Virus record (IMG/VR): IMGVR_UViG_3300030098_003180
Location: 1 to 51,137 of that record
Source: a virus
Strand: one strand, 5' to 3'
Length of the DNA: 51,137 nucleotides
Of the stretch, positions 1 through 51,137 are shown one piece after another (within the stretch, counting starts at the first letter, position 1; each line of letters opens with the position of its first letter). The position numbers and the translations under genes are program-made. The notes beneath the pieces were generated by a model. The model was not told the DNA's origin. It ran no database searches and saw nothing but the letters and a program-made list of their open reading frames with translations.

Positions 1-636
1 ATACAGGCTCCACCAGCTAGTATGAAGACTATGTTGCTACAAAACTGGGCTAATTACTTCAAGAAACAAACATATTTTGTTGAAATGGAAATGTCACCAA
101 GACAAATATGGTCTAGATTTGTACAAATTGAAATGGGATGGGATGAAAAACAATTATCTGAACATTATAAACAAATGAAAAATGGTATGGATAAGCGTTT
201 TGAATGGTTAACTGTTGATTATTCAGCGCCATATGCGCAAGAATTAGAACAAAGAATAACTAGCCTACCCATTAAGCCAGAAATAGTAATTGTTGACCAT
301 TTGGGGTTATTTAAGAGCAAACAAAAGGATAACAATATGAAAGTTGAGGAAGCATCTCAAGCTATTATGGAACTTGCAGTAAGACAAAACGTGATCGTCT
401 TTGCTGTTAGTGAGGTAAGTAAGTCAGCTTTCAAAGAAGGTATGGACATATCTTCATCTAGAGGTTCATTTAGAATAGCTTATAATGCTAATAAAGTGAT
501 ATCAATTAACCCATTTAAGAATAAAGAAACAGGTTTAGTGGAGCTATTAGACATTAAATGTGATAAAAATAGGGAAAAAGAGCACTTACAAGTAAGATTG
601 GCTGTTAATAATGTTAGAATAGAGAAATCAGAATAG
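1..636 (+). CDS. DnaB/RecA-like helicase ATPase, 5' end outside window
   Basis: The reading frame is open from base 1, so the N-terminus lies upstream; the first ATG (position 22) falls inside a degenerate P-loop (APPASMKT, with Lys-Thr kept), so it is not the real start. Further motifs fit the DnaB/KaiC-type RecA fold: VEMEMS corresponds to the DnaB H1a 'SLEMS' segment, IVIVDHLGL is Walker B (Asp92 counted from position 22), and VFAVSEVSKS followed by SSRGSFRIAYNAN matches the sensor/arginine-finger region. The likely role is a replicative helicase or helicase-like ATPase acting on phage DNA. The P-loop lacks the usual second glycine (GK becomes MK), which is unusual. Followed after 7 nt by a winged-helix gene in the same operon. 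Family is confident; exact role is inferred. Confidence 0.75.
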   Translation: MQAPPASMKTMLLQNWANYFKKQTYFVEMEMSPRQIWSRFVQIEMGWDEKQLSEHYKQMKNGMDKRFEWLTVDYSAPYAQELEQRITSLPIKPEIVIVDHLGLFKSKQKDNNMKVEEASQAIMELAVRQNVIVFAVSEVSKSAFKEGMDISSSRGSFRIAYNANKVISINPFKNKETGLVELLDIKCDKNREKEHLQVRLAVNNVRIEKSE

Positions 637-643
637 GAGAACT

Positions 644-928
644 ATGTATTATAATACTAATGATGAAACAGGGGGAACTCTGAGGAGTAGTAGAGACGCT
701 ACAACAAAGCAAGAAAATATGATTCTATCTATATTTGAAACATATCCAAATGAAGGTCTTACACCGTTTGATATTGAAGATTTTGCACATGATCAAGAGG
801 TTAGCTGGCCTATAACAAGTATTAGAAGAGCTATTACAGACTTAACTAATGCTGGTAAATTAACTAAAACAGACACTAAAAAACTAGGTAAGTACGGTAA
901 GTTTGTACATACTTGGAAGTTAACGTAA
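644..928 (+). CDS. small winged-helix DNA-binding protein
   Basis: 94 residues. After a polar N-terminus (about 1-22), residues 25-94 read as a winged helix-turn-helix: a helix ending ILSIFETYP, a second helix around TPFDIEDFAHD, a recognition-type helix WPITSIRRAITDLTNAGKL, and a beta-wing with basic residues (GKYGKFVHTWKL). Such proteins bind duplex DNA as regulators or replication accessory factors. It starts 7 nt after the helicase-like gene with GGAGA upstream, so the two are probably co-transcribed. It is followed by a structured leader rather than a tightly packed gene. The specific target cannot be told from the sequence. Confidence 0.6.
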   Translation: MYYNTNDETGGTLRSSRDATTKQENMILSIFETYPNEGLTPFDIEDFAHDQEVSWPITSIRRAITDLTNAGKLTKTDTKKLGKYGKFVHTWKLT

Positions 929-1034
929 ATAATTAGGGTGTAATGTTGTCGGGCCAAGATGTAGTAATAAGCAAATTAACAAATTGGTTGACGATACTAG
1001 GTTACATTGCACCCTATAAATTAAGGAGGCTGTA
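926..1034 (+). promoter_or_regulatory. structured leader with long inverted repeat (element A)
   Basis: Non-coding gap before the 77-residue gene. An outer 12-bp stem pairs 935-946 (AGGGTGTAATGT) with 1004-1015 (ACATTGCACCCT), with one G-U pair. An inner stem pairs GTCGGGCCAA (948-957) with TTGGTTGAC (983-991), allowing two wobbles and one bulge. It begins TAAATAATTAGGG (926-938) and ends CCCTATAA (1012-1019). The same two blocks frame another hairpin at 47046-47152. The strong ribosome binding site AAGGAGG follows the 3' arm. It may be a promoter or RNA leader; the function is not known. Confidence 0.5.
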
Positions 1035-1268
1035 ATGGCTAAAAAAGAAACAAAAAAAGAATCTCTTGATATGGTATTGGACTTAATAGATACTGTAAAT
1101 GAAAGTATTAAAAACATTCATGATAGAGCAGATAATCTTCAACAACAAATAACTAAATTAACTGAAGCTACAAAACTAGATTCAGAATTACATCAAGGTC
1201 AAAATGAAATTAACGATGAGTTTGTAAAAATGGTTAATAGAATGGCTAAAAGGATGGGTATGGAATAA
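1035..1268 (+). CDS. small coiled-coil protein
   Basis: 77 residues, not recognised. A Lys/Glu-rich N-terminus (MAKKETKKESLD) is followed by one long amphipathic helix with regular hydrophobic spacing (residues 13-47, MVLDLIDTVNESIKNIHDRADNLQQQI) and a second helix at 56-77. No cysteines, metal motifs or membrane segments. It starts after a very good Shine-Dalgarno (AAGGAGGCTGTA) and its stop codon overlaps the next ATG (TAATG at 1267-1270), so translation is coupled to the 68-residue gene. It may be a dimeric accessory factor of the replication operon, but no function can be assigned. Confidence 0.7.
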   Translation: MAKKETKKESLDMVLDLIDTVNESIKNIHDRADNLQQQITKLTEATKLDSELHQGQNEINDEFVKMVNRMAKRMGME

Positions 1269-1474
1269 TGGGTGCGCCTAATAAAAAGCCAACCATGATG
1301 GAAATGAAAAACGCAGTAAGCAATGTTATAAAACATGTTGATCAGTTATATCAATATGTGCAATCACTAGACTTGACGTTATCAGAGTATATCAAATTCA
1401 AATCAGACGAAACTACATTTAATGATCATTGTAAAAAGGTTGTAGAAAAACAAAAAGAGGAGAACAAAGAATGA
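1268..1474 (+). CDS. small helical protein
   Basis: 68 residues, not recognised. Predicted mostly helical, with a hydrophobic heptad-like stretch (AVSNVIKHVDQLYQYVQSLDLTLSEYI, residues 15-41) and a charged C-terminal tail ending KEENKE. The start overlaps the preceding stop codon and its own stop overlaps the next ATG, so it sits in the middle of a coupled run of mini-genes. Size and helical character resemble the preceding gene, and the two may form a complex, but sequence similarity is too low to call paralogy. Confidence 0.65.
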   Translation: MGAPNKKPTMMEMKNAVSNVIKHVDQLYQYVQSLDLTLSEYIKFKSDETTFNDHCKKVVEKQKEENKE

Positions 1475-1677
1475 GTTGGTTTTGTCAAACAAAAGAAGCT
1501 GAAGAGCAATTAAAAAAATGTGAAGAGAATAACTGTCCTGATTGTGAGAAATGTATTTGGATATATGAGTCTTATAATGCTATGACAGAATATGGTACAG
1601 TTGTAGAGCCAGTAGAAAAACCTCACCCTTTATTAGACCAGATAATTGAGAAATTTAATGGCAAAATTGTTAGTTAG
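1471..1677 (+). CDS. cysteine-rich small protein, likely zinc-binding
   Basis: 68 residues. Cysteines at 5, 17, 22, 25 and 28 (CEENNCPDCEKC) give a compact Cys cluster that could hold one zinc ion. The C-terminal half is acidic and proline-containing. The start ATGA overlaps the stop of the previous gene; the ribosome binding site GAGGAG lies within that gene's end. The next small zinc-finger gene begins inside this gene's 3' end in another frame (from 1658). Phage proteins of this size and type often bind host enzymes or nucleic acid, but no family was recognised. Confidence 0.6.
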   Translation: MSWFCQTKEAEEQLKKCEENNCPDCEKCIWIYESYNAMTEYGTVVEPVEKPHPLLDQIIEKFNGKIVS

Positions 1678-1819
1678 CTGTAATAAATGTAATATTATGT
1701 GCAATCCTGTGTATGAATTAAGTACACTACGTAGTCAATTTGTATGCAAGGATTGTGCATTAAAAATAATGGAAGGATATTATGATAGAAGACTTATTGA
1801 ATCTGAAGAAACAGATTGA
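1658..1819 (+). CDS. 53-residue Cys4 zinc-ribbon protein
   Basis: Short frame beginning MAKLLVSCNKC and ending EETD. Two paired cysteine motifs, CNKC (residues 8-11) and CKDC (about residues 30-33), plus Cys15, form the classic spacing of a zinc ribbon or treble clef. It overlaps the end of the previous gene by 20 nt and the start of the next (1782) by 38 nt, filling the only gap left between annotated neighbours, which supports its being real. The ribosome binding site is weak (GAGAAATTTA). Function unknown. Confidence 0.55.
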   Translation: MAKLLVSCNKCNIMCNPVYELSTLRSQFVCKDCALKIMEGYYDRRLIESEETD

Positions 1820-2084
1820 TACTATGATAGAAACATATAAAGATTTACATCCAGACGAAGAATACGATGAGTATTCTCAAACACATACTGCCTATAGAGA
1901 TGAAGAAGATGAAAACTATCTTTTGGGTAGAGGTGTGTGGGATAGTGAAGAAGTACAAAAAGAAAGAGCTTTAAAAAAAATAAGGGAGGGAACTTATGAA
2001 AGCACGTTCCGCGAAAAACAAAGGGAGAAAACTACAAAACCTAGTCAGGGATCGCCTTCGCTCTGTGTATACGGAGATTCTTGA
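1782..2084 (+). CDS. acidic small protein
   Basis: 100 residues, not recognised. An N-terminal helix (MIEDLLNLKKQIDTMIETYKDL) leads into a strongly acidic, tyrosine-containing stretch (residues 25-45, DEEYDEYSQ...DEEDENY) and a basic helix (EEVQKERALKKIREG). The last 30 residues are encoded in the region that also encodes, in another frame, the N-terminus of the nuclease at 1996, and look low-complexity. The functional part may therefore be the first 70 residues. Ribosome binding site GGAAGG lies 8 nt upstream. Acidic phage proteins of this kind can be DNA mimics or regulators, but nothing here proves it. Confidence 0.55.
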   Translation: MIEDLLNLKKQIDTMIETYKDLHPDEEYDEYSQTHTAYRDEEDENYLLGRGVWDSEEVQKERALKKIREGTYESTFREKQREKTTKPSQGSPSLCVYGDS

Positions 2085-2349
2085 GACGAATGATATTGAA
2101 TCCCAAGTTATGGGAATGAGTGGAGAAGATATTGTATTATCACCAGCAGCTAAAAGAGTTATACCTTATAGTTTTGAGTGTAAAAATCAAGAAAGATTGA
2201 ACCTTTGGGGTTCTTTAGAGCAAGCAGAAGGAAATTCACAGGACAGACAACCTGTATTAATATTTAAACGTAACAGGTCTAAGATCTATGTCGCTATAGA
2301 ATTTGAACATTTTATAGAATTGATAGACCCTAATTTAAGGGAGATTTAA
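1996..2349 (+). CDS. PD-(D/E)XK nuclease, Holliday-junction-resolvase-like
   Basis: 117 residues. The basic N-terminus (KARSAKNKGRKLQNLVRDRL) with a first helix, the acidic residue in SGEDIVLSP (Glu44/Asp45) and the core ECK motif (Glu61-Cys62-Lys63), followed by a helix with Gln/Glu (SLEQAEGN), match the restriction-endonuclease fold as found in small phage resolvases and VRR-like nucleases. Expected role: metal-dependent cleavage of branched DNA during replication or before packaging. The start is set by GGGAGGG 7 nt upstream and by the conserved basic N-terminus, which forces an 89-nt overlap with the previous gene. Exact substrate uncertain. Confidence 0.7.
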   Translation: MKARSAKNKGRKLQNLVRDRLRSVYTEILETNDIESQVMGMSGEDIVLSPAAKRVIPYSFECKNQERLNLWGSLEQAEGNSQDRQPVLIFKRNRSKIYVAIEFEHFIELIDPNLREI

Positions 2350-2516
2350 TGGATAAAAAAATGGCAACTGATCTTTTAAAGTTAGTATTGTATATACAAG
2401 GACAAGTAGAACACGCAGATAAAACTACTATATTTGGTATATTAAATACTATTGAAAAAAAGTGCAGAAAATTGCGAGGTATCTATTCTTATAGTGAATA
2501 TAAGGAAAGATATTAA
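2349..2516 (+). CDS. 55-residue helical protein, last gene of the left plus-strand operon
   Basis: The start ATG shares a base with the nuclease stop (TAATG), showing translational coupling. The protein (MDKKMATDLLKLVLYIQGQ ... SYSEYKERY) has an amphipathic helix and a basic C-terminal part with a single cysteine. No family recognised. The double stop TAATAA lies directly before the terminator-like hairpin that ends this operon. Confidence 0.6.
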   Translation: MDKKMATDLLKLVLYIQGQVEHADKTTIFGILNTIEKKCRKLRGIYSYSEYKERY

Positions 2517-2520
2517 TAAT

Positions 2521-2546
2521 GTGGGGGTCCTTCCACCCCCATATTA
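2521..2546. terminator. intergenic hairpin between convergent operons
   Basis: A 10-bp stem (G-C core GGGGG/CCCCC, one G-T wobble, flanked by A-T pairs) with a 6-nt loop CCTTCC lies between the plus-strand stop at 2516 and the minus-strand stop at 2544. It reads nearly the same on both strands, as expected for a bidirectional terminator. A long T tract is absent on either side. Confidence 0.7.
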
Positions 2547-5474
2547 ACTTAATGCAGCTAATGCAGCTAATCTAGTTTTTTCTTTTTCTAACTCTTTTTG
2601 ATTCTTTGTTTTTCTTTTAGAGCCACGTTCAAAATCAATATTAGGTAATGCAGAAGTAGAATTATAAGTCATATTAAATAATTTCTTTTTCTGTTTATCT
2701 CTCCATTTAGTAATCCATTTAGGTTTAAACATACCTGTTTCTATTCTAAATGCTTTTTCCCATTGACCTTTAGCAAGAGCTGGCATAGTTTTCCAGAAAG
2801 TTCTTGAACCTTGAATATTAAATATTCTACCTACTTGATACCACCAATCAGAATCATCAGGATTATAATTTAACTTTTTATGTTCTTCATATTCATCTGA
2901 TGTTAAGTTTAAAAAATCTGTTATTTCAGCAGCTGTTATAACATCACTTAAAAACGGTCCCAAATTAGCAACTATAGGACCTTTACCATAATAAGAGTCA
3001 TAATATTGTTTTTCTTTATCAGCGTCACCTGAATGATTCATATTACCTAAAAATTGTAAAAGCTTTGAACTCTCCTCCATAATAGGATTCTCTATTATAG
3101 ATACAGTTGCTTTATTGCTACCTCTACGTTTTTGATCCTCCTCAAAAGGAGTAATACCATAAACAGAAGCAAGGCCTCCAACATCAGCGTCTGATACTAA
3201 GGCAAATAACCCAGGTAACACAGAGTATAATGCAGCAGCTCTAAACATTCTTGTAAAACTTTGAGAAACAATCATTTTACTAGGGTCAAGTGGATCTCTT
3301 TCTGTAAATCTGAAACCTTTAACATCCCTAACTAAATCTTTTACCATATTATAATGTAAATCAAAGAAAGCCCATTTAAAATGTTGATACTGACCTATAA
3401 CTTTACCAGCACGACCTTGCAATATTCTAGCTTTAGCCCAGTTATCGTAATCAAAATGTAATTTTTTAACCATTTCAAATGCCATATTACCTGATGTAGT
3501 TTCAATATGATCATAAAGTTGTTTAGTTGTTGGTGCTTTACCAAGTTTCTGTTCTAATTGTTTTTTATGATAATCAAGTCTAGTCTTTTCCCCCATAAAA
3601 GCATGCGCAAAAGCCATATCAAATGTCTCAATTCTATTTCTATTCTCAGCCCACTTCATAAATGTAGAAAACTTATCAGCACCTTTAGCAAATTTATCAG
3701 CTATTTTTCTTGATGTTTCACCTTTAGTTGACCTAATTAGTTGACCTCTATTATTAACATCAAATCCTTCGGGTATAAGTATAACATCCATAGAACCTTT
3801 AGTTGCAGCAGAAACAGTACCTGCAGCCTCTTTAACGCCCATTAACATACCAAATCTTTTCTTTTGCCTGTTAATCATAGCTTCATTAGTTTGCTCTTTA
3901 CCATCAGTAGTAGAATCATATTCTCTAGATGTCTGATTTTTAAAATCTCTAGTTATTCTATAACCTCTTGTTCCATAAAATATCCAGTTATTAAAAGCCT
4001 GTGTTCTGTTTTTTAAAGCACCCCTGACACTAAAACCTAACTTGCTAGCATACTCAAAAGCGTTTATAGTTCTTACCATGTTATCCATAGCAGATGTAGG
4101 GCTTCCATTACTATATAAAGCACTATCCTTTATTTCAGTCATAATTTCTAATAAATGTTTTGAATAAGCACCAACATCCTTATCACCACCTTTTAAGTTG
4201 TTAGACCTTATACTTTCTAATAACGGTTTCATAGCTGAATGATAATTTAAATTAATTCTAGACCTTAAATTAAAAGATGCTACATCATTTACATATTTGT
4301 TTAAATAATAAACAGGATCTAAACTATAATACTTATCAGTTTCACCAGCTATTTTTAATCTATTAACAACATTTTCAGGGCTCAATTCTTTTTCTAATAT
4401 AGCTTCTACCTGCGCTGGTGTCATATTTTTCCAGTCAATACTTTTATTATCTGACTTTGCAAATGATGCTATTTGATGCATAATATCAGTTAATTCTATA
4501 ACATATTTAGGCGAATATTGTTTTAAACCTACTACATATTCACCCTCACCATTATACTTTTGGTATTTTTCATAAGTTTTAGTATAAGGATTAAACACTT
4601 TTAAATCACTTTCATTTTTCAAAACAAGCATTTCACCATCAGATTTATAATTTTTATTAAATTCTCTAAAATTCATCTTACTACTTACAAGTAAAGCGTC
4701 AATTTGATCTTGTACTTTTTCGTAGGCATTCATTAAATGTTTTCTGTTACCCTCATTAGTTACTGACTGAATTAATCTTCTTGCTGAAATGGCCCCATTT
4801 AAGAGGTTTTTCATACTCTCTACACGTAATACATTCCACTCACTAACTATTGTGTTTTCTGTAGGTGTTTTAGGCAGTGTTGTACCATCTAGTAATTTAT
4901 TATAACGAGTAAGTATTTTACCACCTTCAGTTGTTTCTGTAAATAATGTTAGCTTTCTTAATGCTTCAGTTTTTTCTTTAGGAGTAATAGCGTTCATAAG
5001 TTCAGCTTCTAAGTTTTGAAATTCTTTAAAACCACTTTTTGTAAAAGACTCAGTAAACATAGAATATAATCCATCTATCATAACCTTAACATGTCTTCCA
5101 CCTTCTTGTATTTGTCTTTGGTTATAAGACATAGATTCACCTATAGCTTGAACTAATTCATTACCACCTTTAATATTTCTTGCAAGTGCAACAGGTAGTT
5201 TGACGTTTTGAGAAAACCAACCCTGTCTTTTACCTAAAGTAGATCTCCATTCCATAACACCTGCTTTAAATACTCCTGCATCACCCTTGTCTATATGAAC
5301 AGTAGTAGGGTCCCAAGGTTTACCTGTATAGCGATGCCATAAAAATTCAAAATTCTCACTATTCATACCATCAAATTTCTTTATTAAAGGATCTTTAGTT
5401 AATCCAGCAACTACTTTCATAACTTCTTTAAAGTTTTTTCTTTGCGTACTATCTTTGGTTAAGCATAAAGCCAT
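2544..5474 (-). CDS. large internal virion protein candidate (976 aa)
   Basis: Last gene of the structural arm. Predicted almost entirely helical, Lys/Asn-rich, with a short hydrophobic stretch around residues 740-765 (AAALYSVLPGLFALVSDADVGG), near a region rich in aromatic and basic residues (YQHFKWAFFDLHYNMVKDL). The C-terminus is strongly basic (RGSKRKTKNQKELEKEKTRL). Size, position directly downstream of the 3129-residue protein and helical nature fit a protein packaged in the capsid and ejected with the DNA, as in N4-, P22- or crAss-like podoviruses. No catalytic motif was found. Start ATG is preceded by AAGGAG. Assignment as an ejection/internal protein is inference from context. Confidence 0.5.
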   Translation of the reverse strand: MALCLTKDSTQRKNFKEVMKVVAGLTKDPLIKKFDGMNSENFEFLWHRYTGKPWDPTTVHIDKGDAGVFKAGVMEWRSTLGKRQGWFSQNVKLPVALARNIKGGNELVQAIGESMSYNQRQIQEGGRHVKVMIDGLYSMFTESFTKSGFKEFQNLEAELMNAITPKEKTEALRKLTLFTETTEGGKILTRYNKLLDGTTLPKTPTENTIVSEWNVLRVESMKNLLNGAISARRLIQSVTNEGNRKHLMNAYEKVQDQIDALLVSSKMNFREFNKNYKSDGEMLVLKNESDLKVFNPYTKTYEKYQKYNGEGEYVVGLKQYSPKYVIELTDIMHQIASFAKSDNKSIDWKNMTPAQVEAILEKELSPENVVNRLKIAGETDKYYSLDPVYYLNKYVNDVASFNLRSRINLNYHSAMKPLLESIRSNNLKGGDKDVGAYSKHLLEIMTEIKDSALYSNGSPTSAMDNMVRTINAFEYASKLGFSVRGALKNRTQAFNNWIFYGTRGYRITRDFKNQTSREYDSTTDGKEQTNEAMINRQKKRFGMLMGVKEAAGTVSAATKGSMDVILIPEGFDVNNRGQLIRSTKGETSRKIADKFAKGADKFSTFMKWAENRNRIETFDMAFAHAFMGEKTRLDYHKKQLEQKLGKAPTTKQLYDHIETTSGNMAFEMVKKLHFDYDNWAKARILQGRAGKVIGQYQHFKWAFFDLHYNMVKDLVRDVKGFRFTERDPLDPSKMIVSQSFTRMFRAAALYSVLPGLFALVSDADVGGLASVYGITPFEEDQKRRGSNKATVSIIENPIMEESSKLLQFLGNMNHSGDADKEKQYYDSYYGKGPIVANLGPFLSDVITAAEITDFLNLTSDEYEEHKKLNYNPDDSDWWYQVGRIFNIQGSRTFWKTMPALAKGQWEKAFRIETGMFKPKWITKWRDKQKKKLFNMTYNSTSALPNIDFERGSKRKTKNQKELEKEKTRLAALAALS

Positions 5475-5483
5475 ATATTCTCC

Positions 5484-8400
5484 TTAAAAACAAGACGACC
5501 AAGTCTCTTGCATTTTTTCTAATGCACTTATAGGTTTTGATTCTGTACCATTATGGTAACTGTTATCTCTAAATGTTTTCTTAGGCTGATACCAAGCACC
5601 ATCTTTACCTAACTGTATTACTGAGCTTCCTTCCCACATACCTTTCATAACAGAACTAATCTCGCTATGTGAAGGCATAGTGCCGCCTGGCCCCATTTTA
5701 TTTTGATTGCTTAAATTATATGTCATCCTATACAACTGTACAGGGTCCATAAAATACGAACCATTTACAAATTGAAGCATTAAATCTTGGCCTTGTCTTT
5801 GTAAGTTAGTATCAAATACAAAGTTAGGCAAATCTTTTAATGGAGAAATAAATCCAAATTGATCATATTTCCTTTTACTAGTTCCAAAATTAAATACATC
5901 TCCTTGCAAACTACCATCGTGCTGTTTTATAAAAGCTGTTTTAAATCTATCATTTAATCTCTGAAAAATATTATTAGCCTGTTCCATGCTCATAACATTC
6001 TGAGCCTCACCACGCATTGCTTTATTTAAAAACTTAAATACTAACCTTTCATTAGTGGTATTCTTTCTAAATGATGGGCTTAGTAAGTTGTTATTATTGC
6101 TATCTTTACCTATAATTTCCCAAGTATTATCTGAAACTTTAGGTACTAATAAATCAAATAAAAACTGCTGCATAATTTGTTCTGACTTTGCTGGAGATAT
6201 TTCTTTAACTCTTTGTAAAAAGTCTGAAACAACAACCATATCAATCTCACCCATCATGGAAAGCCTTCTAGAATCTAAAGGTTTAGTAGGGTCTGCATAA
6301 CTACGCCTTTCATTAGACAGAGTTTTAAAGAATCCATCCTTAGTATTAAACATAAGATTTCTAACCATCATTAATTCTGTTTCATTAAAGTTTCTAGAAT
6401 CTCTAGCAAAAGCATCATGCATTGCGCGTCTAACCATATTAACAGTTTTATCACCTAATATAATTTGACCTGGATTATTATATATAACATCACCTTTTCT
6501 TACTTCATATCTTTCACCTTGTTTAAACTCTCCTACTAAAAAGGTTTCTTCATTCCTTCTTCTATAAACAGCAATATGATTTTGAGCTACACCCTTTCTA
6601 TCTTTACGAACAATATTAGTTTTATGTAAATCATAAATATTAGCAGGGTCATTTAATTCTTTAACTATATTATCCCTAATCATTTGATTTCTTTTTAATT
6701 CACCTTGCCAATATTTACCACTTGATGTGTTTAATAAACCCTTTCTTTGCATTGAATTAACAACATCTTCTATCTTATCTATATTGAATATAATACTTTC
6801 AAGACCAGCAAATGTTTTTTGGTCAGACAGATATTTTTTTACTGCATCACTAACTTTACTGTCCCTTGTTTGAAGACCTAAAACTACTTCAGCAATAGAC
6901 GATTCAGAAGGGATAGATTTATGGAAATTTTCTTTAGAGTTTCTTAAACCTATCATAGCTTGAACAACAGGATTGGCAGACATGCCAGATCTAGTTTGAC
7001 CTTTTTTATATCCTTCACCTAAAAATCCTAACAAGTTATCCACAATTGATCCATATTCGTTTTGTTGGTAAGTTTTGGTAGTTTTATCAAACAATAAATT
7101 ACCTTTGTTGTCTCTTTTGAACGATGCAAATTTCATTAAAGATAAATTTTGCTCATACTTATACAACATTTCAAATGCAGACATTTTTCTAGATGTTCCA
7201 TCAGCGAAAGATTCTGTCATATGTATTAAGTTGTGTATACGATCCATTGGTCGTAACACTTTAGATATAAATCCTTCAATAGAAGTTTTAGGACTCAAAC
7301 CATCTCTATTTGCAGCACTAGGCAATTCTTCATAAGTAATATACTCAGCTTTATCTTTTACTTTTGACCTACGTATGTTTAAAAACCCATTTTCAGGATT
7401 TAGCCAAGCCTCTTTAACCATATCTACGTCTTGTATATTACCTCTTTCTTTATATATATCAATAGTAGATTTAATAAGGTTTTTAGTATGTGTCATAGCA
7501 TCTACAAATGCTGCATCATTCTTTAATTCAACAACATATTTTTCACCTTCATAATTAAACTCAAATAATTTAAAGTTTTTATTAGCACCTGTTACTTTAC
7601 CGTCTAAAATAGATTGAGAATACGCTGTTCCAGGTTTAAATAACTCTTGTTTAGTAGATATATATTGCAATAACGTACTAAGAGTAGACACTTGTCTCAT
7701 TAATGGTGCTCTTTTAGATTCTAGCTGCTTTAATACTGCTGCATAATTAGTCATCTGTAAAGGGTTATCCATTTTAACTTCGCTAAATGCTCTATCAAAA
7801 ACAGCCATACTTGCAGGATCATTATATCCAGCAACGTTATAAGCTTCTCTAACAACTTCACCAGGAAGTGCAAAGAAACTAGAAGATTTATCTAAATCAA
7901 AGTCAGCATCTTGAGGTTGTATTACGTCTAAGTAATTCATTTCACTAACTGGGCCTCTTCTTCTGTCTAATAATTTTTCAACACGAGTAATAACCCAATC
8001 ATTCATACCTACTTTAGGAACTCTAAGGTCTATTTTAGCAAGATGTACAGACTGAAAATCATTACCAGTCTTGCCTTTACCCCAAACAAAATTTCTCATT
8101 TTTTCAGTTACTGTAGAGGCTGCATTATTATTTCTTACATTAGGTTTATTTGAGTGACTTTCTAACGTATATGTTTGATTGTAATTACCAAATTTCCATT
8201 GAGTATTATCTAATGTCCCATTTAAATACATTGCTAAATCACCTATTGTTTTAATACCTTCTGACCTAAGAGCTGATTCCATAATAACATTATATGAATC
8301 TAAAATATGTTGCTCAAATTTAATAATTTGCTTACCTATATCATTAAGATTACCACCAGTTTTTTTCATATACTGTTGATGTGGTCCTACTATATGGCCA

Positions 8401-11400
8401 TCATGAGTAATTAATACATCCATACCAGTTTCAATACCAATTATATCTTGTTTATTTTTGAAGAACTTATTAATCATATTTTCATTTATTTTAAATACAA
8501 GGCTGACACCTTCTCTAGGATTTATTCTACTAACTTTACCGCCATCTCCTATTTTATACATACTTGATATATCTGTACTATGCTCTGAATAAGACATTCC
8601 AGATCCACCAAATGAATGTTGAACCCCGTTTCTTCTATCACCTAGAGAATAACCAGAACCTGCTGACATGACATTCATTTTGCCTGCACTTACAGAACTA
8701 GATGCAAAGTTTCTACTACCCATATAATCACTTGAAACCATTTTTTCTACAGAAGGTTGCATAAATTCAAACAAAGGTAAACCATTAGCATTTAATACAG
8801 CTTCTGCACCTATAAGTTTGTTTATAGTTCCACCACTTTCATGCTCAAAGTTTTTAAGTCTAGTTACTACTTTTTGATATGAAAATGGATTTTCTGACAA
8901 TGAACTAAATGTTTGTATCATTTCACTAACAACATTATTTTGACCAGTCATTTCAGCTAACGATCTAATAGCTTTGTTAGACATTAAATTACCAAATCCA
9001 TAACTTAAAGTAGCATCATGAATACCAGCTATAGATTTAATCATTATACCTTCTCTACCTATTTCAACAACTTCATTAACCGCATCTCTTGGTAATCCTT
9101 TTTCAAACATAACTCTTTGAAAATCAGTTTCACTACTTATTCTTTCTAAATGAACACCAGGCTTCCTTGTTTCTACACCATTTGAAACCTCATGAATCTT
9201 ATGTGTGCTTTCAAAGCCAATAGAATCAGTAAAATAATCTCCACCTATTTTCATAAGTTTGTCCATTTCTGGATGGAATTTATAAGCAGTTTTACCTACA
9301 TGGGTTACAAGTTCACCTTTAACAGAGTCGAAATGTTTATACATTTCAATAGGTTTGATAGCAACATTAAATCCTACAACAGTTTGAACAGGGACATACC
9401 TACCATCTTTTTTTATGTAGTTACCTTTACTATCCTTTTGCATAACTACTCTATTATTCATATCTAATTTATCACCCCAAATAAACCAATCTGTTCTTGC
9501 TCCTTTGCTCATTAACATAGCAGCCATTTCAGGTAAAGATAAATATTTTTCAGCATTTTGAGCTGAAGCGTGAATAGTCTCATAAGATTCCATAATCAAA
9601 TCAACTCTTTCTTGTACTTCAGACTTGTTTAATTTAGGATTATTAAATTGGATTTGTTGTATTAATTGTTCTTTGGCTAACTCTTTAGTCCCAAAAAAGC
9701 TTGCACCAAGACCACTCTCATCAAACAAGTTTAAAGTTCTATGTTTGGTTGGAGTTTTCCCGTCTTGACCAAAAAATTGTCTGTTATATATATCAACAAC
9801 TTCTTTCATGTTAGAGTTAGGATCTATAAATGTTTCAAGAAAATGTTTAGCAGTCTCTAAGTTTCTTTTAGTTAAAGCAAAACCTCCTCTAGGAGAGTCT
9901 AATTTTATGTATTTTAAATCTGATAACACTTCTTTTATTGTAGTATTTCCAGACATAACATCTGCTAATCTTTGACCACTAAAGGCATTTAATAATCTAG
10001 TAATAGATACAAGCCTTTGAACGTTTTCAGCGTTAGGCTCAATTTTAAAATTACCCTTACTATCCATTGTGGCGCCTAATTCTTTCTTAAAATAATTTTC
10101 TATTATTCTAGCCGCATCAGCAACAGGCATAGCAGTTGTTGCAAGTTCATTAATTAATTGTTTTCTTAAAGGACCTTCAGCTAATGACCATGCTTGTGTT
10201 ACTTTTTGCATAGAATACTGAGGTATAATAACTACAGTTTTTTCATCTAATTGAACAGGAATTAATTCTAACTGCCCTTTCTTTCCTTTACCACCTAAAT
10301 AACTTTTAAATTTATCAAAGAAAAGTATATCATTTTTAGATAATACCTCCCTAATACTTGGAGCTAAAGGTAATCCAGCAGCTAATTGATTGTAAACTTT
10401 TTGAATTTGTTCTGGAGGTAAAGAAGAACTTCTTGTTCCTTTATAAGATATTTCTGGACTAAATAATAATATATCACCCACATCAAACAAACCTAATGAT
10501 TGTTGTAGTTTGTTTATACCAACATTCCAATTAGAAATACTTGTTTCTTCTACATGAACCATGCCATTTTCATACTTCGCTAAATGAACCTTTTTAGAAC
10601 CTAAAGCGCTTTGCATTAAAAACATAGTATCTAGTATAAAATCTTCATATGTCCCTGGTTCTCTTCCATTTTTCTTTTGTCTGGTAATATGAGCTTCAAC
10701 TAAAGGTTTCATATTCTCAATAAAAGGTTTCATTACAACATCAATATACTGCTTTTCTGTAAAAGTACCTCTTATAACAGAGTTAATTCCATCTACTAAC
10801 ATTTCTCTATAAGTTATATCTTTAACACCTAAGTTATTAAGTAAATTAGTTTTAACTTGTCCTTGCATTTGATCTAAACGTTCAAACAATAATCTTGGTT
10901 GAGTTAATATATCGGACATTGTTTCAGCAGATATTCCCCATTTACTTTCGTATTGAGAAGGGCTAATAGATGTGTGGGTTTGATGTGGCCTACCAACACG
11001 ATCACTATTTAAAACATTATTGATTCTTTCTTCTATATAATTTTGAACATCTTCATAAGTTTCAAATCTACCAAGTTCATTCCTTTTATCTAAAGCTTTA
11101 ATAACTATAGATTCAAATTCTTGCCTTAAATTTTCTAAAGTTTTTGATGTTGCCTTACCAGGTTGTCCAATAATCAATTTTTGCTCAAATTGCTGCATTT
11201 TTTCACTTGCATCCATTAATGTTCTTAACCCAATTGCATCATTGGTTGCCATATATTTTTGAATTAAAGACAAAACATTTTCATTTACATTACTAATTTC
11301 AGTTACTTTAGTCATTAATTCTTTAGCGAGATCAGGTTTAGTGTCTAAAATAGATTCAGCTTGAGCCATTAGGTTCATAATTCTTTCCTGGATCTTATTG

Positions 11401-14400
11401 TTATCAATAAATAAGCCTGCACTTTCTGAAACATGAAATTTATTTACTTCACCTAAAGCAGTTTCAATCTCTTGCATTAATTTTTGACGCTCTCTACCTG
11501 GCATATCTAAGTCAATCGGTTTATCTCCAAACTTTATTATACCTTTAGTTTTCTTTAATTGATTTTTTAAAGGAGCTTCAACTTTATTCTCATATTCAGT
11601 TATCTTATTTAACAAAACATCTCTTTCAGCTGGAGGAAGATTTAATCTTACAACACTTTGTCTTAAAGATTCAGCTGATCTAACTACTACAGAACCACCT
11701 GATTTAACTTTAAGCAAAGATTCTCTATCCATCATACTAACTATAACTCTTCTTAAACCTGAAGTTAAGTTTGCGTTTCCTGTTAATTCATTCGCATATT
11801 CTCTATACACGAAGACATTCATAAAGGCATTATATTCACTATTGCTTTCAAATATATTTCCAAAAGCTTTATTTAAGTCCTTACTTAAAGTCTCAAATTC
11901 ACCCTTATTAATATCTCTTGCGCCAGTTTTACCAGTATTATCAAACAACTCTAATACTCTATTAATTCTTTCTAAATTGGCTATTTCATTAGCCTCCATA
12001 GATGCTTCTACGCCTATCTCACCTTTTAAAACTTCTTCTACAACTCTAAATCTAGAACGACCTCCTAGCATTTTTTGTATATTAGAATACATTGTTTGTA
12101 ATTCTGGGGTTCCTCCACCTTGTTTACCTAAAACCTCATAAACTAATCTACTTCTTTTAATTCTATTAGCAGCTTGAACTGACTGCCAAATAGCAGTTTG
12201 TCCCATTATATACTTATCTTTAAACCCTGCATCTGGTTTAGTGAAACCTGGAACATTCTCTCTCCAGTTATCCATCTTCTTGCCATCTAAGCCATTATAC
12301 ATAAGTTCATGCATAGACTCTGTGCTAGTTTTATAAACCTCTAACATTTTTTCAAGTTTACCTAATTCTATTTTTTCCTGATTCCAAGAAACACCTTTGC
12401 TGCTAACATCTAAACTACCTGCGGCCTTAGCAGAATCAATTGTTTCTAAAAGAGAATGAGCAGCATCTGCTATTGGTTTTCCAGCATAGTCTAAACTTAT
12501 AGTTTTTAAAGCATCTCTTACTGTTTCATGTACAAACATTTTACCATTTTGTTCACTAACAATAGAATCTAAACCTATAGCGCCTAAAGAATCCTTTATA
12601 TATTGATGACCCATTTGCTGAATGTTCTCAGTTATTTTTAATTTAGCTAACTCTACCTTAGTATCTATAAGATCTAAATTACTAGAATCAATAACTGTTC
12701 CATCATTAAGCTTAAAGTTATCAAATGTTTTAATATACTCTAAAGCTTCTGCTTGAGTCATATACTTCATTTGTTTCCCAACCATACCAGCTGCAGATAA
12801 TGATGATATTTTAGTTGCTATATTTAATAAGTTTTGCAAATCATTTACTTCTTTAGAAGTTCTAGCAGCAGCTTCTATATTATTATCTTTTTTATGTTGA
12901 GCTTGAATTTTAATTAAGTCACCAATTTTCTTTTGAACGTGAGTTTGAAAAGGCAAAGGTCTTTCATTAAACTTAACTTTATTATCTATAGACTCTTGTA
13001 ATCTTTGTTGGTTTTTATTTATATCTACAAATTCTGCTCTAGAACCTTCTATAAATTCACTTATTTGAATACTAGATTCTTTAGAAGCTGAATCAAGAAT
13101 TAACTTAACAGCTGTATCTGTATCCCCTATTGTAAATGCATTATATATATCGTTCTTAGCAGGCTCAAAACCTAACCTTTCATAAGACTGTAAGAATCTT
13201 TGTATTTCACTACCATTACCATGTAATCCTGTTTGATCATAAAACTTAGGTAACCTTGCAGATTTAGGGTCAAATTTCTTACCACGCTTCATATACAACA
13301 TACCAACCCAATGGTCAAACACTAACTTGTCTACAGGATAATCTTCTGTAAACAGTATACCTGAATCGTACGCTGCTGAATAAGCTCTTGCGTTCATAGC
13401 TAAAGAACCTACAGATGCCCTTGTAAATGATTCAAAACCATCTCTAACAATTTCTTTTTGTAATTTTCTAATTAAACCATCTTTTCCAGGTAATGATTTC
13501 TTTACTATATTATAAGCGTTTTCTAATATTTCTCTTTCATTTACACCTAAAGAAGTACCTTTTCCTACTTTAGTAATCATATCATCTAATGCCGACTTTG
13601 TTAAACCAGAGCCTGGAAACGCAGCACCTATATCATCAGCACCTTTAGAAAAACTATTTATAAATGCTAATAAAGCACTATCATTTTGATCTGCCGCTTT
13701 CTTTCCAAACCTTGATCTAAGCATGCTACCCATAGCCTTAAAGTCAGCTATCATTCCAGACTTACCAAATTGAACACCTTTACCACCAGGTATATATCTT
13801 ATAGGGGCAAGTATTGCACCAGTTTGAGCTCCATGCATAGCTCTTTTATACCACTCTTCATAACCCCATTCATTTTCATTTAACCCATATTGTTGAGCAG
13901 CATAATCACCAGCTTCACCAGCTATCGTATCCCATGTTGCTAATAACACAGATTCATAAGCTATATCGCCTGCTAAAATAGCCATCTTTTTATTCCATCC
14001 ACGCTCTAATAGTTTATGAGTTATAGATTGTCCGAAATGAACATGTCTTGTTTGAGATGCAGAGTTTATTATAGATGATGTCATTTTTTCTACAGACTCT
14101 TCAAAAGATTCTTTACCCGCTTTTTTAACTCCTTCTTCACCAAGCTCTTTTGTAAGCATTTCAGCAACTTCTTTTTTTACATTATCTGTAATTTTTGTTG
14201 TCAATTGAGGGGCGCTATTGAAAGGATTTACTCTAGCTTCTTTTCTTTTAAAGTAATTAAACCAATTGTAGCTTCCTGCCGCCTCTTTACCTGCTTCATC
14301 AATTTGTGAACGAGTTGATTTTATGACTGTTTTCATAGCATCATCGCTCACACTTGTCACAATACCTTTAGCAATATCATCACTTAAATTTTTAACTGCA

Positions 14401-14873
14401 CTTTTACCTGCTTCTTGAACAGCCTTTTTCATACCAGCGCCTGCAACTTTACTTGTAAGACCTATACCTTTACCTACAGCCCCAATACCTGTTAATATAC
14501 CTGCACCTGTACCAATAGCATATCCTATTTTACCTGCTAAAGATTCATCTTTCCAATCTTGTGAACCAAATTGAGCAGAAATATCAGGTCCTCCAGATAC
14601 TTCAGAAGCAACATCAGCTACCGTAGGTACTACAAAAGTTTCACCAAAACCCCATAAAGCATTACCAACAAAGTCAAATAAAAAGAAATCATCTACCCAA
14701 GTATATGTAGGCTCTTTAGGCGTTGCAGATTTTACACCCATTTTTCTAGCAGTTGGACTTAAAGGATCACCAGGTAATTGTAACCCTAAAGGTTTTGCTG
14801 GTTCTGTTTGAACTGCAGTAGGCTTTATAGTTGTTCTATTTCGCCAGTCTTCATAACTTTTATATTTACCCAT
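5484..14873 (-). CDS. giant internal protein with RNA-polymerase double-psi barrel signature; candidate virion RNA polymerase
   Basis: 3129 residues, the largest gene here. Residues 2324-2328 read DFDLD (in QPQDADFDLDKSS), preceded by LRVPKVGM about 40 residues earlier and followed by FFALP. This order (R-x-P, glycine-hydrophobic, then DFDxD, then hydrophobic-Pro) mirrors the beta-prime catalytic barrel of cellular RNA polymerase (NADFDGD) and of YonO/crAss-like phage polymerases, where the Asp residues hold catalytic Mg2+. Upstream, GGDYFTDSIGFESTHKI (Lys1892) resembles the beta-type barrel with its active-site lysine. The N-terminal 200 residues hold Gly/Ala-rich segments (GKIGYAIGTGAGILTGIGAVGKG) typical of ejected proteins. 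It sits among other internal-protein candidates at the end of the virion operon. Likely role: packaged polymerase that starts early transcription. A structure-based search would settle it; otherwise call it a giant internal protein. Confidence 0.6.
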   Translation of the reverse strand: MGKYKSYEDWRNRTTIKPTAVQTEPAKPLGLQLPGDPLSPTARKMGVKSATPKEPTYTWVDDFFLFDFVGNALWGFGETFVVPTVADVASEVSGGPDISAQFGSQDWKDESLAGKIGYAIGTGAGILTGIGAVGKGIGLTSKVAGAGMKKAVQEAGKSAVKNLSDDIAKGIVTSVSDDAMKTVIKSTRSQIDEAGKEAAGSYNWFNYFKRKEARVNPFNSAPQLTTKITDNVKKEVAEMLTKELGEEGVKKAGKESFEESVEKMTSSIINSASQTRHVHFGQSITHKLLERGWNKKMAILAGDIAYESVLLATWDTIAGEAGDYAAQQYGLNENEWGYEEWYKRAMHGAQTGAILAPIRYIPGGKGVQFGKSGMIADFKAMGSMLRSRFGKKAADQNDSALLAFINSFSKGADDIGAAFPGSGLTKSALDDMITKVGKGTSLGVNEREILENAYNIVKKSLPGKDGLIRKLQKEIVRDGFESFTRASVGSLAMNARAYSAAYDSGILFTEDYPVDKLVFDHWVGMLYMKRGKKFDPKSARLPKFYDQTGLHGNGSEIQRFLQSYERLGFEPAKNDIYNAFTIGDTDTAVKLILDSASKESSIQISEFIEGSRAEFVDINKNQQRLQESIDNKVKFNERPLPFQTHVQKKIGDLIKIQAQHKKDNNIEAAARTSKEVNDLQNLLNIATKISSLSAAGMVGKQMKYMTQAEALEYIKTFDNFKLNDGTVIDSSNLDLIDTKVELAKLKITENIQQMGHQYIKDSLGAIGLDSIVSEQNGKMFVHETVRDALKTISLDYAGKPIADAAHSLLETIDSAKAAGSLDVSSKGVSWNQEKIELGKLEKMLEVYKTSTESMHELMYNGLDGKKMDNWRENVPGFTKPDAGFKDKYIMGQTAIWQSVQAANRIKRSRLVYEVLGKQGGGTPELQTMYSNIQKMLGGRSRFRVVEEVLKGEIGVEASMEANEIANLERINRVLELFDNTGKTGARDINKGEFETLSKDLNKAFGNIFESNSEYNAFMNVFVYREYANELTGNANLTSGLRRVIVSMMDRESLLKVKSGGSVVVRSAESLRQSVVRLNLPPAERDVLLNKITEYENKVEAPLKNQLKKTKGIIKFGDKPIDLDMPGRERQKLMQEIETALGEVNKFHVSESAGLFIDNNKIQERIMNLMAQAESILDTKPDLAKELMTKVTEISNVNENVLSLIQKYMATNDAIGLRTLMDASEKMQQFEQKLIIGQPGKATSKTLENLRQEFESIVIKALDKRNELGRFETYEDVQNYIEERINNVLNSDRVGRPHQTHTSISPSQYESKWGISAETMSDILTQPRLLFERLDQMQGQVKTNLLNNLGVKDITYREMLVDGINSVIRGTFTEKQYIDVVMKPFIENMKPLVEAHITRQKKNGREPGTYEDFILDTMFLMQSALGSKKVHLAKYENGMVHVEETSISNWNVGINKLQQSLGLFDVGDILLFSPEISYKGTRSSSLPPEQIQKVYNQLAAGLPLAPSIREVLSKNDILFFDKFKSYLGGKGKKGQLELIPVQLDEKTVVIIPQYSMQKVTQAWSLAEGPLRKQLINELATTAMPVADAARIIENYFKKELGATMDSKGNFKIEPNAENVQRLVSITRLLNAFSGQRLADVMSGNTTIKEVLSDLKYIKLDSPRGGFALTKRNLETAKHFLETFIDPNSNMKEVVDIYNRQFFGQDGKTPTKHRTLNLFDESGLGASFFGTKELAKEQLIQQIQFNNPKLNKSEVQERVDLIMESYETIHASAQNAEKYLSLPEMAAMLMSKGARTDWFIWGDKLDMNNRVVMQKDSKGNYIKKDGRYVPVQTVVGFNVAIKPIEMYKHFDSVKGELVTHVGKTAYKFHPEMDKLMKIGGDYFTDSIGFESTHKIHEVSNGVETRKPGVHLERISSETDFQRVMFEKGLPRDAVNEVVEIGREGIMIKSIAGIHDATLSYGFGNLMSNKAIRSLAEMTGQNNVVSEMIQTFSSLSENPFSYQKVVTRLKNFEHESGGTINKLIGAEAVLNANGLPLFEFMQPSVEKMVSSDYMGSRNFASSSVSAGKMNVMSAGSGYSLGDRRNGVQHSFGGSGMSYSEHSTDISSMYKIGDGGKVSRINPREGVSLVFKINENMINKFFKNKQDIIGIETGMDVLITHDGHIVGPHQQYMKKTGGNLNDIGKQIIKFEQHILDSYNVIMESALRSEGIKTIGDLAMYLNGTLDNTQWKFGNYNQTYTLESHSNKPNVRNNNAASTVTEKMRNFVWGKGKTGNDFQSVHLAKIDLRVPKVGMNDWVITRVEKLLDRRRGPVSEMNYLDVIQPQDADFDLDKSSSFFALPGEVVREAYNVAGYNDPASMAVFDRAFSEVKMDNPLQMTNYAAVLKQLESKRAPLMRQVSTLSTLLQYISTKQELFKPGTAYSQSILDGKVTGANKNFKLFEFNYEGEKYVVELKNDAAFVDAMTHTKNLIKSTIDIYKERGNIQDVDMVKEAWLNPENGFLNIRRSKVKDKAEYITYEELPSAANRDGLSPKTSIEGFISKVLRPMDRIHNLIHMTESFADGTSRKMSAFEMLYKYEQNLSLMKFASFKRDNKGNLLFDKTTKTYQQNEYGSIVDNLLGFLGEGYKKGQTRSGMSANPVVQAMIGLRNSKENFHKSIPSESSIAEVVLGLQTRDSKVSDAVKKYLSDQKTFAGLESIIFNIDKIEDVVNSMQRKGLLNTSSGKYWQGELKRNQMIRDNIVKELNDPANIYDLHKTNIVRKDRKGVAQNHIAVYRRRNEETFLVGEFKQGERYEVRKGDVIYNNPGQIILGDKTVNMVRRAMHDAFARDSRNFNETELMMVRNLMFNTKDGFFKTLSNERRSYADPTKPLDSRRLSMMGEIDMVVVSDFLQRVKEISPAKSEQIMQQFLFDLLVPKVSDNTWEIIGKDSNNNNLLSPSFRKNTTNERLVFKFLNKAMRGEAQNVMSMEQANNIFQRLNDRFKTAFIKQHDGSLQGDVFNFGTSKRKYDQFGFISPLKDLPNFVFDTNLQRQGQDLMLQFVNGSYFMDPVQLYRMTYNLSNQNKMGPGGTMPSHSEISSVMKGMWEGSSVIQLGKDGAWYQPKKTFRDNSYHNGTESKPISALEKMQETWSSCF

Positions 14874-14881
14874 TGCTCTCC

Positions 14882-17530
14882 TTAAACTCTATCTAATGCT
14901 TCATAAATATCAATAATTTCACTAGTCTGATAATCTTTTTGCTTACCCATAGACTTCTTTCCAGACTTTTTGTATTCTTCAAAAAACTGATGAAAGTCTC
15001 CACCATAATTTTCTTTCATATCAGCAGTATAGGTAACCCATTCTTCATACATCATTCTTTTATCTGTTTCCCAATGATAATAACCTTTAGGCTTGTCATA
15101 TAAATACTTTAACTCACTAGGCAAATCTTCTCTATTATAACCATGATGTTGCAACAAGTCTCTCCATATAGCATCCTGAGCAACTCTTTTTACAGGTATA
15201 TCATCAAAATATTTATCAAACATCGATTGTAAATTTACTACTATATTGTTAGCTTCGCCAACCCTAAATTTTATATCTTCAGTATCATCAGGAAATGCAA
15301 CTCTTTCGCCTTTGCTATTTGTTCTGATTAAATTATTCCAACCATCACCACCAGCATTTTGAAATATTTCACTAGACAATAAAGTAGGTGAATGCGTTAC
15401 TTCGTACAAAACACCACCTTCGTCTCTCAGGACTTTATTATTTGCAAGCTCATTTAAAACTGTATCTATAAATTTATCAGCATTTTCTCTTAACAGTATA
15501 GCTTCTTCTTTTGTAGGAACATAATCAAGTGAAGTTAACTGTCCAGGACCAGTACTACTTCCATCTGAAGACATAACACCAGTATTACTAAACCCAGTCA
15601 GATTATCAAAACTATTTAATGTCGCATATTCAGAAGACCAAGTATAAATATCGCTTATAATTTTAGGTTTATTTTTAGATAAAGCAGTTGCGTCTATATA
15701 AAACCTTCCGTTTTGAGAAGTGGTTTTACTTTTTGGAAAGTTAGAACCTTTATCAAATCCAAATTTATCATTACTTTGTCCCCATAAAAAATGTGTAAAT
15801 TCTGAAAATGTTCCACCCACATCGTGACCCTCTACATCAGTATAACCCTTAATAGGATTAGCATCATCAGATGTAGCTTTGTAATTGTATGTGTTTACAA
15901 ATGCGTTATTTGTATTAGATAAATCTACAGTATTTTGCATATTACTTAAATTACTATTAAAGCTACCTAAAAAATCATAATCAGGATCTGAAGCAAAAGC
16001 TGTGTTTATATCTACATCTGACTGCACTTTAAAACCGTGTTTTAAATTATCATCTAAATCAACACCCCCATCACTTCCACTAGGCTCAACAGCACCTCTA
16101 AATGATTCAGAATCAAAAGTATAAGTATCTGAAGTTATATCGCTACTAAATTGAGTATTCAATCCTGCGGTATTTAATTCTTGCAACCTATCTATCGCTA
16201 ACTCACCTTGTTCATATAAATTATGTATATCATTAGCACTCATATTTCCAGAATATTTTAATATATTTCTCTCTCTTATTGAGTGTGCTTCAAAATCAAT
16301 ATCACCATTTTCTAACATACCATCATTTTGCATTAAAAAATAATGTACTTCTTCTATCATGTTGTGATAAGGTATAATATTTATATGAGCCGCTGGGTTT
16401 CCTTGTCTTGCTGTCCAACCTTCTTTTAAAGCCATATTAGAATTTAAGACTAATTTACCTATTCTTAAGTTTTCATTATATTCTTTACTGCTTGTAATTG
16501 GCGTACCATCTTCCATTGTAGGAACTAAAACACCATCTTTATCAACAGGTAAGTATATACCACTTAGATCTGCTCCTATATTATATACTTCAACTTCAAA
16601 TAAAGTGTTAGCATCTGCTATACTTTCTTCTCTTTCTTTTATTTTATAATCGTCTTTAGGTATTTCTGAGGCTACTAATGAGTTATAGTTTGTGAATGCA
16701 AGTTGCGCATTTGCGATAGAAGTTTCAGCATCTCTTACATTAGGGTATACTAATCCACCATAACTTGATTCTATAACTAGTTTATCTTTTTCTATATTTG
16801 AAAACTCATTATATTTCTTTACATTCTCAGTTTCTATGTCTGATAAAATAGCCTGATTTTCAACACTTTTTGCTTCAAACAATAGTTTGTTAGCATCAAG
16901 AATATTTTGGTCTAATTTACCCATATTTACGTCATATGCACCCTTTGCAAAAGCATTAGCATCAGTTACTGTAACATTGTATCTATCTTTTAATATTGTA
17001 TTTAAATCAGTTAAACTAAAGTCTTCTCTATCCCATTTTTCTGGATCTAAACCTTTATCATAACCTGTCCCAACACCTTTAAAATAATCTTGTATAGTTG
17101 TGGCTATTTTCTTTTGTTTTTTTACTTCCTTTAATTGCAAACGATTATCAGATATTTTTGAATTAGTGTCATCTACTAACATTTTTAATTGAGACATAGA
17201 GCCATTTATTATATCATTAGTAATATTGCCAACGTTACCTGAAGAGTTTACAGGATCAAGAGTAAATACTTGTCCAGTTAACGTTTCTAAATTATCTATT
17301 TCTACATCCAATGAATCATTTACTTCATTTAAAGTTTGATTATTAAGCTCTAGTTTTCTGTTTAATATATTCGTCAATCTATTTAATTCATTTTCTTCTT
17401 TTTGAAAATTAATCGTCATTTGATTTGATAGTATTCCAAGAGCTAAATCGGTATCTTGCTCTTTCTTTTTTTGCTCATTTTCTAGCATCATATTTAATGC
17501 CATTAATAAGGTTGATCCTTTTGTACTCAT
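14882..17530 (-). CDS. internal/structural virion protein candidate (882 aa)
   Basis: Not recognised. The first 170 residues are a probable coiled coil (repeated Leu/Ile/Asn/Glu spacing, e.g. NELNRLTNILNRKLELNNQTL), followed by a long Asn/Asp/Ser-rich part and a C-terminal basic segment with aromatic residues. No enzymatic motif seen. It starts 9 nt after the stop of the 519-residue gene and is followed after 8 nt by the giant polymerase candidate, so it is part of the same late transcript. The block of four consecutive large proteins (519, 882, 3129, 976) parallels the internal-core/ejection gene clusters of podoviruses. The specific role is unknown. Confidence 0.5.
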   Translation of the reverse strand: MSTKGSTLLMALNMMLENEQKKKEQDTDLALGILSNQMTINFQKEENELNRLTNILNRKLELNNQTLNEVNDSLDVEIDNLETLTGQVFTLDPVNSSGNVGNITNDIINGSMSQLKMLVDDTNSKISDNRLQLKEVKKQKKIATTIQDYFKGVGTGYDKGLDPEKWDREDFSLTDLNTILKDRYNVTVTDANAFAKGAYDVNMGKLDQNILDANKLLFEAKSVENQAILSDIETENVKKYNEFSNIEKDKLVIESSYGGLVYPNVRDAETSIANAQLAFTNYNSLVASEIPKDDYKIKEREESIADANTLFEVEVYNIGADLSGIYLPVDKDGVLVPTMEDGTPITSSKEYNENLRIGKLVLNSNMALKEGWTARQGNPAAHINIIPYHNMIEEVHYFLMQNDGMLENGDIDFEAHSIRERNILKYSGNMSANDIHNLYEQGELAIDRLQELNTAGLNTQFSSDITSDTYTFDSESFRGAVEPSGSDGGVDLDDNLKHGFKVQSDVDINTAFASDPDYDFLGSFNSNLSNMQNTVDLSNTNNAFVNTYNYKATSDDANPIKGYTDVEGHDVGGTFSEFTHFLWGQSNDKFGFDKGSNFPKSKTTSQNGRFYIDATALSKNKPKIISDIYTWSSEYATLNSFDNLTGFSNTGVMSSDGSSTGPGQLTSLDYVPTKEEAILLRENADKFIDTVLNELANNKVLRDEGGVLYEVTHSPTLLSSEIFQNAGGDGWNNLIRTNSKGERVAFPDDTEDIKFRVGEANNIVVNLQSMFDKYFDDIPVKRVAQDAIWRDLLQHHGYNREDLPSELKYLYDKPKGYYHWETDKRMMYEEWVTYTADMKENYGGDFHQFFEEYKKSGKKSMGKQKDYQTSEIIDIYEALDRV

Positions 17531-17539
17531 ACTTTTTCC

Positions 17540-19099
17540 TTATATTAAATTGTTATACCATTTTGTATCGTCTTCTAAATCATCATACTGCCTTTTTAAT
17601 TCTCCTATTTGATGTTTAGTATCCATTATATCATCTTCTCTTCCTTGAGCAATATCATCAAATTGAATGTCAGAAGTTTTAAGTAAATCTTTCATTTGAA
17701 CATCGTAATTAGTAGTTAAATCTTCCACAACATTCTCTTTAACCTGTTGCAAACTACCAGAAATTAAACCTCTTGTTTTTTTCCATCCTGATTTAACAGA
17801 AGAGCCAAGTTGCTCTATAGAATCTCCTAGCTGATTTGTAAAACCTTCTATTTTATTTCTTGTTAAATCTTTTAAATTTCCTAATGCCTGTTGACCTCTT
17901 TCGTACGTAGTAGATATAGTACCACCTAAATGATCCATGGTTCTACTTATTTCTTCTTGTTGTTTTTTAGCCTCATCAGCTGCACCAAAAGCACCACCAA
18001 TCCAATCAGCAGCCATAAGTCCTATAGATAAAGGACCTGCCATAGCTCCTATACCACTTAAAGCACCACCAGATGCAAACATAGTTCCTGGAGTACTAGC
18101 AAGTGTACTAATACCACTAGCCATATTAGCCATATTACCAAATCCACCAGAGTATAATTCATACAATCCTGTTTCATCATTAATAGGATAGTCACCTGTT
18201 TTTTTATAATGTTGAGAATTTTTTGCATTTTCTAATAACCAGTCTTCTGCTTCAGCACCAAACATATTAACTAAAGCAAGTTCATGTTCATTTACATGAT
18301 AAGCCCTACCTCCTTGAGTTTCAAACTGTAAAGTAAATGTATCTCCAAATTCACCTGGATAAGGACTAACCGCATCAGTGCCTACAGGTATTCCTTTGTG
18401 TAGAACACTAGATCTTCTAGGGTGAAAAGGAGCGTAATCTGGACTACCAAGACCTATATTGTATTTTTTAGCTTTTTCTACCCAAGGAGGAGCCCAACTT
18501 CCAGAAGTTTCATTAGCAGCATGAGCTTTTGAATAAGGGTCATAAAACTCTTTTTTAAACTGCCTAGCCCAAGGTTCTACAACCTTTAACTTATCTTTAT
18601 CGGAAAGGCTTAAAAATTGTTTAAAATTATTAGAGTAAGATTTTTTAGGACCTGAAAACATTATTTCTTCAGTATAAGGGTCTTCATTTAAATTATATAT
18701 TGTCCCAACAATATTTTGTAAAACTTCAAGATCATTTCCAGATCCTTGGTAAAATTTAGTCATTGCTCTCATTTTTGAATCAGATATAATAACTGGAACT
18801 ATATCACTAGCGTTTTCTGGTCTAACATCGTAACCTAAATGGTTTCCAATTTCTTGATTTGTTTTAGAACTATACCAATTTCCACTTTTGTCTCGAGTGA
18901 ATCCTAAAATATCCTCACCAAATTCAGAAACTTGTTTATTAAATATTGAAGCTTCACTCATGTTTTTAACAGCATTTAAACTAGTTAAAGCCATAAGCAT
19001 AGCCTCTTCTCTTTGTGCTTCCTTCTTATCCATTCTGTTTGCCAACAAGGTCATTCTATTTTGATGTCCTGATAATATTGCTTCTTTACTTATTGCCAT
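17540..19099 (-). CDS. probable membrane-active internal/ejection protein (519 aa)
   Basis: A helical N-terminus and polar middle lead to a striking Gly/Ala/Met-rich hydrophobic segment at about residues 320-378 (including FASGGALSGIGAMAGPLSI and GLMAADWIGGAFGAADEA). This resembles glycine-zipper membrane-inserting segments of phage ejection and colicin-like proteins. The C-terminal 140 residues are amphipathic coiled coil. Placed between the fibre gene and the 882-residue gene. A role in forming a channel for DNA or for the large polymerase candidate across the host envelope is an inference from composition and gene order. No named family recognised. Confidence 0.5.
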   Translation of the reverse strand: MAISKEAILSGHQNRMTLLANRMDKKEAQREEAMLMALTSLNAVKNMSEASIFNKQVSEFGEDILGFTRDKSGNWYSSKTNQEIGNHLGYDVRPENASDIVPVIISDSKMRAMTKFYQGSGNDLEVLQNIVGTIYNLNEDPYTEEIMFSGPKKSYSNNFKQFLSLSDKDKLKVVEPWARQFKKEFYDPYSKAHAANETSGSWAPPWVEKAKKYNIGLGSPDYAPFHPRRSSVLHKGIPVGTDAVSPYPGEFGDTFTLQFETQGGRAYHVNEHELALVNMFGAEAEDWLLENAKNSQHYKKTGDYPINDETGLYELYSGGFGNMANMASGISTLASTPGTMFASGGALSGIGAMAGPLSIGLMAADWIGGAFGAADEAKKQQEEISRTMDHLGGTISTTYERGQQALGNLKDLTRNKIEGFTNQLGDSIEQLGSSVKSGWKKTRGLISGSLQQVKENVVEDLTTNYDVQMKDLLKTSDIQFDDIAQGREDDIMDTKHQIGELKRQYDDLEDDTKWYNNLI

Positions 19100-19112
19100 A
19101 ATTAAATCCTTC

Positions 19113-20996
19113 CTATAATCCTGAACTTCTATCTAATATAAATTCTGCTGTAAATACTGTGTCATTTGCATCATTCGTAGGATCAAATGATATATTAATA
19201 ATATCACCTGCACTAAATGTATTATTGCTTGTAAATGCAAATTTGTATGCAGTATCATCAGCAGCCATATCTACTGTTACTGTTGCACTTGCTGTTCCAC
19301 TTGGACTTTCTGTGCCTGTTGATGATTTATGAAAACCACATACTGTAGATCCACATGCTTCTTCACTTCTAAATACTACTTGATTTAATTTACCATCATA
19401 AGGTGCAACGTAAGATAATAATTCATTTGCAGCAAATTGTGAATTTCTTTCTAAGTTATATCCTACAAGTGGTACATAAACTTTCGTTCCTGCTGTATAA
19501 CTATAATTGAATCCTGCATTTATTAATTGTATAAATTCAAATCCCATATAGCCAGAATCTTTTAATCCATCAGGTGTTACTGCCCTTGTAGCATCAGTAC
19601 CTGTAGTAGTTTCTGCTGTTGTTGCTAATTCTACTACACCTTTACCTGTAGCACTTGCAGTATCTACTGCAAATAAAACAGTATTATCGTCTATTTCAGT
19701 TTCTATTACTGAATCGCCTTGAAATGTTATATCTGCATTACCACTATCTATAGTATAATTTCCTGAATCTCCAAGCAATTTTACTCTTGTAATATCTCCT
19801 GTATTAGCCGTAGCACCACTTGCAATTCCATCTAATTTTGTTTTGTCCCCATTAGCAAACGCACCTTCACTTGGTGGTTGTTGAGCAGAATCAGCTTTAG
19901 AGCCTTGTGCTGCAGTTGCGTAATCGGAAGAATCAAAAGATTTTACTTGAGATAAATTTGTTACTTCGCTATCCATTAATGCACCTGCACTTGTAACATT
20001 TGCTGTATCAGTAACATCTGCATTTGCTTCTATTCCATCTAATTTATCATGATGAGCAGTTGACATTAAACCTTCTGCTGAGCCTGTTGCTTCACTATAA
20101 GTTGTATTAGTATAATTAGTTGCGTGAATAGTACCTGCACTTGCTCCTGTCCAATCTATATGTTCATTAGCAACAAAATTGTTTAAACTATCATGGTCTA
20201 TTTCTCCAGGCACAGCAGTTGCTGTTATTGTGGTCCCACTATTCGTAACCCCTACACCATTACTTCCTAATATAGAAAAATCAGCAGAACCACCTGTATC
20301 AGAAGCTGCTGAACCACCACCTGAATCAGTTGTAATTGTTACTCCTGTTATATCTCCTGAAGCAGTTGAATATCCATAAGATTCAATTTTTTCTTTAATT
20401 GCACCTGAACTCATTAAATGATCATCAGTATCTGTAAATTCACTACCAATATCAATATCATCTACTGTATGTCCACCTATAATCAGGCCCCCTGCAGATA
20501 TATTTCCTGTAGTACTTATAGTAGAACTACCTGTATCTATACTACCAAAACCTGATGTTATACTTCCACTATTTAATGCGCCTGTTGTAACAACATTAGA
20601 AGTACCTTGATAACCTTGGTTTAATCCATAAGGTGTAACACCTCTATTTCTCAAAGTTCCTTCAGTAGTTTCTGCTAAAGTTCCTAATTGAGTAACACCT
20701 CTTTGCGCTTCAGTTGCTTCATCTAATCTTAATCCTAGAATATCGTTATCCCCACCCCCAGGAACACCAGATATACCATCTAATTCATCTACTAATCTTC
20801 TCAATAAACTCTCCTGAGCACCCGAAAAACCTTTCGTTAATAAAGAATTATATTTCTTTCCATCTACGTTTATTTCTTTGTAATAATTTCCATCTACTCT
20901 TTTTATAGAATCGGAATTTTTAGGTCTTCTAGATTTAGTAAACTTATCTTTACCTTTAAACAAATGCATATCTCTTCTTGACTGTTTATCTCTCAT
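19113..20996 (-). CDS. tail fibre-like protein
   Basis: 627 residues, Gly/Thr/Ser/Asp-rich and low in Lys after the basic N-terminus. It contains several copies of the phage fibre repeat type 'A-T-x-A-E-T-x-x-G-T-x-x-x-R-x-V-T-P-x-G-L' (e.g. TLAETTEGTLRNRGVTPYGL near 107-126 and TTAETTTGTDATRAVTPDGL near 460-479), plus stretches such as DKTKLDGIASGATAN and HDKLDGIEANADVTD that are typical of trimeric beta-structured fibre shafts. The C-terminal part (about 490-627) looks like a globular beta domain. Likely role: host recognition. Its start ATG overlaps the stop of the 966-residue tail gene (ATGA). Confidence 0.75.
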   Translation of the reverse strand: MRDKQSRRDMHLFKGKDKFTKSRRPKNSDSIKRVDGNYYKEINVDGKKYNSLLTKGFSGAQESLLRRLVDELDGISGVPGGGDNDILGLRLDEATEAQRGVTQLGTLAETTEGTLRNRGVTPYGLNQGYQGTSNVVTTGALNSGSITSGFGSIDTGSSTISTTGNISAGGLIIGGHTVDDIDIGSEFTDTDDHLMSSGAIKEKIESYGYSTASGDITGVTITTDSGGGSAASDTGGSADFSILGSNGVGVTNSGTTITATAVPGEIDHDSLNNFVANEHIDWTGASAGTIHATNYTNTTYSEATGSAEGLMSTAHHDKLDGIEANADVTDTANVTSAGALMDSEVTNLSQVKSFDSSDYATAAQGSKADSAQQPPSEGAFANGDKTKLDGIASGATANTGDITRVKLLGDSGNYTIDSGNADITFQGDSVIETEIDDNTVLFAVDTASATGKGVVELATTAETTTGTDATRAVTPDGLKDSGYMGFEFIQLINAGFNYSYTAGTKVYVPLVGYNLERNSQFAANELLSYVAPYDGKLNQVVFRSEEACGSTVCGFHKSSTGTESPSGTASATVTVDMAADDTAYKFAFTSNNTFSAGDIINISFDPTNDANDTVFTAEFILDRSSGL

Positions 20997-23893
20997 TTAA
21001 CAGTCCTTTCTCTATAAACTATAGACATATCATCAATAATACCTTCGCTAGGCCATGATGCGGTATTTAAGAAAGGTGACATTAACATAATATTAATACT
21101 CTTACCACTACTTTTTATATTGAATTTATTTTCACCATTGTCAATATAATTATAAGTTGTACTATTTTCATTTGTTGCTTGATACCAGCTCTTTCCTCTG
21201 TCTGTAGTAAAGTAAACATTTAATTTTTGACTTGTAGTCCAATTCTTTGTGTTTAAATAAAGATAATAAAACTTCTTCCTTCTGTTTATATCACCACAAC
21301 TTATATCTCCCGTAAGGAATTTAACTGCTTTCCCATGCTGATGATGAAGGCTTCCATAAGAAATAGTTTGATAATCAAGAAAGAACGCAGATGAAGTTTC
21401 ATTCTTAGGAACATAAAATGCACTAATTCCTGGTTCTTGACCTGGAGATAAATTTTCATTTCCTTTAATTATTACTGAATTAGCTGTACTATTTTTTACA
21501 GGATAAGTTAAGTTTTGACTGTTCGAGCCCTTTAAATGACATGTCCAAACCTTCCTTCTTAAATTATAAACTAAAAAATCATCAGTATCTATACAAACTA
21601 TTAAATTATTTTCATTTGGCTCATAATAAATAGAAGCTTCGTCTGCATTTATAGCAACTTCAAACTGAGCATAACCACCCCAATTACCATCATTATCTAA
21701 TACAGGTTCAGTCGCAGTATCATCTACCTGATTAGAATAGCCATAAGTATACATTTTTGGTCCTAATTTAGCATCTGTAATATCTAATGTTCCTTGACCA
21801 TCAAAAAAGTAAACGCCTGAAGCATTAATAAAGGCCAATCCTTCATCTACTTTTGTTACTTGACAATAATTAGATATACCCATCCCTGGTAAAGTAGCTT
21901 CTATATATTCAATATCTTGAGCAACATTTACTACATATAAATCTTTTTTACCAAAAACAAAAAGCCTATCACCACTAGATTCCATTACTTGAATTTCATC
22001 TCCCTGCAAATCAAGATCAATAAAATCTTTATCTGAAAAACCTGCATGTCTACCATTAGTTGTTTTTAATATTTTAGAACCTCTCCATTGTCCATCAAGT
22101 GTTCCTTTTACATTACCTATATAAACTTGACTACCAATTATCGCAGAAGCTTTCCACTCAGCATTAATATCTTCAGTTCCATCAGGGTAACCTGTTTCTA
22201 ATTCAAATGTTGTACCTTTTGGTGGAGAGTGTACATTAACTGGTGTGGTACTAACACTTCCAGCAGTATAAGTTATCCATTCACCATCTGCAAATTTATA
22301 TTTTATATTACTCCCTCTATAATCCCATTCAGCTAATAAAAAATGTTCTCCATAAGCATCTCCATGGTCATTACATTCTCTGTAGTATATCTTCCCTTGA
22401 TCTATTGAACCAGCGGACGGTATAATAAAACTAAAATTTAAACTATTATATACAGTTTGATAATAAGGTATATTAACACCACCACCAACATTTTGTCCAT
22501 ATATTTTGCAATCATATCTTGACAATAAAGACTCAACCCCGTTTTTAATAGCACTCTGATAAAAAGAATATTTTCTATTACCCCATAAATTACTAGCGTC
22601 AGGAGGTTTAATAAAAGATAGTTCTCTTATTTCTACTACAGGATTTGAACCACCAGCGTCTACATACCCAGAAAACATAGGTACAATCCAAAACATTTTT
22701 ACATTTCCAGGACTAAAACTAGCACCTGTATGAATACTTTCTGTCCATTTTTTTGTTACAGTTCCCCAATAAGCATCTTCTCCTACACCATTTTCTAATT
22801 CGCCTAAATTAAAGTCCCAAGCCTTTGCATAGCTGTCTATAGGATTTGTGTCCCAGTTAATTCTATTATCCGCATCATTGCAATCAGCTAAAATTCTAAA
22901 ACCTTGAAAACCTACGTCATCTTGTAATATTCTATATTCCAAATGTATATAACGATCTTCTAGTGTAGGTGCTGAAAATCCATATAATCCATTATCTTGA
23001 ATTGTATCAGCAGTAGAATCTACTTTTCCTGCTCTTATAGTTAAACCACCACTCATTTTAGTAGACTCTACTGGGTTGTGTCTAAAAAAAGAAAAAGCAT
23101 CAAACGATTTATTTGGATTTCTTTGATTTATATCTACCGAATTAGTGCCCTCATCTAAATTTATATAAGTCCAATTAGCGTCTCTAGCAAGAGCATCCAT
23201 TTGATTTTGTGAAACAGAAGCGTCTATATGAAAATGATAATCAGTTCCACCAGTATTAGGCATGTCCCAATGGGTTCTACCTGCACCTAGCACATCCATA
23301 CCTGATTCATTACCTCCATGAGTAGTTATAAGAAAATCATCAGGCGCTCGTGCACCAGAAGTAGTTCCATCTCCCAAAACTGTTTGATCACAAATTTTAC
23401 CAGGTCTATTTTGTTGCCCTACAAAATTAACTTGTGGATACTGTTCTGATTTAGAACCAAGAATAATTAAACGATCATTATCTCTAGTTGGATAAATTTG
23501 TAAATCTATTCCCCAATTGTGAGAACCTCCATTATAATCAAAATCATTTACCATTCCTTCTGTGGGAGGAAATATTCTGTAATCACCATTACCGCTCCAA
23601 TTTACATCTTCTCCATGAGCATATACACCTTTTTCTGAATACCCCATTAGATTGCCATTTTCATCAGGAACTACTACAAATTTATTAGCAGTATGATCAA
23701 TTCCTTCTGGAAAAGCTACACCAACACTTGGTCTTGCTAAAGGTTTATGGTCATTAATACCACCTTCACCAAGAACACATCCTTGAGCTTGCGCACATTC
23801 TGCTTTATCGGTATCATGATCTAAATCAGATACATTTTTTTTGGTATTGATACCACCAGGAAATCCATTTATTGTAAAAGTTTTTTTAGGCAT
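20993..23893 (-). CDS. tail tube / DNA-stabilisation protein (T7 gp12, P22 gp10-like)
   Basis: 966 residues. The N-terminus (FTINGFPGGINTKKNVSDLD ... AQGCVLGEGGI) matches the typical start of podovirus tubular-B/head-completion proteins ('F.GG.nt...'). The middle and C-terminal parts are rich in beta-strand repeats with Trp/Tyr/Gly (e.g. SGDRLFVFGKKDLYVVN and GLAFINASGVYFFDGQG), consistent with the beta-propeller of that family. Expected role: forms the tail nozzle below the adaptor and retains DNA. It lies directly after a strong terminator and, unlike its neighbours, has no visible Shine-Dalgarno before its ATG. The family call is good; the detailed role is inferred. Confidence 0.7.
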   Translation of the reverse strand: MPKKTFTINGFPGGINTKKNVSDLDHDTDKAECAQAQGCVLGEGGINDHKPLARPSVGVAFPEGIDHTANKFVVVPDENGNLMGYSEKGVYAHGEDVNWSGNGDYRIFPPTEGMVNDFDYNGGSHNWGIDLQIYPTRDNDRLIILGSKSEQYPQVNFVGQQNRPGKICDQTVLGDGTTSGARAPDDFLITTHGGNESGMDVLGAGRTHWDMPNTGGTDYHFHIDASVSQNQMDALARDANWTYINLDEGTNSVDINQRNPNKSFDAFSFFRHNPVESTKMSGGLTIRAGKVDSTADTIQDNGLYGFSAPTLEDRYIHLEYRILQDDVGFQGFRILADCNDADNRINWDTNPIDSYAKAWDFNLGELENGVGEDAYWGTVTKKWTESIHTGASFSPGNVKMFWIVPMFSGYVDAGGSNPVVEIRELSFIKPPDASNLWGNRKYSFYQSAIKNGVESLLSRYDCKIYGQNVGGGVNIPYYQTVYNSLNFSFIIPSAGSIDQGKIYYRECNDHGDAYGEHFLLAEWDYRGSNIKYKFADGEWITYTAGSVSTTPVNVHSPPKGTTFELETGYPDGTEDINAEWKASAIIGSQVYIGNVKGTLDGQWRGSKILKTTNGRHAGFSDKDFIDLDLQGDEIQVMESSGDRLFVFGKKDLYVVNVAQDIEYIEATLPGMGISNYCQVTKVDEGLAFINASGVYFFDGQGTLDITDAKLGPKMYTYGYSNQVDDTATEPVLDNDGNWGGYAQFEVAINADEASIYYEPNENNLIVCIDTDDFLVYNLRRKVWTCHLKGSNSQNLTYPVKNSTANSVIIKGNENLSPGQEPGISAFYVPKNETSSAFFLDYQTISYGSLHHQHGKAVKFLTGDISCGDINRRKKFYYLYLNTKNWTTSQKLNVYFTTDRGKSWYQATNENSTTYNYIDNGENKFNIKSSGKSINIMLMSPFLNTASWPSEGIIDDMSIVYRERTVK

Positions 23894-23907
23894 ATTTTAA
23901 TTTGTAT

Positions 23908-23956
23908 AAAAAGGAGCACATCCGCACCATAATATCCGCACCAGAATTAGTGCTCC
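23908..23956 (-). terminator. rho-independent terminator with tandem-repeat loop
   Basis: Read on the minus strand: GGAGCAC, a 30-nt loop, GTGCTCC, then TTTTT. The 7-bp stem is perfect (23913-23919 with 23950-23956). The loop contains two copies of TCCGCACCA (plus-strand 23921-23929 and 23935-23943). It follows the 61-residue gene and precedes the 966-residue tail gene, so it divides the lysis block from the tail genes. Confidence 0.8.
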
Positions 23957-23964
23957 AATCTATA

Positions 23965-24150
23965 CTAGTCCTCTATTAAAGCTTCTTTAACAACTTCTTC
24001 CATAGATTCCCAAATAGCAGTAAGAATCTTTTCTTCTGTCTTTTCAGAAATAATAGGAATATCAACGTTGTCATTCATCTTTTGTATCATTTTCTTTTTC
24101 ATTTCGTCATTGAATATATATCCAGCAACTATTTTACCAAATCCAGACAT
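23965..24150 (-). CDS. small protein before terminator
   Basis: 61 residues, not recognised. An N-terminal segment (MSGFGKIVAGYIFNDEMKKKMIQKM) and an acidic helical C-terminus (ILTAIWESMEEVVKEALIED). No clear transmembrane helix. Start overlaps the stop of a 22-residue Lys-rich frame (TAATG), with AGGAG a few nt upstream. It is the last gene before the strong minus-strand terminator, so transcripts from the lysis block end after it. Confidence 0.6.
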   Translation of the reverse strand: MSGFGKIVAGYIFNDEMKKKMIQKMNDNVDIPIISEKTEEKILTAIWESMEEVVKEALIED

Positions 24151-24218
24151 TAGTATCTCCTCTTTTTAGTTGGTTTTTTAGTTTTAATTGGTTTCTTTTT
24201 TGGTTTACCGTAAGCCAT
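24150..24218 (-). CDS. 22-residue lysine-rich peptide
   Basis: Encodes MAYGKPKKKPIKTKKPTKKR followed by RY and a stop that overlaps the next start codon. Thirteen of 22 residues are Lys, Arg or Pro. GGAG lies 6 nt upstream of the ATG, and the gap between flanking genes would otherwise be empty. Tiny Lys/Pro-rich peptides may bind nucleic acid or simply couple translation; evidence for a functional product is only the ribosome binding site and gene packing. Confidence 0.4.
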   Translation of the reverse strand: MAYGKPKKKPIKTKKPTKKRRY

Positions 24219-24231
24219 ATTTATCTCCTTA

Positions 24232-24723
24232 TTATGCTGTACAAGCTATGTAAATTTCAATATCAACATTACCAGTATTTGCGTCTGCTTGAACATCTTT
24301 TAAATCTGCAAGCGCTGTATCAGAAGCAGCGTCCCCTGCAACAGCATTAAACATAGCTGCCATTCCACCTGAGTTATCACCTGCCATCATAAATGATTTA
24401 CCTGCATCAACTTTAACTGCAACCTCATCATTAGCTGAGTTTTTAAATGTCAATGTTACAAAATTTGTATCATCAAGATTAGTAAATCTCATATAAGCAA
24501 CGTTAGCAGGTATATATGTTCCTGCACCTATAGTTGTATCAAAAGCAATTATAGTTGCTTCTGTTGCTGTAATTGTTTCTATTCTTTTTGTGACGTTTTT
24601 TATACCAGTTATTTCCGCAGTAGAATATCCTCCGTAATCTCTACTATTAATTGAGCATGTTTCTGTAACTTGAACAGTTAATGTAGAACCAGTAGTCCCG
24701 CCATAAGCCGCGATTCTAGCCAT
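24232..24723 (-). CDS. small beta-rich virion protein candidate
   Basis: 163 residues, Thr/Ala/Val-rich, with a strand pattern (YMRFTNLDDTNFVTLTFKN, then EVAVKVDAGKSFMM) that resembles the 160-residue protein at 28437 (TFIYVKHTGYL ... EHIATLNAGEAWII). Both look like 'value with unit-like glycine-aspartate turn' beta sandwich subunits found in phage virions. AAGGAGAA precedes the ATG. No catalytic residues. Likely a minor structural or decoration protein; exact position in the particle unknown. Confidence 0.5.
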   Translation of the reverse strand: MARIAAYGGTTGSTLTVQVTETCSINSRDYGGYSTAEITGIKNVTKRIETITATEATIIAFDTTIGAGTYIPANVAYMRFTNLDDTNFVTLTFKNSANDEVAVKVDAGKSFMMAGDNSGGMAAMFNAVAGDAASDTALADLKDVQADANTGNVDIEIYIACTA

Positions 24724-24895
24724 TTTTTTTCTCCTTTGTTATTAAGCTTTCTAAAATTATAATTCTATCTTCTAAATTTTTTGTCTTCTCATCTAATTCA
24801 TTGTCTTCAAATACATAGTTCATTATTTTATCTAACTTGAAATGTTTAGCTAATTTACTAGCAACGCTATTTATTACCATTTTAGTTAATATCAT
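24716..24895 (-). CDS. small helical protein
   Basis: 59 residues from the ATG at 24895 (MILTKMVINSVASKLAKHFKL); a longer version would need a TTG start at 24907. The chosen ATG overlaps the stop of the upstream 47-residue gene (ATGA). An N-terminal amphipathic helix is followed by a charged coiled-coil stretch (NELDEKTKNLEDRIIILESLI). The C-terminal Lys-rich end overlaps the next gene by 8 nt. Neighbours are holin-like and membrane proteins, so a lysis-accessory role is possible but unproven. Confidence 0.5.
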   Translation of the reverse strand: MILTKMVINSVASKLAKHFKLDKIMNYVFEDNELDEKTKNLEDRIIILESLITKEKKNG

Positions 24896-25035
24896 TTCAA
24901 TTTCCAAATCTTCTTAAACATTAATACGCATACTATTATAAGCATAACACTAGCCATATCAACAAAATGGTTACCGCTATCTGATTCAATAGAGCCTATA
25001 GGAGTTTCTATTTTTACTCTTTTAGTCTCATTCAT
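24892..25035 (-). CDS. 47-residue single-pass membrane protein
   Basis: Short frame MNETKRVKIETPIGSIESDS... with one hydrophobic helix near the C-terminus (FVDMASVMLIIVCVLMF) followed by basic KKIWKLK. The ATG lies inside the end of the holin-like gene (overlap of 8 nt) and its stop overlaps the next ATG, so it fits the coupled lysis block. The orientation suggested by flanking charges is N-out, C-in. Could be an antiholin or spanin-like accessory, but there is no recognised family. Confidence 0.5.
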   Translation of the reverse strand: MNETKRVKIETPIGSIESDSGNHFVDMASVMLIIVCVLMFKKIWKLK

Positions 25036-25336
25036 CGTTCATACCACCTTTTTCCATCATTCTTAAAAACTTATCTTTAAGTCCATTTCCACTTAATCTA
25101 GCAATAATTTCTACTTGTGCTTTGAATATACCATTTAATTTCTTTTGTTCCATTTGTACCAATTTTTGCTGGTCTATTAACTTAATAATAATACCTTCCA
25201 ACCTCTTGAAATCTTGGTCTAGTTCTGTCATAAGAGTAGATTGGATGAACCGATTTTGTTTCCAAATAAAAAACCCGAACGCCATCGCTACCGCTACTGG
25301 TATTCCAAACTGTTCCAATATTGTAAGTATATCCAT
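25028..25336 (-). CDS. holin-like protein (BhlA/UviB type)
   Basis: 102 residues. One N-terminal transmembrane helix (FGIPVAVAMAFGFFIWKQ, residues 10-27) followed by a long charged amphipathic helix (residues 30-80) with regular Leu/Ile spacing, including IIIKLIDQQKLVQMEQKKL. This layout (MDxLxxxxQFGIPVA...) is the standard appearance of BhlA/UviB-like holins, which permeabilise the inner membrane so that the endolysin can reach peptidoglycan. It is next to the metallophosphoesterase and other small membrane proteins, and works with the M15 peptidases encoded upstream on the same strand. Confidence 0.7.
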   Translation of the reverse strand: MDILTILEQFGIPVAVAMAFGFFIWKQNRFIQSTLMTELDQDFKRLEGIIIKLIDQQKLVQMEQKKLNGIFKAQVEIIARLSGNGLKDKFLRMMEKGGMNDE

Positions 25337-25339
25337 TCA

Positions 25340-26119
25340 TTACCCTTCTATTAACTCTCCCCATAAAGAGGTTTTACCATTAATCATTTGTATAATATGA
25401 ACAGTAAATAATCCACCTCTATAAAAATCTACTATTGCAAAAGCATGTGCCCAATTTATCGGTCTTCCACCAAGCCAACTATTTGCTTCATCTCTCATAT
25501 CTTTTAAACAACCAATACTCCAAGCACTCTTAGGGCCGTCCATATGTGTCGCTGACATTTGTTGTAAGTCATGCCAGTGCCCGTACATTATATTGCATCC
25601 AAGCTTTCTAATATGGTTAGCAGTATGATACTGTCCCCCATATTGATGTCCATGATAAAAATAAAGCTTACCAATTTTAAGTTTTTTACCCATAGGGTAA
25701 TATTTATAACCTCTGTCTTTAAGGTTCACAGCATTTGGAAACTTATACTGAGGTATATAAGGATACTTTTCTACTGCAAAGTTAAGCCAATTATCATGAT
25801 TACCTTCGGTAATATACTTTTCTTTACAATCTACTTTATCCAAACTTTCATCGATCTGATCCATTCCTGCATTAACATCTTTTACATCTTGATCAAAATC
25901 ATCTATCAAAAATTCTAGTGGTGGAGCTTTCTTTCTTTTAAATCTCCAAGCACTAAAAGCGTGCCATTCTCCTACATCTCCCAAATCTACATAAGCATCT
26001 GGTTTTACTATTTCAATTGTCTTCTTTAGGCAGTTAATTGCCTTTTGGTCATGTAAGGGAAAGTGTTTATCTGGTGTAACTATTATTCTTTTGACTACTC
26101 CAGTATCCACTTTTTTCAT
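25340..26119 (-). CDS. calcineurin-like metallophosphoesterase
   Basis: 259 residues with all classical motifs in order: Asp17-x-His19 (TPDKHFP), DLGD near residue 46, GNHDN near 110, HGHQYG near 155 and YGHWHD near 180. These residues bind two divalent metals and hydrolyse phosphoesters; the substrate could be a nucleotide, nucleic acid end or protein phosphate. The family includes phage protein/cyclic-nucleotide phosphatases and DNA-repair nucleases. It is placed just before the holin, an unusual location for a nucleic-acid enzyme. Fold is confident; substrate unknown. Confidence 0.85.
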   Translation of the reverse strand: MKKVDTGVVKRIIVTPDKHFPLHDQKAINCLKKTIEIVKPDAYVDLGDVGEWHAFSAWRFKRKKAPPLEFLIDDFDQDVKDVNAGMDQIDESLDKVDCKEKYITEGNHDNWLNFAVEKYPYIPQYKFPNAVNLKDRGYKYYPMGKKLKIGKLYFYHGHQYGGQYHTANHIRKLGCNIMYGHWHDLQQMSATHMDGPKSAWSIGCLKDMRDEANSWLGGRPINWAHAFAIVDFYRGGLFTVHIIQMINGKTSLWGELIEG

Positions 26120-26122
26120 ACA

Positions 26123-26284
26123 TTACTCCTTTAGTTGTTTACGAATCAATGCTGTTTTATATCCAAAATATACTATAGTAGCTATTCCAACGCCTATTTT
26201 AACGATTTCAGGCAAGAAATCCATATACTGGACCCCGAACCCTCCTGAGCCAATAACTACCGATTTTAAGCTATCTATGTCCAT
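26123..26284 (-). CDS. small membrane protein in lysis block
   Basis: 53 residues from the ATG at 26284 (MDIDSLKSVVIGSGGFG...), which shares a base with the stop of the upstream gene; a longer frame from 26335 would lie inside that gene and is not preferred. One transmembrane helix (EIVKIGVGIATIVYFGYKTALI) and a basic C-terminus (RKQLKE). It is separated from the metallophosphoesterase by only a few bases. It may act with the holin, for example as an antiholin, which is inference from position. Confidence 0.55.
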   Translation of the reverse strand: MDIDSLKSVVIGSGGFGVQYMDFLPEIVKIGVGIATIVYFGYKTALIRKQLKE

Positions 26285-26748
26285 TAAATTGTCCCATCTG
26301 CATCTGATACCCATGTTCCAGTTCTTGAAAAACATTTAGCAACCCAAAATCCACCTGTACAAACTAGTTCACAAATATCACCTATTACACCATTTGCTGC
26401 TCCACCTAAACCACTACCTTCACTTTCATCATATACTATATACCTATTTACTCCCCAAGCTGTATTAGTTGCTTCTGCTCCTTCATCAGCAACAGCATGC
26501 ATTCTTATTGCAGAAACTGCTTGACCATCTATATTAAAATCTGAAGTTACAGTTTGTCCCACTATTATTGTAACTTTCATACCTTCGGCATCACTAGCTG
26601 CAGGTAAATTAATAGTACTAACTGAACTAACATGATCTATTTTTATAATAGCCCCATCATGTCTTGCTTGTGTTAAAGTTGTATCACTTGTAATGTTAAA
26701 AACTGATGATCTTTCTGCAGGTAAAACGCTTAATACTTTTAACCCCAT
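26284..26748 (-). CDS. small beta-rich virion protein, paralogue family 1
   Basis: 154 residues. A pattern of 'T-L-T-x-x-x-x-D/H-x-G-x-I', 'INLPAASDAEGMKVTIIV', and 'GDICELVCTGGFWVAKCFS' repeats that of the two proteins downstream of the capsid gene (VTLPDAADAGAGWHAKFVY...GDFCDVVCDGSNFY, and VTLPADAAGLWFRFVLT...GDYVEIWNDGTTWWCESFS). The shared layout marks a family of beta-sandwich subunits of the virion, perhaps decoration or fibre-tip domains. Start ATG follows AAGGAG. Confidence 0.55.
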   Translation of the reverse strand: MGLKVLSVLPAERSSVFNITSDTTLTQARHDGAIIKIDHVSSVSTINLPAASDAEGMKVTIIVGQTVTSDFNIDGQAVSAIRMHAVADEGAEATNTAWGVNRYIVYDESEGSGLGGAANGVIGDICELVCTGGFWVAKCFSRTGTWVSDADGTI

Positions 26749-26750
26749 CC

Positions 26751-27146
26751 TTACTCCTTTATATATCTTATTACGTTATTTGCATGAGAAGCAACAATAT
26801 TCCAGTAAACTGTATCACTTGATTTGATTTCTATACCATTTATAGAAGTTGGAATAATTAATTCATAAGTTCCTGCTTGCAATTCCATGTGTGTAGTACT
26901 ACTTGCTAAAACTATATCACTTGGTGAGGTTGAAAAGTTATATCCAAAATATTCAGATGAAGCAGCAACAGGACTATAACTAAATAATATTTTATGATAA
27001 CCTGTTACATCTATATGTTGAGTTTCATCAGGATCTTCCCCAGATACCCAACCAGTAGTAGAATCCTTTAATTCTGTGACATTCCAATCTGATGTAACAT
27101 TTATATTTAAAGCTTCTTTAGCTGTGTATTTATTTATATTCGACAT
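26751..27146 (-). CDS. small beta-rich virion protein, paralogue pair member
   Basis: 131 residues. Shares with the adjacent 132-residue gene an N-terminal 'K/N-x-F/Y-x-x-x-E-A-L-N-I/L' block and a C-terminal 'H-M/F-E-L ... I-P-T-x-x-N-G-I/V-E-I ... Y-W/M-N' block, showing a tandem duplication with strong divergence. Mostly beta-strand by composition, no cysteines, no catalytic motif. Located between adaptor-like genes and the lysis block; likely a minor structural protein. Confidence 0.5.
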   Translation of the reverse strand: MSNINKYTAKEALNINVTSDWNVTELKDSTTGWVSGEDPDETQHIDVTGYHKILFSYSPVAASSEYFGYNFSTSPSDIVLASSTTHMELQAGTYELIIPTSINGIEIKSSDTVYWNIVASHANNVIRYIKE

Positions 27147-27154
27147 AAATCTCC

Positions 27155-27553
27155 TTAAATTATTGTAATAGAATAAGCATAAGCAGAATTAGCACTACCT
27201 CTGAAATTCATATAAATTGTATCTCCATTTGCCTTATTAATTTCAACACCATTAACCATTGTAGGTATATCTATTTCAATAAGAGCTTTATTTAATTCAA
27301 AATGTAAAGATGAAGACTCAGGTAAAGTAAAAGTTTCGCTAGCATTTCTTGAAAACGTTAAACCATATTGTTGCACATTTTGACTTAATATTCCTGCACT
27401 ACCTGTTCCAAATTTTATCAGTATCTTTTTATTATTAGTAACATCACGAGACACCATTGATCCATTACCACCATTATGAATACATATAGAATCTCCCCCT
27501 GCATACTCTAAATTTAATGCTTCATCACAACTAAATGAATTTAATTTACCCAT
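27155..27553 (-). CDS. small beta-rich virion protein, paralogue pair member
   Basis: 132 residues, tandem paralogue of the 131-residue downstream gene (SCDEALNLEY, SLHFELNKALIEIDIPTMVN, GVEINKANGDTIYMNF). It is more Ser/Gly-rich in its first half. It overlaps the end of the preceding adaptor-like gene by 8 nt. No membrane segment or enzymatic motif. Function is inferred only from the surrounding virion genes. Confidence 0.5.
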   Translation of the reverse strand: MGKLNSFSCDEALNLEYAGGDSICIHNGGNGSMVSRDVTNNKKILIKFGTGSAGILSQNVQQYGLTFSRNASETFTLPESSSLHFELNKALIEIDIPTMVNGVEINKANGDTIYMNFRGSANSAYAYSITII

Positions 27554-28166
27554 TTCTCATCCCCCAAAAACTTTGAACAAAATGAACTCCAGCTTTTCTA
27601 GAACTAGAAGCTTTTTCTACTTGTTTTTTAAATAACCTTAAAAAGTATTCTCTTCCATCCATATCCCTGGCATCTTCAGCCATCTTTGCTTTTAAATAAT
27701 ACACTACTGCTTGTGCTTGATATTCAGTTAAGTCTAATTCAAAATCTTCATCAGTCATATAACTAACATCAGTATAAGCTGTTAATGTATCTGTTACAGC
27801 TGCACCATTATATTTTGTAGTAGTAATCCAAAAGCTTGCATTTAACCCAGATATCTTATGAACGCCTGAAAAAGTGCCTGTTGTAATAACTATATAATCA
27901 ACAGCTACGTCAGTAGATAATCCTGAGCCTACAAACTTTAAATTACCAGAAGATGTTTCATAACCTGTTATTCCAGTTTGAACGGCAGATATATCATTTA
28001 TTTTATATATAGGGCTATAGCTATACTCTATTTCAAGTCCATCAGTTACTGCTGTTTTAGGACTCAAGTATTTACCAAAGCTTGAATTTTGTATATCCTC
28101 TACTTCTTTTTCTATTAAAGCAACCTTGTTGCCTTTGTTATAATATGCGTATTTTTTACTTGCCAT
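27546..28166 (-). CDS. virion structural/adaptor-like protein
   Basis: 206 residues from the ATG at 28166 (MASKKYAYYNKGNKVALIE), chosen because it leaves only an 11-nt overlap with the upstream gene and has AGGA upstream; a frame from 28229 would overlap by 74 nt. The C-terminal third (FELDLTEYQAQAVVYYLKAKMAEDARD ... REYFLRLFKKQVEKASS, in two helices) resembles helical ends seen in phage head-tail connector-like proteins. The middle is a beta domain with repeated Gly/Thr. Follows the 93-residue adaptor candidate. Moderate certainty. Confidence 0.5.
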   Translation of the reverse strand: MASKKYAYYNKGNKVALIEKEVEDIQNSSFGKYLSPKTAVTDGLEIEYSYSPIYKINDISAVQTGITGYETSSGNLKFVGSGLSTDVAVDYIVITTGTFSGVHKISGLNASFWITTTKYNGAAVTDTLTAYTDVSYMTDEDFELDLTEYQAQAVVYYLKAKMAEDARDMDGREYFLRLFKKQVEKASSSRKAGVHFVQSFWGMRNG

Positions 28167-28437
28167 CTGCATCCTGTGTTTGTGGTTCATATATTGATCT
28201 AGGAATTGATTGGTATAAACCATCATCATTATCGTGATCTTTACATCTTAAATCAAGCATACGTAATGCATCATTAGGGACCTGGTAAAATCTTTGGTCT
28301 TTAACAATATCAATCCTAGTAGTAGTAGTGTGAGTAGGGGATATAACCGCTATTTCAGACAAAGCTTCTTTTATATACATAATAGCTCTACCAGTTTGAT
28401 TAATCCCCGCTTTTTCCATTAACTCTTGGACAGTCAT
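28156..28437 (-). CDS. head-tail adaptor-like small protein
   Basis: 93 residues. 'MTVQELMEKAGINQTGRAIMYIKEALSEI' (two N-terminal helices) followed by 'RIDIVKDQRFYQVPNDALRMLDLRCKD' resembles the opening of gp4/tail-tubular-A-type adaptors, in which a helical pair precedes a 'Y-x-x-P-x-D-x-L' strand segment. Compared with full-length adaptors (150-200 aa) it is short, so it may be half of a split adaptor, with the following 206-residue gene as the other part. The start ATG overlaps the preceding stop (TAATG). Confidence 0.5.
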   Translation of the reverse strand: MTVQELMEKAGINQTGRAIMYIKEALSEIAVISPTHTTTTRIDIVKDQRFYQVPNDALRMLDLRCKDHDNDDGLYQSIPRSIYEPQTQDADGK

Positions 28438-28919
28438 TAATCCATCCCTATTGCTTCAACAGCTATATCAGAAGACCCACCACGCTTAGCGTAATAGCCT
28501 GATGTTACAGTATCAGATGATCCTGGAACAGGAATAATCCAAGCTTCTCCTGCATTTAATGTTGCTATATGTTCAGAATCAGCATATATCTTTAATGTAT
28601 CTGTAGTAGCATTACCTAATACTGATGCGCTGCTCCATAAATATCCAGTATGTTTTACATAAATAAATGTAGCGGTACCGTCACCAATTGCACATGTTGT
28701 ACTATTATCTGCCTGTAAATATGGAGTAGAGCTTACTCCGTTTGTAAATGTTCCACCTTGAGAAATTGCTCCATCAGTTTCACTAGTGCCGCTTCCTCCA
28801 AGCGTTTTTCTTATATTCTCATGTATTGTATCATGTGCCATTGTTCCGCCATCATCACCTGATTCTTTAGCTACTGGTGTGGCAGAAACAGACCATCTTA
28901 CTTCATGTGTTGTTGCCAT
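28437..28919 (-). CDS. small beta-rich virion protein
   Basis: 160 residues, Thr/Ser/Gly/Asp-rich. Contains IFxx-type strands (TATFIYVKHTGYLW ... LKIYADSEHIATLNAGEAWII) that echo the 163-residue protein at 24232. The N-terminus (TTHEVRWSVSATPVAKESGD) looks disordered or strand-forming. AGGAGAA lies upstream of the ATG, and both ends overlap neighbouring genes by one base. Probably a virion surface subunit; exact role unknown. Confidence 0.5.
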   Translation of the reverse strand: MATTHEVRWSVSATPVAKESGDDGGTMAHDTIHENIRKTLGGSGTSETDGAISQGGTFTNGVSSTPYLQADNSTTCAIGDGTATFIYVKHTGYLWSSASVLGNATTDTLKIYADSEHIATLNAGEAWIIPVPGSSDTVTSGYYAKRGGSSDIAVEAIGMD

Positions 28920-31354
28920 TATTTTTCTCCTCCTTGTTGTTGTCTAGGCGCCATAACCATAAAAGCTTCAGTATATTGTTTTTCTAATTTAAGAGCTCTT
29001 TGCTGATATAAGTCAACATCTAGCTTTACTTTAGCCATTTGATTAGCGTAGTTTTGAACTTCTGCACCATATTTTGTTAATTTATTTTGATTTTTAACTG
29101 CAATTTTTTGTATATCTGCATTGTACTTAGCTATTCTATTTTGATTTACACTTGCAACTTTTTGCACTTCTGCATTATAATTTGCTAAATTGTTTTGAAA
29201 ATCTGTAGTATTAAATGCTAAGTCACTTTGAAATTTTGCAGTTGCAGATTGAACTTCTGCTTGATATTTTGCCATATCATAACCAGTTTCTACTTGATAT
29301 GCCTGTAAAGCTTTAGATGTTTTAGCTTGATGATCTTGAACAGAAGCTGCAACTCTAGATGTTTCTTTTTGTAAATCTGTATTGTATTGTTGCAATCTTC
29401 CAGCAAATCTATCTTTCCATTGTCCAAATATTTTATTAAATTCTTCATTTGTCCATCTTTGAACTTCTGTAGCAACAGCAGCTTGGTATTTACCTAAATC
29501 TTGTGCATATACCTTAATATCTCTTTCTTGTTTTGAATCTTTCATTTGAGCATTTAGTAAATCTATTTGCAATTGAGCTTGATAAGATGTACTAGCTTCA
29601 TTAAATTTATTTAGTCCACTTTGAATATCGGCTTGATATTTTTGTAATTCTGTAGTTCTTTTTGATTGAAATAATTGTATAGCTAAACTATTTTCTATTT
29701 GATATTCTTGAACAATCTTATTAATATCATTACTATAATTAACCAAATCTTGTTGATATAATGCTATTTTTTGCTGATCATCAGCAGAACTTAATTGTGC
29801 ATTTTGTACAGCTTTTTGAAAGCTAACTTGAAATGCTGAGTTTTGTGAATTAAACTCATTTAGTTCATCTTGAACTTTAGCAGTAAATTCTTGAACATCA
29901 CTTAATCTTTTAGATTCCCATAACTTAATATCTTTATTCATGTTATTAGTATATTCTTGCAACTCTTTATTTACAGATACTTGATATTCTTGCAGTTGCT
30001 GCATATATAGCTGTACTTTTTGATCTTCATCTTTACTTGATAATTGAGCATCTTGTGTTGCTTGTTGAAATTTTGTAGTGTACTCTGTTGATTGCTCAGT
30101 AAAAGATTGAACGCTATTTTGAACTTCAGCTTGAAACTGTGTAATTTTTGTTTGTATATCTTCTAATCTAGATTTAGCCATTTCAGGATCTTCTTCTGTA
30201 TTTATCCATGTATCAACATCACCATAATTAGGTGTATTTAAAACAGGAGGAACATAAGATGGCGCAGTTTCTGTAAAAGAAATGCTAGTATTTGATAAGT
30301 CAGGAGCTATAGGGGCTACTGATTTTATATTTAAATCGCTTATAGTAGGCGCAGCATCTAAACTTAAAGTTGGCTTGTTATAAGCAGGAGCACTATCACT
30401 AAAAGTTACCGAATTGTCTGATAACGAAGGAGATATAGGAGCTACTGCGGTTATATCTAAAGAGCCTAAAGTTATATTAGGAGTTAAAGATAGCGTTGGT
30501 TGAACATATACTGGAGCTGTTCCAGTTATTGTACCATCATTTAAAGATATACTTGGAGCAGTTGGAGTTACTGGTAACGACATATCTGGTATAGTATCTA
30601 ACACTATTTCTGAATATATTGGTGGAACAAATGTTTCTATACTTCCTACATCTGAAAAATCTACATTAACTTCAGAAAGAGAAATAGGTTGAATAAATGT
30701 TCCTGGAGCTGTATAAGAAGGTAAACTTTCAGATACAGTATCTAACGTAACGCTTAAAGAAGAAGATTCTTCTAATACAACATCAATTAAATCAGAAGGT
30801 AATTTATCGTGAGCTGCTTTTACATAATAATCTATTACTTTAGAAGCAGCATACAAAACAACCAAATAAACTTTATCCTTAGGGAAGAATCTTATATCAG
30901 AATCTCCATACGCTATGTTAGCAGCATCACTATCTCTTTTAGGGTCAGTATTTATATAATATACTTTAAAAGTATTTGGATCACTACTTGGATTAGGAAA
31001 AACGTTTATCTTACCATTATCAAGAACAGTGTAAGCTGGATTAAATTTAGAAGCATAATGAATACTATTTATATCAGTTACTCTAGATTGTAAACTAGGA
31101 GGAATTGGTCTTGCATCTCTCCAATCATTAGTAGTTCCAGATTGCCTAACAACAGAAAGTATTTCACCTTTAACAGTTTCAGAATCATTAGATGCTATCT
31201 CACTTGTAACTCTTTGAAAATAGAACTTATCTTCAGGTCTTAATGCAATTACTTTATTTTGAACGTCAATAACACCATCTTTAAGATATTGAGTTAATCT
31301 TGTTGTTTCTGTTAAACCTGTTAAAGCTTCTACTTGTGTTTGAAAATCTGCCAT
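28919..31354 (-). CDS. repeat-rich virion structural protein (adaptor-like N-terminus, coiled-coil C-terminus)
   Basis: 811 residues with three parts. Residues 1-200 resemble an adaptor/virion protein domain (QTQVEALTGLTETTRLTQYL ... YYVKAAHDKLPSDLIDVVL). Residues about 205-385 hold at least three Pro/Ser/Thr repeats of about 50 residues (e.g. APSISLNDGTITGTAPVYVQ, then APISPSLSDNSVTFSDSAPA, then APIAPDLSNTSISFTETAPS). Residues 390-811 form long helical repeats with Gln-rich heptads; a roughly 80-residue unit (QDAQLSS..., QNAQLSS..., LNAQMKD...) occurs about three times. This is an extended, fibrous shape, suited to a tail appendage or whisker. No close family recognised. Confidence 0.6.
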   Translation of the reverse strand: MADFQTQVEALTGLTETTRLTQYLKDGVIDVQNKVIALRPEDKFYFQRVTSEIASNDSETVKGEILSVVRQSGTTNDWRDARPIPPSLQSRVTDINSIHYASKFNPAYTVLDNGKINVFPNPSSDPNTFKVYYINTDPKRDSDAANIAYGDSDIRFFPKDKVYLVVLYAASKVIDYYVKAAHDKLPSDLIDVVLEESSSLSVTLDTVSESLPSYTAPGTFIQPISLSEVNVDFSDVGSIETFVPPIYSEIVLDTIPDMSLPVTPTAPSISLNDGTITGTAPVYVQPTLSLTPNITLGSLDITAVAPISPSLSDNSVTFSDSAPAYNKPTLSLDAAPTISDLNIKSVAPIAPDLSNTSISFTETAPSYVPPVLNTPNYGDVDTWINTEEDPEMAKSRLEDIQTKITQFQAEVQNSVQSFTEQSTEYTTKFQQATQDAQLSSKDEDQKVQLYMQQLQEYQVSVNKELQEYTNNMNKDIKLWESKRLSDVQEFTAKVQDELNEFNSQNSAFQVSFQKAVQNAQLSSADDQQKIALYQQDLVNYSNDINKIVQEYQIENSLAIQLFQSKRTTELQKYQADIQSGLNKFNEASTSYQAQLQIDLLNAQMKDSKQERDIKVYAQDLGKYQAAVATEVQRWTNEEFNKIFGQWKDRFAGRLQQYNTDLQKETSRVAASVQDHQAKTSKALQAYQVETGYDMAKYQAEVQSATAKFQSDLAFNTTDFQNNLANYNAEVQKVASVNQNRIAKYNADIQKIAVKNQNKLTKYGAEVQNYANQMAKVKLDVDLYQQRALKLEKQYTEAFMVMAPRQQQGGEK

Positions 31355-31379
31355 TTAATCCTTTTAGTTAAGTGACCCA

Positions 31380-31407
31380 CCCCCTGAGAGAACACACTAT
31401 CAAGGGG
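31380..31407 (-). terminator. hairpin after capsid/decoration genes (attenuator candidate)
   Basis: On the minus strand CCCCTTGA pairs with TCAGGGG (one-base bulge), 12-nt loop, between the 97-residue decoration-like gene and the 811-residue gene. There is no T tract, so it is either a weak attenuator that lowers tail-gene expression relative to capsid genes or an RNA-stability hairpin. Confidence 0.45.
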
Positions 31408-31420
31408 CAGATCTATTATT

Positions 31421-31714
31421 CTACGTTAAGTTTAACGCATTGTAGAAGTTACTTCCATCACAAACTACATCACAGAAATCACCTGCTGCGTCTATATTAC
31501 CTGAAGAGTTCACAGTCGAAGCTGCTCCAGATTTATATACAAACTTAGCATGCCAACCTGCACCAGCGTCAGCTGCATCAGGTAAAGTTACTGTGGCTGC
31601 AGCGCAAAGAAATATCTTTCCACTATCGGATGCTTTAAGGGTTACAGCGCCTTCAAGTGTTTCCACCATATTTTGCGCCCAACCTGCTCTTGCACCATTT
31701 TTAGTTTGTGCCAT
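31421..31714 (-). CDS. small beta-rich protein near capsid gene (decoration candidate)
   Basis: 97 residues. Contains the family pattern VTLPDAADAGAGWHAKFVY and GDFCDVVCDGSNFYNALNL, seen also in the 144-residue and 154-residue proteins. The short distance to the major capsid gene (one gene between) suggests a capsid decoration or cement protein. Start ATG follows AAGGGGGTGAAC, a good ribosome binding site. No sign of frame damage. Confidence 0.55.
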   Translation of the reverse strand: MAQTKNGARAGWAQNMVETLEGAVTLKASDSGKIFLCAAATVTLPDAADAGAGWHAKFVYKSGAASTVNSSGNIDAAGDFCDVVCDGSNFYNALNLT

Positions 31715-31725
31715 TGTTCACCCCC

Positions 31726-32160
31726 TTACGAGTTAGCGCCAACAATACCATTAGTTGCTGAACTGAAAGATTCACACCACCAAGTAGTACCATCATTCCA
31801 TATTTCAACATAATCACCAATGACAGAAGTGCCACTAGCAAATTTTACTAAGTTATTGTCTATCGCGTTTATGCCCGTTGTTGGATCCATGCTAAAACCT
31901 TTGATACCATTAGAAGCACCACTATCAATTTTAACATCATTTGAACCAGCATCAGTAAGTACAAATCTAAACCATAGGCCAGCAGCGTCTGCAGGTAATG
32001 TTACCGAAAACGCAGCATCTTGGTCTATAGTATAGATAGTACCACTGTCAGCAGCTGATAAAAGTGTAGCAGCAGCTATTGCTCCTGTTTTTACTTTACC
32101 ATCAGCGGCATATTGCAAGTTGTCACCATCTTTATTTTGTCCATATAAAGGTATACTCAT
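31726..32160 (-). CDS. small beta-rich protein next to capsid gene (decoration candidate)
   Basis: 144 residues, directly after the major capsid gene. 'SAADSGTIYTIDQDAAFSV', 'TLPADAAGLWFRFVLTDAGS' and 'GDYVEIWNDGTTWWCESFS' are shared in spacing with the 97- and 154-residue paralogues. This position is where many tailed phages encode a cement/decoration protein. The strand-rich composition supports a beta sandwich. AGGAGG precedes its ATG, so high expression is likely. Confidence 0.6.
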   Translation of the reverse strand: MSIPLYGQNKDGDNLQYAADGKVKTGAIAAATLLSAADSGTIYTIDQDAAFSVTLPADAAGLWFRFVLTDAGSNDVKIDSGASNGIKGFSMDPTTGINAIDNNLVKFASGTSVIGDYVEIWNDGTTWWCESFSSATNGIVGANS

Positions 32161-32170
32161 CTTAAACCTC

Positions 32171-33667
32171 CTATACCCAGATAGCGTGAGTTTCTGGACA
32201 ACACCATTCCATTCCCGCTTCTGTTAAGATTTGATCCACTCTACGATCGACACCAGAGTTCTCTAAAGTCTGAACTCCTACATAGACTGATGTATCACGA
32301 TTGATACCGTTACCAACTAATGGTCTGTATGCACAATATTTCATGTTGATACCAATCATTTTAACATTAGTACCATCTAAGTGAACGTTACGTGCTACAT
32401 TCATATCACCATATACAGTTGATATTGTTGTTATATCTACACCAAACACTTTTTTCTTACCAGATATAGAGAAGTCTGCTCTATAATTAGGTGAGATTTC
32501 AATGTTATTAGCAAAGTATCCAGATAGTTTATGCAACCAATTGTATACCGCTGTATTACAGAAGAATACAGTTGAGCCTGCATTATTATATCTAGGATCT
32601 AACATTGCTGATAAATCATCCAAGAAATCATCTTGTGTTTTAGTAGATGTTGATAAACTAAATGAGTTACCATAAGTTTGTATAAAATCAACAGCACCTT
32701 CAGTAGTGTTAGCTGTTGAATTTAATGAACCAAACAATAATGAGTTTTCAATATCCCATTTATGCTCAATTAGTTTTTCTTTCCATATACGAGCCCATTC
32801 ATTACCTTCGTACTTTAACACAGTAGCTCTATCAGTATTATTCATAACTGCTGAAGTTTTGAATATCTGAGTTTGTCCATGTGAAGTACTGTAAGGTTGA
32901 TCTGCCCAAGTTTCTGGATAACCAGAACCTGCAGCATGAGCTGAACCGACTACATAACATTTGAAAGGTTCACAAACTTCTTGCGACTGCGTTGTTTCAG
33001 TACTTGTTGTACCTAAACCAGGACCACCATTTGCAACTGAATCAGTTGGATCTGGATAACGTCTAGCAGCAGCAGCACCTTTTACACAAGTAGCTTTAAC
33101 TATTGCGTAGTTTGCTGTACCTAAATCAACTGTATTTACTTTCCAAAGCTCATACTCTGTTGGAGTATTAGAGTCTGAAGAAGCAGCAGCAATTTTGATG
33201 ATTTGACCTGGAACAAAGAATTTAGGCTGAGTTCCTGTCACGCCAGCAAAATACTTTACAGCTTGACCTTTAATGTTCTGAAGATTACCTTCAGAGTTGT
33301 AATCAGTATAAAATTTAAACGAATAAACGCTTGAATCTGCTGTTGCAGTATGATCTCCAGCATCTGGATTAGCAAAAGTGCTTCCACCTGCGGCATCATA
33401 CCCAACCATATAAGCATATCGTTTAGTGTAAGATGATCTTTTTTCAGTAAACTTGAAAGCAGGATCATCTGTTGGTTTTTTGGCAACCATACTCAAAAAT
33501 CTAAAAAATGGATCTTGAGCCAATGCTAGTTCTGAAACGTAACTACCGAAGTTATACTTTCTACGCAACGCGCCAGTATTACCTGCGGTCGTTTCTATCC
33601 CAGTCCTGGCATCATGGTCTTGATCAGAAAGCAAAGCATTTCCAACCACAGTATTCATATCTGCCAT
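32171..33667 (-). CDS. major capsid protein (HK97-fold)
   Basis: 498 residues, directly downstream of a scaffold-like gene and upstream of decoration candidates. An N-terminal helical stretch (TGALRRKYNFGSYVSELALAQDPFF) and E-loop-like beta region with aromatic/Gly residues are followed by a long helix (EWARIWKEKLIEHKWDIENSLLFG) resembling the HK97 spine helix, then a P-domain-like 'FDDLSAMLDPRYN..GSTVFFCNTAVYNWLHKL' and a C-terminal beta segment. Length, position and composition fit a podovirus MCP. It self-assembles on the scaffold. A hairpin pairing ATCTCC with GGAGAT can mask part of its ribosome binding site. Confidence 0.8.
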   Translation of the reverse strand: MADMNTVVGNALLSDQDHDARTGIETTAGNTGALRRKYNFGSYVSELALAQDPFFRFLSMVAKKPTDDPAFKFTEKRSSYTKRYAYMVGYDAAGGSTFANPDAGDHTATADSSVYSFKFYTDYNSEGNLQNIKGQAVKYFAGVTGTQPKFFVPGQIIKIAAASSDSNTPTEYELWKVNTVDLGTANYAIVKATCVKGAAAARRYPDPTDSVANGGPGLGTTSTETTQSQEVCEPFKCYVVGSAHAAGSGYPETWADQPYSTSHGQTQIFKTSAVMNNTDRATVLKYEGNEWARIWKEKLIEHKWDIENSLLFGSLNSTANTTEGAVDFIQTYGNSFSLSTSTKTQDDFLDDLSAMLDPRYNNAGSTVFFCNTAVYNWLHKLSGYFANNIEISPNYRADFSISGKKKVFGVDITTISTVYGDMNVARNVHLDGTNVKMIGINMKYCAYRPLVGNGINRDTSVYVGVQTLENSGVDRRVDQILTEAGMEWCCPETHAIWV

Positions 33668-33713
33668 TTTTATCTCCTAACTATTTTAAATTAAGTTCGG
33701 GAGATTAAATTAT

Positions 33714-34616
33714 CTACCCAAACAAGTTATCTACGCTATTGTCATTGCCAAGAATAGAATCAAAGACACCTCTGTCTTCAGATACATCTTTTTGACCTTG
33801 ACTATTAGCTCCACTAGCAGATGTAGGCATATTTCTAACATTCTTCATTTGGCTAAGCATTTCTGTTTTAGTGCTTTGAGCAACATTAGCAGCGTTTTTA
33901 TCTTTATTTAAAATATAATGTATATCTTCTAAAGACATTCTATGATTCTGAGCTTTATGCTTAAAATCAGCATAGTCTTCTTCTGACATTTTATATTTTT
34001 CTTTAAACTCTACTTCTTGTTTTTTTATCTCATTAGCTCTATTTATTTCATCAGCTCTTTGTTTTTCCTGATTTACCATAGTTCCAACTCTTTGTTCAAC
34101 CATTCGGTCAACATGTGCATTCATAACTTTCGCACTATCGGATTCTGGATCAGTCATTGCTTCGTGCTGATCAAACACAAAATCTTCATCAAGTTTTAAT
34201 TCTTCTTGAACAGATTTCGCTGGTGCTCCACCACCTTGAAGATAGTCTTTGACATGTTCTACAAGTCCACTATCATTTTTCATAGCATCAAGAACAGGTA
34301 CAAATTGTTCAACAGATTTATACCTATCTCTCCACTTAACGGCCTCTCGACTACTATCCGTATATCGCTTTTGCCAGTCTGTGCCGCTATTAGACTGTTC
34401 TGCCACATTGTTGGAGCCTTCCTCTTTATTAGCGTGGGTTACCTGTTTAGGGGCCACTTCTTGATTCGGGGTTACCTCAGTGTCTACTATACCACCATTT
34501 ACTTGGTTTTCAAGACCACTAAAGAAATCCTCGGAGCCTGAGTCATTAGATGCTGATGCAGACTCTAATGAGTCTCCTTGCATACCAATTTCAGGGTTAC
34601 CTTGAGATTCTTCCAT
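33714..34616 (-). CDS. capsid scaffolding protein
   Basis: 300 residues, highly charged (Asp/Glu/Lys/Gln), low in aromatic residues, with a disordered acidic N-terminus (GNPEIGMQGDSLESASASND) and a long helical/coiled-coil middle (VEQRVGTMVNQEKQRADEINRANEIKKQEVEFKEKYKM). The gene order portal-scaffold-capsid is the standard one for P22- and T7-like phages. It would guide assembly of the procapsid and then leave or be cut. No protease domain seen. Confidence 0.75.
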   Translation of the reverse strand: MEESQGNPEIGMQGDSLESASASNDSGSEDFFSGLENQVNGGIVDTEVTPNQEVAPKQVTHANKEEGSNNVAEQSNSGTDWQKRYTDSSREAVKWRDRYKSVEQFVPVLDAMKNDSGLVEHVKDYLQGGGAPAKSVQEELKLDEDFVFDQHEAMTDPESDSAKVMNAHVDRMVEQRVGTMVNQEKQRADEINRANEIKKQEVEFKEKYKMSEEDYADFKHKAQNHRMSLEDIHYILNKDKNAANVAQSTKTEMLSQMKNVRNMPTSASGANSQGQKDVSEDRGVFDSILGNDNSVDNLFG

Positions 34617-34643
34617 GATTTCTCCTTTATTCTAGTTTATAGT

Positions 34644-36941
34644 TTATTCATTTTTGGACCTATTATCCAAATCTTTTTTATAATTTTGTAAAATATCATT
34701 AGCTCTAGCTTTATTTAAGTTAGCTTCAGCTGCCATTGTATTACGTAAAAGTTTTTGTTTTCCACCTGTTTCTACCATCTCTTTATTTAGGTTAGCTTTT
34801 ACTTGTTCTTTCTGTCTATTTATTTCAATTTCAGCATCTTTAACTTTTCCTTTAATACCTGCTTGAACAAGTTGTCTTTCTAGAGTCTCAATTGTTCCTT
34901 CTCTATCCTTAAGAGCTTCAGACATTTGTTGAACTTGACCTTGTAGTTGAGAGTATAAAGATTTACGTTGAACAATTTTTTCTTTATTCTTAATATCTGT
35001 TTCAGCAAGAACAGCTATATCGTCTACGACTCCCATTTGCAGTAATTGTTTTAATTCTTCTAGATATGCCCATCTATTTATAGGTAATGTAGAACCAGAT
35101 ACAACTCTTACATCAAACTTAACTGAATTTATATCCATAGATTTACCTATAGCTTCACCTAGATCATTATAGATAGGAACATTAATTTCCTGTTCTTTTC
35201 CTTCTTGAATTGCACTAGGCTGTATAATTCTAAACCTTTTATTAGCTGTATATGTTGCTTGAGAATAGTTCATTAATACTTCACCAACTTGTCTTAATGC
35301 AGGTTCTATACAAGTATTCATCCATTGTTTTATTCTTCTTGTTCCATATTCATCTAAAGCAAGCATACCTCTATAAGTTTCACTTGCTCCTCCAGTATCT
35401 CCCATCATAGAACTATATATACCTGCTAAATATTCCATATCACCTTTACTTTCTTGAACTATAGTAAAAAATGCATTAGATAATGGTGCAGGTTGAACTG
35501 GTGTCGGTGGAGTTACTCCTGGTCTTATAGGAAGCAATGCTCCTGGGCTTGAAGAATATCTTTCCCAAGTTTCAGCATCAATAGAACCTTCTTCATACAT
35601 CCATCTTAAACTACTACCTAAAGATGCATTGTGAACCATAATTTGATGAGCTTTATTAATTTCTTGCTGTTTACCTATTAAAGGCGCAACAGCACTCATT
35701 GGATAAGGAGTCCCTGTCCATTTATAATGAAAAGGTATTAATGGATATTCTGTAACTGTATCAGGTAATATTTTACTATACAACAACTGATCTCCTACTA
35801 CAACAGTTTGTTTTACTCTTGTATTATAAAATTGAATTTTATCTACTATATTATTTGCTATTGTTGGATTTTTTAATATTAACTTGTATTCTTTTTCAGT
35901 TATAATTTGATTTTCAATTTTAGAAGCTTCTGCTTGCAATTTACTCATACATTCTTGTTGGTAAGCTTGTATTTGTTGTTGCATCATTTCTTGAGCTTTT
36001 TTCATTTCTAAATTATAACGCTCTTCAAGAATTTCACCTGACTGTAATGCCATGTCCATTTTTTGTTTTTGCTCTAAAAATTGAACTTCTAATTCTTGAG
36101 CCATTTCAGCAACCATTACATCACATTGCTCTTTAAGCTGTTTTAAAACTTCAGGGCTAGGAGGTATTCTATAAAAGAGATTTACATATGATACTTTAAC
36201 TTTCTCGTATGTTTCAAAAAATTCACATAACTCATCTGTCTCTCCATAAGGAGTTACTCCTTGAGAGTTTTGCTCAGTATCATCATTATACATAAATAAC
36301 TTTTGATCTTCATCACCATTAGCTCTAATACTAAAAGATCTTTGGCTAGATTCATCACTATTAGATTTTTTAACTTTAGCTTTGTATTCTGGGAAAACAT
36401 TCATTAAGTGATGTCTTGGCAGAACTTTTCTAACCATAACAAACGCTGCATCTCTAAATAACATGTCTCTAGATTTAGGGTCTACATATATATCAAATGG
36501 TTCTGGATTTTGAACTACAACTTCACCCATTCCATTATCAGCATCTTTATCAACCGACACCATTAAATAACCCACTCCTTTAGTAACACAATCATTGATA
36601 GCGTTATTGTATAAAGTTGCCCCATTAGACCCTGCCCAAACATAATCTGACAAGTCTGACATTACAGCTGCTATATCAACATCGCTTCCTTCTACGCCTA
36701 TTGCTTGCCATCTAGGGTTATTAGCGGTAGCATAAAAGTTCAACATTTCAACAACAGGAAGTATTCTATTGATCGTAAAAGTAGGCATACCTTGTTCTTC
36801 TAAAGTGTCTTTTTCTTCTTGAGTTAACTGCTCATCATGAGCAAACTCATAACCTTTTTGATTAATATTTTCCCATTGTTTTCTAGTCCAACTATTAGCT
36901 AGATTATATAACTGTCTTATTTCATCAACTTTTTTAGCCAT
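34644..36941 (-). CDS. portal protein (P22/podovirus type)
   Basis: 765 residues, close to the 700-780 range of P22-like and crAss-like portals. N-terminal motifs such as 'FTINRILPVVEMLNFYATANNPRW' and 'DCVTKGVGYLMVSVDKDADN', the 'DPKSRDMLFRDAAFVMVRKVLPR' segment and the central stem region (MVHNASLGSSLRWM ... TPPTPVQPAPLSNAFF) match this family. The central and C-terminal parts hold long coiled coil (e.g. EVQFLEQKQKMDMALQSGEI; residues 660-765), corresponding to a barrel. It forms the dodecameric DNA gate of the head; the terminase binds to it during packaging. Confidence 0.85.
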   Translation of the reverse strand: MAKKVDEIRQLYNLANSWTRKQWENINQKGYEFAHDEQLTQEEKDTLEEQGMPTFTINRILPVVEMLNFYATANNPRWQAIGVEGSDVDIAAVMSDLSDYVWAGSNGATLYNNAINDCVTKGVGYLMVSVDKDADNGMGEVVVQNPEPFDIYVDPKSRDMLFRDAAFVMVRKVLPRHHLMNVFPEYKAKVKKSNSDESSQRSFSIRANGDEDQKLFMYNDDTEQNSQGVTPYGETDELCEFFETYEKVKVSYVNLFYRIPPSPEVLKQLKEQCDVMVAEMAQELEVQFLEQKQKMDMALQSGEILEERYNLEMKKAQEMMQQQIQAYQQECMSKLQAEASKIENQIITEKEYKLILKNPTIANNIVDKIQFYNTRVKQTVVVGDQLLYSKILPDTVTEYPLIPFHYKWTGTPYPMSAVAPLIGKQQEINKAHQIMVHNASLGSSLRWMYEEGSIDAETWERYSSSPGALLPIRPGVTPPTPVQPAPLSNAFFTIVQESKGDMEYLAGIYSSMMGDTGGASETYRGMLALDEYGTRRIKQWMNTCIEPALRQVGEVLMNYSQATYTANKRFRIIQPSAIQEGKEQEINVPIYNDLGEAIGKSMDINSVKFDVRVVSGSTLPINRWAYLEELKQLLQMGVVDDIAVLAETDIKNKEKIVQRKSLYSQLQGQVQQMSEALKDREGTIETLERQLVQAGIKGKVKDAEIEINRQKEQVKANLNKEMVETGGKQKLLRNTMAAEANLNKARANDILQNYKKDLDNRSKNE

Positions 36942-36943
36942 TA

Positions 36944-37336
36944 TTACTCCTTAATTTCAAAATGAGGAAAGTCATCAAATCTATTATCATGAACATACCA
37001 ATCTTGATCCCAGTCTCCACCCCATCTTAATGTTATACCCATAGATTTTGCTATCCCAATAACAAATCCAGCAAATAAATGAAAGCGTTCCCTATCATCC
37101 CAATCAATAGGATAAGGAACAACATCAGCAGCCTTAGACGGGTTAGCATTGTGCCTTCCATTTGGCCAATAGACTTTTGTTTTTCCTTCTTCATAGAGTT
37201 CATTTTGTCTTACCTCACCTCTGTGACCTTCTATAACAGCACAGTCAACATGTTTAATTACTTCATTAAATACTTTCTGCAATTTTTTATCGCAGGTTGC
37301 TAAATTCTTTTTACTTCTTCTTCCAAAATACGGCAT
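36944..37336 (-). CDS. M15-family peptidoglycan peptidase (endolysin)
   Basis: 130 residues, the size of small phage M15 L-alanyl-D-glutamate / D-Ala peptidases. Zinc ligands are visible: His62 in GRHNANPSKAAD (His62, Asp71) and His125 in DFPHFE, with the conserved WGGDWDQDWYVHD segment before it. It would cleave peptide bridges of peptidoglycan after the holin opens the membrane. No signal peptide. A second M15-type gene lies directly upstream on the same strand. Start ATG follows AGGAGAA. Confidence 0.85.
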   Translation of the reverse strand: MPYFGRRSKKNLATCDKKLQKVFNEVIKHVDCAVIEGHRGEVRQNELYEEGKTKVYWPNGRHNANPSKAADVVPYPIDWDDRERFHLFAGFVIGIAKSMGITLRWGGDWDQDWYVHDNRFDDFPHFEIKE

Positions 37337-37345
37337 AATGTTCTC

Positions 37346-38065
37346 CTATTTGTCTTTTATGTATCCATATATTTTTTCTATATTAGTAGTGTCCATTGGT
37401 TCTAATAAAGGATCTATAGTCATTTCATCTCCTGTATATTTCCTATTTTTACTAGGCTCCCAATAATAGTCTGTAGAATAAACACTATCTAAATAAGTCA
37501 TTAATTTTCTGTAACTAGCTTTAGTTTCTTTTTCATTTTTAAAATACCAAGCTTTCACATTTGGTTGGTGAGCTACTTCAGGATATTTTTGAAAAAAATC
37601 AGAAACAAATCTAGTTGCCCCAACATGTCTTGAGTCCCAATCCCAACCCCAAAAATAACCATAATCTTTTGCCGCTGTTCCTATTGCTCTGTAAGGTTTT
37701 TGAGTAGCATAAGTTCTTCCATCCATAACCTTACCATCTATGGAAATATTAAAATCTGCAGCAGCACCAAAATTATGCATTCCAATAGAAGATTTACTTC
37801 TTCCTGATTCATATAACTCCCATTGCTCATCTAAATCTCTATGCATTCCCTTATGCTCATCTAAACTTACTTTAACGTCTTTACCTGGATATTGAACTCT
37901 TAATATTTTTTCAGCATTAACAGCTATTTGTCTAGCATTCTTATAAAATTGATCACTATCCCATTTAGGTTTTTCTGGGGTCTTAGATTTTGTAGGAAGT
38001 TTTGTTCCAATTATATTACCATTGTCATCATATAAATATTGTATATCACTCACGCTGTAACCCAA
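37346..38065 (-). CDS. second M15-like peptidase
   Basis: 239 residues. 'SSIGMHNFGAAADF' holds the first two zinc ligands (His97, Asp104; H-x6-D), with Asp and His further on in WDWDSRHVGATRF. An arginine/glutamate helix (HRDLDEQWELYESGR) before the site is typical of M15 peptidases. The C-terminal 80 residues are an extra basic domain not seen in the short 130-residue neighbour. It may be a virion-associated lysin, since it lies between the terminase and the portal genes, or a functional partner of the small endolysin. Confidence 0.75.
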   Translation of the reverse strand: MGYSVSDIQYLYDDNGNIIGTKLPTKSKTPEKPKWDSDQFYKNARQIAVNAEKILRVQYPGKDVKVSLDEHKGMHRDLDEQWELYESGRSKSSIGMHNFGAAADFNISIDGKVMDGRTYATQKPYRAIGTAAKDYGYFWGWDWDSRHVGATRFVSDFFQKYPEVAHQPNVKAWYFKNEKETKASYRKLMTYLDSVYSTDYYWEPSKNRKYTGDEMTIDPLLEPMDTTNIEKIYGYIKDK

Positions 38066-39603
38066 CTCCTTGCTTTAGGTTTTTGTTTAAACCATCCATC
38101 TTTACTGTTAGAAATACCTTGGGGTGGATAAGCATATTTACAAGCATAAGCTAATGCATCAATAGTATCATCATGAGCCATACGAGGCCCAAATGTAGAA
38201 ATTTCTCTATGTAAATCATAATGTTCTTTTTTAATATGTATCTGTCCCACAGAAAATCTTTGAGCAAGTATTTCTTGTATCCTGTCTCTTTTAGACATAC
38301 GAGTACCTGGTTTCTCTTCTTTGAAAGGAACATTAAATTGGTTCCTTCTTCTCATTTCAGCACGAATAGCTTGAAACACTGGTTTACTCATAGTCGTATC
38401 CTCGATAGTAAATAATGTTGGTTTATAAAAGTTAGCATAATCAAATATGTAATCAACTATACCTTTTTTGTCCATTCCTGGTATTCCAAGAACAGGTAAA
38501 GATCTGTTTCTAATATAATCCAATATATATATATTATTATCTGGTGTTACTGCAACAGCCAGTATAACACTAAAATCGGAATCGCGCCTAGCACTATCAG
38601 TAGCGGGATCAACACCCACATAGATTGAACACGGCTTCGGATCATCTCCATCGGGTATAACATAAGTGATACCACTTTCTTCATCTTTTGTAAACTTGCC
38701 ATCCCAAAATTTAATATGATCTCTTGTAAATATCGCATCTTCTTCACTTTGTACCTCCATCATGTATTCTTGATAAAATTTTTGCGGAGTTCCACTGTCT
38801 GCGTAGAACTTCTTTTTTCTTGTCATTTCTTTATGACCAAACCACGAAGGCCATAAAGGTGTACCATCCTCTTGTAAAGCTTTGTATGTTATAACTCTCC
38901 AACTAAAATCTTCTTTTTCTTTCTTGGCTTGTTCGTGTCCTATTAAAATCTTTTGTATAAATGCATCATAATGCACTGGTGTTCCATTAATTCTCAGTCT
39001 ACCTGTTTTTGGTTCGAGCGCAGGAAAGACGACAGCAGTAACGAGGTTGGATATTTTAGCCCTACTTTCTGGTGTAATCGTATTATTCTCATCCTCAAAA
39101 TCATCGAGAACAATAAGATCATAACGTTTATGAAGCTTAGCACCACCACGAATACCAGATAAATTGGACTTAGAAATAAGTTTACAATTGTTTTTAAGCT
39201 CGATATCATCTTCTGTCCATTTCCTTCCTTTTAAATCACCAAAGTAATATTTAATTCTTTCATTAAATTCTAAATGATATTTAATATAATCTAAGTTAGG
39301 TACTGATATTTTACTTGAAGCAGCAACCCATCCATAAAATAAAGGCTCATCAGCAAAACAAAAATCGTGTAAGATATTACATTTAGTTAGTACAGTTTTA
39401 CCATGACCCCTAGGTAGTATGACAGCAAGCTGTCTGCAAGATAAATCATTTAAAGAATCAGCAACTTCGTAATGAAAAAATGGTGATTCACTTCTCATAA
39501 AATCTTCATGTAAAAATAATTTACCAAAAGCAATTAAATCTTTATGAGCTAATTGTAACTCTTCTTCTGCTTGACTTACATTTCTAGAATTTATATTAGC
39601 CAT
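38050..39603 (-). CDS. terL: terminase large subunit
   Basis: 517 residues. ATPase domain: Walker A LPRGHGKT (63-70), Walker B YDLIVLDDFEDE (about 162-173). Nuclease domain: first Asp in YVGVDPATD (about 323-331), Glu/Asp in FTIEDTTMS, and the last acidic residues in HDDTIDALAYACKYA. It packages DNA through the portal and cuts the concatemer. The gene starts one base before the end of the LamG gene stop (TAATG) and its 3' end overlaps the M15 gene by 16 nt. The separation from the small subunit by about 3.9 kb of unrelated genes is unusual. Confidence 0.93.
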   Translation of the reverse strand: MANINSRNVSQAEEELQLAHKDLIAFGKLFLHEDFMRSESPFFHYEVADSLNDLSCRQLAVILPRGHGKTVLTKCNILHDFCFADEPLFYGWVAASSKISVPNLDYIKYHLEFNERIKYYFGDLKGRKWTEDDIELKNNCKLISKSNLSGIRGGAKLHKRYDLIVLDDFEDENNTITPESRAKISNLVTAVVFPALEPKTGRLRINGTPVHYDAFIQKILIGHEQAKKEKEDFSWRVITYKALQEDGTPLWPSWFGHKEMTRKKKFYADSGTPQKFYQEYMMEVQSEEDAIFTRDHIKFWDGKFTKDEESGITYVIPDGDDPKPCSIYVGVDPATDSARRDSDFSVILAVAVTPDNNIYILDYIRNRSLPVLGIPGMDKKGIVDYIFDYANFYKPTLFTIEDTTMSKPVFQAIRAEMRRRNQFNVPFKEEKPGTRMSKRDRIQEILAQRFSVGQIHIKKEHYDLHREISTFGPRMAHDDTIDALAYACKYAYPPQGISNSKDGWFKQKPKARSWVTA

Positions 39604-41369
39604 TATTGCTCACTCCAAGTAGGGTGATTTGCAGTATTAAGATAAATTTTATCATCTGTGTGAATTACATTTCTGCCCCCTTTAGTACCTGGTACACATT
39701 GAATAGTATAAGGTGACTCCCAGCTTGTTGCTTGTATTCTTGTATAAGGGCTTCCTGTTCTTGCAAATTGTTCTGGGCCATCACCAAAAACCCAGTAATA
39801 GTTTAAATCGTCTCTACAAGACTGATCTGGCCCTATCCAGTTAGCTTGTGCTCCTGATTTGTATATTTCGGTTACCTCAGAACTACTTAAAGCTTTACCT
39901 TTCCAAACACCTATTTGAGATATTGCTCCTTTAAAATTTCCAGCTTCACCTCTAAGACGCTCTGTTCCTCCAGCTTCTTGATCTGCATAGTTGCTTCCTA
40001 TCCTACCTATATATAATCTATCGCTCTCAGCTGCTGGTGAACCACCAAACGGAACATTATGTGTTAAAGTTCCGTCAGCTGTAGCATTTCTATATATTGT
40101 AAATATATCGTCAGATCCAGAACCATCTAATTCAGCTGAGATAGTAAACAAACTCCATGTATCAGATGAAAAAGAACCAGACGGAGCAGTACCACCATCA
40201 TCAGCCCAATTATCAAAACTTGAATTAACAAGACCAAACCACTCTGTTGACTCATTTTCTTGTAATGAGAAATAAGGCTTTAATCCTAAAAGGCCCATTC
40301 TAAAATTTATATCAATATCAGATGAGCTAAAATCAATTAATGATTGAAATGCACTTCCGCTATAGTCTGATTTAAACCATATAGCTATGGTAAAAGATTC
40401 AGCGCTTCCTGGTCTGAAAAAAGAAGTAGCACCCATTTTTAAATAAGCATGCTGATCATCATAATTTGTTCTAGTGGGAGTGCCTTCATATGTAGAAGGA
40501 TCATTTCCATCAAAATTTAACTGAAATTGATTAACATTACTTACAACACTTTGTAAACCATTTGGTAATTCTGTAGATTGAAAATCTGCTTCAACCATAT
40601 TAGTTGCTGTTAAATGATTTGAAAAAGAACTCAAATCTTTAATGCCACCAGATCCTGTAGAACAATATTGTTTATTTAAAGGCCACCAAGCTTGAAGATC
40701 ACCTCCAATTTCATCTCTTAGAATTTCTGAAGGATTTATACCGTAACCATTATTATACAAATTACGAGAATACCACTTTAAAGCATTTCCATCATCAGGT
40801 GATCCAGTTCCATTCCAGAGAATAAATTGAGTTATATTACCAGTAAAATCTCCATCACATAAAACTAAACTTGTACCACCACCATTTACAGTTTTAGCAA
40901 AATTAGTATCAGTATATTCTAAATTTCCATTTATATAACATTCTAAATCTTTTTGGGCATAGTCGTATCCTATACAAATGTGATACCATTTATCGTGATC
41001 TAAATCATAATCTATTGTTGTATCAACATAAGCAGTACCATTACCATGAGACATAACTAGTTTTTCACTATCACCAGCACCATCTACATAAGATAATTTA
41101 ATACCTTTAGTAGAACCTACAATTTCAAATATTACAGCAGAATGAGTTCCAGTTGTTGAACTTGCGTCTGCAGTTGGTCTAAACCAAAAAGCAATGTTAT
41201 AACTATAAACATATCCTATAGCATCCCAATCTCCACCAGCAGGACCAGTCATACCTGTTTGATCATTATCAGAATCAGAAAAAACAACAGAACTAACTAA
41301 ATCTCCACCAATTGGAGATAACCCTTCATTAAATCCAGGCTTTATAAGTGATTGCCCTATTCTTAACAT
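39603..41369 (-). CDS. double LamG (concanavalin-like) carbohydrate-binding protein
   Basis: 588 residues from the ATG at 41369, chosen because it follows the previous stop by one base; an upstream TTG/ATG would overlap that gene. Two LamG/ConA-like domains are seen: residues about 55-205 (AFWFRPTADAS, KWYHICIGYD, LECYINGNLEYTD, ITQFILWNG) and about 315-500 (FTIAIWFKSDYSGS, WSLFTISAELDG, RLYIGRIGSN, ISQIGVWKGKALS). These folds bind sugars or host surface glycans. In a podovirus this fits an adsorption or head-decoration protein. Located between terminase genes rather than among fibres. Confidence 0.75.
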   Translation of the reverse strand: MLRIGQSLIKPGFNEGLSPIGGDLVSSVVFSDSDNDQTGMTGPAGGDWDAIGYVYSYNIAFWFRPTADASSTTGTHSAVIFEIVGSTKGIKLSYVDGAGDSEKLVMSHGNGTAYVDTTIDYDLDHDKWYHICIGYDYAQKDLECYINGNLEYTDTNFAKTVNGGGTSLVLCDGDFTGNITQFILWNGTGSPDDGNALKWYSRNLYNNGYGINPSEILRDEIGGDLQAWWPLNKQYCSTGSGGIKDLSSFSNHLTATNMVEADFQSTELPNGLQSVVSNVNQFQLNFDGNDPSTYEGTPTRTNYDDQHAYLKMGATSFFRPGSAESFTIAIWFKSDYSGSAFQSLIDFSSSDIDINFRMGLLGLKPYFSLQENESTEWFGLVNSSFDNWADDGGTAPSGSFSSDTWSLFTISAELDGSGSDDIFTIYRNATADGTLTHNVPFGGSPAAESDRLYIGRIGSNYADQEAGGTERLRGEAGNFKGAISQIGVWKGKALSSSEVTEIYKSGAQANWIGPDQSCRDDLNYYWVFGDGPEQFARTGSPYTRIQATSWESPYTIQCVPGTKGGRNVIHTDDKIYLNTANHPTWSEQ

Positions 41370-41370
41370 A

Positions 41371-41730
41371 TTACCCCATATAACATATACATGCCATACC
41401 ATTGGTTGTTAAACTAACAGAAGACCATCTACCATATATTATTACTCCCCTAGGAAATATTACATTGTTATCGACAGCGTTTCCTCCCGCCTCATAACCT
41501 GTTCCCAATATTTCACCAGAAGCAATACCTGCATAATCATTATTTTCTGGAAGAAGTGTGTCAAACTTTACATCAGTTAACATCATAATAGCCATAACCA
41601 CTCTTGGTTTACTTGGTGTAAAAGTTGTTGCTGCTGTATCTAAATAGACGGACCCTAATTGCCCTAGTGATGCGTTTTGTGCTTCTTGCACAGTTAAGGT
41701 TTGTAAACCTTTATTAAATCCAAATGCCAT
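41371..41730 (-). CDS. small beta-rich protein, unknown
   Basis: 119 residues, Gly/Ala/Thr-rich. 'LGQLGSVYLDTAATTFTPSKPRVVMAIMMLTDVKFD' is followed by 'ASGEILGTGYEAGGNAVDNNVIFPRGVIIYGRW', giving a pattern of strands reminiscent of the small virion beta sandwiches further along the arm. No membrane or catalytic motif. It is followed after one base by the LamG protein and may form part of the same appendage. AGGAGGGTAAT precedes the start. Confidence 0.45.
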   Translation of the reverse strand: MAFGFNKGLQTLTVQEAQNASLGQLGSVYLDTAATTFTPSKPRVVMAIMMLTDVKFDTLLPENNDYAGIASGEILGTGYEAGGNAVDNNVIFPRGVIIYGRWSSVSLTTNGMACICYMG

Positions 41731-41780
41731 ATTACCCTCCTACCCTAAGCACTGGCTGTGCGTGAATGGGTTGTTATTTA

Positions 41781-42371
41781 TTAATATCCTATTTCTGAAG
41801 CTCTTGGTTTTTTTCTAGTTTCAAAATCTTCAATTTTATTTATATCTTCAAAAGACAACTCTTTAAACAATTCTTTATTTGCTTCCTCAGTAGTATAAGG
41901 TACTCTATCATTATCAATTACATCTACTTTAGTAGGGTCATTTTGCTCATAGTTAGCAACAGGAGCAGAAGTTGTAGTAGTATTTACACTAGCCATTGCA
42001 GGTTTAGGAGGCATTTTATATGTTGTCATTTCTCTATCACCAGTCATAGGTGGTTTATTAATAACCTCATTTTCAACACCTCTTTCTGCCATATCATAAG
42101 TTGTTTGTCCAGTTATTCCTGACATAGGAGCGTCACTTTTAGGATACATAGTAGTACCTTCTGTTTGATAATCTTGTCCTGCTTTAACAGGATTGAAGTC
42201 TCTATTCTCATAAAAATTATATACAGTATCTACTACTTTAGCAGCTGCTGCAGCTCCACCAAGTTCTGCTATACTATTTATTAACCATGATATAGGTGAT
42301 GATTCACGTGTCGGTTTAGTTTTACCTGGGCCAGGAACTTTAGGGTATGGATTTCTTTTATGCTTATCCAT
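41781..42371 (-). CDS. proline-rich unknown protein
   Basis: 196 residues; basic N-terminus (MDKHKRNPYPKVPGPGKTKP), a short hydrophobic helix (ISWLINSIAELGGAAAAAKVVDTV, about residues 27-50), then a polar Pro/Thr-rich tail (RPTTYKMPPKPAM type) and an acidic end. Overlaps the stop of the 368-residue gene by one base. Could be a minor head protein located near the terminase small subunit product. No family recognised. Confidence 0.45.
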   Translation of the reverse strand: MDKHKRNPYPKVPGPGKTKPTRESSPISWLINSIAELGGAAAAAKVVDTVYNFYENRDFNPVKAGQDYQTEGTTMYPKSDAPMSGITGQTTYDMAERGVENEVINKPPMTGDREMTTYKMPPKPAMASVNTTTTSAPVANYEQNDPTKVDVIDNDRVPYTTEEANKELFKELSFEDINKIEDFETRKKPRASEIGY

Positions 42372-43477
42372 TAGTACCCCGCATCTTCTATATTTCTTCT
42401 CATTCTTTCTTCAAAATCTGCATTGGTTTTCATTTTTTCTTCAAAAGCTTTTTTACCCTCTTGTGTATATCCAGCTGTATTTGTCTGCCAAACTAAATCT
42501 CTAACATCAGGCTGATAGCCATCATTATAACTTTGATTATTTAATGCCATATTTAATGATTTAGTAGCCGCATCAGCAAAACCTTCACCTGCTTCTGCCC
42601 CTGTGTAATCAATGCCCCACTTAAACATTCTTCTAGAATAATCTCTAGCAGTTTCACCTTCGTTAAGATAACCAAATCTTTGACCTTGAACTCCTATATT
42701 CTCCAGTAGAGTTTGTTGACCTTTTGTATCAAGACTTTCATATAAACCTTTTAACTGATCTAAATTACCTTCTCTAAAATGATGAACATCAAAACCAAAA
42801 TCTCTCATACTTAGATTGTCCCATCCTAATCTACCGCTTGAAAATCCTTTATCACTTGCTTTCATTGAAGTAGGATTTGCCCATCTAAGCGGATCGTTTG
42901 CTATATGCTTTTTGTAAAACGCTAAATCGGAACTTGACAGACCTCTATCTTTAACGTGTTGAGGTACATCGCCATCATTAAGAGCCCAATGTAATGTATT
43001 TTGATCCTGCATCATATCTATCATCATTTCATTTCTTGTAGCTACATCACCAGTATCAAGTGCATGTTTTAATCTTCCTTGATTATATTCACTATACAAT
43101 TCAGCTCTTCTTCTGTCATGATCCATTATTGCTCGATTATATGAATATTCAGTTCCTCTTCCACGAAGCTCTTTTGTAAGAGCATCATAATCACCTAGCT
43201 CATTATCTAAACCAAGTATATCTCTAAGCTTACCTCTTACACCACCTTCTCTTTTGGTTATTTCTGGTAGATCTTCATAATCAAGAGATCTCTGCCAAGA
43301 ATCTTCACCTTCTTTTGAGACTCCTGATAGAGACATTGCTATATTGTGACCTATAGTATCTTTCTTTCCTTCTAAAGCATCTTTAGCTCTTCCAAAAACT
43401 CGACCCTCTTGCCCTCCTTGAAATAAACCTTTGTCATCTTTTAGCGAACCCATTATTTTATCCATTATCTTGCTCAT
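42371..43477 (-). CDS. unknown 368-residue protein
   Basis: Lys/Asp/Arg-rich, predicted helical, with repeated Met/Leu/Tyr/Arg segments (e.g. EYSYNRAIMDHDRRRAELYSE). No cysteine or catalytic motif. Its start ATG overlaps the stop of the terminase small subunit (ATGA), and its stop meets the next gene. In podoviruses the genes between terS and terL are often unknown head-associated proteins. No family recognised. Confidence 0.45.
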   Translation of the reverse strand: MSKIMDKIMGSLKDDKGLFQGGQEGRVFGRAKDALEGKKDTIGHNIAMSLSGVSKEGEDSWQRSLDYEDLPEITKREGGVRGKLRDILGLDNELGDYDALTKELRGRGTEYSYNRAIMDHDRRRAELYSEYNQGRLKHALDTGDVATRNEMMIDMMQDQNTLHWALNDGDVPQHVKDRGLSSSDLAFYKKHIANDPLRWANPTSMKASDKGFSSGRLGWDNLSMRDFGFDVHHFREGNLDQLKGLYESLDTKGQQTLLENIGVQGQRFGYLNEGETARDYSRRMFKWGIDYTGAEAGEGFADAATKSLNMALNNQSYNDGYQPDVRDLVWQTNTAGYTQEGKKAFEEKMKTNADFEERMRRNIEDAGY

Positions 43478-44202
43478 TTTATCTCCTTTGGCCTTTCCGC
43501 CTCTGCTAGCTTATCTTTACTAAACCCTTGAAATACAGCACCAGTAAGTTGAGTAACTTGTGTTTTATTTTTATCTTCTAAATCCATAATGTCTGCAAGT
43601 TTAAATAAAGCTTTTAATTTAGTTTCATCTTTTTCAGAAGACATAGCAATAGTATTGATATTCTTTAATATACTATTTTCATTTATACCTAACTCTTCTA
43701 AAACAGGTTTTAATTCTTCTTTCATAGCTGTTTTTATCCTCGTAGTTTTTACTAATTGTCCAGCCCGCAATCCAGCATAGTGCGGGTCATTTGTAGGAAA
43801 TGCCTTTAGATACGCCTTGCGGGCATCCATTCCAGATGCTAAGTACTGGACAAATTCATGTTCCCTACTTGATAGATTCTCTCTATCTTCAATTCTTTGG
43901 TTTCTCTCTACATGGCCACCTATACTATATATATTTACCCTTTTAGAGGTGTCCATCTTAGTTTTCTCTGATACTATAAATGTACCTGTACAAGTACCTA
44001 TATATCTTTGCTGTCTATCTTTTCCGTAAGGTTTCATCATAGATCCTTCACGTAAAATCTGTATTACGCAACCATCATCAGATTTAACCCAATCACCTAT
44101 AGAACCTTTTCTCCAGTTATACAGATAGTCTATATCATTAGGTATTTCTTCAGTATCTTCAAAAACTGTGTGCTCTATTTTATTTATCTTATATGTTCTC
44201 AT
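43474..44202 (-). CDS. terS: terminase small subunit
   Basis: 242 residues using the ATG at 44202; a TTG start at 44223 would add seven residues but falls in the loop of a hairpin. The central part (LSSREHEFVQYLASGMDARKAYLKAF ... AGLRAGQLVKTTRIKTAMKE) is the helix-turn-helix/oligomerisation signature of phage terminase small subunits, followed by coiled-coil helices (LEELGINENSILKNINTIAM). The N-terminal 100 residues are a beta-rich extra domain not usual for the family. It recognises the packaging site. Preceded by a small 61-residue gene and an 8-bp hairpin. Confidence 0.75.
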   Translation of the reverse strand: MRTYKINKIEHTVFEDTEEIPNDIDYLYNWRKGSIGDWVKSDDGCVIQILREGSMMKPYGKDRQQRYIGTCTGTFIVSEKTKMDTSKRVNIYSIGGHVERNQRIEDRENLSSREHEFVQYLASGMDARKAYLKAFPTNDPHYAGLRAGQLVKTTRIKTAMKEELKPVLEELGINENSILKNINTIAMSSEKDETKLKALFKLADIMDLEDKNKTQVTQLTGAVFQGFSKDKLAEAERPKEIK

Positions 44203-44210
44203 ATATAACC

Positions 44211-44231
44211 CTAAACCCGCCAAGGGTTTAG
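44211..44231 (-). promoter_or_regulatory. hairpin in front of terS
   Basis: CTAAACCC (44211-44218) pairs perfectly with GGGTTTAG (44224-44231), 5-nt loop, ending 8 nt before the terS ATG. No T tract follows, so regulation of translation or mRNA stability is more likely than termination. Confidence 0.5.
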
Positions 44232-44232
44232 A

Positions 44233-44418
44233 TTAGGCTATCCCCAAAACTTCATGATCTAAGTTATCTAGCATGTACTCACCCATTTCTTTACTTATAG
44301 GTATATCTACTCCATCTACTTCAATACAATAGTCTACCTCATTAAATTGTTCTGATAAGTGAACACATTCATCACTTTTACCATCATAAACTATCTTTAA
44401 CACATATTCCTTTTTCAT
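44233..44418 (-). CDS. small protein, first gene of the structural arm
   Basis: 61 residues (MKKEYVLKIVYDGKSDECVHLSEQF...). Beta-strand and acidic helix; a single Cys18 and Cys31. No family recognised. TTAGGAG lies 11 nt upstream. It is the first gene transcribed leftward from the divergent control region, so it may be an immediate leader gene. No membrane segment. Confidence 0.55.
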   Translation of the reverse strand: MKKEYVLKIVYDGKSDECVHLSEQFNEVDYCIEVDGVDIPISKEMGEYMLDNLDHEVLGIA

Positions 44419-44712
44419 AACTAGATGCTCCTAACCCCTGACACAATTAAAATTTTTTTTGAAAAATTTATTTAACTCCATATTTCGCCTTGAGCCAGTT
44501 ATATTCTCCCATACTCAAACTTATAATAAAGCAATTTCTACCAGTTATCGGGGACAAACCAGATCTCTATATGAGGAGGTAACCCAACGTCTGACCCTCT
44601 ACTTGCTTGTTAGGCCTTCAAGGGTGATAATCGAATTTCTTCAATTACTGATGGCTATAATATAAAACATTAAATATTACAAAAACAACAGAAAAAAAGG
44701 AAGGTTTCAAAA

Positions 44713-44747
44713 ATTGTGGCATTTTGGTATGCGGTCTTTTCCACAAT
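44713..44747. promoter_or_regulatory. inverted repeat, operator-like
   Basis: Seven-base perfect arms ATTGTGG and CCACAAT with 21 bases between them, just upstream of a terminator-like hairpin. This could be a repressor-binding site or an RNA hairpin; no binding protein is identified. Confidence 0.35.
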
Positions 44748-44752
44748 GGTAC

Positions 44753-44771
44753 CCCCTTAACAGGGGTTTTT
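44753..44771 (+). terminator. short rho-independent terminator / attenuator
   Basis: CCCCT-TAAC-AGGGG followed by TTTTT, reading rightward. It lies 70 bases before the 89-residue gene with no gene upstream on this strand, so it may be an attenuator in the leader of the early operon or stop read-through from a small transcript. Confidence 0.65.
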
Positions 44772-44840
44772 CACAATCGTGATTACGTTATTTTTGGATT
44801 AGGATTTTTTGAATACTTTTAACAATGGAAGGAGACAGAG

Positions 44841-45110
44841 ATGTCTAAGATAAATAAGTACTCGAGTGGTAAGATAATCAATGGTCTTGCTAGAGCTGAT
44901 GATATCAGTGTATCAGAAGAAACTAAGACTGCAGTAGAGAGTGTTGCTGTAGCTAACTTAGCGGCTGGTAATACTGAAGAGGCACTAATAAGCTTTGATA
45001 TGTTACGTAAGTTTCAGACTCAAAAGAATATCGAAGGTATGCTAGAGATATTTGCTAAGAGTCAAGCAGCTACTAACAAGCTGTTGGATAAACTCGCTGA
45101 TAAAAAGTAA
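44841..45110 (+). CDS. small helical early protein
   Basis: 89 residues, mostly helical (KTAVESVAVANLAAGNTEEALISFDMLRKFQTQKNIEGMLEIFAKSQAATNKLLDKL). No family recognised. Preceded by AAGGAGACAGAG at a good distance and followed by a strong terminator, so it is a one-gene unit just right of the divergent control region, a typical place for an early regulator or host-interaction protein. No DNA-binding motif is obvious. Confidence 0.65.
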   Translation: MSKINKYSSGKIINGLARADDISVSEETKTAVESVAVANLAAGNTEEALISFDMLRKFQTQKNIEGMLEIFAKSQAATNKLLDKLADKK

Positions 45111-45118
45111 TCTTTTGT

Positions 45119-45158
45119 AGAGAGGCTTGAACCATTTGAGATCGGCCTCTCTAATTTT
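45119..45158 (+). terminator. rho-independent terminator
   Basis: AGAGAGGC (45119-45126) pairs perfectly with GCCTCTCT (45145-45152), followed by AATTTT. Ends the transcript of the 89-residue gene. The loop is 18 nt. Confidence 0.75.
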
Positions 45159-45287
45159 CTATGTTATATATATTAATAATTACTTATGGTTATTGATAGC
45201 CTGTGTAGACGGTGTGTCTGCAATGTATCATAGTGTGCCTGCGTGTATAGTATATATATACCAACATATAGCACACATAAGACTTAG

Positions 45288-45363
45288 TGCGGGTGTGACG
45301 TCTGGTGATGTCGACTGTCTCATAAGCAGGTCCTGACTGGTTCAATTCCAGTACCCGCAACCA
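45288..45363 (+). tRNA. tRNA-Met (CAT anticodon), CCA encoded
   Basis: Exactly 76 nt. The acceptor stem TGCGGGT/ACCCGCA is fully paired (7 bp), discriminator A73 and encoded CCA. D stem GACG/TGTC (one G-U) with GG in the loop, T stem ACTGG/CCAGT with loop TTCAATT, and a 7-nt anticodon loop CTCATAA with CAT at positions 34-36. A11-U24 is an initiator-like feature, but positions 29-31/39-41 lack the three G-C pairs of bacterial initiators and there is an A27-G43 mismatch. CAT could also be read as isoleucine-2 if position 34 is modified to lysidine. Probable role: raise supply of the CAT-decoding tRNA for phage genes. Confidence 0.85.
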
Positions 45364-45505
45364 ATTAAACTGTTCCACTGCGAACCTATGAGATGGGCTA
45401 CATCAGAGTCATGAACTGAGTTGCTTAGCGCTGGTCTGTCTCATTAAATGTTGCAAGTAAACCTTTCTAACAAGAACTGTTAAATATAATAGAAAGGAGG
45501 TGTCC
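45364..45505 (+). other. non-coding spacer after tRNA, structured
   Basis: 142 bases between the tRNA and the 43-residue gene. ATGAGA (45388-45393) pairs with TCTCAT (45439-45444), enclosing a GC-richer segment. It looks like structured RNA continuing from the tRNA rather than a gene; no reading frame with a ribosome binding site is present. Confidence 0.4.
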
Positions 45506-45637
45506 ATGAAGGATACTACTTGTAAGAAATGTACTGTGCGTGATCAGTATATTACTACGTTGCTTGACACTGCTACTAGGTATAAGAATGCTTATATCAA
45601 GGCGCAGAAGAAGTTGCGTAACAGAGCTGGGAAATAA
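45506..45637 (+). CDS. 43-residue basic protein with CxxC
   Basis: MKDTTCKKCTVRDQYITTLL... ending KKLRNRAGK. It has an N-terminal CKKC pair and a basic C-terminal helix. AAAGGAGG lies 6 nt before the ATG, the strongest ribosome binding site in this stretch. It sits between the tRNA and the next short gene. With only one Cys pair it would need a partner or dimer to hold zinc. Unknown function. Confidence 0.55.
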   Translation: MKDTTCKKCTVRDQYITTLLDTATRYKNAYIKAQKKLRNRAGK

Positions 45638-45676
45638 TCCTGGCTCTTTGAACTCTCAAACCAATAAGGAGAAATT

Positions 45677-45880
45677 ATGGCAAAACCTAGTGTTATAGAT
45701 GTATTACCTGAAGAGGTAGTTGAATTAGATAGTATTGAGAATCAAACGCAAGCTTTCTTAGTTGCAATGAAAGATATACTAGATACTCAATGTAGGATGA
45801 TGATGGATAAGGATAGTTATGTGGAACGCAGACGGATTGAAAGAATTGTATTACCAAAGGGATTCAAGTTAATTGGATAA
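45677..45880 (+). CDS. 67-residue unknown protein
   Basis: MAKPSVIDVLPEEVVELDSIENQTQAFLVAMKDILDTQCRMMMD..., acidic N-terminal half, helical middle and basic end (RRRIERIVLPKGFKLIG). AAGGAG is 8 nt upstream. It ends 6 bases before the tmRNA-like molecule. No family recognised. Confidence 0.6.
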   Translation: MAKPSVIDVLPEEVVELDSIENQTQAFLVAMKDILDTQCRMMMDKDSYVERRRIERIVLPKGFKLIG

Positions 45881-45886
45881 CCTTTC

Positions 45887-45968
45887 GGGGATGATAGGTA
45901 TTCGACTGTTCTTAACGCTGTCATGCAGAGGGAATAGGAAGTGAGTTCGATTCTCACCATCTCCACTA
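45887..45968 (+). ncRNA. mini tmRNA-like molecule (tRNA-like domain only)
   Basis: 82 nt. The 5' end GGGGATGATAGGTATTCGAC closely follows the tmRNA signature (GGGG-x-TGA...TTCGAC). The 3' end GTGAGTTCGATTCTCAC is a perfect 5-bp T arm next to CATCTCC, which pairs with GGGGATG as a 7-bp acceptor stem (one G-U), then discriminator A and CTA instead of CCA. Between the ends an 8-bp P2a-like stem (CTGTTCTT/GGGAATAG) is capped by an 18-nt loop. There is no room for a tag reading frame or pseudoknots. It may be a degenerate tmRNA, a tRNA-like decoy or the 5' domain of the adjoining structured RNA. Confidence 0.55.
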
Positions 45969-46735
45969 AAGATTTTATGAACAATGAAAATAGGTCGCTT
46001 CGGATCTATAGGATAGTACATGGTAACATGTATTAAAGTTAATAGCGCCAGCAATGGTCCAACGGAAGCAAGCAGGTATTGCTACTAACCTCAATGGAGT
46101 AATCTTTGAGAGGATGGTAGTCAGGCTGATGGTAAAGCTGTGAGTATGGTGACATACAATAAATAAACCTGTAAGATACTTAAGATGAGCCTGTGGGAGG
46201 TGAGTCTGGGTGTTATGAAAACATGGTAATCTCGTAGTGATATGAGATATGTCGTGTCAAGATTTGATGTCTCCCAAAGACATTGGAAGAGTCTAGTTAT
46301 GTATTCACTGTCGTAAGATAGCGAGCATATCCACGAGCACTGGACTTGGAATACCTAAAACTAACTTAATCGTTAAATAATATATAACAGAATATAAAAA
46401 CGACAAAGTTCTTGTGGCGTTACAGAGCATAGGGCTCTAATACCTTACACTTAGGTGAATAAGGTGCTGAATGGTTGGTCAACAACTTGAAGGTTTTGTG
46501 ACGAAAGCGTCAGTCTTGGGTCTGCAGCCTGGGATGTCATTGTGACTTAATTGATGTTATTAGTTGCTGAAACAGCTGTAACGTTAAGAGTGGTAGTCTA
46601 TAACTACTGAGCTTGCTAATGTACTTGAGTCAAATCAAGTGGATAAGTCTAAAACCCATTATGGGAACATAGGACGAAAGTATTAGCGTAAAGAGTGTAA
46701 TCTCAACTCGATAAATAACTTTAAATAACTTGGAG
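45969..46735 (+). ncRNA. large structured RNA region, GOLLD/ROOL-like candidate
   Basis: About 770 bases without a gene but with dense local hairpins: 46015-46034 (8-bp stem, GTAA loop), 46144-46157 (GTATG/CATAC, GTGA loop), 46229-46248 (ATCTCGTA/TATGAGAT, GTGA loop), 46267-46283, 46308-46321 (CTGTC/GATAG, GTAA loop), 46424-46438, 46442-46465, 46499-46512 (TGACG/CGTCA), 46536-46546, 46566-46576, 46593-46607, 46623-46640 (ACTTGA/TCAAGT) and 46655-46665. Four stems end in GNRA tetraloops. The region is visibly less AT-rich than its neighbours, as is usual for folded RNA in AT-rich genomes. The known large phage RNAs GOLLD and ROOL have similar size and tRNA-near location; membership cannot be proven by eye. 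Confidence 0.6.
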
Positions 46736-46740
46736 GTATT

Positions 46741-46887
46741 ATGGAACCTGGAACTTGGACATATTATTTGATGTACGACTTTGTTTATTTAGTAAATATG
46801 ATAATAACTATTGTTCTAAAATGTTATGCAATTAGAGCTTTGTATCTATTTATTGTTAAAAAAAGATGGCCTAAACAATGGCTGTAA
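46741..46887 (+). CDS. 48-residue membrane protein
   Basis: MEPGTWTYYLMYDFVYLVNM... contains one or two hydrophobic helices (YDFVYLVNMIITIVLK, then AIRALYLFIVKK) and ends with RWPKQWL. The start follows TTGGAGG at good spacing. It lies directly after the structured RNA. A small phage membrane peptide; could affect the host envelope or superinfection. No family recognised. Confidence 0.55.
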   Translation: MEPGTWTYYLMYDFVYLVNMIITIVLKCYAIRALYLFIVKKRWPKQWL

Positions 46888-47017
46888 ATTGGTAGGAGAA
46901 ATGATCTATAGGGGTGACAAGCCCAAAACAGCTATAGATCTGTTGGCACCCATCATCGATTGGGGTATACCAGAGGCAAGACCACGAAAGTCGAGCTGTT
47001 GGTGGGTGCTTACTTAA
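46888..47017 (+). other. structured stretch that also encodes a 38-residue frame
   Basis: ATCTATAG (46904-46911) pairs with CTATAGAT (46932-46939) around a GGGG...CCC hairpin, and GCACCCA (46946-46952) pairs with TGGGTGC (47003-47009). A frame from 46901 (MIYRGDKPKTAIDLL...) has GGAG upstream and ends at 47017. The strong pairing suggests an RNA element; whether the peptide is made is unclear. Confidence 0.4.
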
Positions 47018-47165
47018 AATATTAAGGTAAATTAACAAAATACCTTAAATAATTAGGGCTGTAGTGACAGGCGAGTGAGCTGGATTGCAATCTAAGGATG
47101 ATAGGCATTATTTAAAGCACATCACACTAACGAGGGTCAATCAGCCCTATAACTTTGGAGGAAAT
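47018..47165 (+). promoter_or_regulatory. structured leader with long inverted repeat (element B)
   Basis: Starts TAAATAATTAGGG (47046-47058) and ends CCCTATAA (47145-47152), the same framing as the leader at 926-1019. The outer stem pairs AGGGCTG (47055-47061) with CAGCCCT (47142-47148); TAGTG/CACTA pair inside. A ribosome binding site TTTGGAGG and the ATG at 47166 follow directly. Likely the promoter/leader of the right-hand operon. Function unknown. Confidence 0.5.
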
Positions 47166-47429
47166 ATGATAAATAGATTTAATGACGATGTCTATAAACA
47201 TTATAGATATGATGAAAGTATTATGCAGTCAATGACTGTTGGTAATATTATGGACGCTTTAAGATATGGCTTAAAACATAGAGCAAAATTAGAGGATATT
47301 GCTAAATTCCTAATAAATAAAAGAAGAATCTCTATGTCGTCAGGTGATAGAAGAAAAGCAAATAGTCTTGAAAGGAAAGTTGAGAGACTAAAAGAATTAG
47401 GTTATGAAATATCTAAGGAGGGTGAATAA
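47166..47429 (+). CDS. small basic protein, first gene of the right operon
   Basis: 87 residues from the ATG at 47166, chosen for its GGAGG; an upstream TTG-type start would run through the leader. Sequence MINRFNDDVYKHYRYDESIMQSMTV..., helical, with basic stretches (RISMSSGDRRKANSLERKVERLKELGYE) near the C-terminus that could bind nucleic acid. Stop overlaps the next start (TAATG). It opens the operon that ends in the ubiquitin-like cassette. No family recognised. Confidence 0.6.
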   Translation: MINRFNDDVYKHYRYDESIMQSMTVGNIMDALRYGLKHRAKLEDIAKFLINKRRISMSSGDRRKANSLERKVERLKELGYEISKEGE

Positions 47430-47926
47430 TGGGATTTGATTTAAGTGGTGTTAACCCTAAAATAAATAAAGACACAAGTCAATACAAATATTATGATAAA
47501 GATACTGAAATATGGAAGTCAGAAGATGAAGAATTGCGTAAAAAGTATTTTAAAGACATGGATGATTATTTTAATGACAATCCTGGTGTATATTTTCGTA
47601 ATAATGTATGGTGGTGGAGACCTTTATGGGATTTTGTATGTATGCATTGTGAATTTATGACTGATGAGCAAAAAATGGGTGGTGCTTATAATGATGGTAA
47701 GCTGATAGATCAAGAAACAGCTGCTAAAATAGGCACAAAACTAGAAATATTGCTTGAAGATGGAACTGTTAAGAGATGGGAGAAGCATATTAAGACTAGA
47801 AATGAAGATTTAGCTAAAGATAACGATAAAGACAAGAGATTTATGTCTAATTATCCATTTTCACAAGATAATGTAGAAAGTTTTGCTAAGTTTTGTCTAG
47901 AATCAGGAGGATTTGAGATATGTTAA
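47429..47926 (+). CDS. unknown phage protein with Trp-rich motif
   Basis: 165 residues starting MGFDLSGVNPKINKDTSQYK, with a central aromatic segment FRNNVWWWRPLWDFVCMHCEF (residues 56-76) that holds a CxxC pair. The acidic N-terminal part and Lys-rich C-terminal part are polar. The dense Trp block suggests a conserved functional core, but no characterised family is recalled. Overlaps its neighbours (TAATG before, 7 nt after). Confidence 0.6.
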   Translation: MGFDLSGVNPKINKDTSQYKYYDKDTEIWKSEDEELRKKYFKDMDDYFNDNPGVYFRNNVWWWRPLWDFVCMHCEFMTDEQKMGGAYNDGKLIDQETAAKIGTKLEILLEDGTVKRWEKHIKTRNEDLAKDNDKDKRFMSNYPFSQDNVESFAKFCLESGGFEIC

Positions 47927-48066
47927 CATTTATGCCAGTAAGAACTGAAGATGATGTGCTAAAAGAACTAATTGAACTAAAAAATAAGCAATCTATCCTA
48001 AAAATTAAAGAAAATAAGCTAATTGATGAGTTAGTTAGCATAAATAGGGAGGAAAAAGATGTTTAA
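47920..48066 (+). CDS. 48-residue helical protein
   Basis: Starts in the 3' end of the previous gene (ATGTTAA overlap) and encodes MLTFMPVRTEDDVLKELIELKNKQ..., a single charged helical hairpin ending INREEKDV. AGGAGG is 9 nt upstream. The next start overlaps its last codons. Probably an accessory subunit; unknown. Confidence 0.55.
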   Translation: MLTFMPVRTEDDVLKELIELKNKQSILKIKENKLIDELVSINREEKDV

Positions 48067-48145
48067 AATATTAGTCTTAGCAATAATCGCTATTATAATA
48101 TGGTATTTTATATGTAAAAAATGGGGAGATAACTTATGGATGTAG
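48059..48145 (+). CDS. 28-residue single-pass membrane peptide
   Basis: MFKILVLAIIAIIIWYFICK followed by KWGDNLWM and stop. One perfect transmembrane helix with a basic exit. GGGAGG is 8 nt upstream, and it overlaps both neighbours, as do all genes here. Membrane micro-proteins are common in phage early operons. Confidence 0.5.
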   Translation: MFKILVLAIIAIIIWYFICKKWGDNLWM

Positions 48146-48324
48146 GAATGTTAGAAGCAAACATGAGAGTTTTAAAGAAAACTGTTAAATATCTGCCTAA
48201 TGGAAGAGTAAAAGAGTCTGTTGAGATGCAAATTAAACAAAATTTAAATCAAATTGATGACTTTTTTGACCAATTAGCAGATGAAGCAAATTTTATTGAA
48301 TCATATGAACAAACAAACCAATAG
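48136..48324 (+). CDS. 62-residue helical protein upstream of the Ubl gene
   Basis: MDVGMLEANMRVLKKTVKYLPNG..., then a long amphipathic helix (VKESVEMQIKQNLNQIDDFF) and acidic C-terminus. No cysteine or motif. It lies 8 nt before the ubiquitin-like gene and is in the same transcript. Could be a partner of the cassette, but evidence is position only. Confidence 0.55.
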   Translation: MDVGMLEANMRVLKKTVKYLPNGRVKESVEMQIKQNLNQIDDFFDQLADEANFIESYEQTNQ

Positions 48325-48332
48325 GAGGCTAT

Positions 48333-48551
48333 ATGGCAACCAAAACAATCAAATTTCTACAAGGTGGCGGCTTTGTAGAGAGACAAACTAACGCTGATAC
48401 TGTTGAACAACTAAGAAATGAGTTTCCAGATGATATAACTTCTGGATCATCTGTTGCTGTTAATGGGGTATCTGTAACAAATACACATGCTATTGAAGAA
48501 GGTGATATTGTCGCAGCTGTTAATAACAACAAATCTGGTGGTGATCAGTAA
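48333..48551 (+). CDS. ubiquitin-like (ThiS/MoaD beta-grasp) modifier with GG-DQ end
   Basis: 72 residues in the beta-grasp order: strand KTIKFLQ, turn GGG, strand FVERQT, helix TVEQLRNEF, strand SVAVNGVSV, then AIEEGDIVAAVNNN. This 'L-x-x-G-D-x-V' ending followed by GG is typical of ThiS/MoaD and bacterial Ubl proteins. It ends SGG-DQ: Gly69-Gly70 with a two-residue tail, so a protease must trim it before an E1 can adenylate the glycine. A JAB peptidase and an E1 are encoded downstream. It starts 8 nt after the previous gene with AGGAGG. Role: protein modifier or sulfur carrier. Confidence 0.8.
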   Translation: MATKTIKFLQGGGFVERQTNADTVEQLRNEFPDDITSGSSVAVNGVSVTNTHAIEEGDIVAAVNNNKSGGDQ

Positions 48552-48561
48552 ATAGATAACT

Positions 48562-48628
48562 TTAGAGAGAGTGGGGTGGTTACAATAAATCCTTAATGGC
48601 CTGTTATTGTTGGTACAGCTCTCTTTAA
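48562..48628 (+). promoter_or_regulatory. two-part hairpin between Ubl and E2-like genes
   Basis: TTAGAGAGAG (48562-48571) pairs with CTCTCTTTAA (48619-48628), 10 bp with one G-U, and ACAATAA (48582-48588) pairs with TTATTGT (48604-48610) inside. No T tract follows and GGAGGG for the next gene lies just after. It could limit read-through so that the modifier is made in excess over the enzymes. Confidence 0.5.
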
Positions 48629-48645
48629 TTAACCTTGGAGGGTAT

Positions 48646-49908
48646 ATGGATTTTAGAGATTATGACTGCATTGTAGATGGAACTATAGAACAATGCATGG
48701 AAGAAATAGAAGTAGAAGATCTTGGGGAACATATATATTATGGCCCTCAAGCTGAAGTAATGGAAAAGTTACAACAGTTTAATAGTAGAAATAGAGCTGA
48801 TTTAGAAATTACTAAAACATTTAAATGGAAGCGCGGTTCTTATGATAGAGTAGCTGAACTTATGATGAGAGGTCTTGGATTTAGAAGAAGAGCTAGTGGT
48901 ATGCATAACTATTTAAGTAGAGAAGATTGGTTTAAGAACCATGAATGGGACAGAATAAAACGTACTTTAAGAGAGATTGATTGTATGTTATACCATTTAA
49001 GAGGTTCTGGTGAAGTATGGTTAGATGATCCAAGTGTTCTTGTTGAAAGAAAAAACTTATATTCTAATTATATGTCTGAACAAGTAGAATTGGCTGACGA
49101 ATTAATAGATAATATAGATATAATGCAAGAAATGTATCATCAATTATTTGTTCATCCAACATCACGTTCTAGCCAAAGATATATGTTAGTAAGCACACTT
49201 AGAATAAGACCAGGTGTAATGAAAGTATATATGACAGATGGTAGAACAAGTCAAAATGAAGCTGAACATATAGAGAATATAGCATGTGATACAGATTTGT
49301 ATATAAATAACATTACATATCCGCTTAGAACTATGACTAGAAATACTAATTTTAATAGGCCAAGCTTTGATGTTCAAACATTAGGTCAATTAGAACAACC
49401 AAGTGATAAAGGATATTTAACTTATCCATTTATATCTGGTGGTAGACATTACTCTAGTGGTGTATTTGGAAATAATGTATGTTATGGTGATCAGTCAAAT
49501 GATATATATATAGCACTTAATAGATATGATATGGCTTCATTTGTATTACAATCTATTAATTGGGCTACAACTTATACAAACATAACAGGTCCACATAATA
49601 ATATTAAACAAATGTATCATGGTGAACCAGCAAAGTTATCTGAAAGATATAGATATGCTCATCCTGAACCAGTAACACCAGAACAAGCTGAACAAATGAC
49701 CTTGCAATGGGCTACTAGAATGGGTGGTGTTAGCCATGCTGCTCCAACTATAATACATACAACTGATAGTGCAGGAAATCCAATAAGTGTTACTAGAGAC
49801 ACAGTATCAAATGATCAACCGATACAAGGTGATCGTGAACAATGGGACCCTGAAAATCTTAGAGAAGTCCTTGATGAACGTAATATAAACCCAAATGAGG
49901 AGGAATAA
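48646..49908 (+). CDS. candidate E2-like conjugation protein (420 aa)
   Basis: 420 residues from the ATG at 48646 (MDFRDYDCIVD), with GGAGGG just upstream; a TTG at 48607 lies in the hairpin arm. Residues about 1-165 are helical and basic. The C-terminal half has strands (RYMLVSTLRIRPGVMKVYMTD) and then the pattern YPFI...RHYSSGVFGNNVCYGD, where His268 and Cys279 sit like the HPN...G-x-x-C of E2 enzymes, followed by helix FVLQSINWATTY and GPHNNI. This fits an E2/UEV fold with catalytic Cys279, but overall similarity is weak. Its place between Ubl and JAB/E1 genes supports the idea. It could instead be the substrate or a scaffold. Confidence 0.55.
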   Translation: MDFRDYDCIVDGTIEQCMEEIEVEDLGEHIYYGPQAEVMEKLQQFNSRNRADLEITKTFKWKRGSYDRVAELMMRGLGFRRRASGMHNYLSREDWFKNHEWDRIKRTLREIDCMLYHLRGSGEVWLDDPSVLVERKNLYSNYMSEQVELADELIDNIDIMQEMYHQLFVHPTSRSSQRYMLVSTLRIRPGVMKVYMTDGRTSQNEAEHIENIACDTDLYINNITYPLRTMTRNTNFNRPSFDVQTLGQLEQPSDKGYLTYPFISGGRHYSSGVFGNNVCYGDQSNDIYIALNRYDMASFVLQSINWATTYTNITGPHNNIKQMYHGEPAKLSERYRYAHPEPVTPEQAEQMTLQWATRMGGVSHAAPTIIHTTDSAGNPISVTRDTVSNDQPIQGDREQWDPENLREVLDERNINPNEEE

Positions 49909-50861
49909 TGAAAGTATATATCTTAAAAGAATGTTGGGATAAAATAATAAACTATGCTAAAGCTGCTTATCATGGTGAAAAAGCTGAAATAGGTGGTATG
50001 AGTGTAGTTACTCAAGATAAAGATGGTGATTGGTGGATAGAAGATCCTCAAATCTTAAACCAAGAGATTGCAGGCACTACCTGTGACCTTGATAAAGAAG
50101 ATTTGGCTAAATACTATACACAAATGGCTGTAAAATACAAGGATACTAACTTTAGATTCTGTTGGTGGCATAGTCATCATACAATGGATGCATTCTGGAG
50201 TGGTACTGATTTATCTAGTATAGATGAGTATGGTGAAGGAGAATCTGATCTATCGTTTGCTCTTGTTGTTAATCTTAAAGAAGAGTATAAATGCAGAATA
50301 TCTGTATGGAAACCACTACAAGTACATCAAGATGTTGAGCTTGAGATAGTTGGTAAAGAAGATGTAGACATACCTCTTGAAATAGTAACTGAAGTTAAAG
50401 CTAAATGTAGAACTAGAAAGTTTAATACTGTTATAAACAGAAATACTAAACAATTAAGCATTGGCTCTCATAGTTGGTATGATAGTAGAGGAATGTCTAG
50501 TAATTACAGATTGTTAGAAGATGATTGTATGGGACTTAAACCTACAGAGTCAGAAGCTGCTACATTTGAAGCTAAATGGGAGTATGCTAATGGTAAAATA
50601 CATGAATATATCAGACAATTTAATACAGGTGATTGGAATATGCATAAGTATAAATCTGCTATTAATCATACTAATAAACAATTAGAACCTTATGGTATAG
50701 AAATAGATGTTCTAAACAAAAAAGAGTTACAAGAGTTTATTGAAATGGAATCAGCTCCTTATGAGTTGTTACATTGTATTGATGGTAAATATGCTGAAAT
50801 TGCTGAATCATTAATAGATTGTGCATCTTATAATAATATGTATCAAGGAGTATGGATATGA
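49908..50861 (+). CDS. JAB/JAMM metallopeptidase with C-terminal extension
   Basis: 317 residues. The JAMM metal site is complete: Glu27 (KAEIGGM), His88-x-His90 (WWHSH), Ser98 and Asp101 (AFWSGTD), with exact H-x-H-x7-S-x2-D spacing. Family members remove Ubl tails or modifiers (isopeptidases). It likely trims the DQ end of the 72-residue Ubl and may also deconjugate it. Residues about 150-317 form an extra domain of unknown fold (basic, Trp/Tyr-rich, ends GVWI). The start overlaps the stop of the E2-like gene (TAATG), and its stop overlaps the E1 start (ATGA), so all four proteins are coupled. Confidence 0.9.
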   Translation: MKVYILKECWDKIINYAKAAYHGEKAEIGGMSVVTQDKDGDWWIEDPQILNQEIAGTTCDLDKEDLAKYYTQMAVKYKDTNFRFCWWHSHHTMDAFWSGTDLSSIDEYGEGESDLSFALVVNLKEEYKCRISVWKPLQVHQDVELEIVGKEDVDIPLEIVTEVKAKCRTRKFNTVINRNTKQLSIGSHSWYDSRGMSSNYRLLEDDCMGLKPTESEAATFEAKWEYANGKIHEYIRQFNTGDWNMHKYKSAINHTNKQLEPYGIEIDVLNKKELQEFIEMESAPYELLHCIDGKYAEIAESLIDCASYNNMYQGVWI

Positions 50862-51137
50862 TAAATACTAGAAGTCAAGACATCGCAGACTTAAAAGGTG
50901 TAGAGTTTCATATTGTAGGTTGCGGGGCTATCGGTAGCTCCGTGGCCATGCAATTAGTTAGACTCGGTGCAGATAACTTTTATTTGTATGATTTTGATAA
51001 AGTTGAAATACCTAATATAGGTGTAAGCCAATACAATGAACAAGATGTAGGGCTAACTAAGGTAGGTGCTTTAATAAATCATATGAAAAGAGTTAATGTA
51101 ATGATTAAGGTAGAAGGAATAATAAGTAAATTTAAAT
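50858..51137 (+). CDS. ThiF/E1-like adenylyltransferase, 3' end outside window
   Basis: The first 93 residues are present. Rossmann motif GCGAIGS (21-27), then YDFDKVEIPN with the Asp that binds ATP ribose, and 'QYNEQDVGLTKVGAL' which corresponds to the E1 'N-x-x-R-Q...G-x-x-K-A' segment; the arginine of NxxRQ is not at its usual place (NIGVSQY). E1 enzymes adenylate the C-terminal glycine of a Ubl and usually transfer it to a cysteine. The catalytic cysteine would be beyond the window. ATGA overlap with JAB stop shows strict coupling. Confidence 0.85.
   Translation, partial: MINTRSQDIADLKGVEFHIVGCGAIGSSVAMQLVRLGADNFYLYDFDKVEIPNIGVSQYNEQDVGLTKVGALINHMKRVNVMIKVEGIISKFK

Follow-up and report, generated by a model that had tools for sequence, protein, structure and literature searches.

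Bil acts against phages by tagging their tail proteins. It consists of four genes, which encode a ubiquitin-like protein (Ubl), an E2, a JAB protease and an E1 (PMC11354881). BilA has two tandem Ubl domains, the E2 BilB carries the motif CEHH (C-x5-E-x-H-x4-H), and the E1 BilD is pseudodimeric, with one inactive and one active adenylation domain followed by a Cys domain (PMC11354881). Type II CBASS also uses E1, E2 and JAB chemistry. Here the E1 and E2 are fused in the protein Cap2, whose substrate is a nucleotide cyclase instead of a beta-grasp Ubl (PMC10097602).

A further example is the ubiquitin operon of the archaeon Caldiarchaeum subterraneum, which encodes ubiquitin, an E1-like protein, an E2-like protein, a small RING protein and Rpn11 (PMC5654768). 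This pathway has been reconstituted experimentally, including the cleavage of the pro-ubiquitin tail by Rpn11 (PMC5654768). In bacteria, operon type 6d of Iyer, Burroughs and Aravind has separate genes for Ub-like, JAB, E1-like and E2-like proteins (PMC1779556). It is chromosomal and contains an extra alpha-helical gene, and none of its E2 proteins has the HPN histidine (PMC1779556).

Phages are themselves known to carry part of such a set. The tail proteins TAPI/TAPK of lambda and T1 comprise a Ubl and a JAB, but these occur at a tail-assembly position and without E1 or E2 (PMC1779556). Since a phage Ubl and JAB are thus already known, only a complete E1, E2, JAB and Ubl set would be unusual. 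In the literature open to search, we came across no description of a phage that encodes the whole set.

The phage locus

The window is the whole stretch of DNA that was analysed, a linear virus record from IMG/VR that is 51,137 bases long. Because the record is linear, it is likely a fragment. It encodes a terminase, a portal, a major head protein and a DnaB-like helicase. Genes for a Ubl, an E2-like protein, a JAB and the start of an E1 all lie on the + strand at its right end (48333-51137). The relevant features are the following.

1..636, + strand: DnaB-like replicative helicase, C-terminal part (phrog_19, 6e-23)
48136..48324, + strand: open reading frame of 62 residues with no function assigned, directly 5' of the Ubl gene; homologues are in place in most loci of the close group
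48333..48551, + strand: Ubl, 72 residues, beta-grasp, ending ...NNNKSGGDQ; the GG codons are at 48537-48542
48646..49908, + strand: E2-like protein, 420 residues from an ATG or 433 from an upstream TTG
49480-49482, + strand: codon of the candidate catalytic Cys279 of the E2-like protein, in the motif YPFIS...NNVCYGD
49653..49654, + strand: junction of an in-frame 111-nt gap in the E2-like gene, which removes a four-cysteine C-terminal module
49908..50861, + strand: JAB/JAMM metalloprotease, 317 residues, with E27, H88-S-H90, S98 and D101
50852 or 50858 to 51136/51137, + strand: E1/ThiF-type adenylating enzyme, first 95 residues, the rest cut off by the contig end
50918-50935, + strand: nucleotide loop GCGAIG of the truncated E1

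A first-pass annotation, made from the sequence alone, had the last three genes overlapping by one to four bases. The E2-like and JAB genes overlap by 1 base, and the JAB and E1 genes by 4 or 10 bases, depending on the ATG chosen. In relatives the helicase lies downstream of the cassette, in the order E1 then helicase, so the two ends of the contig lie within a few kb of each other in the actual genome.

The four proteins

The motif K-x-G-G near the end of the Ubl (K67-x-G69-G70 in the window) is invariant in 59 of 59 relatives. The tail that follows it ranges from 0 to 60 residues; it is absent in 10 sequences and consists of DQ in the window. A fixed GG with a variable tail is the signature of a precursor that would be cleaved after GG, as processed ubiquitin precursors are. 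The AlphaFold model of the Ubl (pLDDT 80) has the ubiquitin fold, in keeping with the 72-residue beta-grasp protein ending in GG-DQ that the first-pass annotation had described. Its fold matches in the PDB are Caldiarchaeum ubiquitin at the top, then NEDD8, SUMO and MoaD, with E about 0.002. The sequence profile has no significant match in the PDB, and the family match, to ThiS, is below threshold. A beta-grasp modifier with an exposed or exposable C-terminal glycine, as a conjugation system needs, is therefore present.

The JAB was likewise described correctly as having complete JAMM ligands. These are E27, H88, H90, S98 and D101 in the window, and they are invariant in 85 of 85 relatives. 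The protein scores 20.6 bits against Pfam Prok-JAB, below the cut-off of 25, and 6e-8 against the PADLOC JAB model. The only PDB matches to its profile are to Caldiarchaeum Rpn11.

The ThiF/E1 protein is also borne out, the 95 residues in the window matching the ThiF family PF00899 with 59 bits (cut-off 28.1). Complete E1s in relatives (for instance, loci L002 and L008) are 217-220 residues long and have one adenylation domain. In the PDB, the E1 profile matches UBA5 best, and also UBA6, Cap2 and BubCD. UBA5 is laid out as a single-domain E1 with its cysteine in the crossover loop (PMC12355090).

The E1s of relatives contain GCGAIGS, invariant Arg, Asp, Asn and Lys residues, and EPCTxKATSYC near the end. 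Both GxGxxG and C170 (relatives' numbering) are invariant in 91 of 91 relatives; the window E1 stops at the contig end, before the equivalent cysteine. When the E1s of crAss-like and Flavobacterium phages are added, the first of the two cysteines alone stays invariant, within (E/D)xxC(T/S)xKxT. As the sole cysteine common to all these E1s, C170 is the most likely catalytic residue. The first-pass annotation had allowed for an E1 without a catalytic cysteine, but relatives join the adenylation core to this invariant candidate in EPCTxKAT.

Classical E2 enzymes have the motif HPN...ICL. In the E2-like protein, one cysteine (C279, window numbering) is invariant in 63 of 63 relatives. Distant members match this classical pattern with a motif of the form HPYI..(V/I)C(L)GD, which reads HPYIS...ICLG and continues with a W and a (T/S)NPLN stretch. 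Of the 73 relatives that can be read at the HPN position, 43 have His, 22 have Phe and 8 have Tyr; the window has Tyr (YPFI...NNVC). The E2-like H...G..C pattern first noted in the 420-residue protein thus stands as to the cysteine; its histidine is not the one of E2 enzymes.

The AlphaFold model of the L002 protein (pLDDT 84.5) consists of a helix, a meander of four to five strands, and the cysteine just before two helices. The Foldseek comparison proposed in the first-pass annotation returned nothing significant from the PDB for the whole E2-like model. In a second look with VIA-align, the top globular matches were Knl1 RWD, Tsg101 UEV, FTS, Ubc12, UbcH8, Vps23 UEV and GCN2 RWD, with Z of 4.6-7.4, a range that unrelated models can reach. 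Because such values can arise by chance, more weight is given to the recurrence of one superfamily, to the motif and to the cysteine that never varies. An E2 fold, the absence of which had been considered at the outset, is in this way moderately supported: relatives combine an E2-type motif and a candidate catalytic cysteine with a predicted UBC/UEV/RWD-like fold.

No family for the E2-like protein was found in Pfam, PHROGs, NCBIfam or PADLOC, and it has no sequence match to any Pfam E2 family. Its family profile found no E2 in the PDB, and a tblastn search of cultured phages with the E2-like proteins found none. Almost all intact relatives carry a four-cysteine module at the C-terminus, C-x(n)-C-x4-C-x5-C, which possibly binds metal; the genes of L002, L004 and L018, for instance, carry this segment. 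The window has the only otherwise intact E2-like gene without the module, and the gap, 111 nt long, is in frame. Neither a RING protein nor another kind of E3 was recognised.

Distribution and selection

A search of IMG/VR with the JAB gave 43 loci, and a search with the E1 alignment gave at least 388 relatives, of which 80 were kept. A joint alignment with crAss-like E1s brought the E1 relatives up to 479. Conservation across hundreds of contigs rules out chance open reading frames.

The genes for the Ubl, E2-like protein, JAB and E1 are complete, in the same order and on one strand, in 73 of 126 loci, the window included. In almost all of the others, genes are missing where the locus or the contig ends. 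The earlier proposal that a phage owns the full set is well supported. Variants in order or duplication are few. They include the order E2-like, Ubl, JAB, E1 and an E2-like gene that is split (L025), and a Ubl may follow the E1 outside the main set (L226, G006). The median gap is 2 bases between the E2-like and JAB genes, which typically touch, and -10 bases between the JAB and E1 genes, which overlap. In locus L063, 1 kb of sequence lies upstream of the E2-like gene, and the contig end may not fully explain the incomplete set there.

All four cassette genes are under purifying selection. The dN/dS ratio is below 1 in every close pair, at 0.07-0.32 for the E1, 0.13-0.40 for the JAB, 0.23-0.61 for the E2-like protein and mostly 0.07-0.35 for the Ubl. 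Pairwise protein distances over 41 loci correlate at 0.68-0.89 within the cassette, compared with 0.51-0.70 with the adjoining helicase.

Whether the cassette is accessory can be judged from 15 whole contigs whose terminase shares 79-98% identity with the one in the window. Four of these near relatives have the E1 and E2-like genes. Seven have a contiguous region upstream of the helicase without the cassette (G004, G007, G008, G009, G010, G014 and G015), and the remaining four are uninformative because the contig ends. Presence and absence at one place in close relatives mark the cassette as an accessory module that moves as a unit. Its site lies just before the DnaB helicase, and an AAA_24 ATPase also adjoins it. 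The seven contigs with a contiguous early region rule out the cassette as a core gene of the phage family. Pattern scans of bacterial genomes, with two short patterns each for the E1 and the JAB, found no homologue, which argues against a recent copy from the host.

An apparent parallel set in crAss-like and Flavobacterium phages

An E1 search of a phage collection gave 76 records, and those inspected were all crAss-like or Flavobacterium psychrophilum phages. Consecutive genes for a Ubl-like protein, an E2-like candidate, a JAB and an E1 are found in crAss001, DAC15, Kolpuevirus, bajarodcaudo, Dulem virus 41 and five cr genomes. The same consecutive genes occur in the Flavobacterium phage Fpv1.

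In crAss001, gp79 is a Ubl-like protein with a C-terminal extension, and it ends in KxSG, not GG. In cr106_1, the gene of the gp79 type as annotated showed no Ubl part. Proteins of the gp78 type have 370-445 residues and an invariant HSH and C-x-G. The JAB is gp77, annotated as a metalloprotease, and the E1 is gp76, annotated as a thiamine biosynthesis protein. In crAss-like phages the set adjoins a primase, a uracil-DNA glycosylase and a nuclease.

Homology between the window family and the crAss-like proteins is clear for the E1 and the JAB (probability 96.7). The E2-like family profile matches crAss gp78 weakly (probability 0.5), with cysteine aligned to cysteine. The E2-like model has a fold match in BFVD to cr128_1 (probability 0.99, E 8.5e-4), a protein whose 435 residues agree in length with the gene at the E2 position. 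The link between the E2-like protein and gp78 is drawn from this fold match and from gene order. Cultured crAss-like phages of the gut thus look to be carriers of a parallel Ubl-like, E2-like, JAB and E1 set. Unlike the window family, the crAss-like and Fpv1 sets have the Ubl-like domain fused to an extension with a KxSG end, and their E2-like proteins are related to it only weakly by sequence, and by predicted fold. The reviews and surveys of crAss-like phages that were searched make no mention of ubiquitin, JAB or ThiF.

Comparison with described systems

The phage cassette shares with Bil its four kinds of gene. Membership of Bil is ruled out, since the phage Ubl is a single domain of 72 residues, the CEHH motif is present in 0 of 73 relatives, and the phage E1 has one adenylation domain. 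Type II CBASS is likewise ruled out. Cap2 is a distant relative of the phage E1, but there is no E1-E2 fusion in the phage, where the E1 and E2-like proteins have separate genes with the JAB between them. General searches recognised no cGAS-like nucleotidyltransferase. PRTRC is ruled out by score: 11.8 vs 101.8 bits for PRTRC A (JAB) and 23 vs 144.75 bits for PRTRC ThiF, the window ThiF being partial.

The Caldiarchaeum operon resembles the cassette in its single Ubl, in a short tail after GG that is removed by a JAMM protease, and in its separate E1 and E2. It also provides the closest PDB relatives of both the phage Ubl fold and the JAB sequence. It differs in lying on an archaeal chromosome and in its RING protein, whereas the phage E1 has only ~217 residues and no RING gene was recognised. 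Operon type 6d shares the separate genes, but the phage E2-like protein, without a match to the Pfam E2 families, sets the cassette apart. The cassette therefore resembles type 6d and Caldiarchaeum in its list of parts; what differs is its owner, the size of its E1 and the family of its E2.

A model for the pathway

The gene set and its order, the invariant catalytic residues, the predicted folds, purifying selection and the accessory distribution make it probable that the four genes form a phage-owned pathway of ubiquitin-like conjugation and deconjugation. What follows, from the chemistry of each step to the targets and the function, is our inference. The JAB would trim the Ubl after GG, removing the DQ tail in the window. 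The minimal E1 would adenylate the C-terminal glycine, and the Ubl would be taken onto the crossover-loop cysteine of the E1 (C170 in relatives), as the UBA5-like layout suggests. Cys279 in the E2-like protein would then accept the Ubl and transfer it to an amino group of a protein target, from which the JAB may also remove it.

The caveats to this reading are that the HPN histidine is not universal, that support for the E2 fold is moderate, that no E3 was recognised, that the window E1 is incomplete, and that the window E2-like protein lacks the cysteine module.

The pathway would operate within the infected cell at an early stage, its targets being host proteins or replication-associated ones, and would not serve as a virion assembly factor. 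An early intracellular role is preferred to a virion role because the cassette swaps in and out beside early replication genes, although many kinds of phage gene share such a location, which counts against this choice of role. Host takeover or counter-defence would rank first among the roles, then competition with other phages, then self-modification. It is plausible, if short of likely, that at least two phage lineages, the uncultured family of the window and the crAss-like phages, own a complete ubiquitin-like writer-eraser pathway for early host reprogramming, with the E2 metal-binding module as a possible built-in ligase.

Alternative explanations

One alternative is a phage-carried defence similar to Bil, in which the virion proteins of a competing phage would be tagged with the Ubl early on. 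Known bacterial operons with Ubl, E1, E2 and JAB are anti-phage, and the accessory status of the cassette, with its exchange at one fixed site, speaks for this reading. This explanation is nevertheless doubtful, as the architecture is not that of Bil (PMC11354881) and the carrier phage would have to leave its own virions untouched.

Another model is self-modification, where the phage would tag its own replication or virion proteins as a structural or timing signal. The neighbourhood fits: the cassette lies beside early genes, among them those for the AAA_24 ATPase and the DnaB helicase, and the crAss-like set lies beside the primase, uracil-DNA glycosylase and nuclease. Close relatives have the same replication genes without the whole set, however, so the set is not essential to the replication machinery, and this model is unlikely.

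The third alternative is a sulfur-carrier or cofactor route. A ThiS/MoaD-like Ubl would be adenylated and thiocarboxylated to serve a small molecule or tRNA, and the JAB would merely trim the tail. JAB-trimmed sulfur carriers do occur in bacteria, and the best family matches are ThiF/MoeB for the E1 (from the partial window sequence) and ThiS for the Ubl. Against this, an E2-like protein with an invariant cysteine is present in every intact set, and the JAB persists in sets whose Ubl has no tail beyond GG. The score against the ThiF equivalog is 69/159 bits (partial sequence), no rhodanese is fused to the E1s, and no biosynthetic gene was recognised beside the cassette in the loci examined. 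A sulfur carrier is thus quite improbable.

Least probable of all is that the set is dead or partly decayed in the window phage, its E2 cysteine module lost and the cassette drifting, since the gap unique to the window E2-like gene may be an assembly error, while the catalytic cysteine, GG and JAMM ligands are intact and dN/dS against the nearest relatives is 0.1-0.4.

Significance

Bacterial Ubl, E1, E2 and JAB operons are weapons against phages, and here phages possess the full set themselves. If functional, the phage-owned conjugation pathway would be a viral counterpart to prokaryotic ubiquitination and a source of phage-coded protein tagging. Cultured crAss-like phages, in which these genes are labelled thiamine biosynthesis, metalloprotease or hypothetical, make the pathway testable. 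Viruses of bacteria may thus own a protein-tagging pathway otherwise known from cells and from anti-phage defence.

Variation within the cassette

Relative to all intact relatives, the E2-like gene of the window carries a 111-nucleotide gap, in frame, at 49653/49654. This gap could be an error of metagenome assembly.

Cassettes may also include further genes. In 7 of 75 loci, a radical-SAM gene resembling spore photoproduct lyase lies within or next to the cassette, placed either between the E2-like and JAB genes or between the Ubl and E2-like genes. The copy in relative locus L004 matches PF20903 with 77.7 bits. Such radical-SAM, spore photoproduct lyase-like genes are found at:

L004:3486-4346
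L010:7053-7919
L011:2708-3574
L014:2032-2898
L227:7996-8853

Other elements of the window

5484-14873, minus strand: late-strand ORF of 3129 residues, in a phage of 51 kb
45887-45968, plus strand: tmRNA match (Rfam, 59 bits; gathering threshold 47)

The giant ORF is adjoined on the late strand by ORFs of 976 and 882 residues; family assignment gave none for the 976-residue ORF.

The tmRNA match spans just 82 nucleotides, comprising a tRNA-like end without the usual tmRNA middle, and it ends in GAGUUCGAUUCUCACCAUCUCCACUA. ARAGORN found no tRNA. A short remnant of a tmRNA is one possible identity for the element, an attachment site another.

Apparently parallel sets in cultured phages

In Flavobacterium phage Fpv1 (L129:4653-6945), the JAB consists of two ORFs, interrupted by an opposite-strand gene at 5169-5918. 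This arrangement hints at an insertion of intron-like or homing type.

L128:3232-3909: crAss001 gp79, Ubl-like domain and C-terminal region

In gp79, the Ubl-like domain gives way, at a conserved KxSG, to a C-terminal region that appears to resemble SAP/HeH-type DNA-binding helices, which may point to a large tail that the JAB either removes or keeps.
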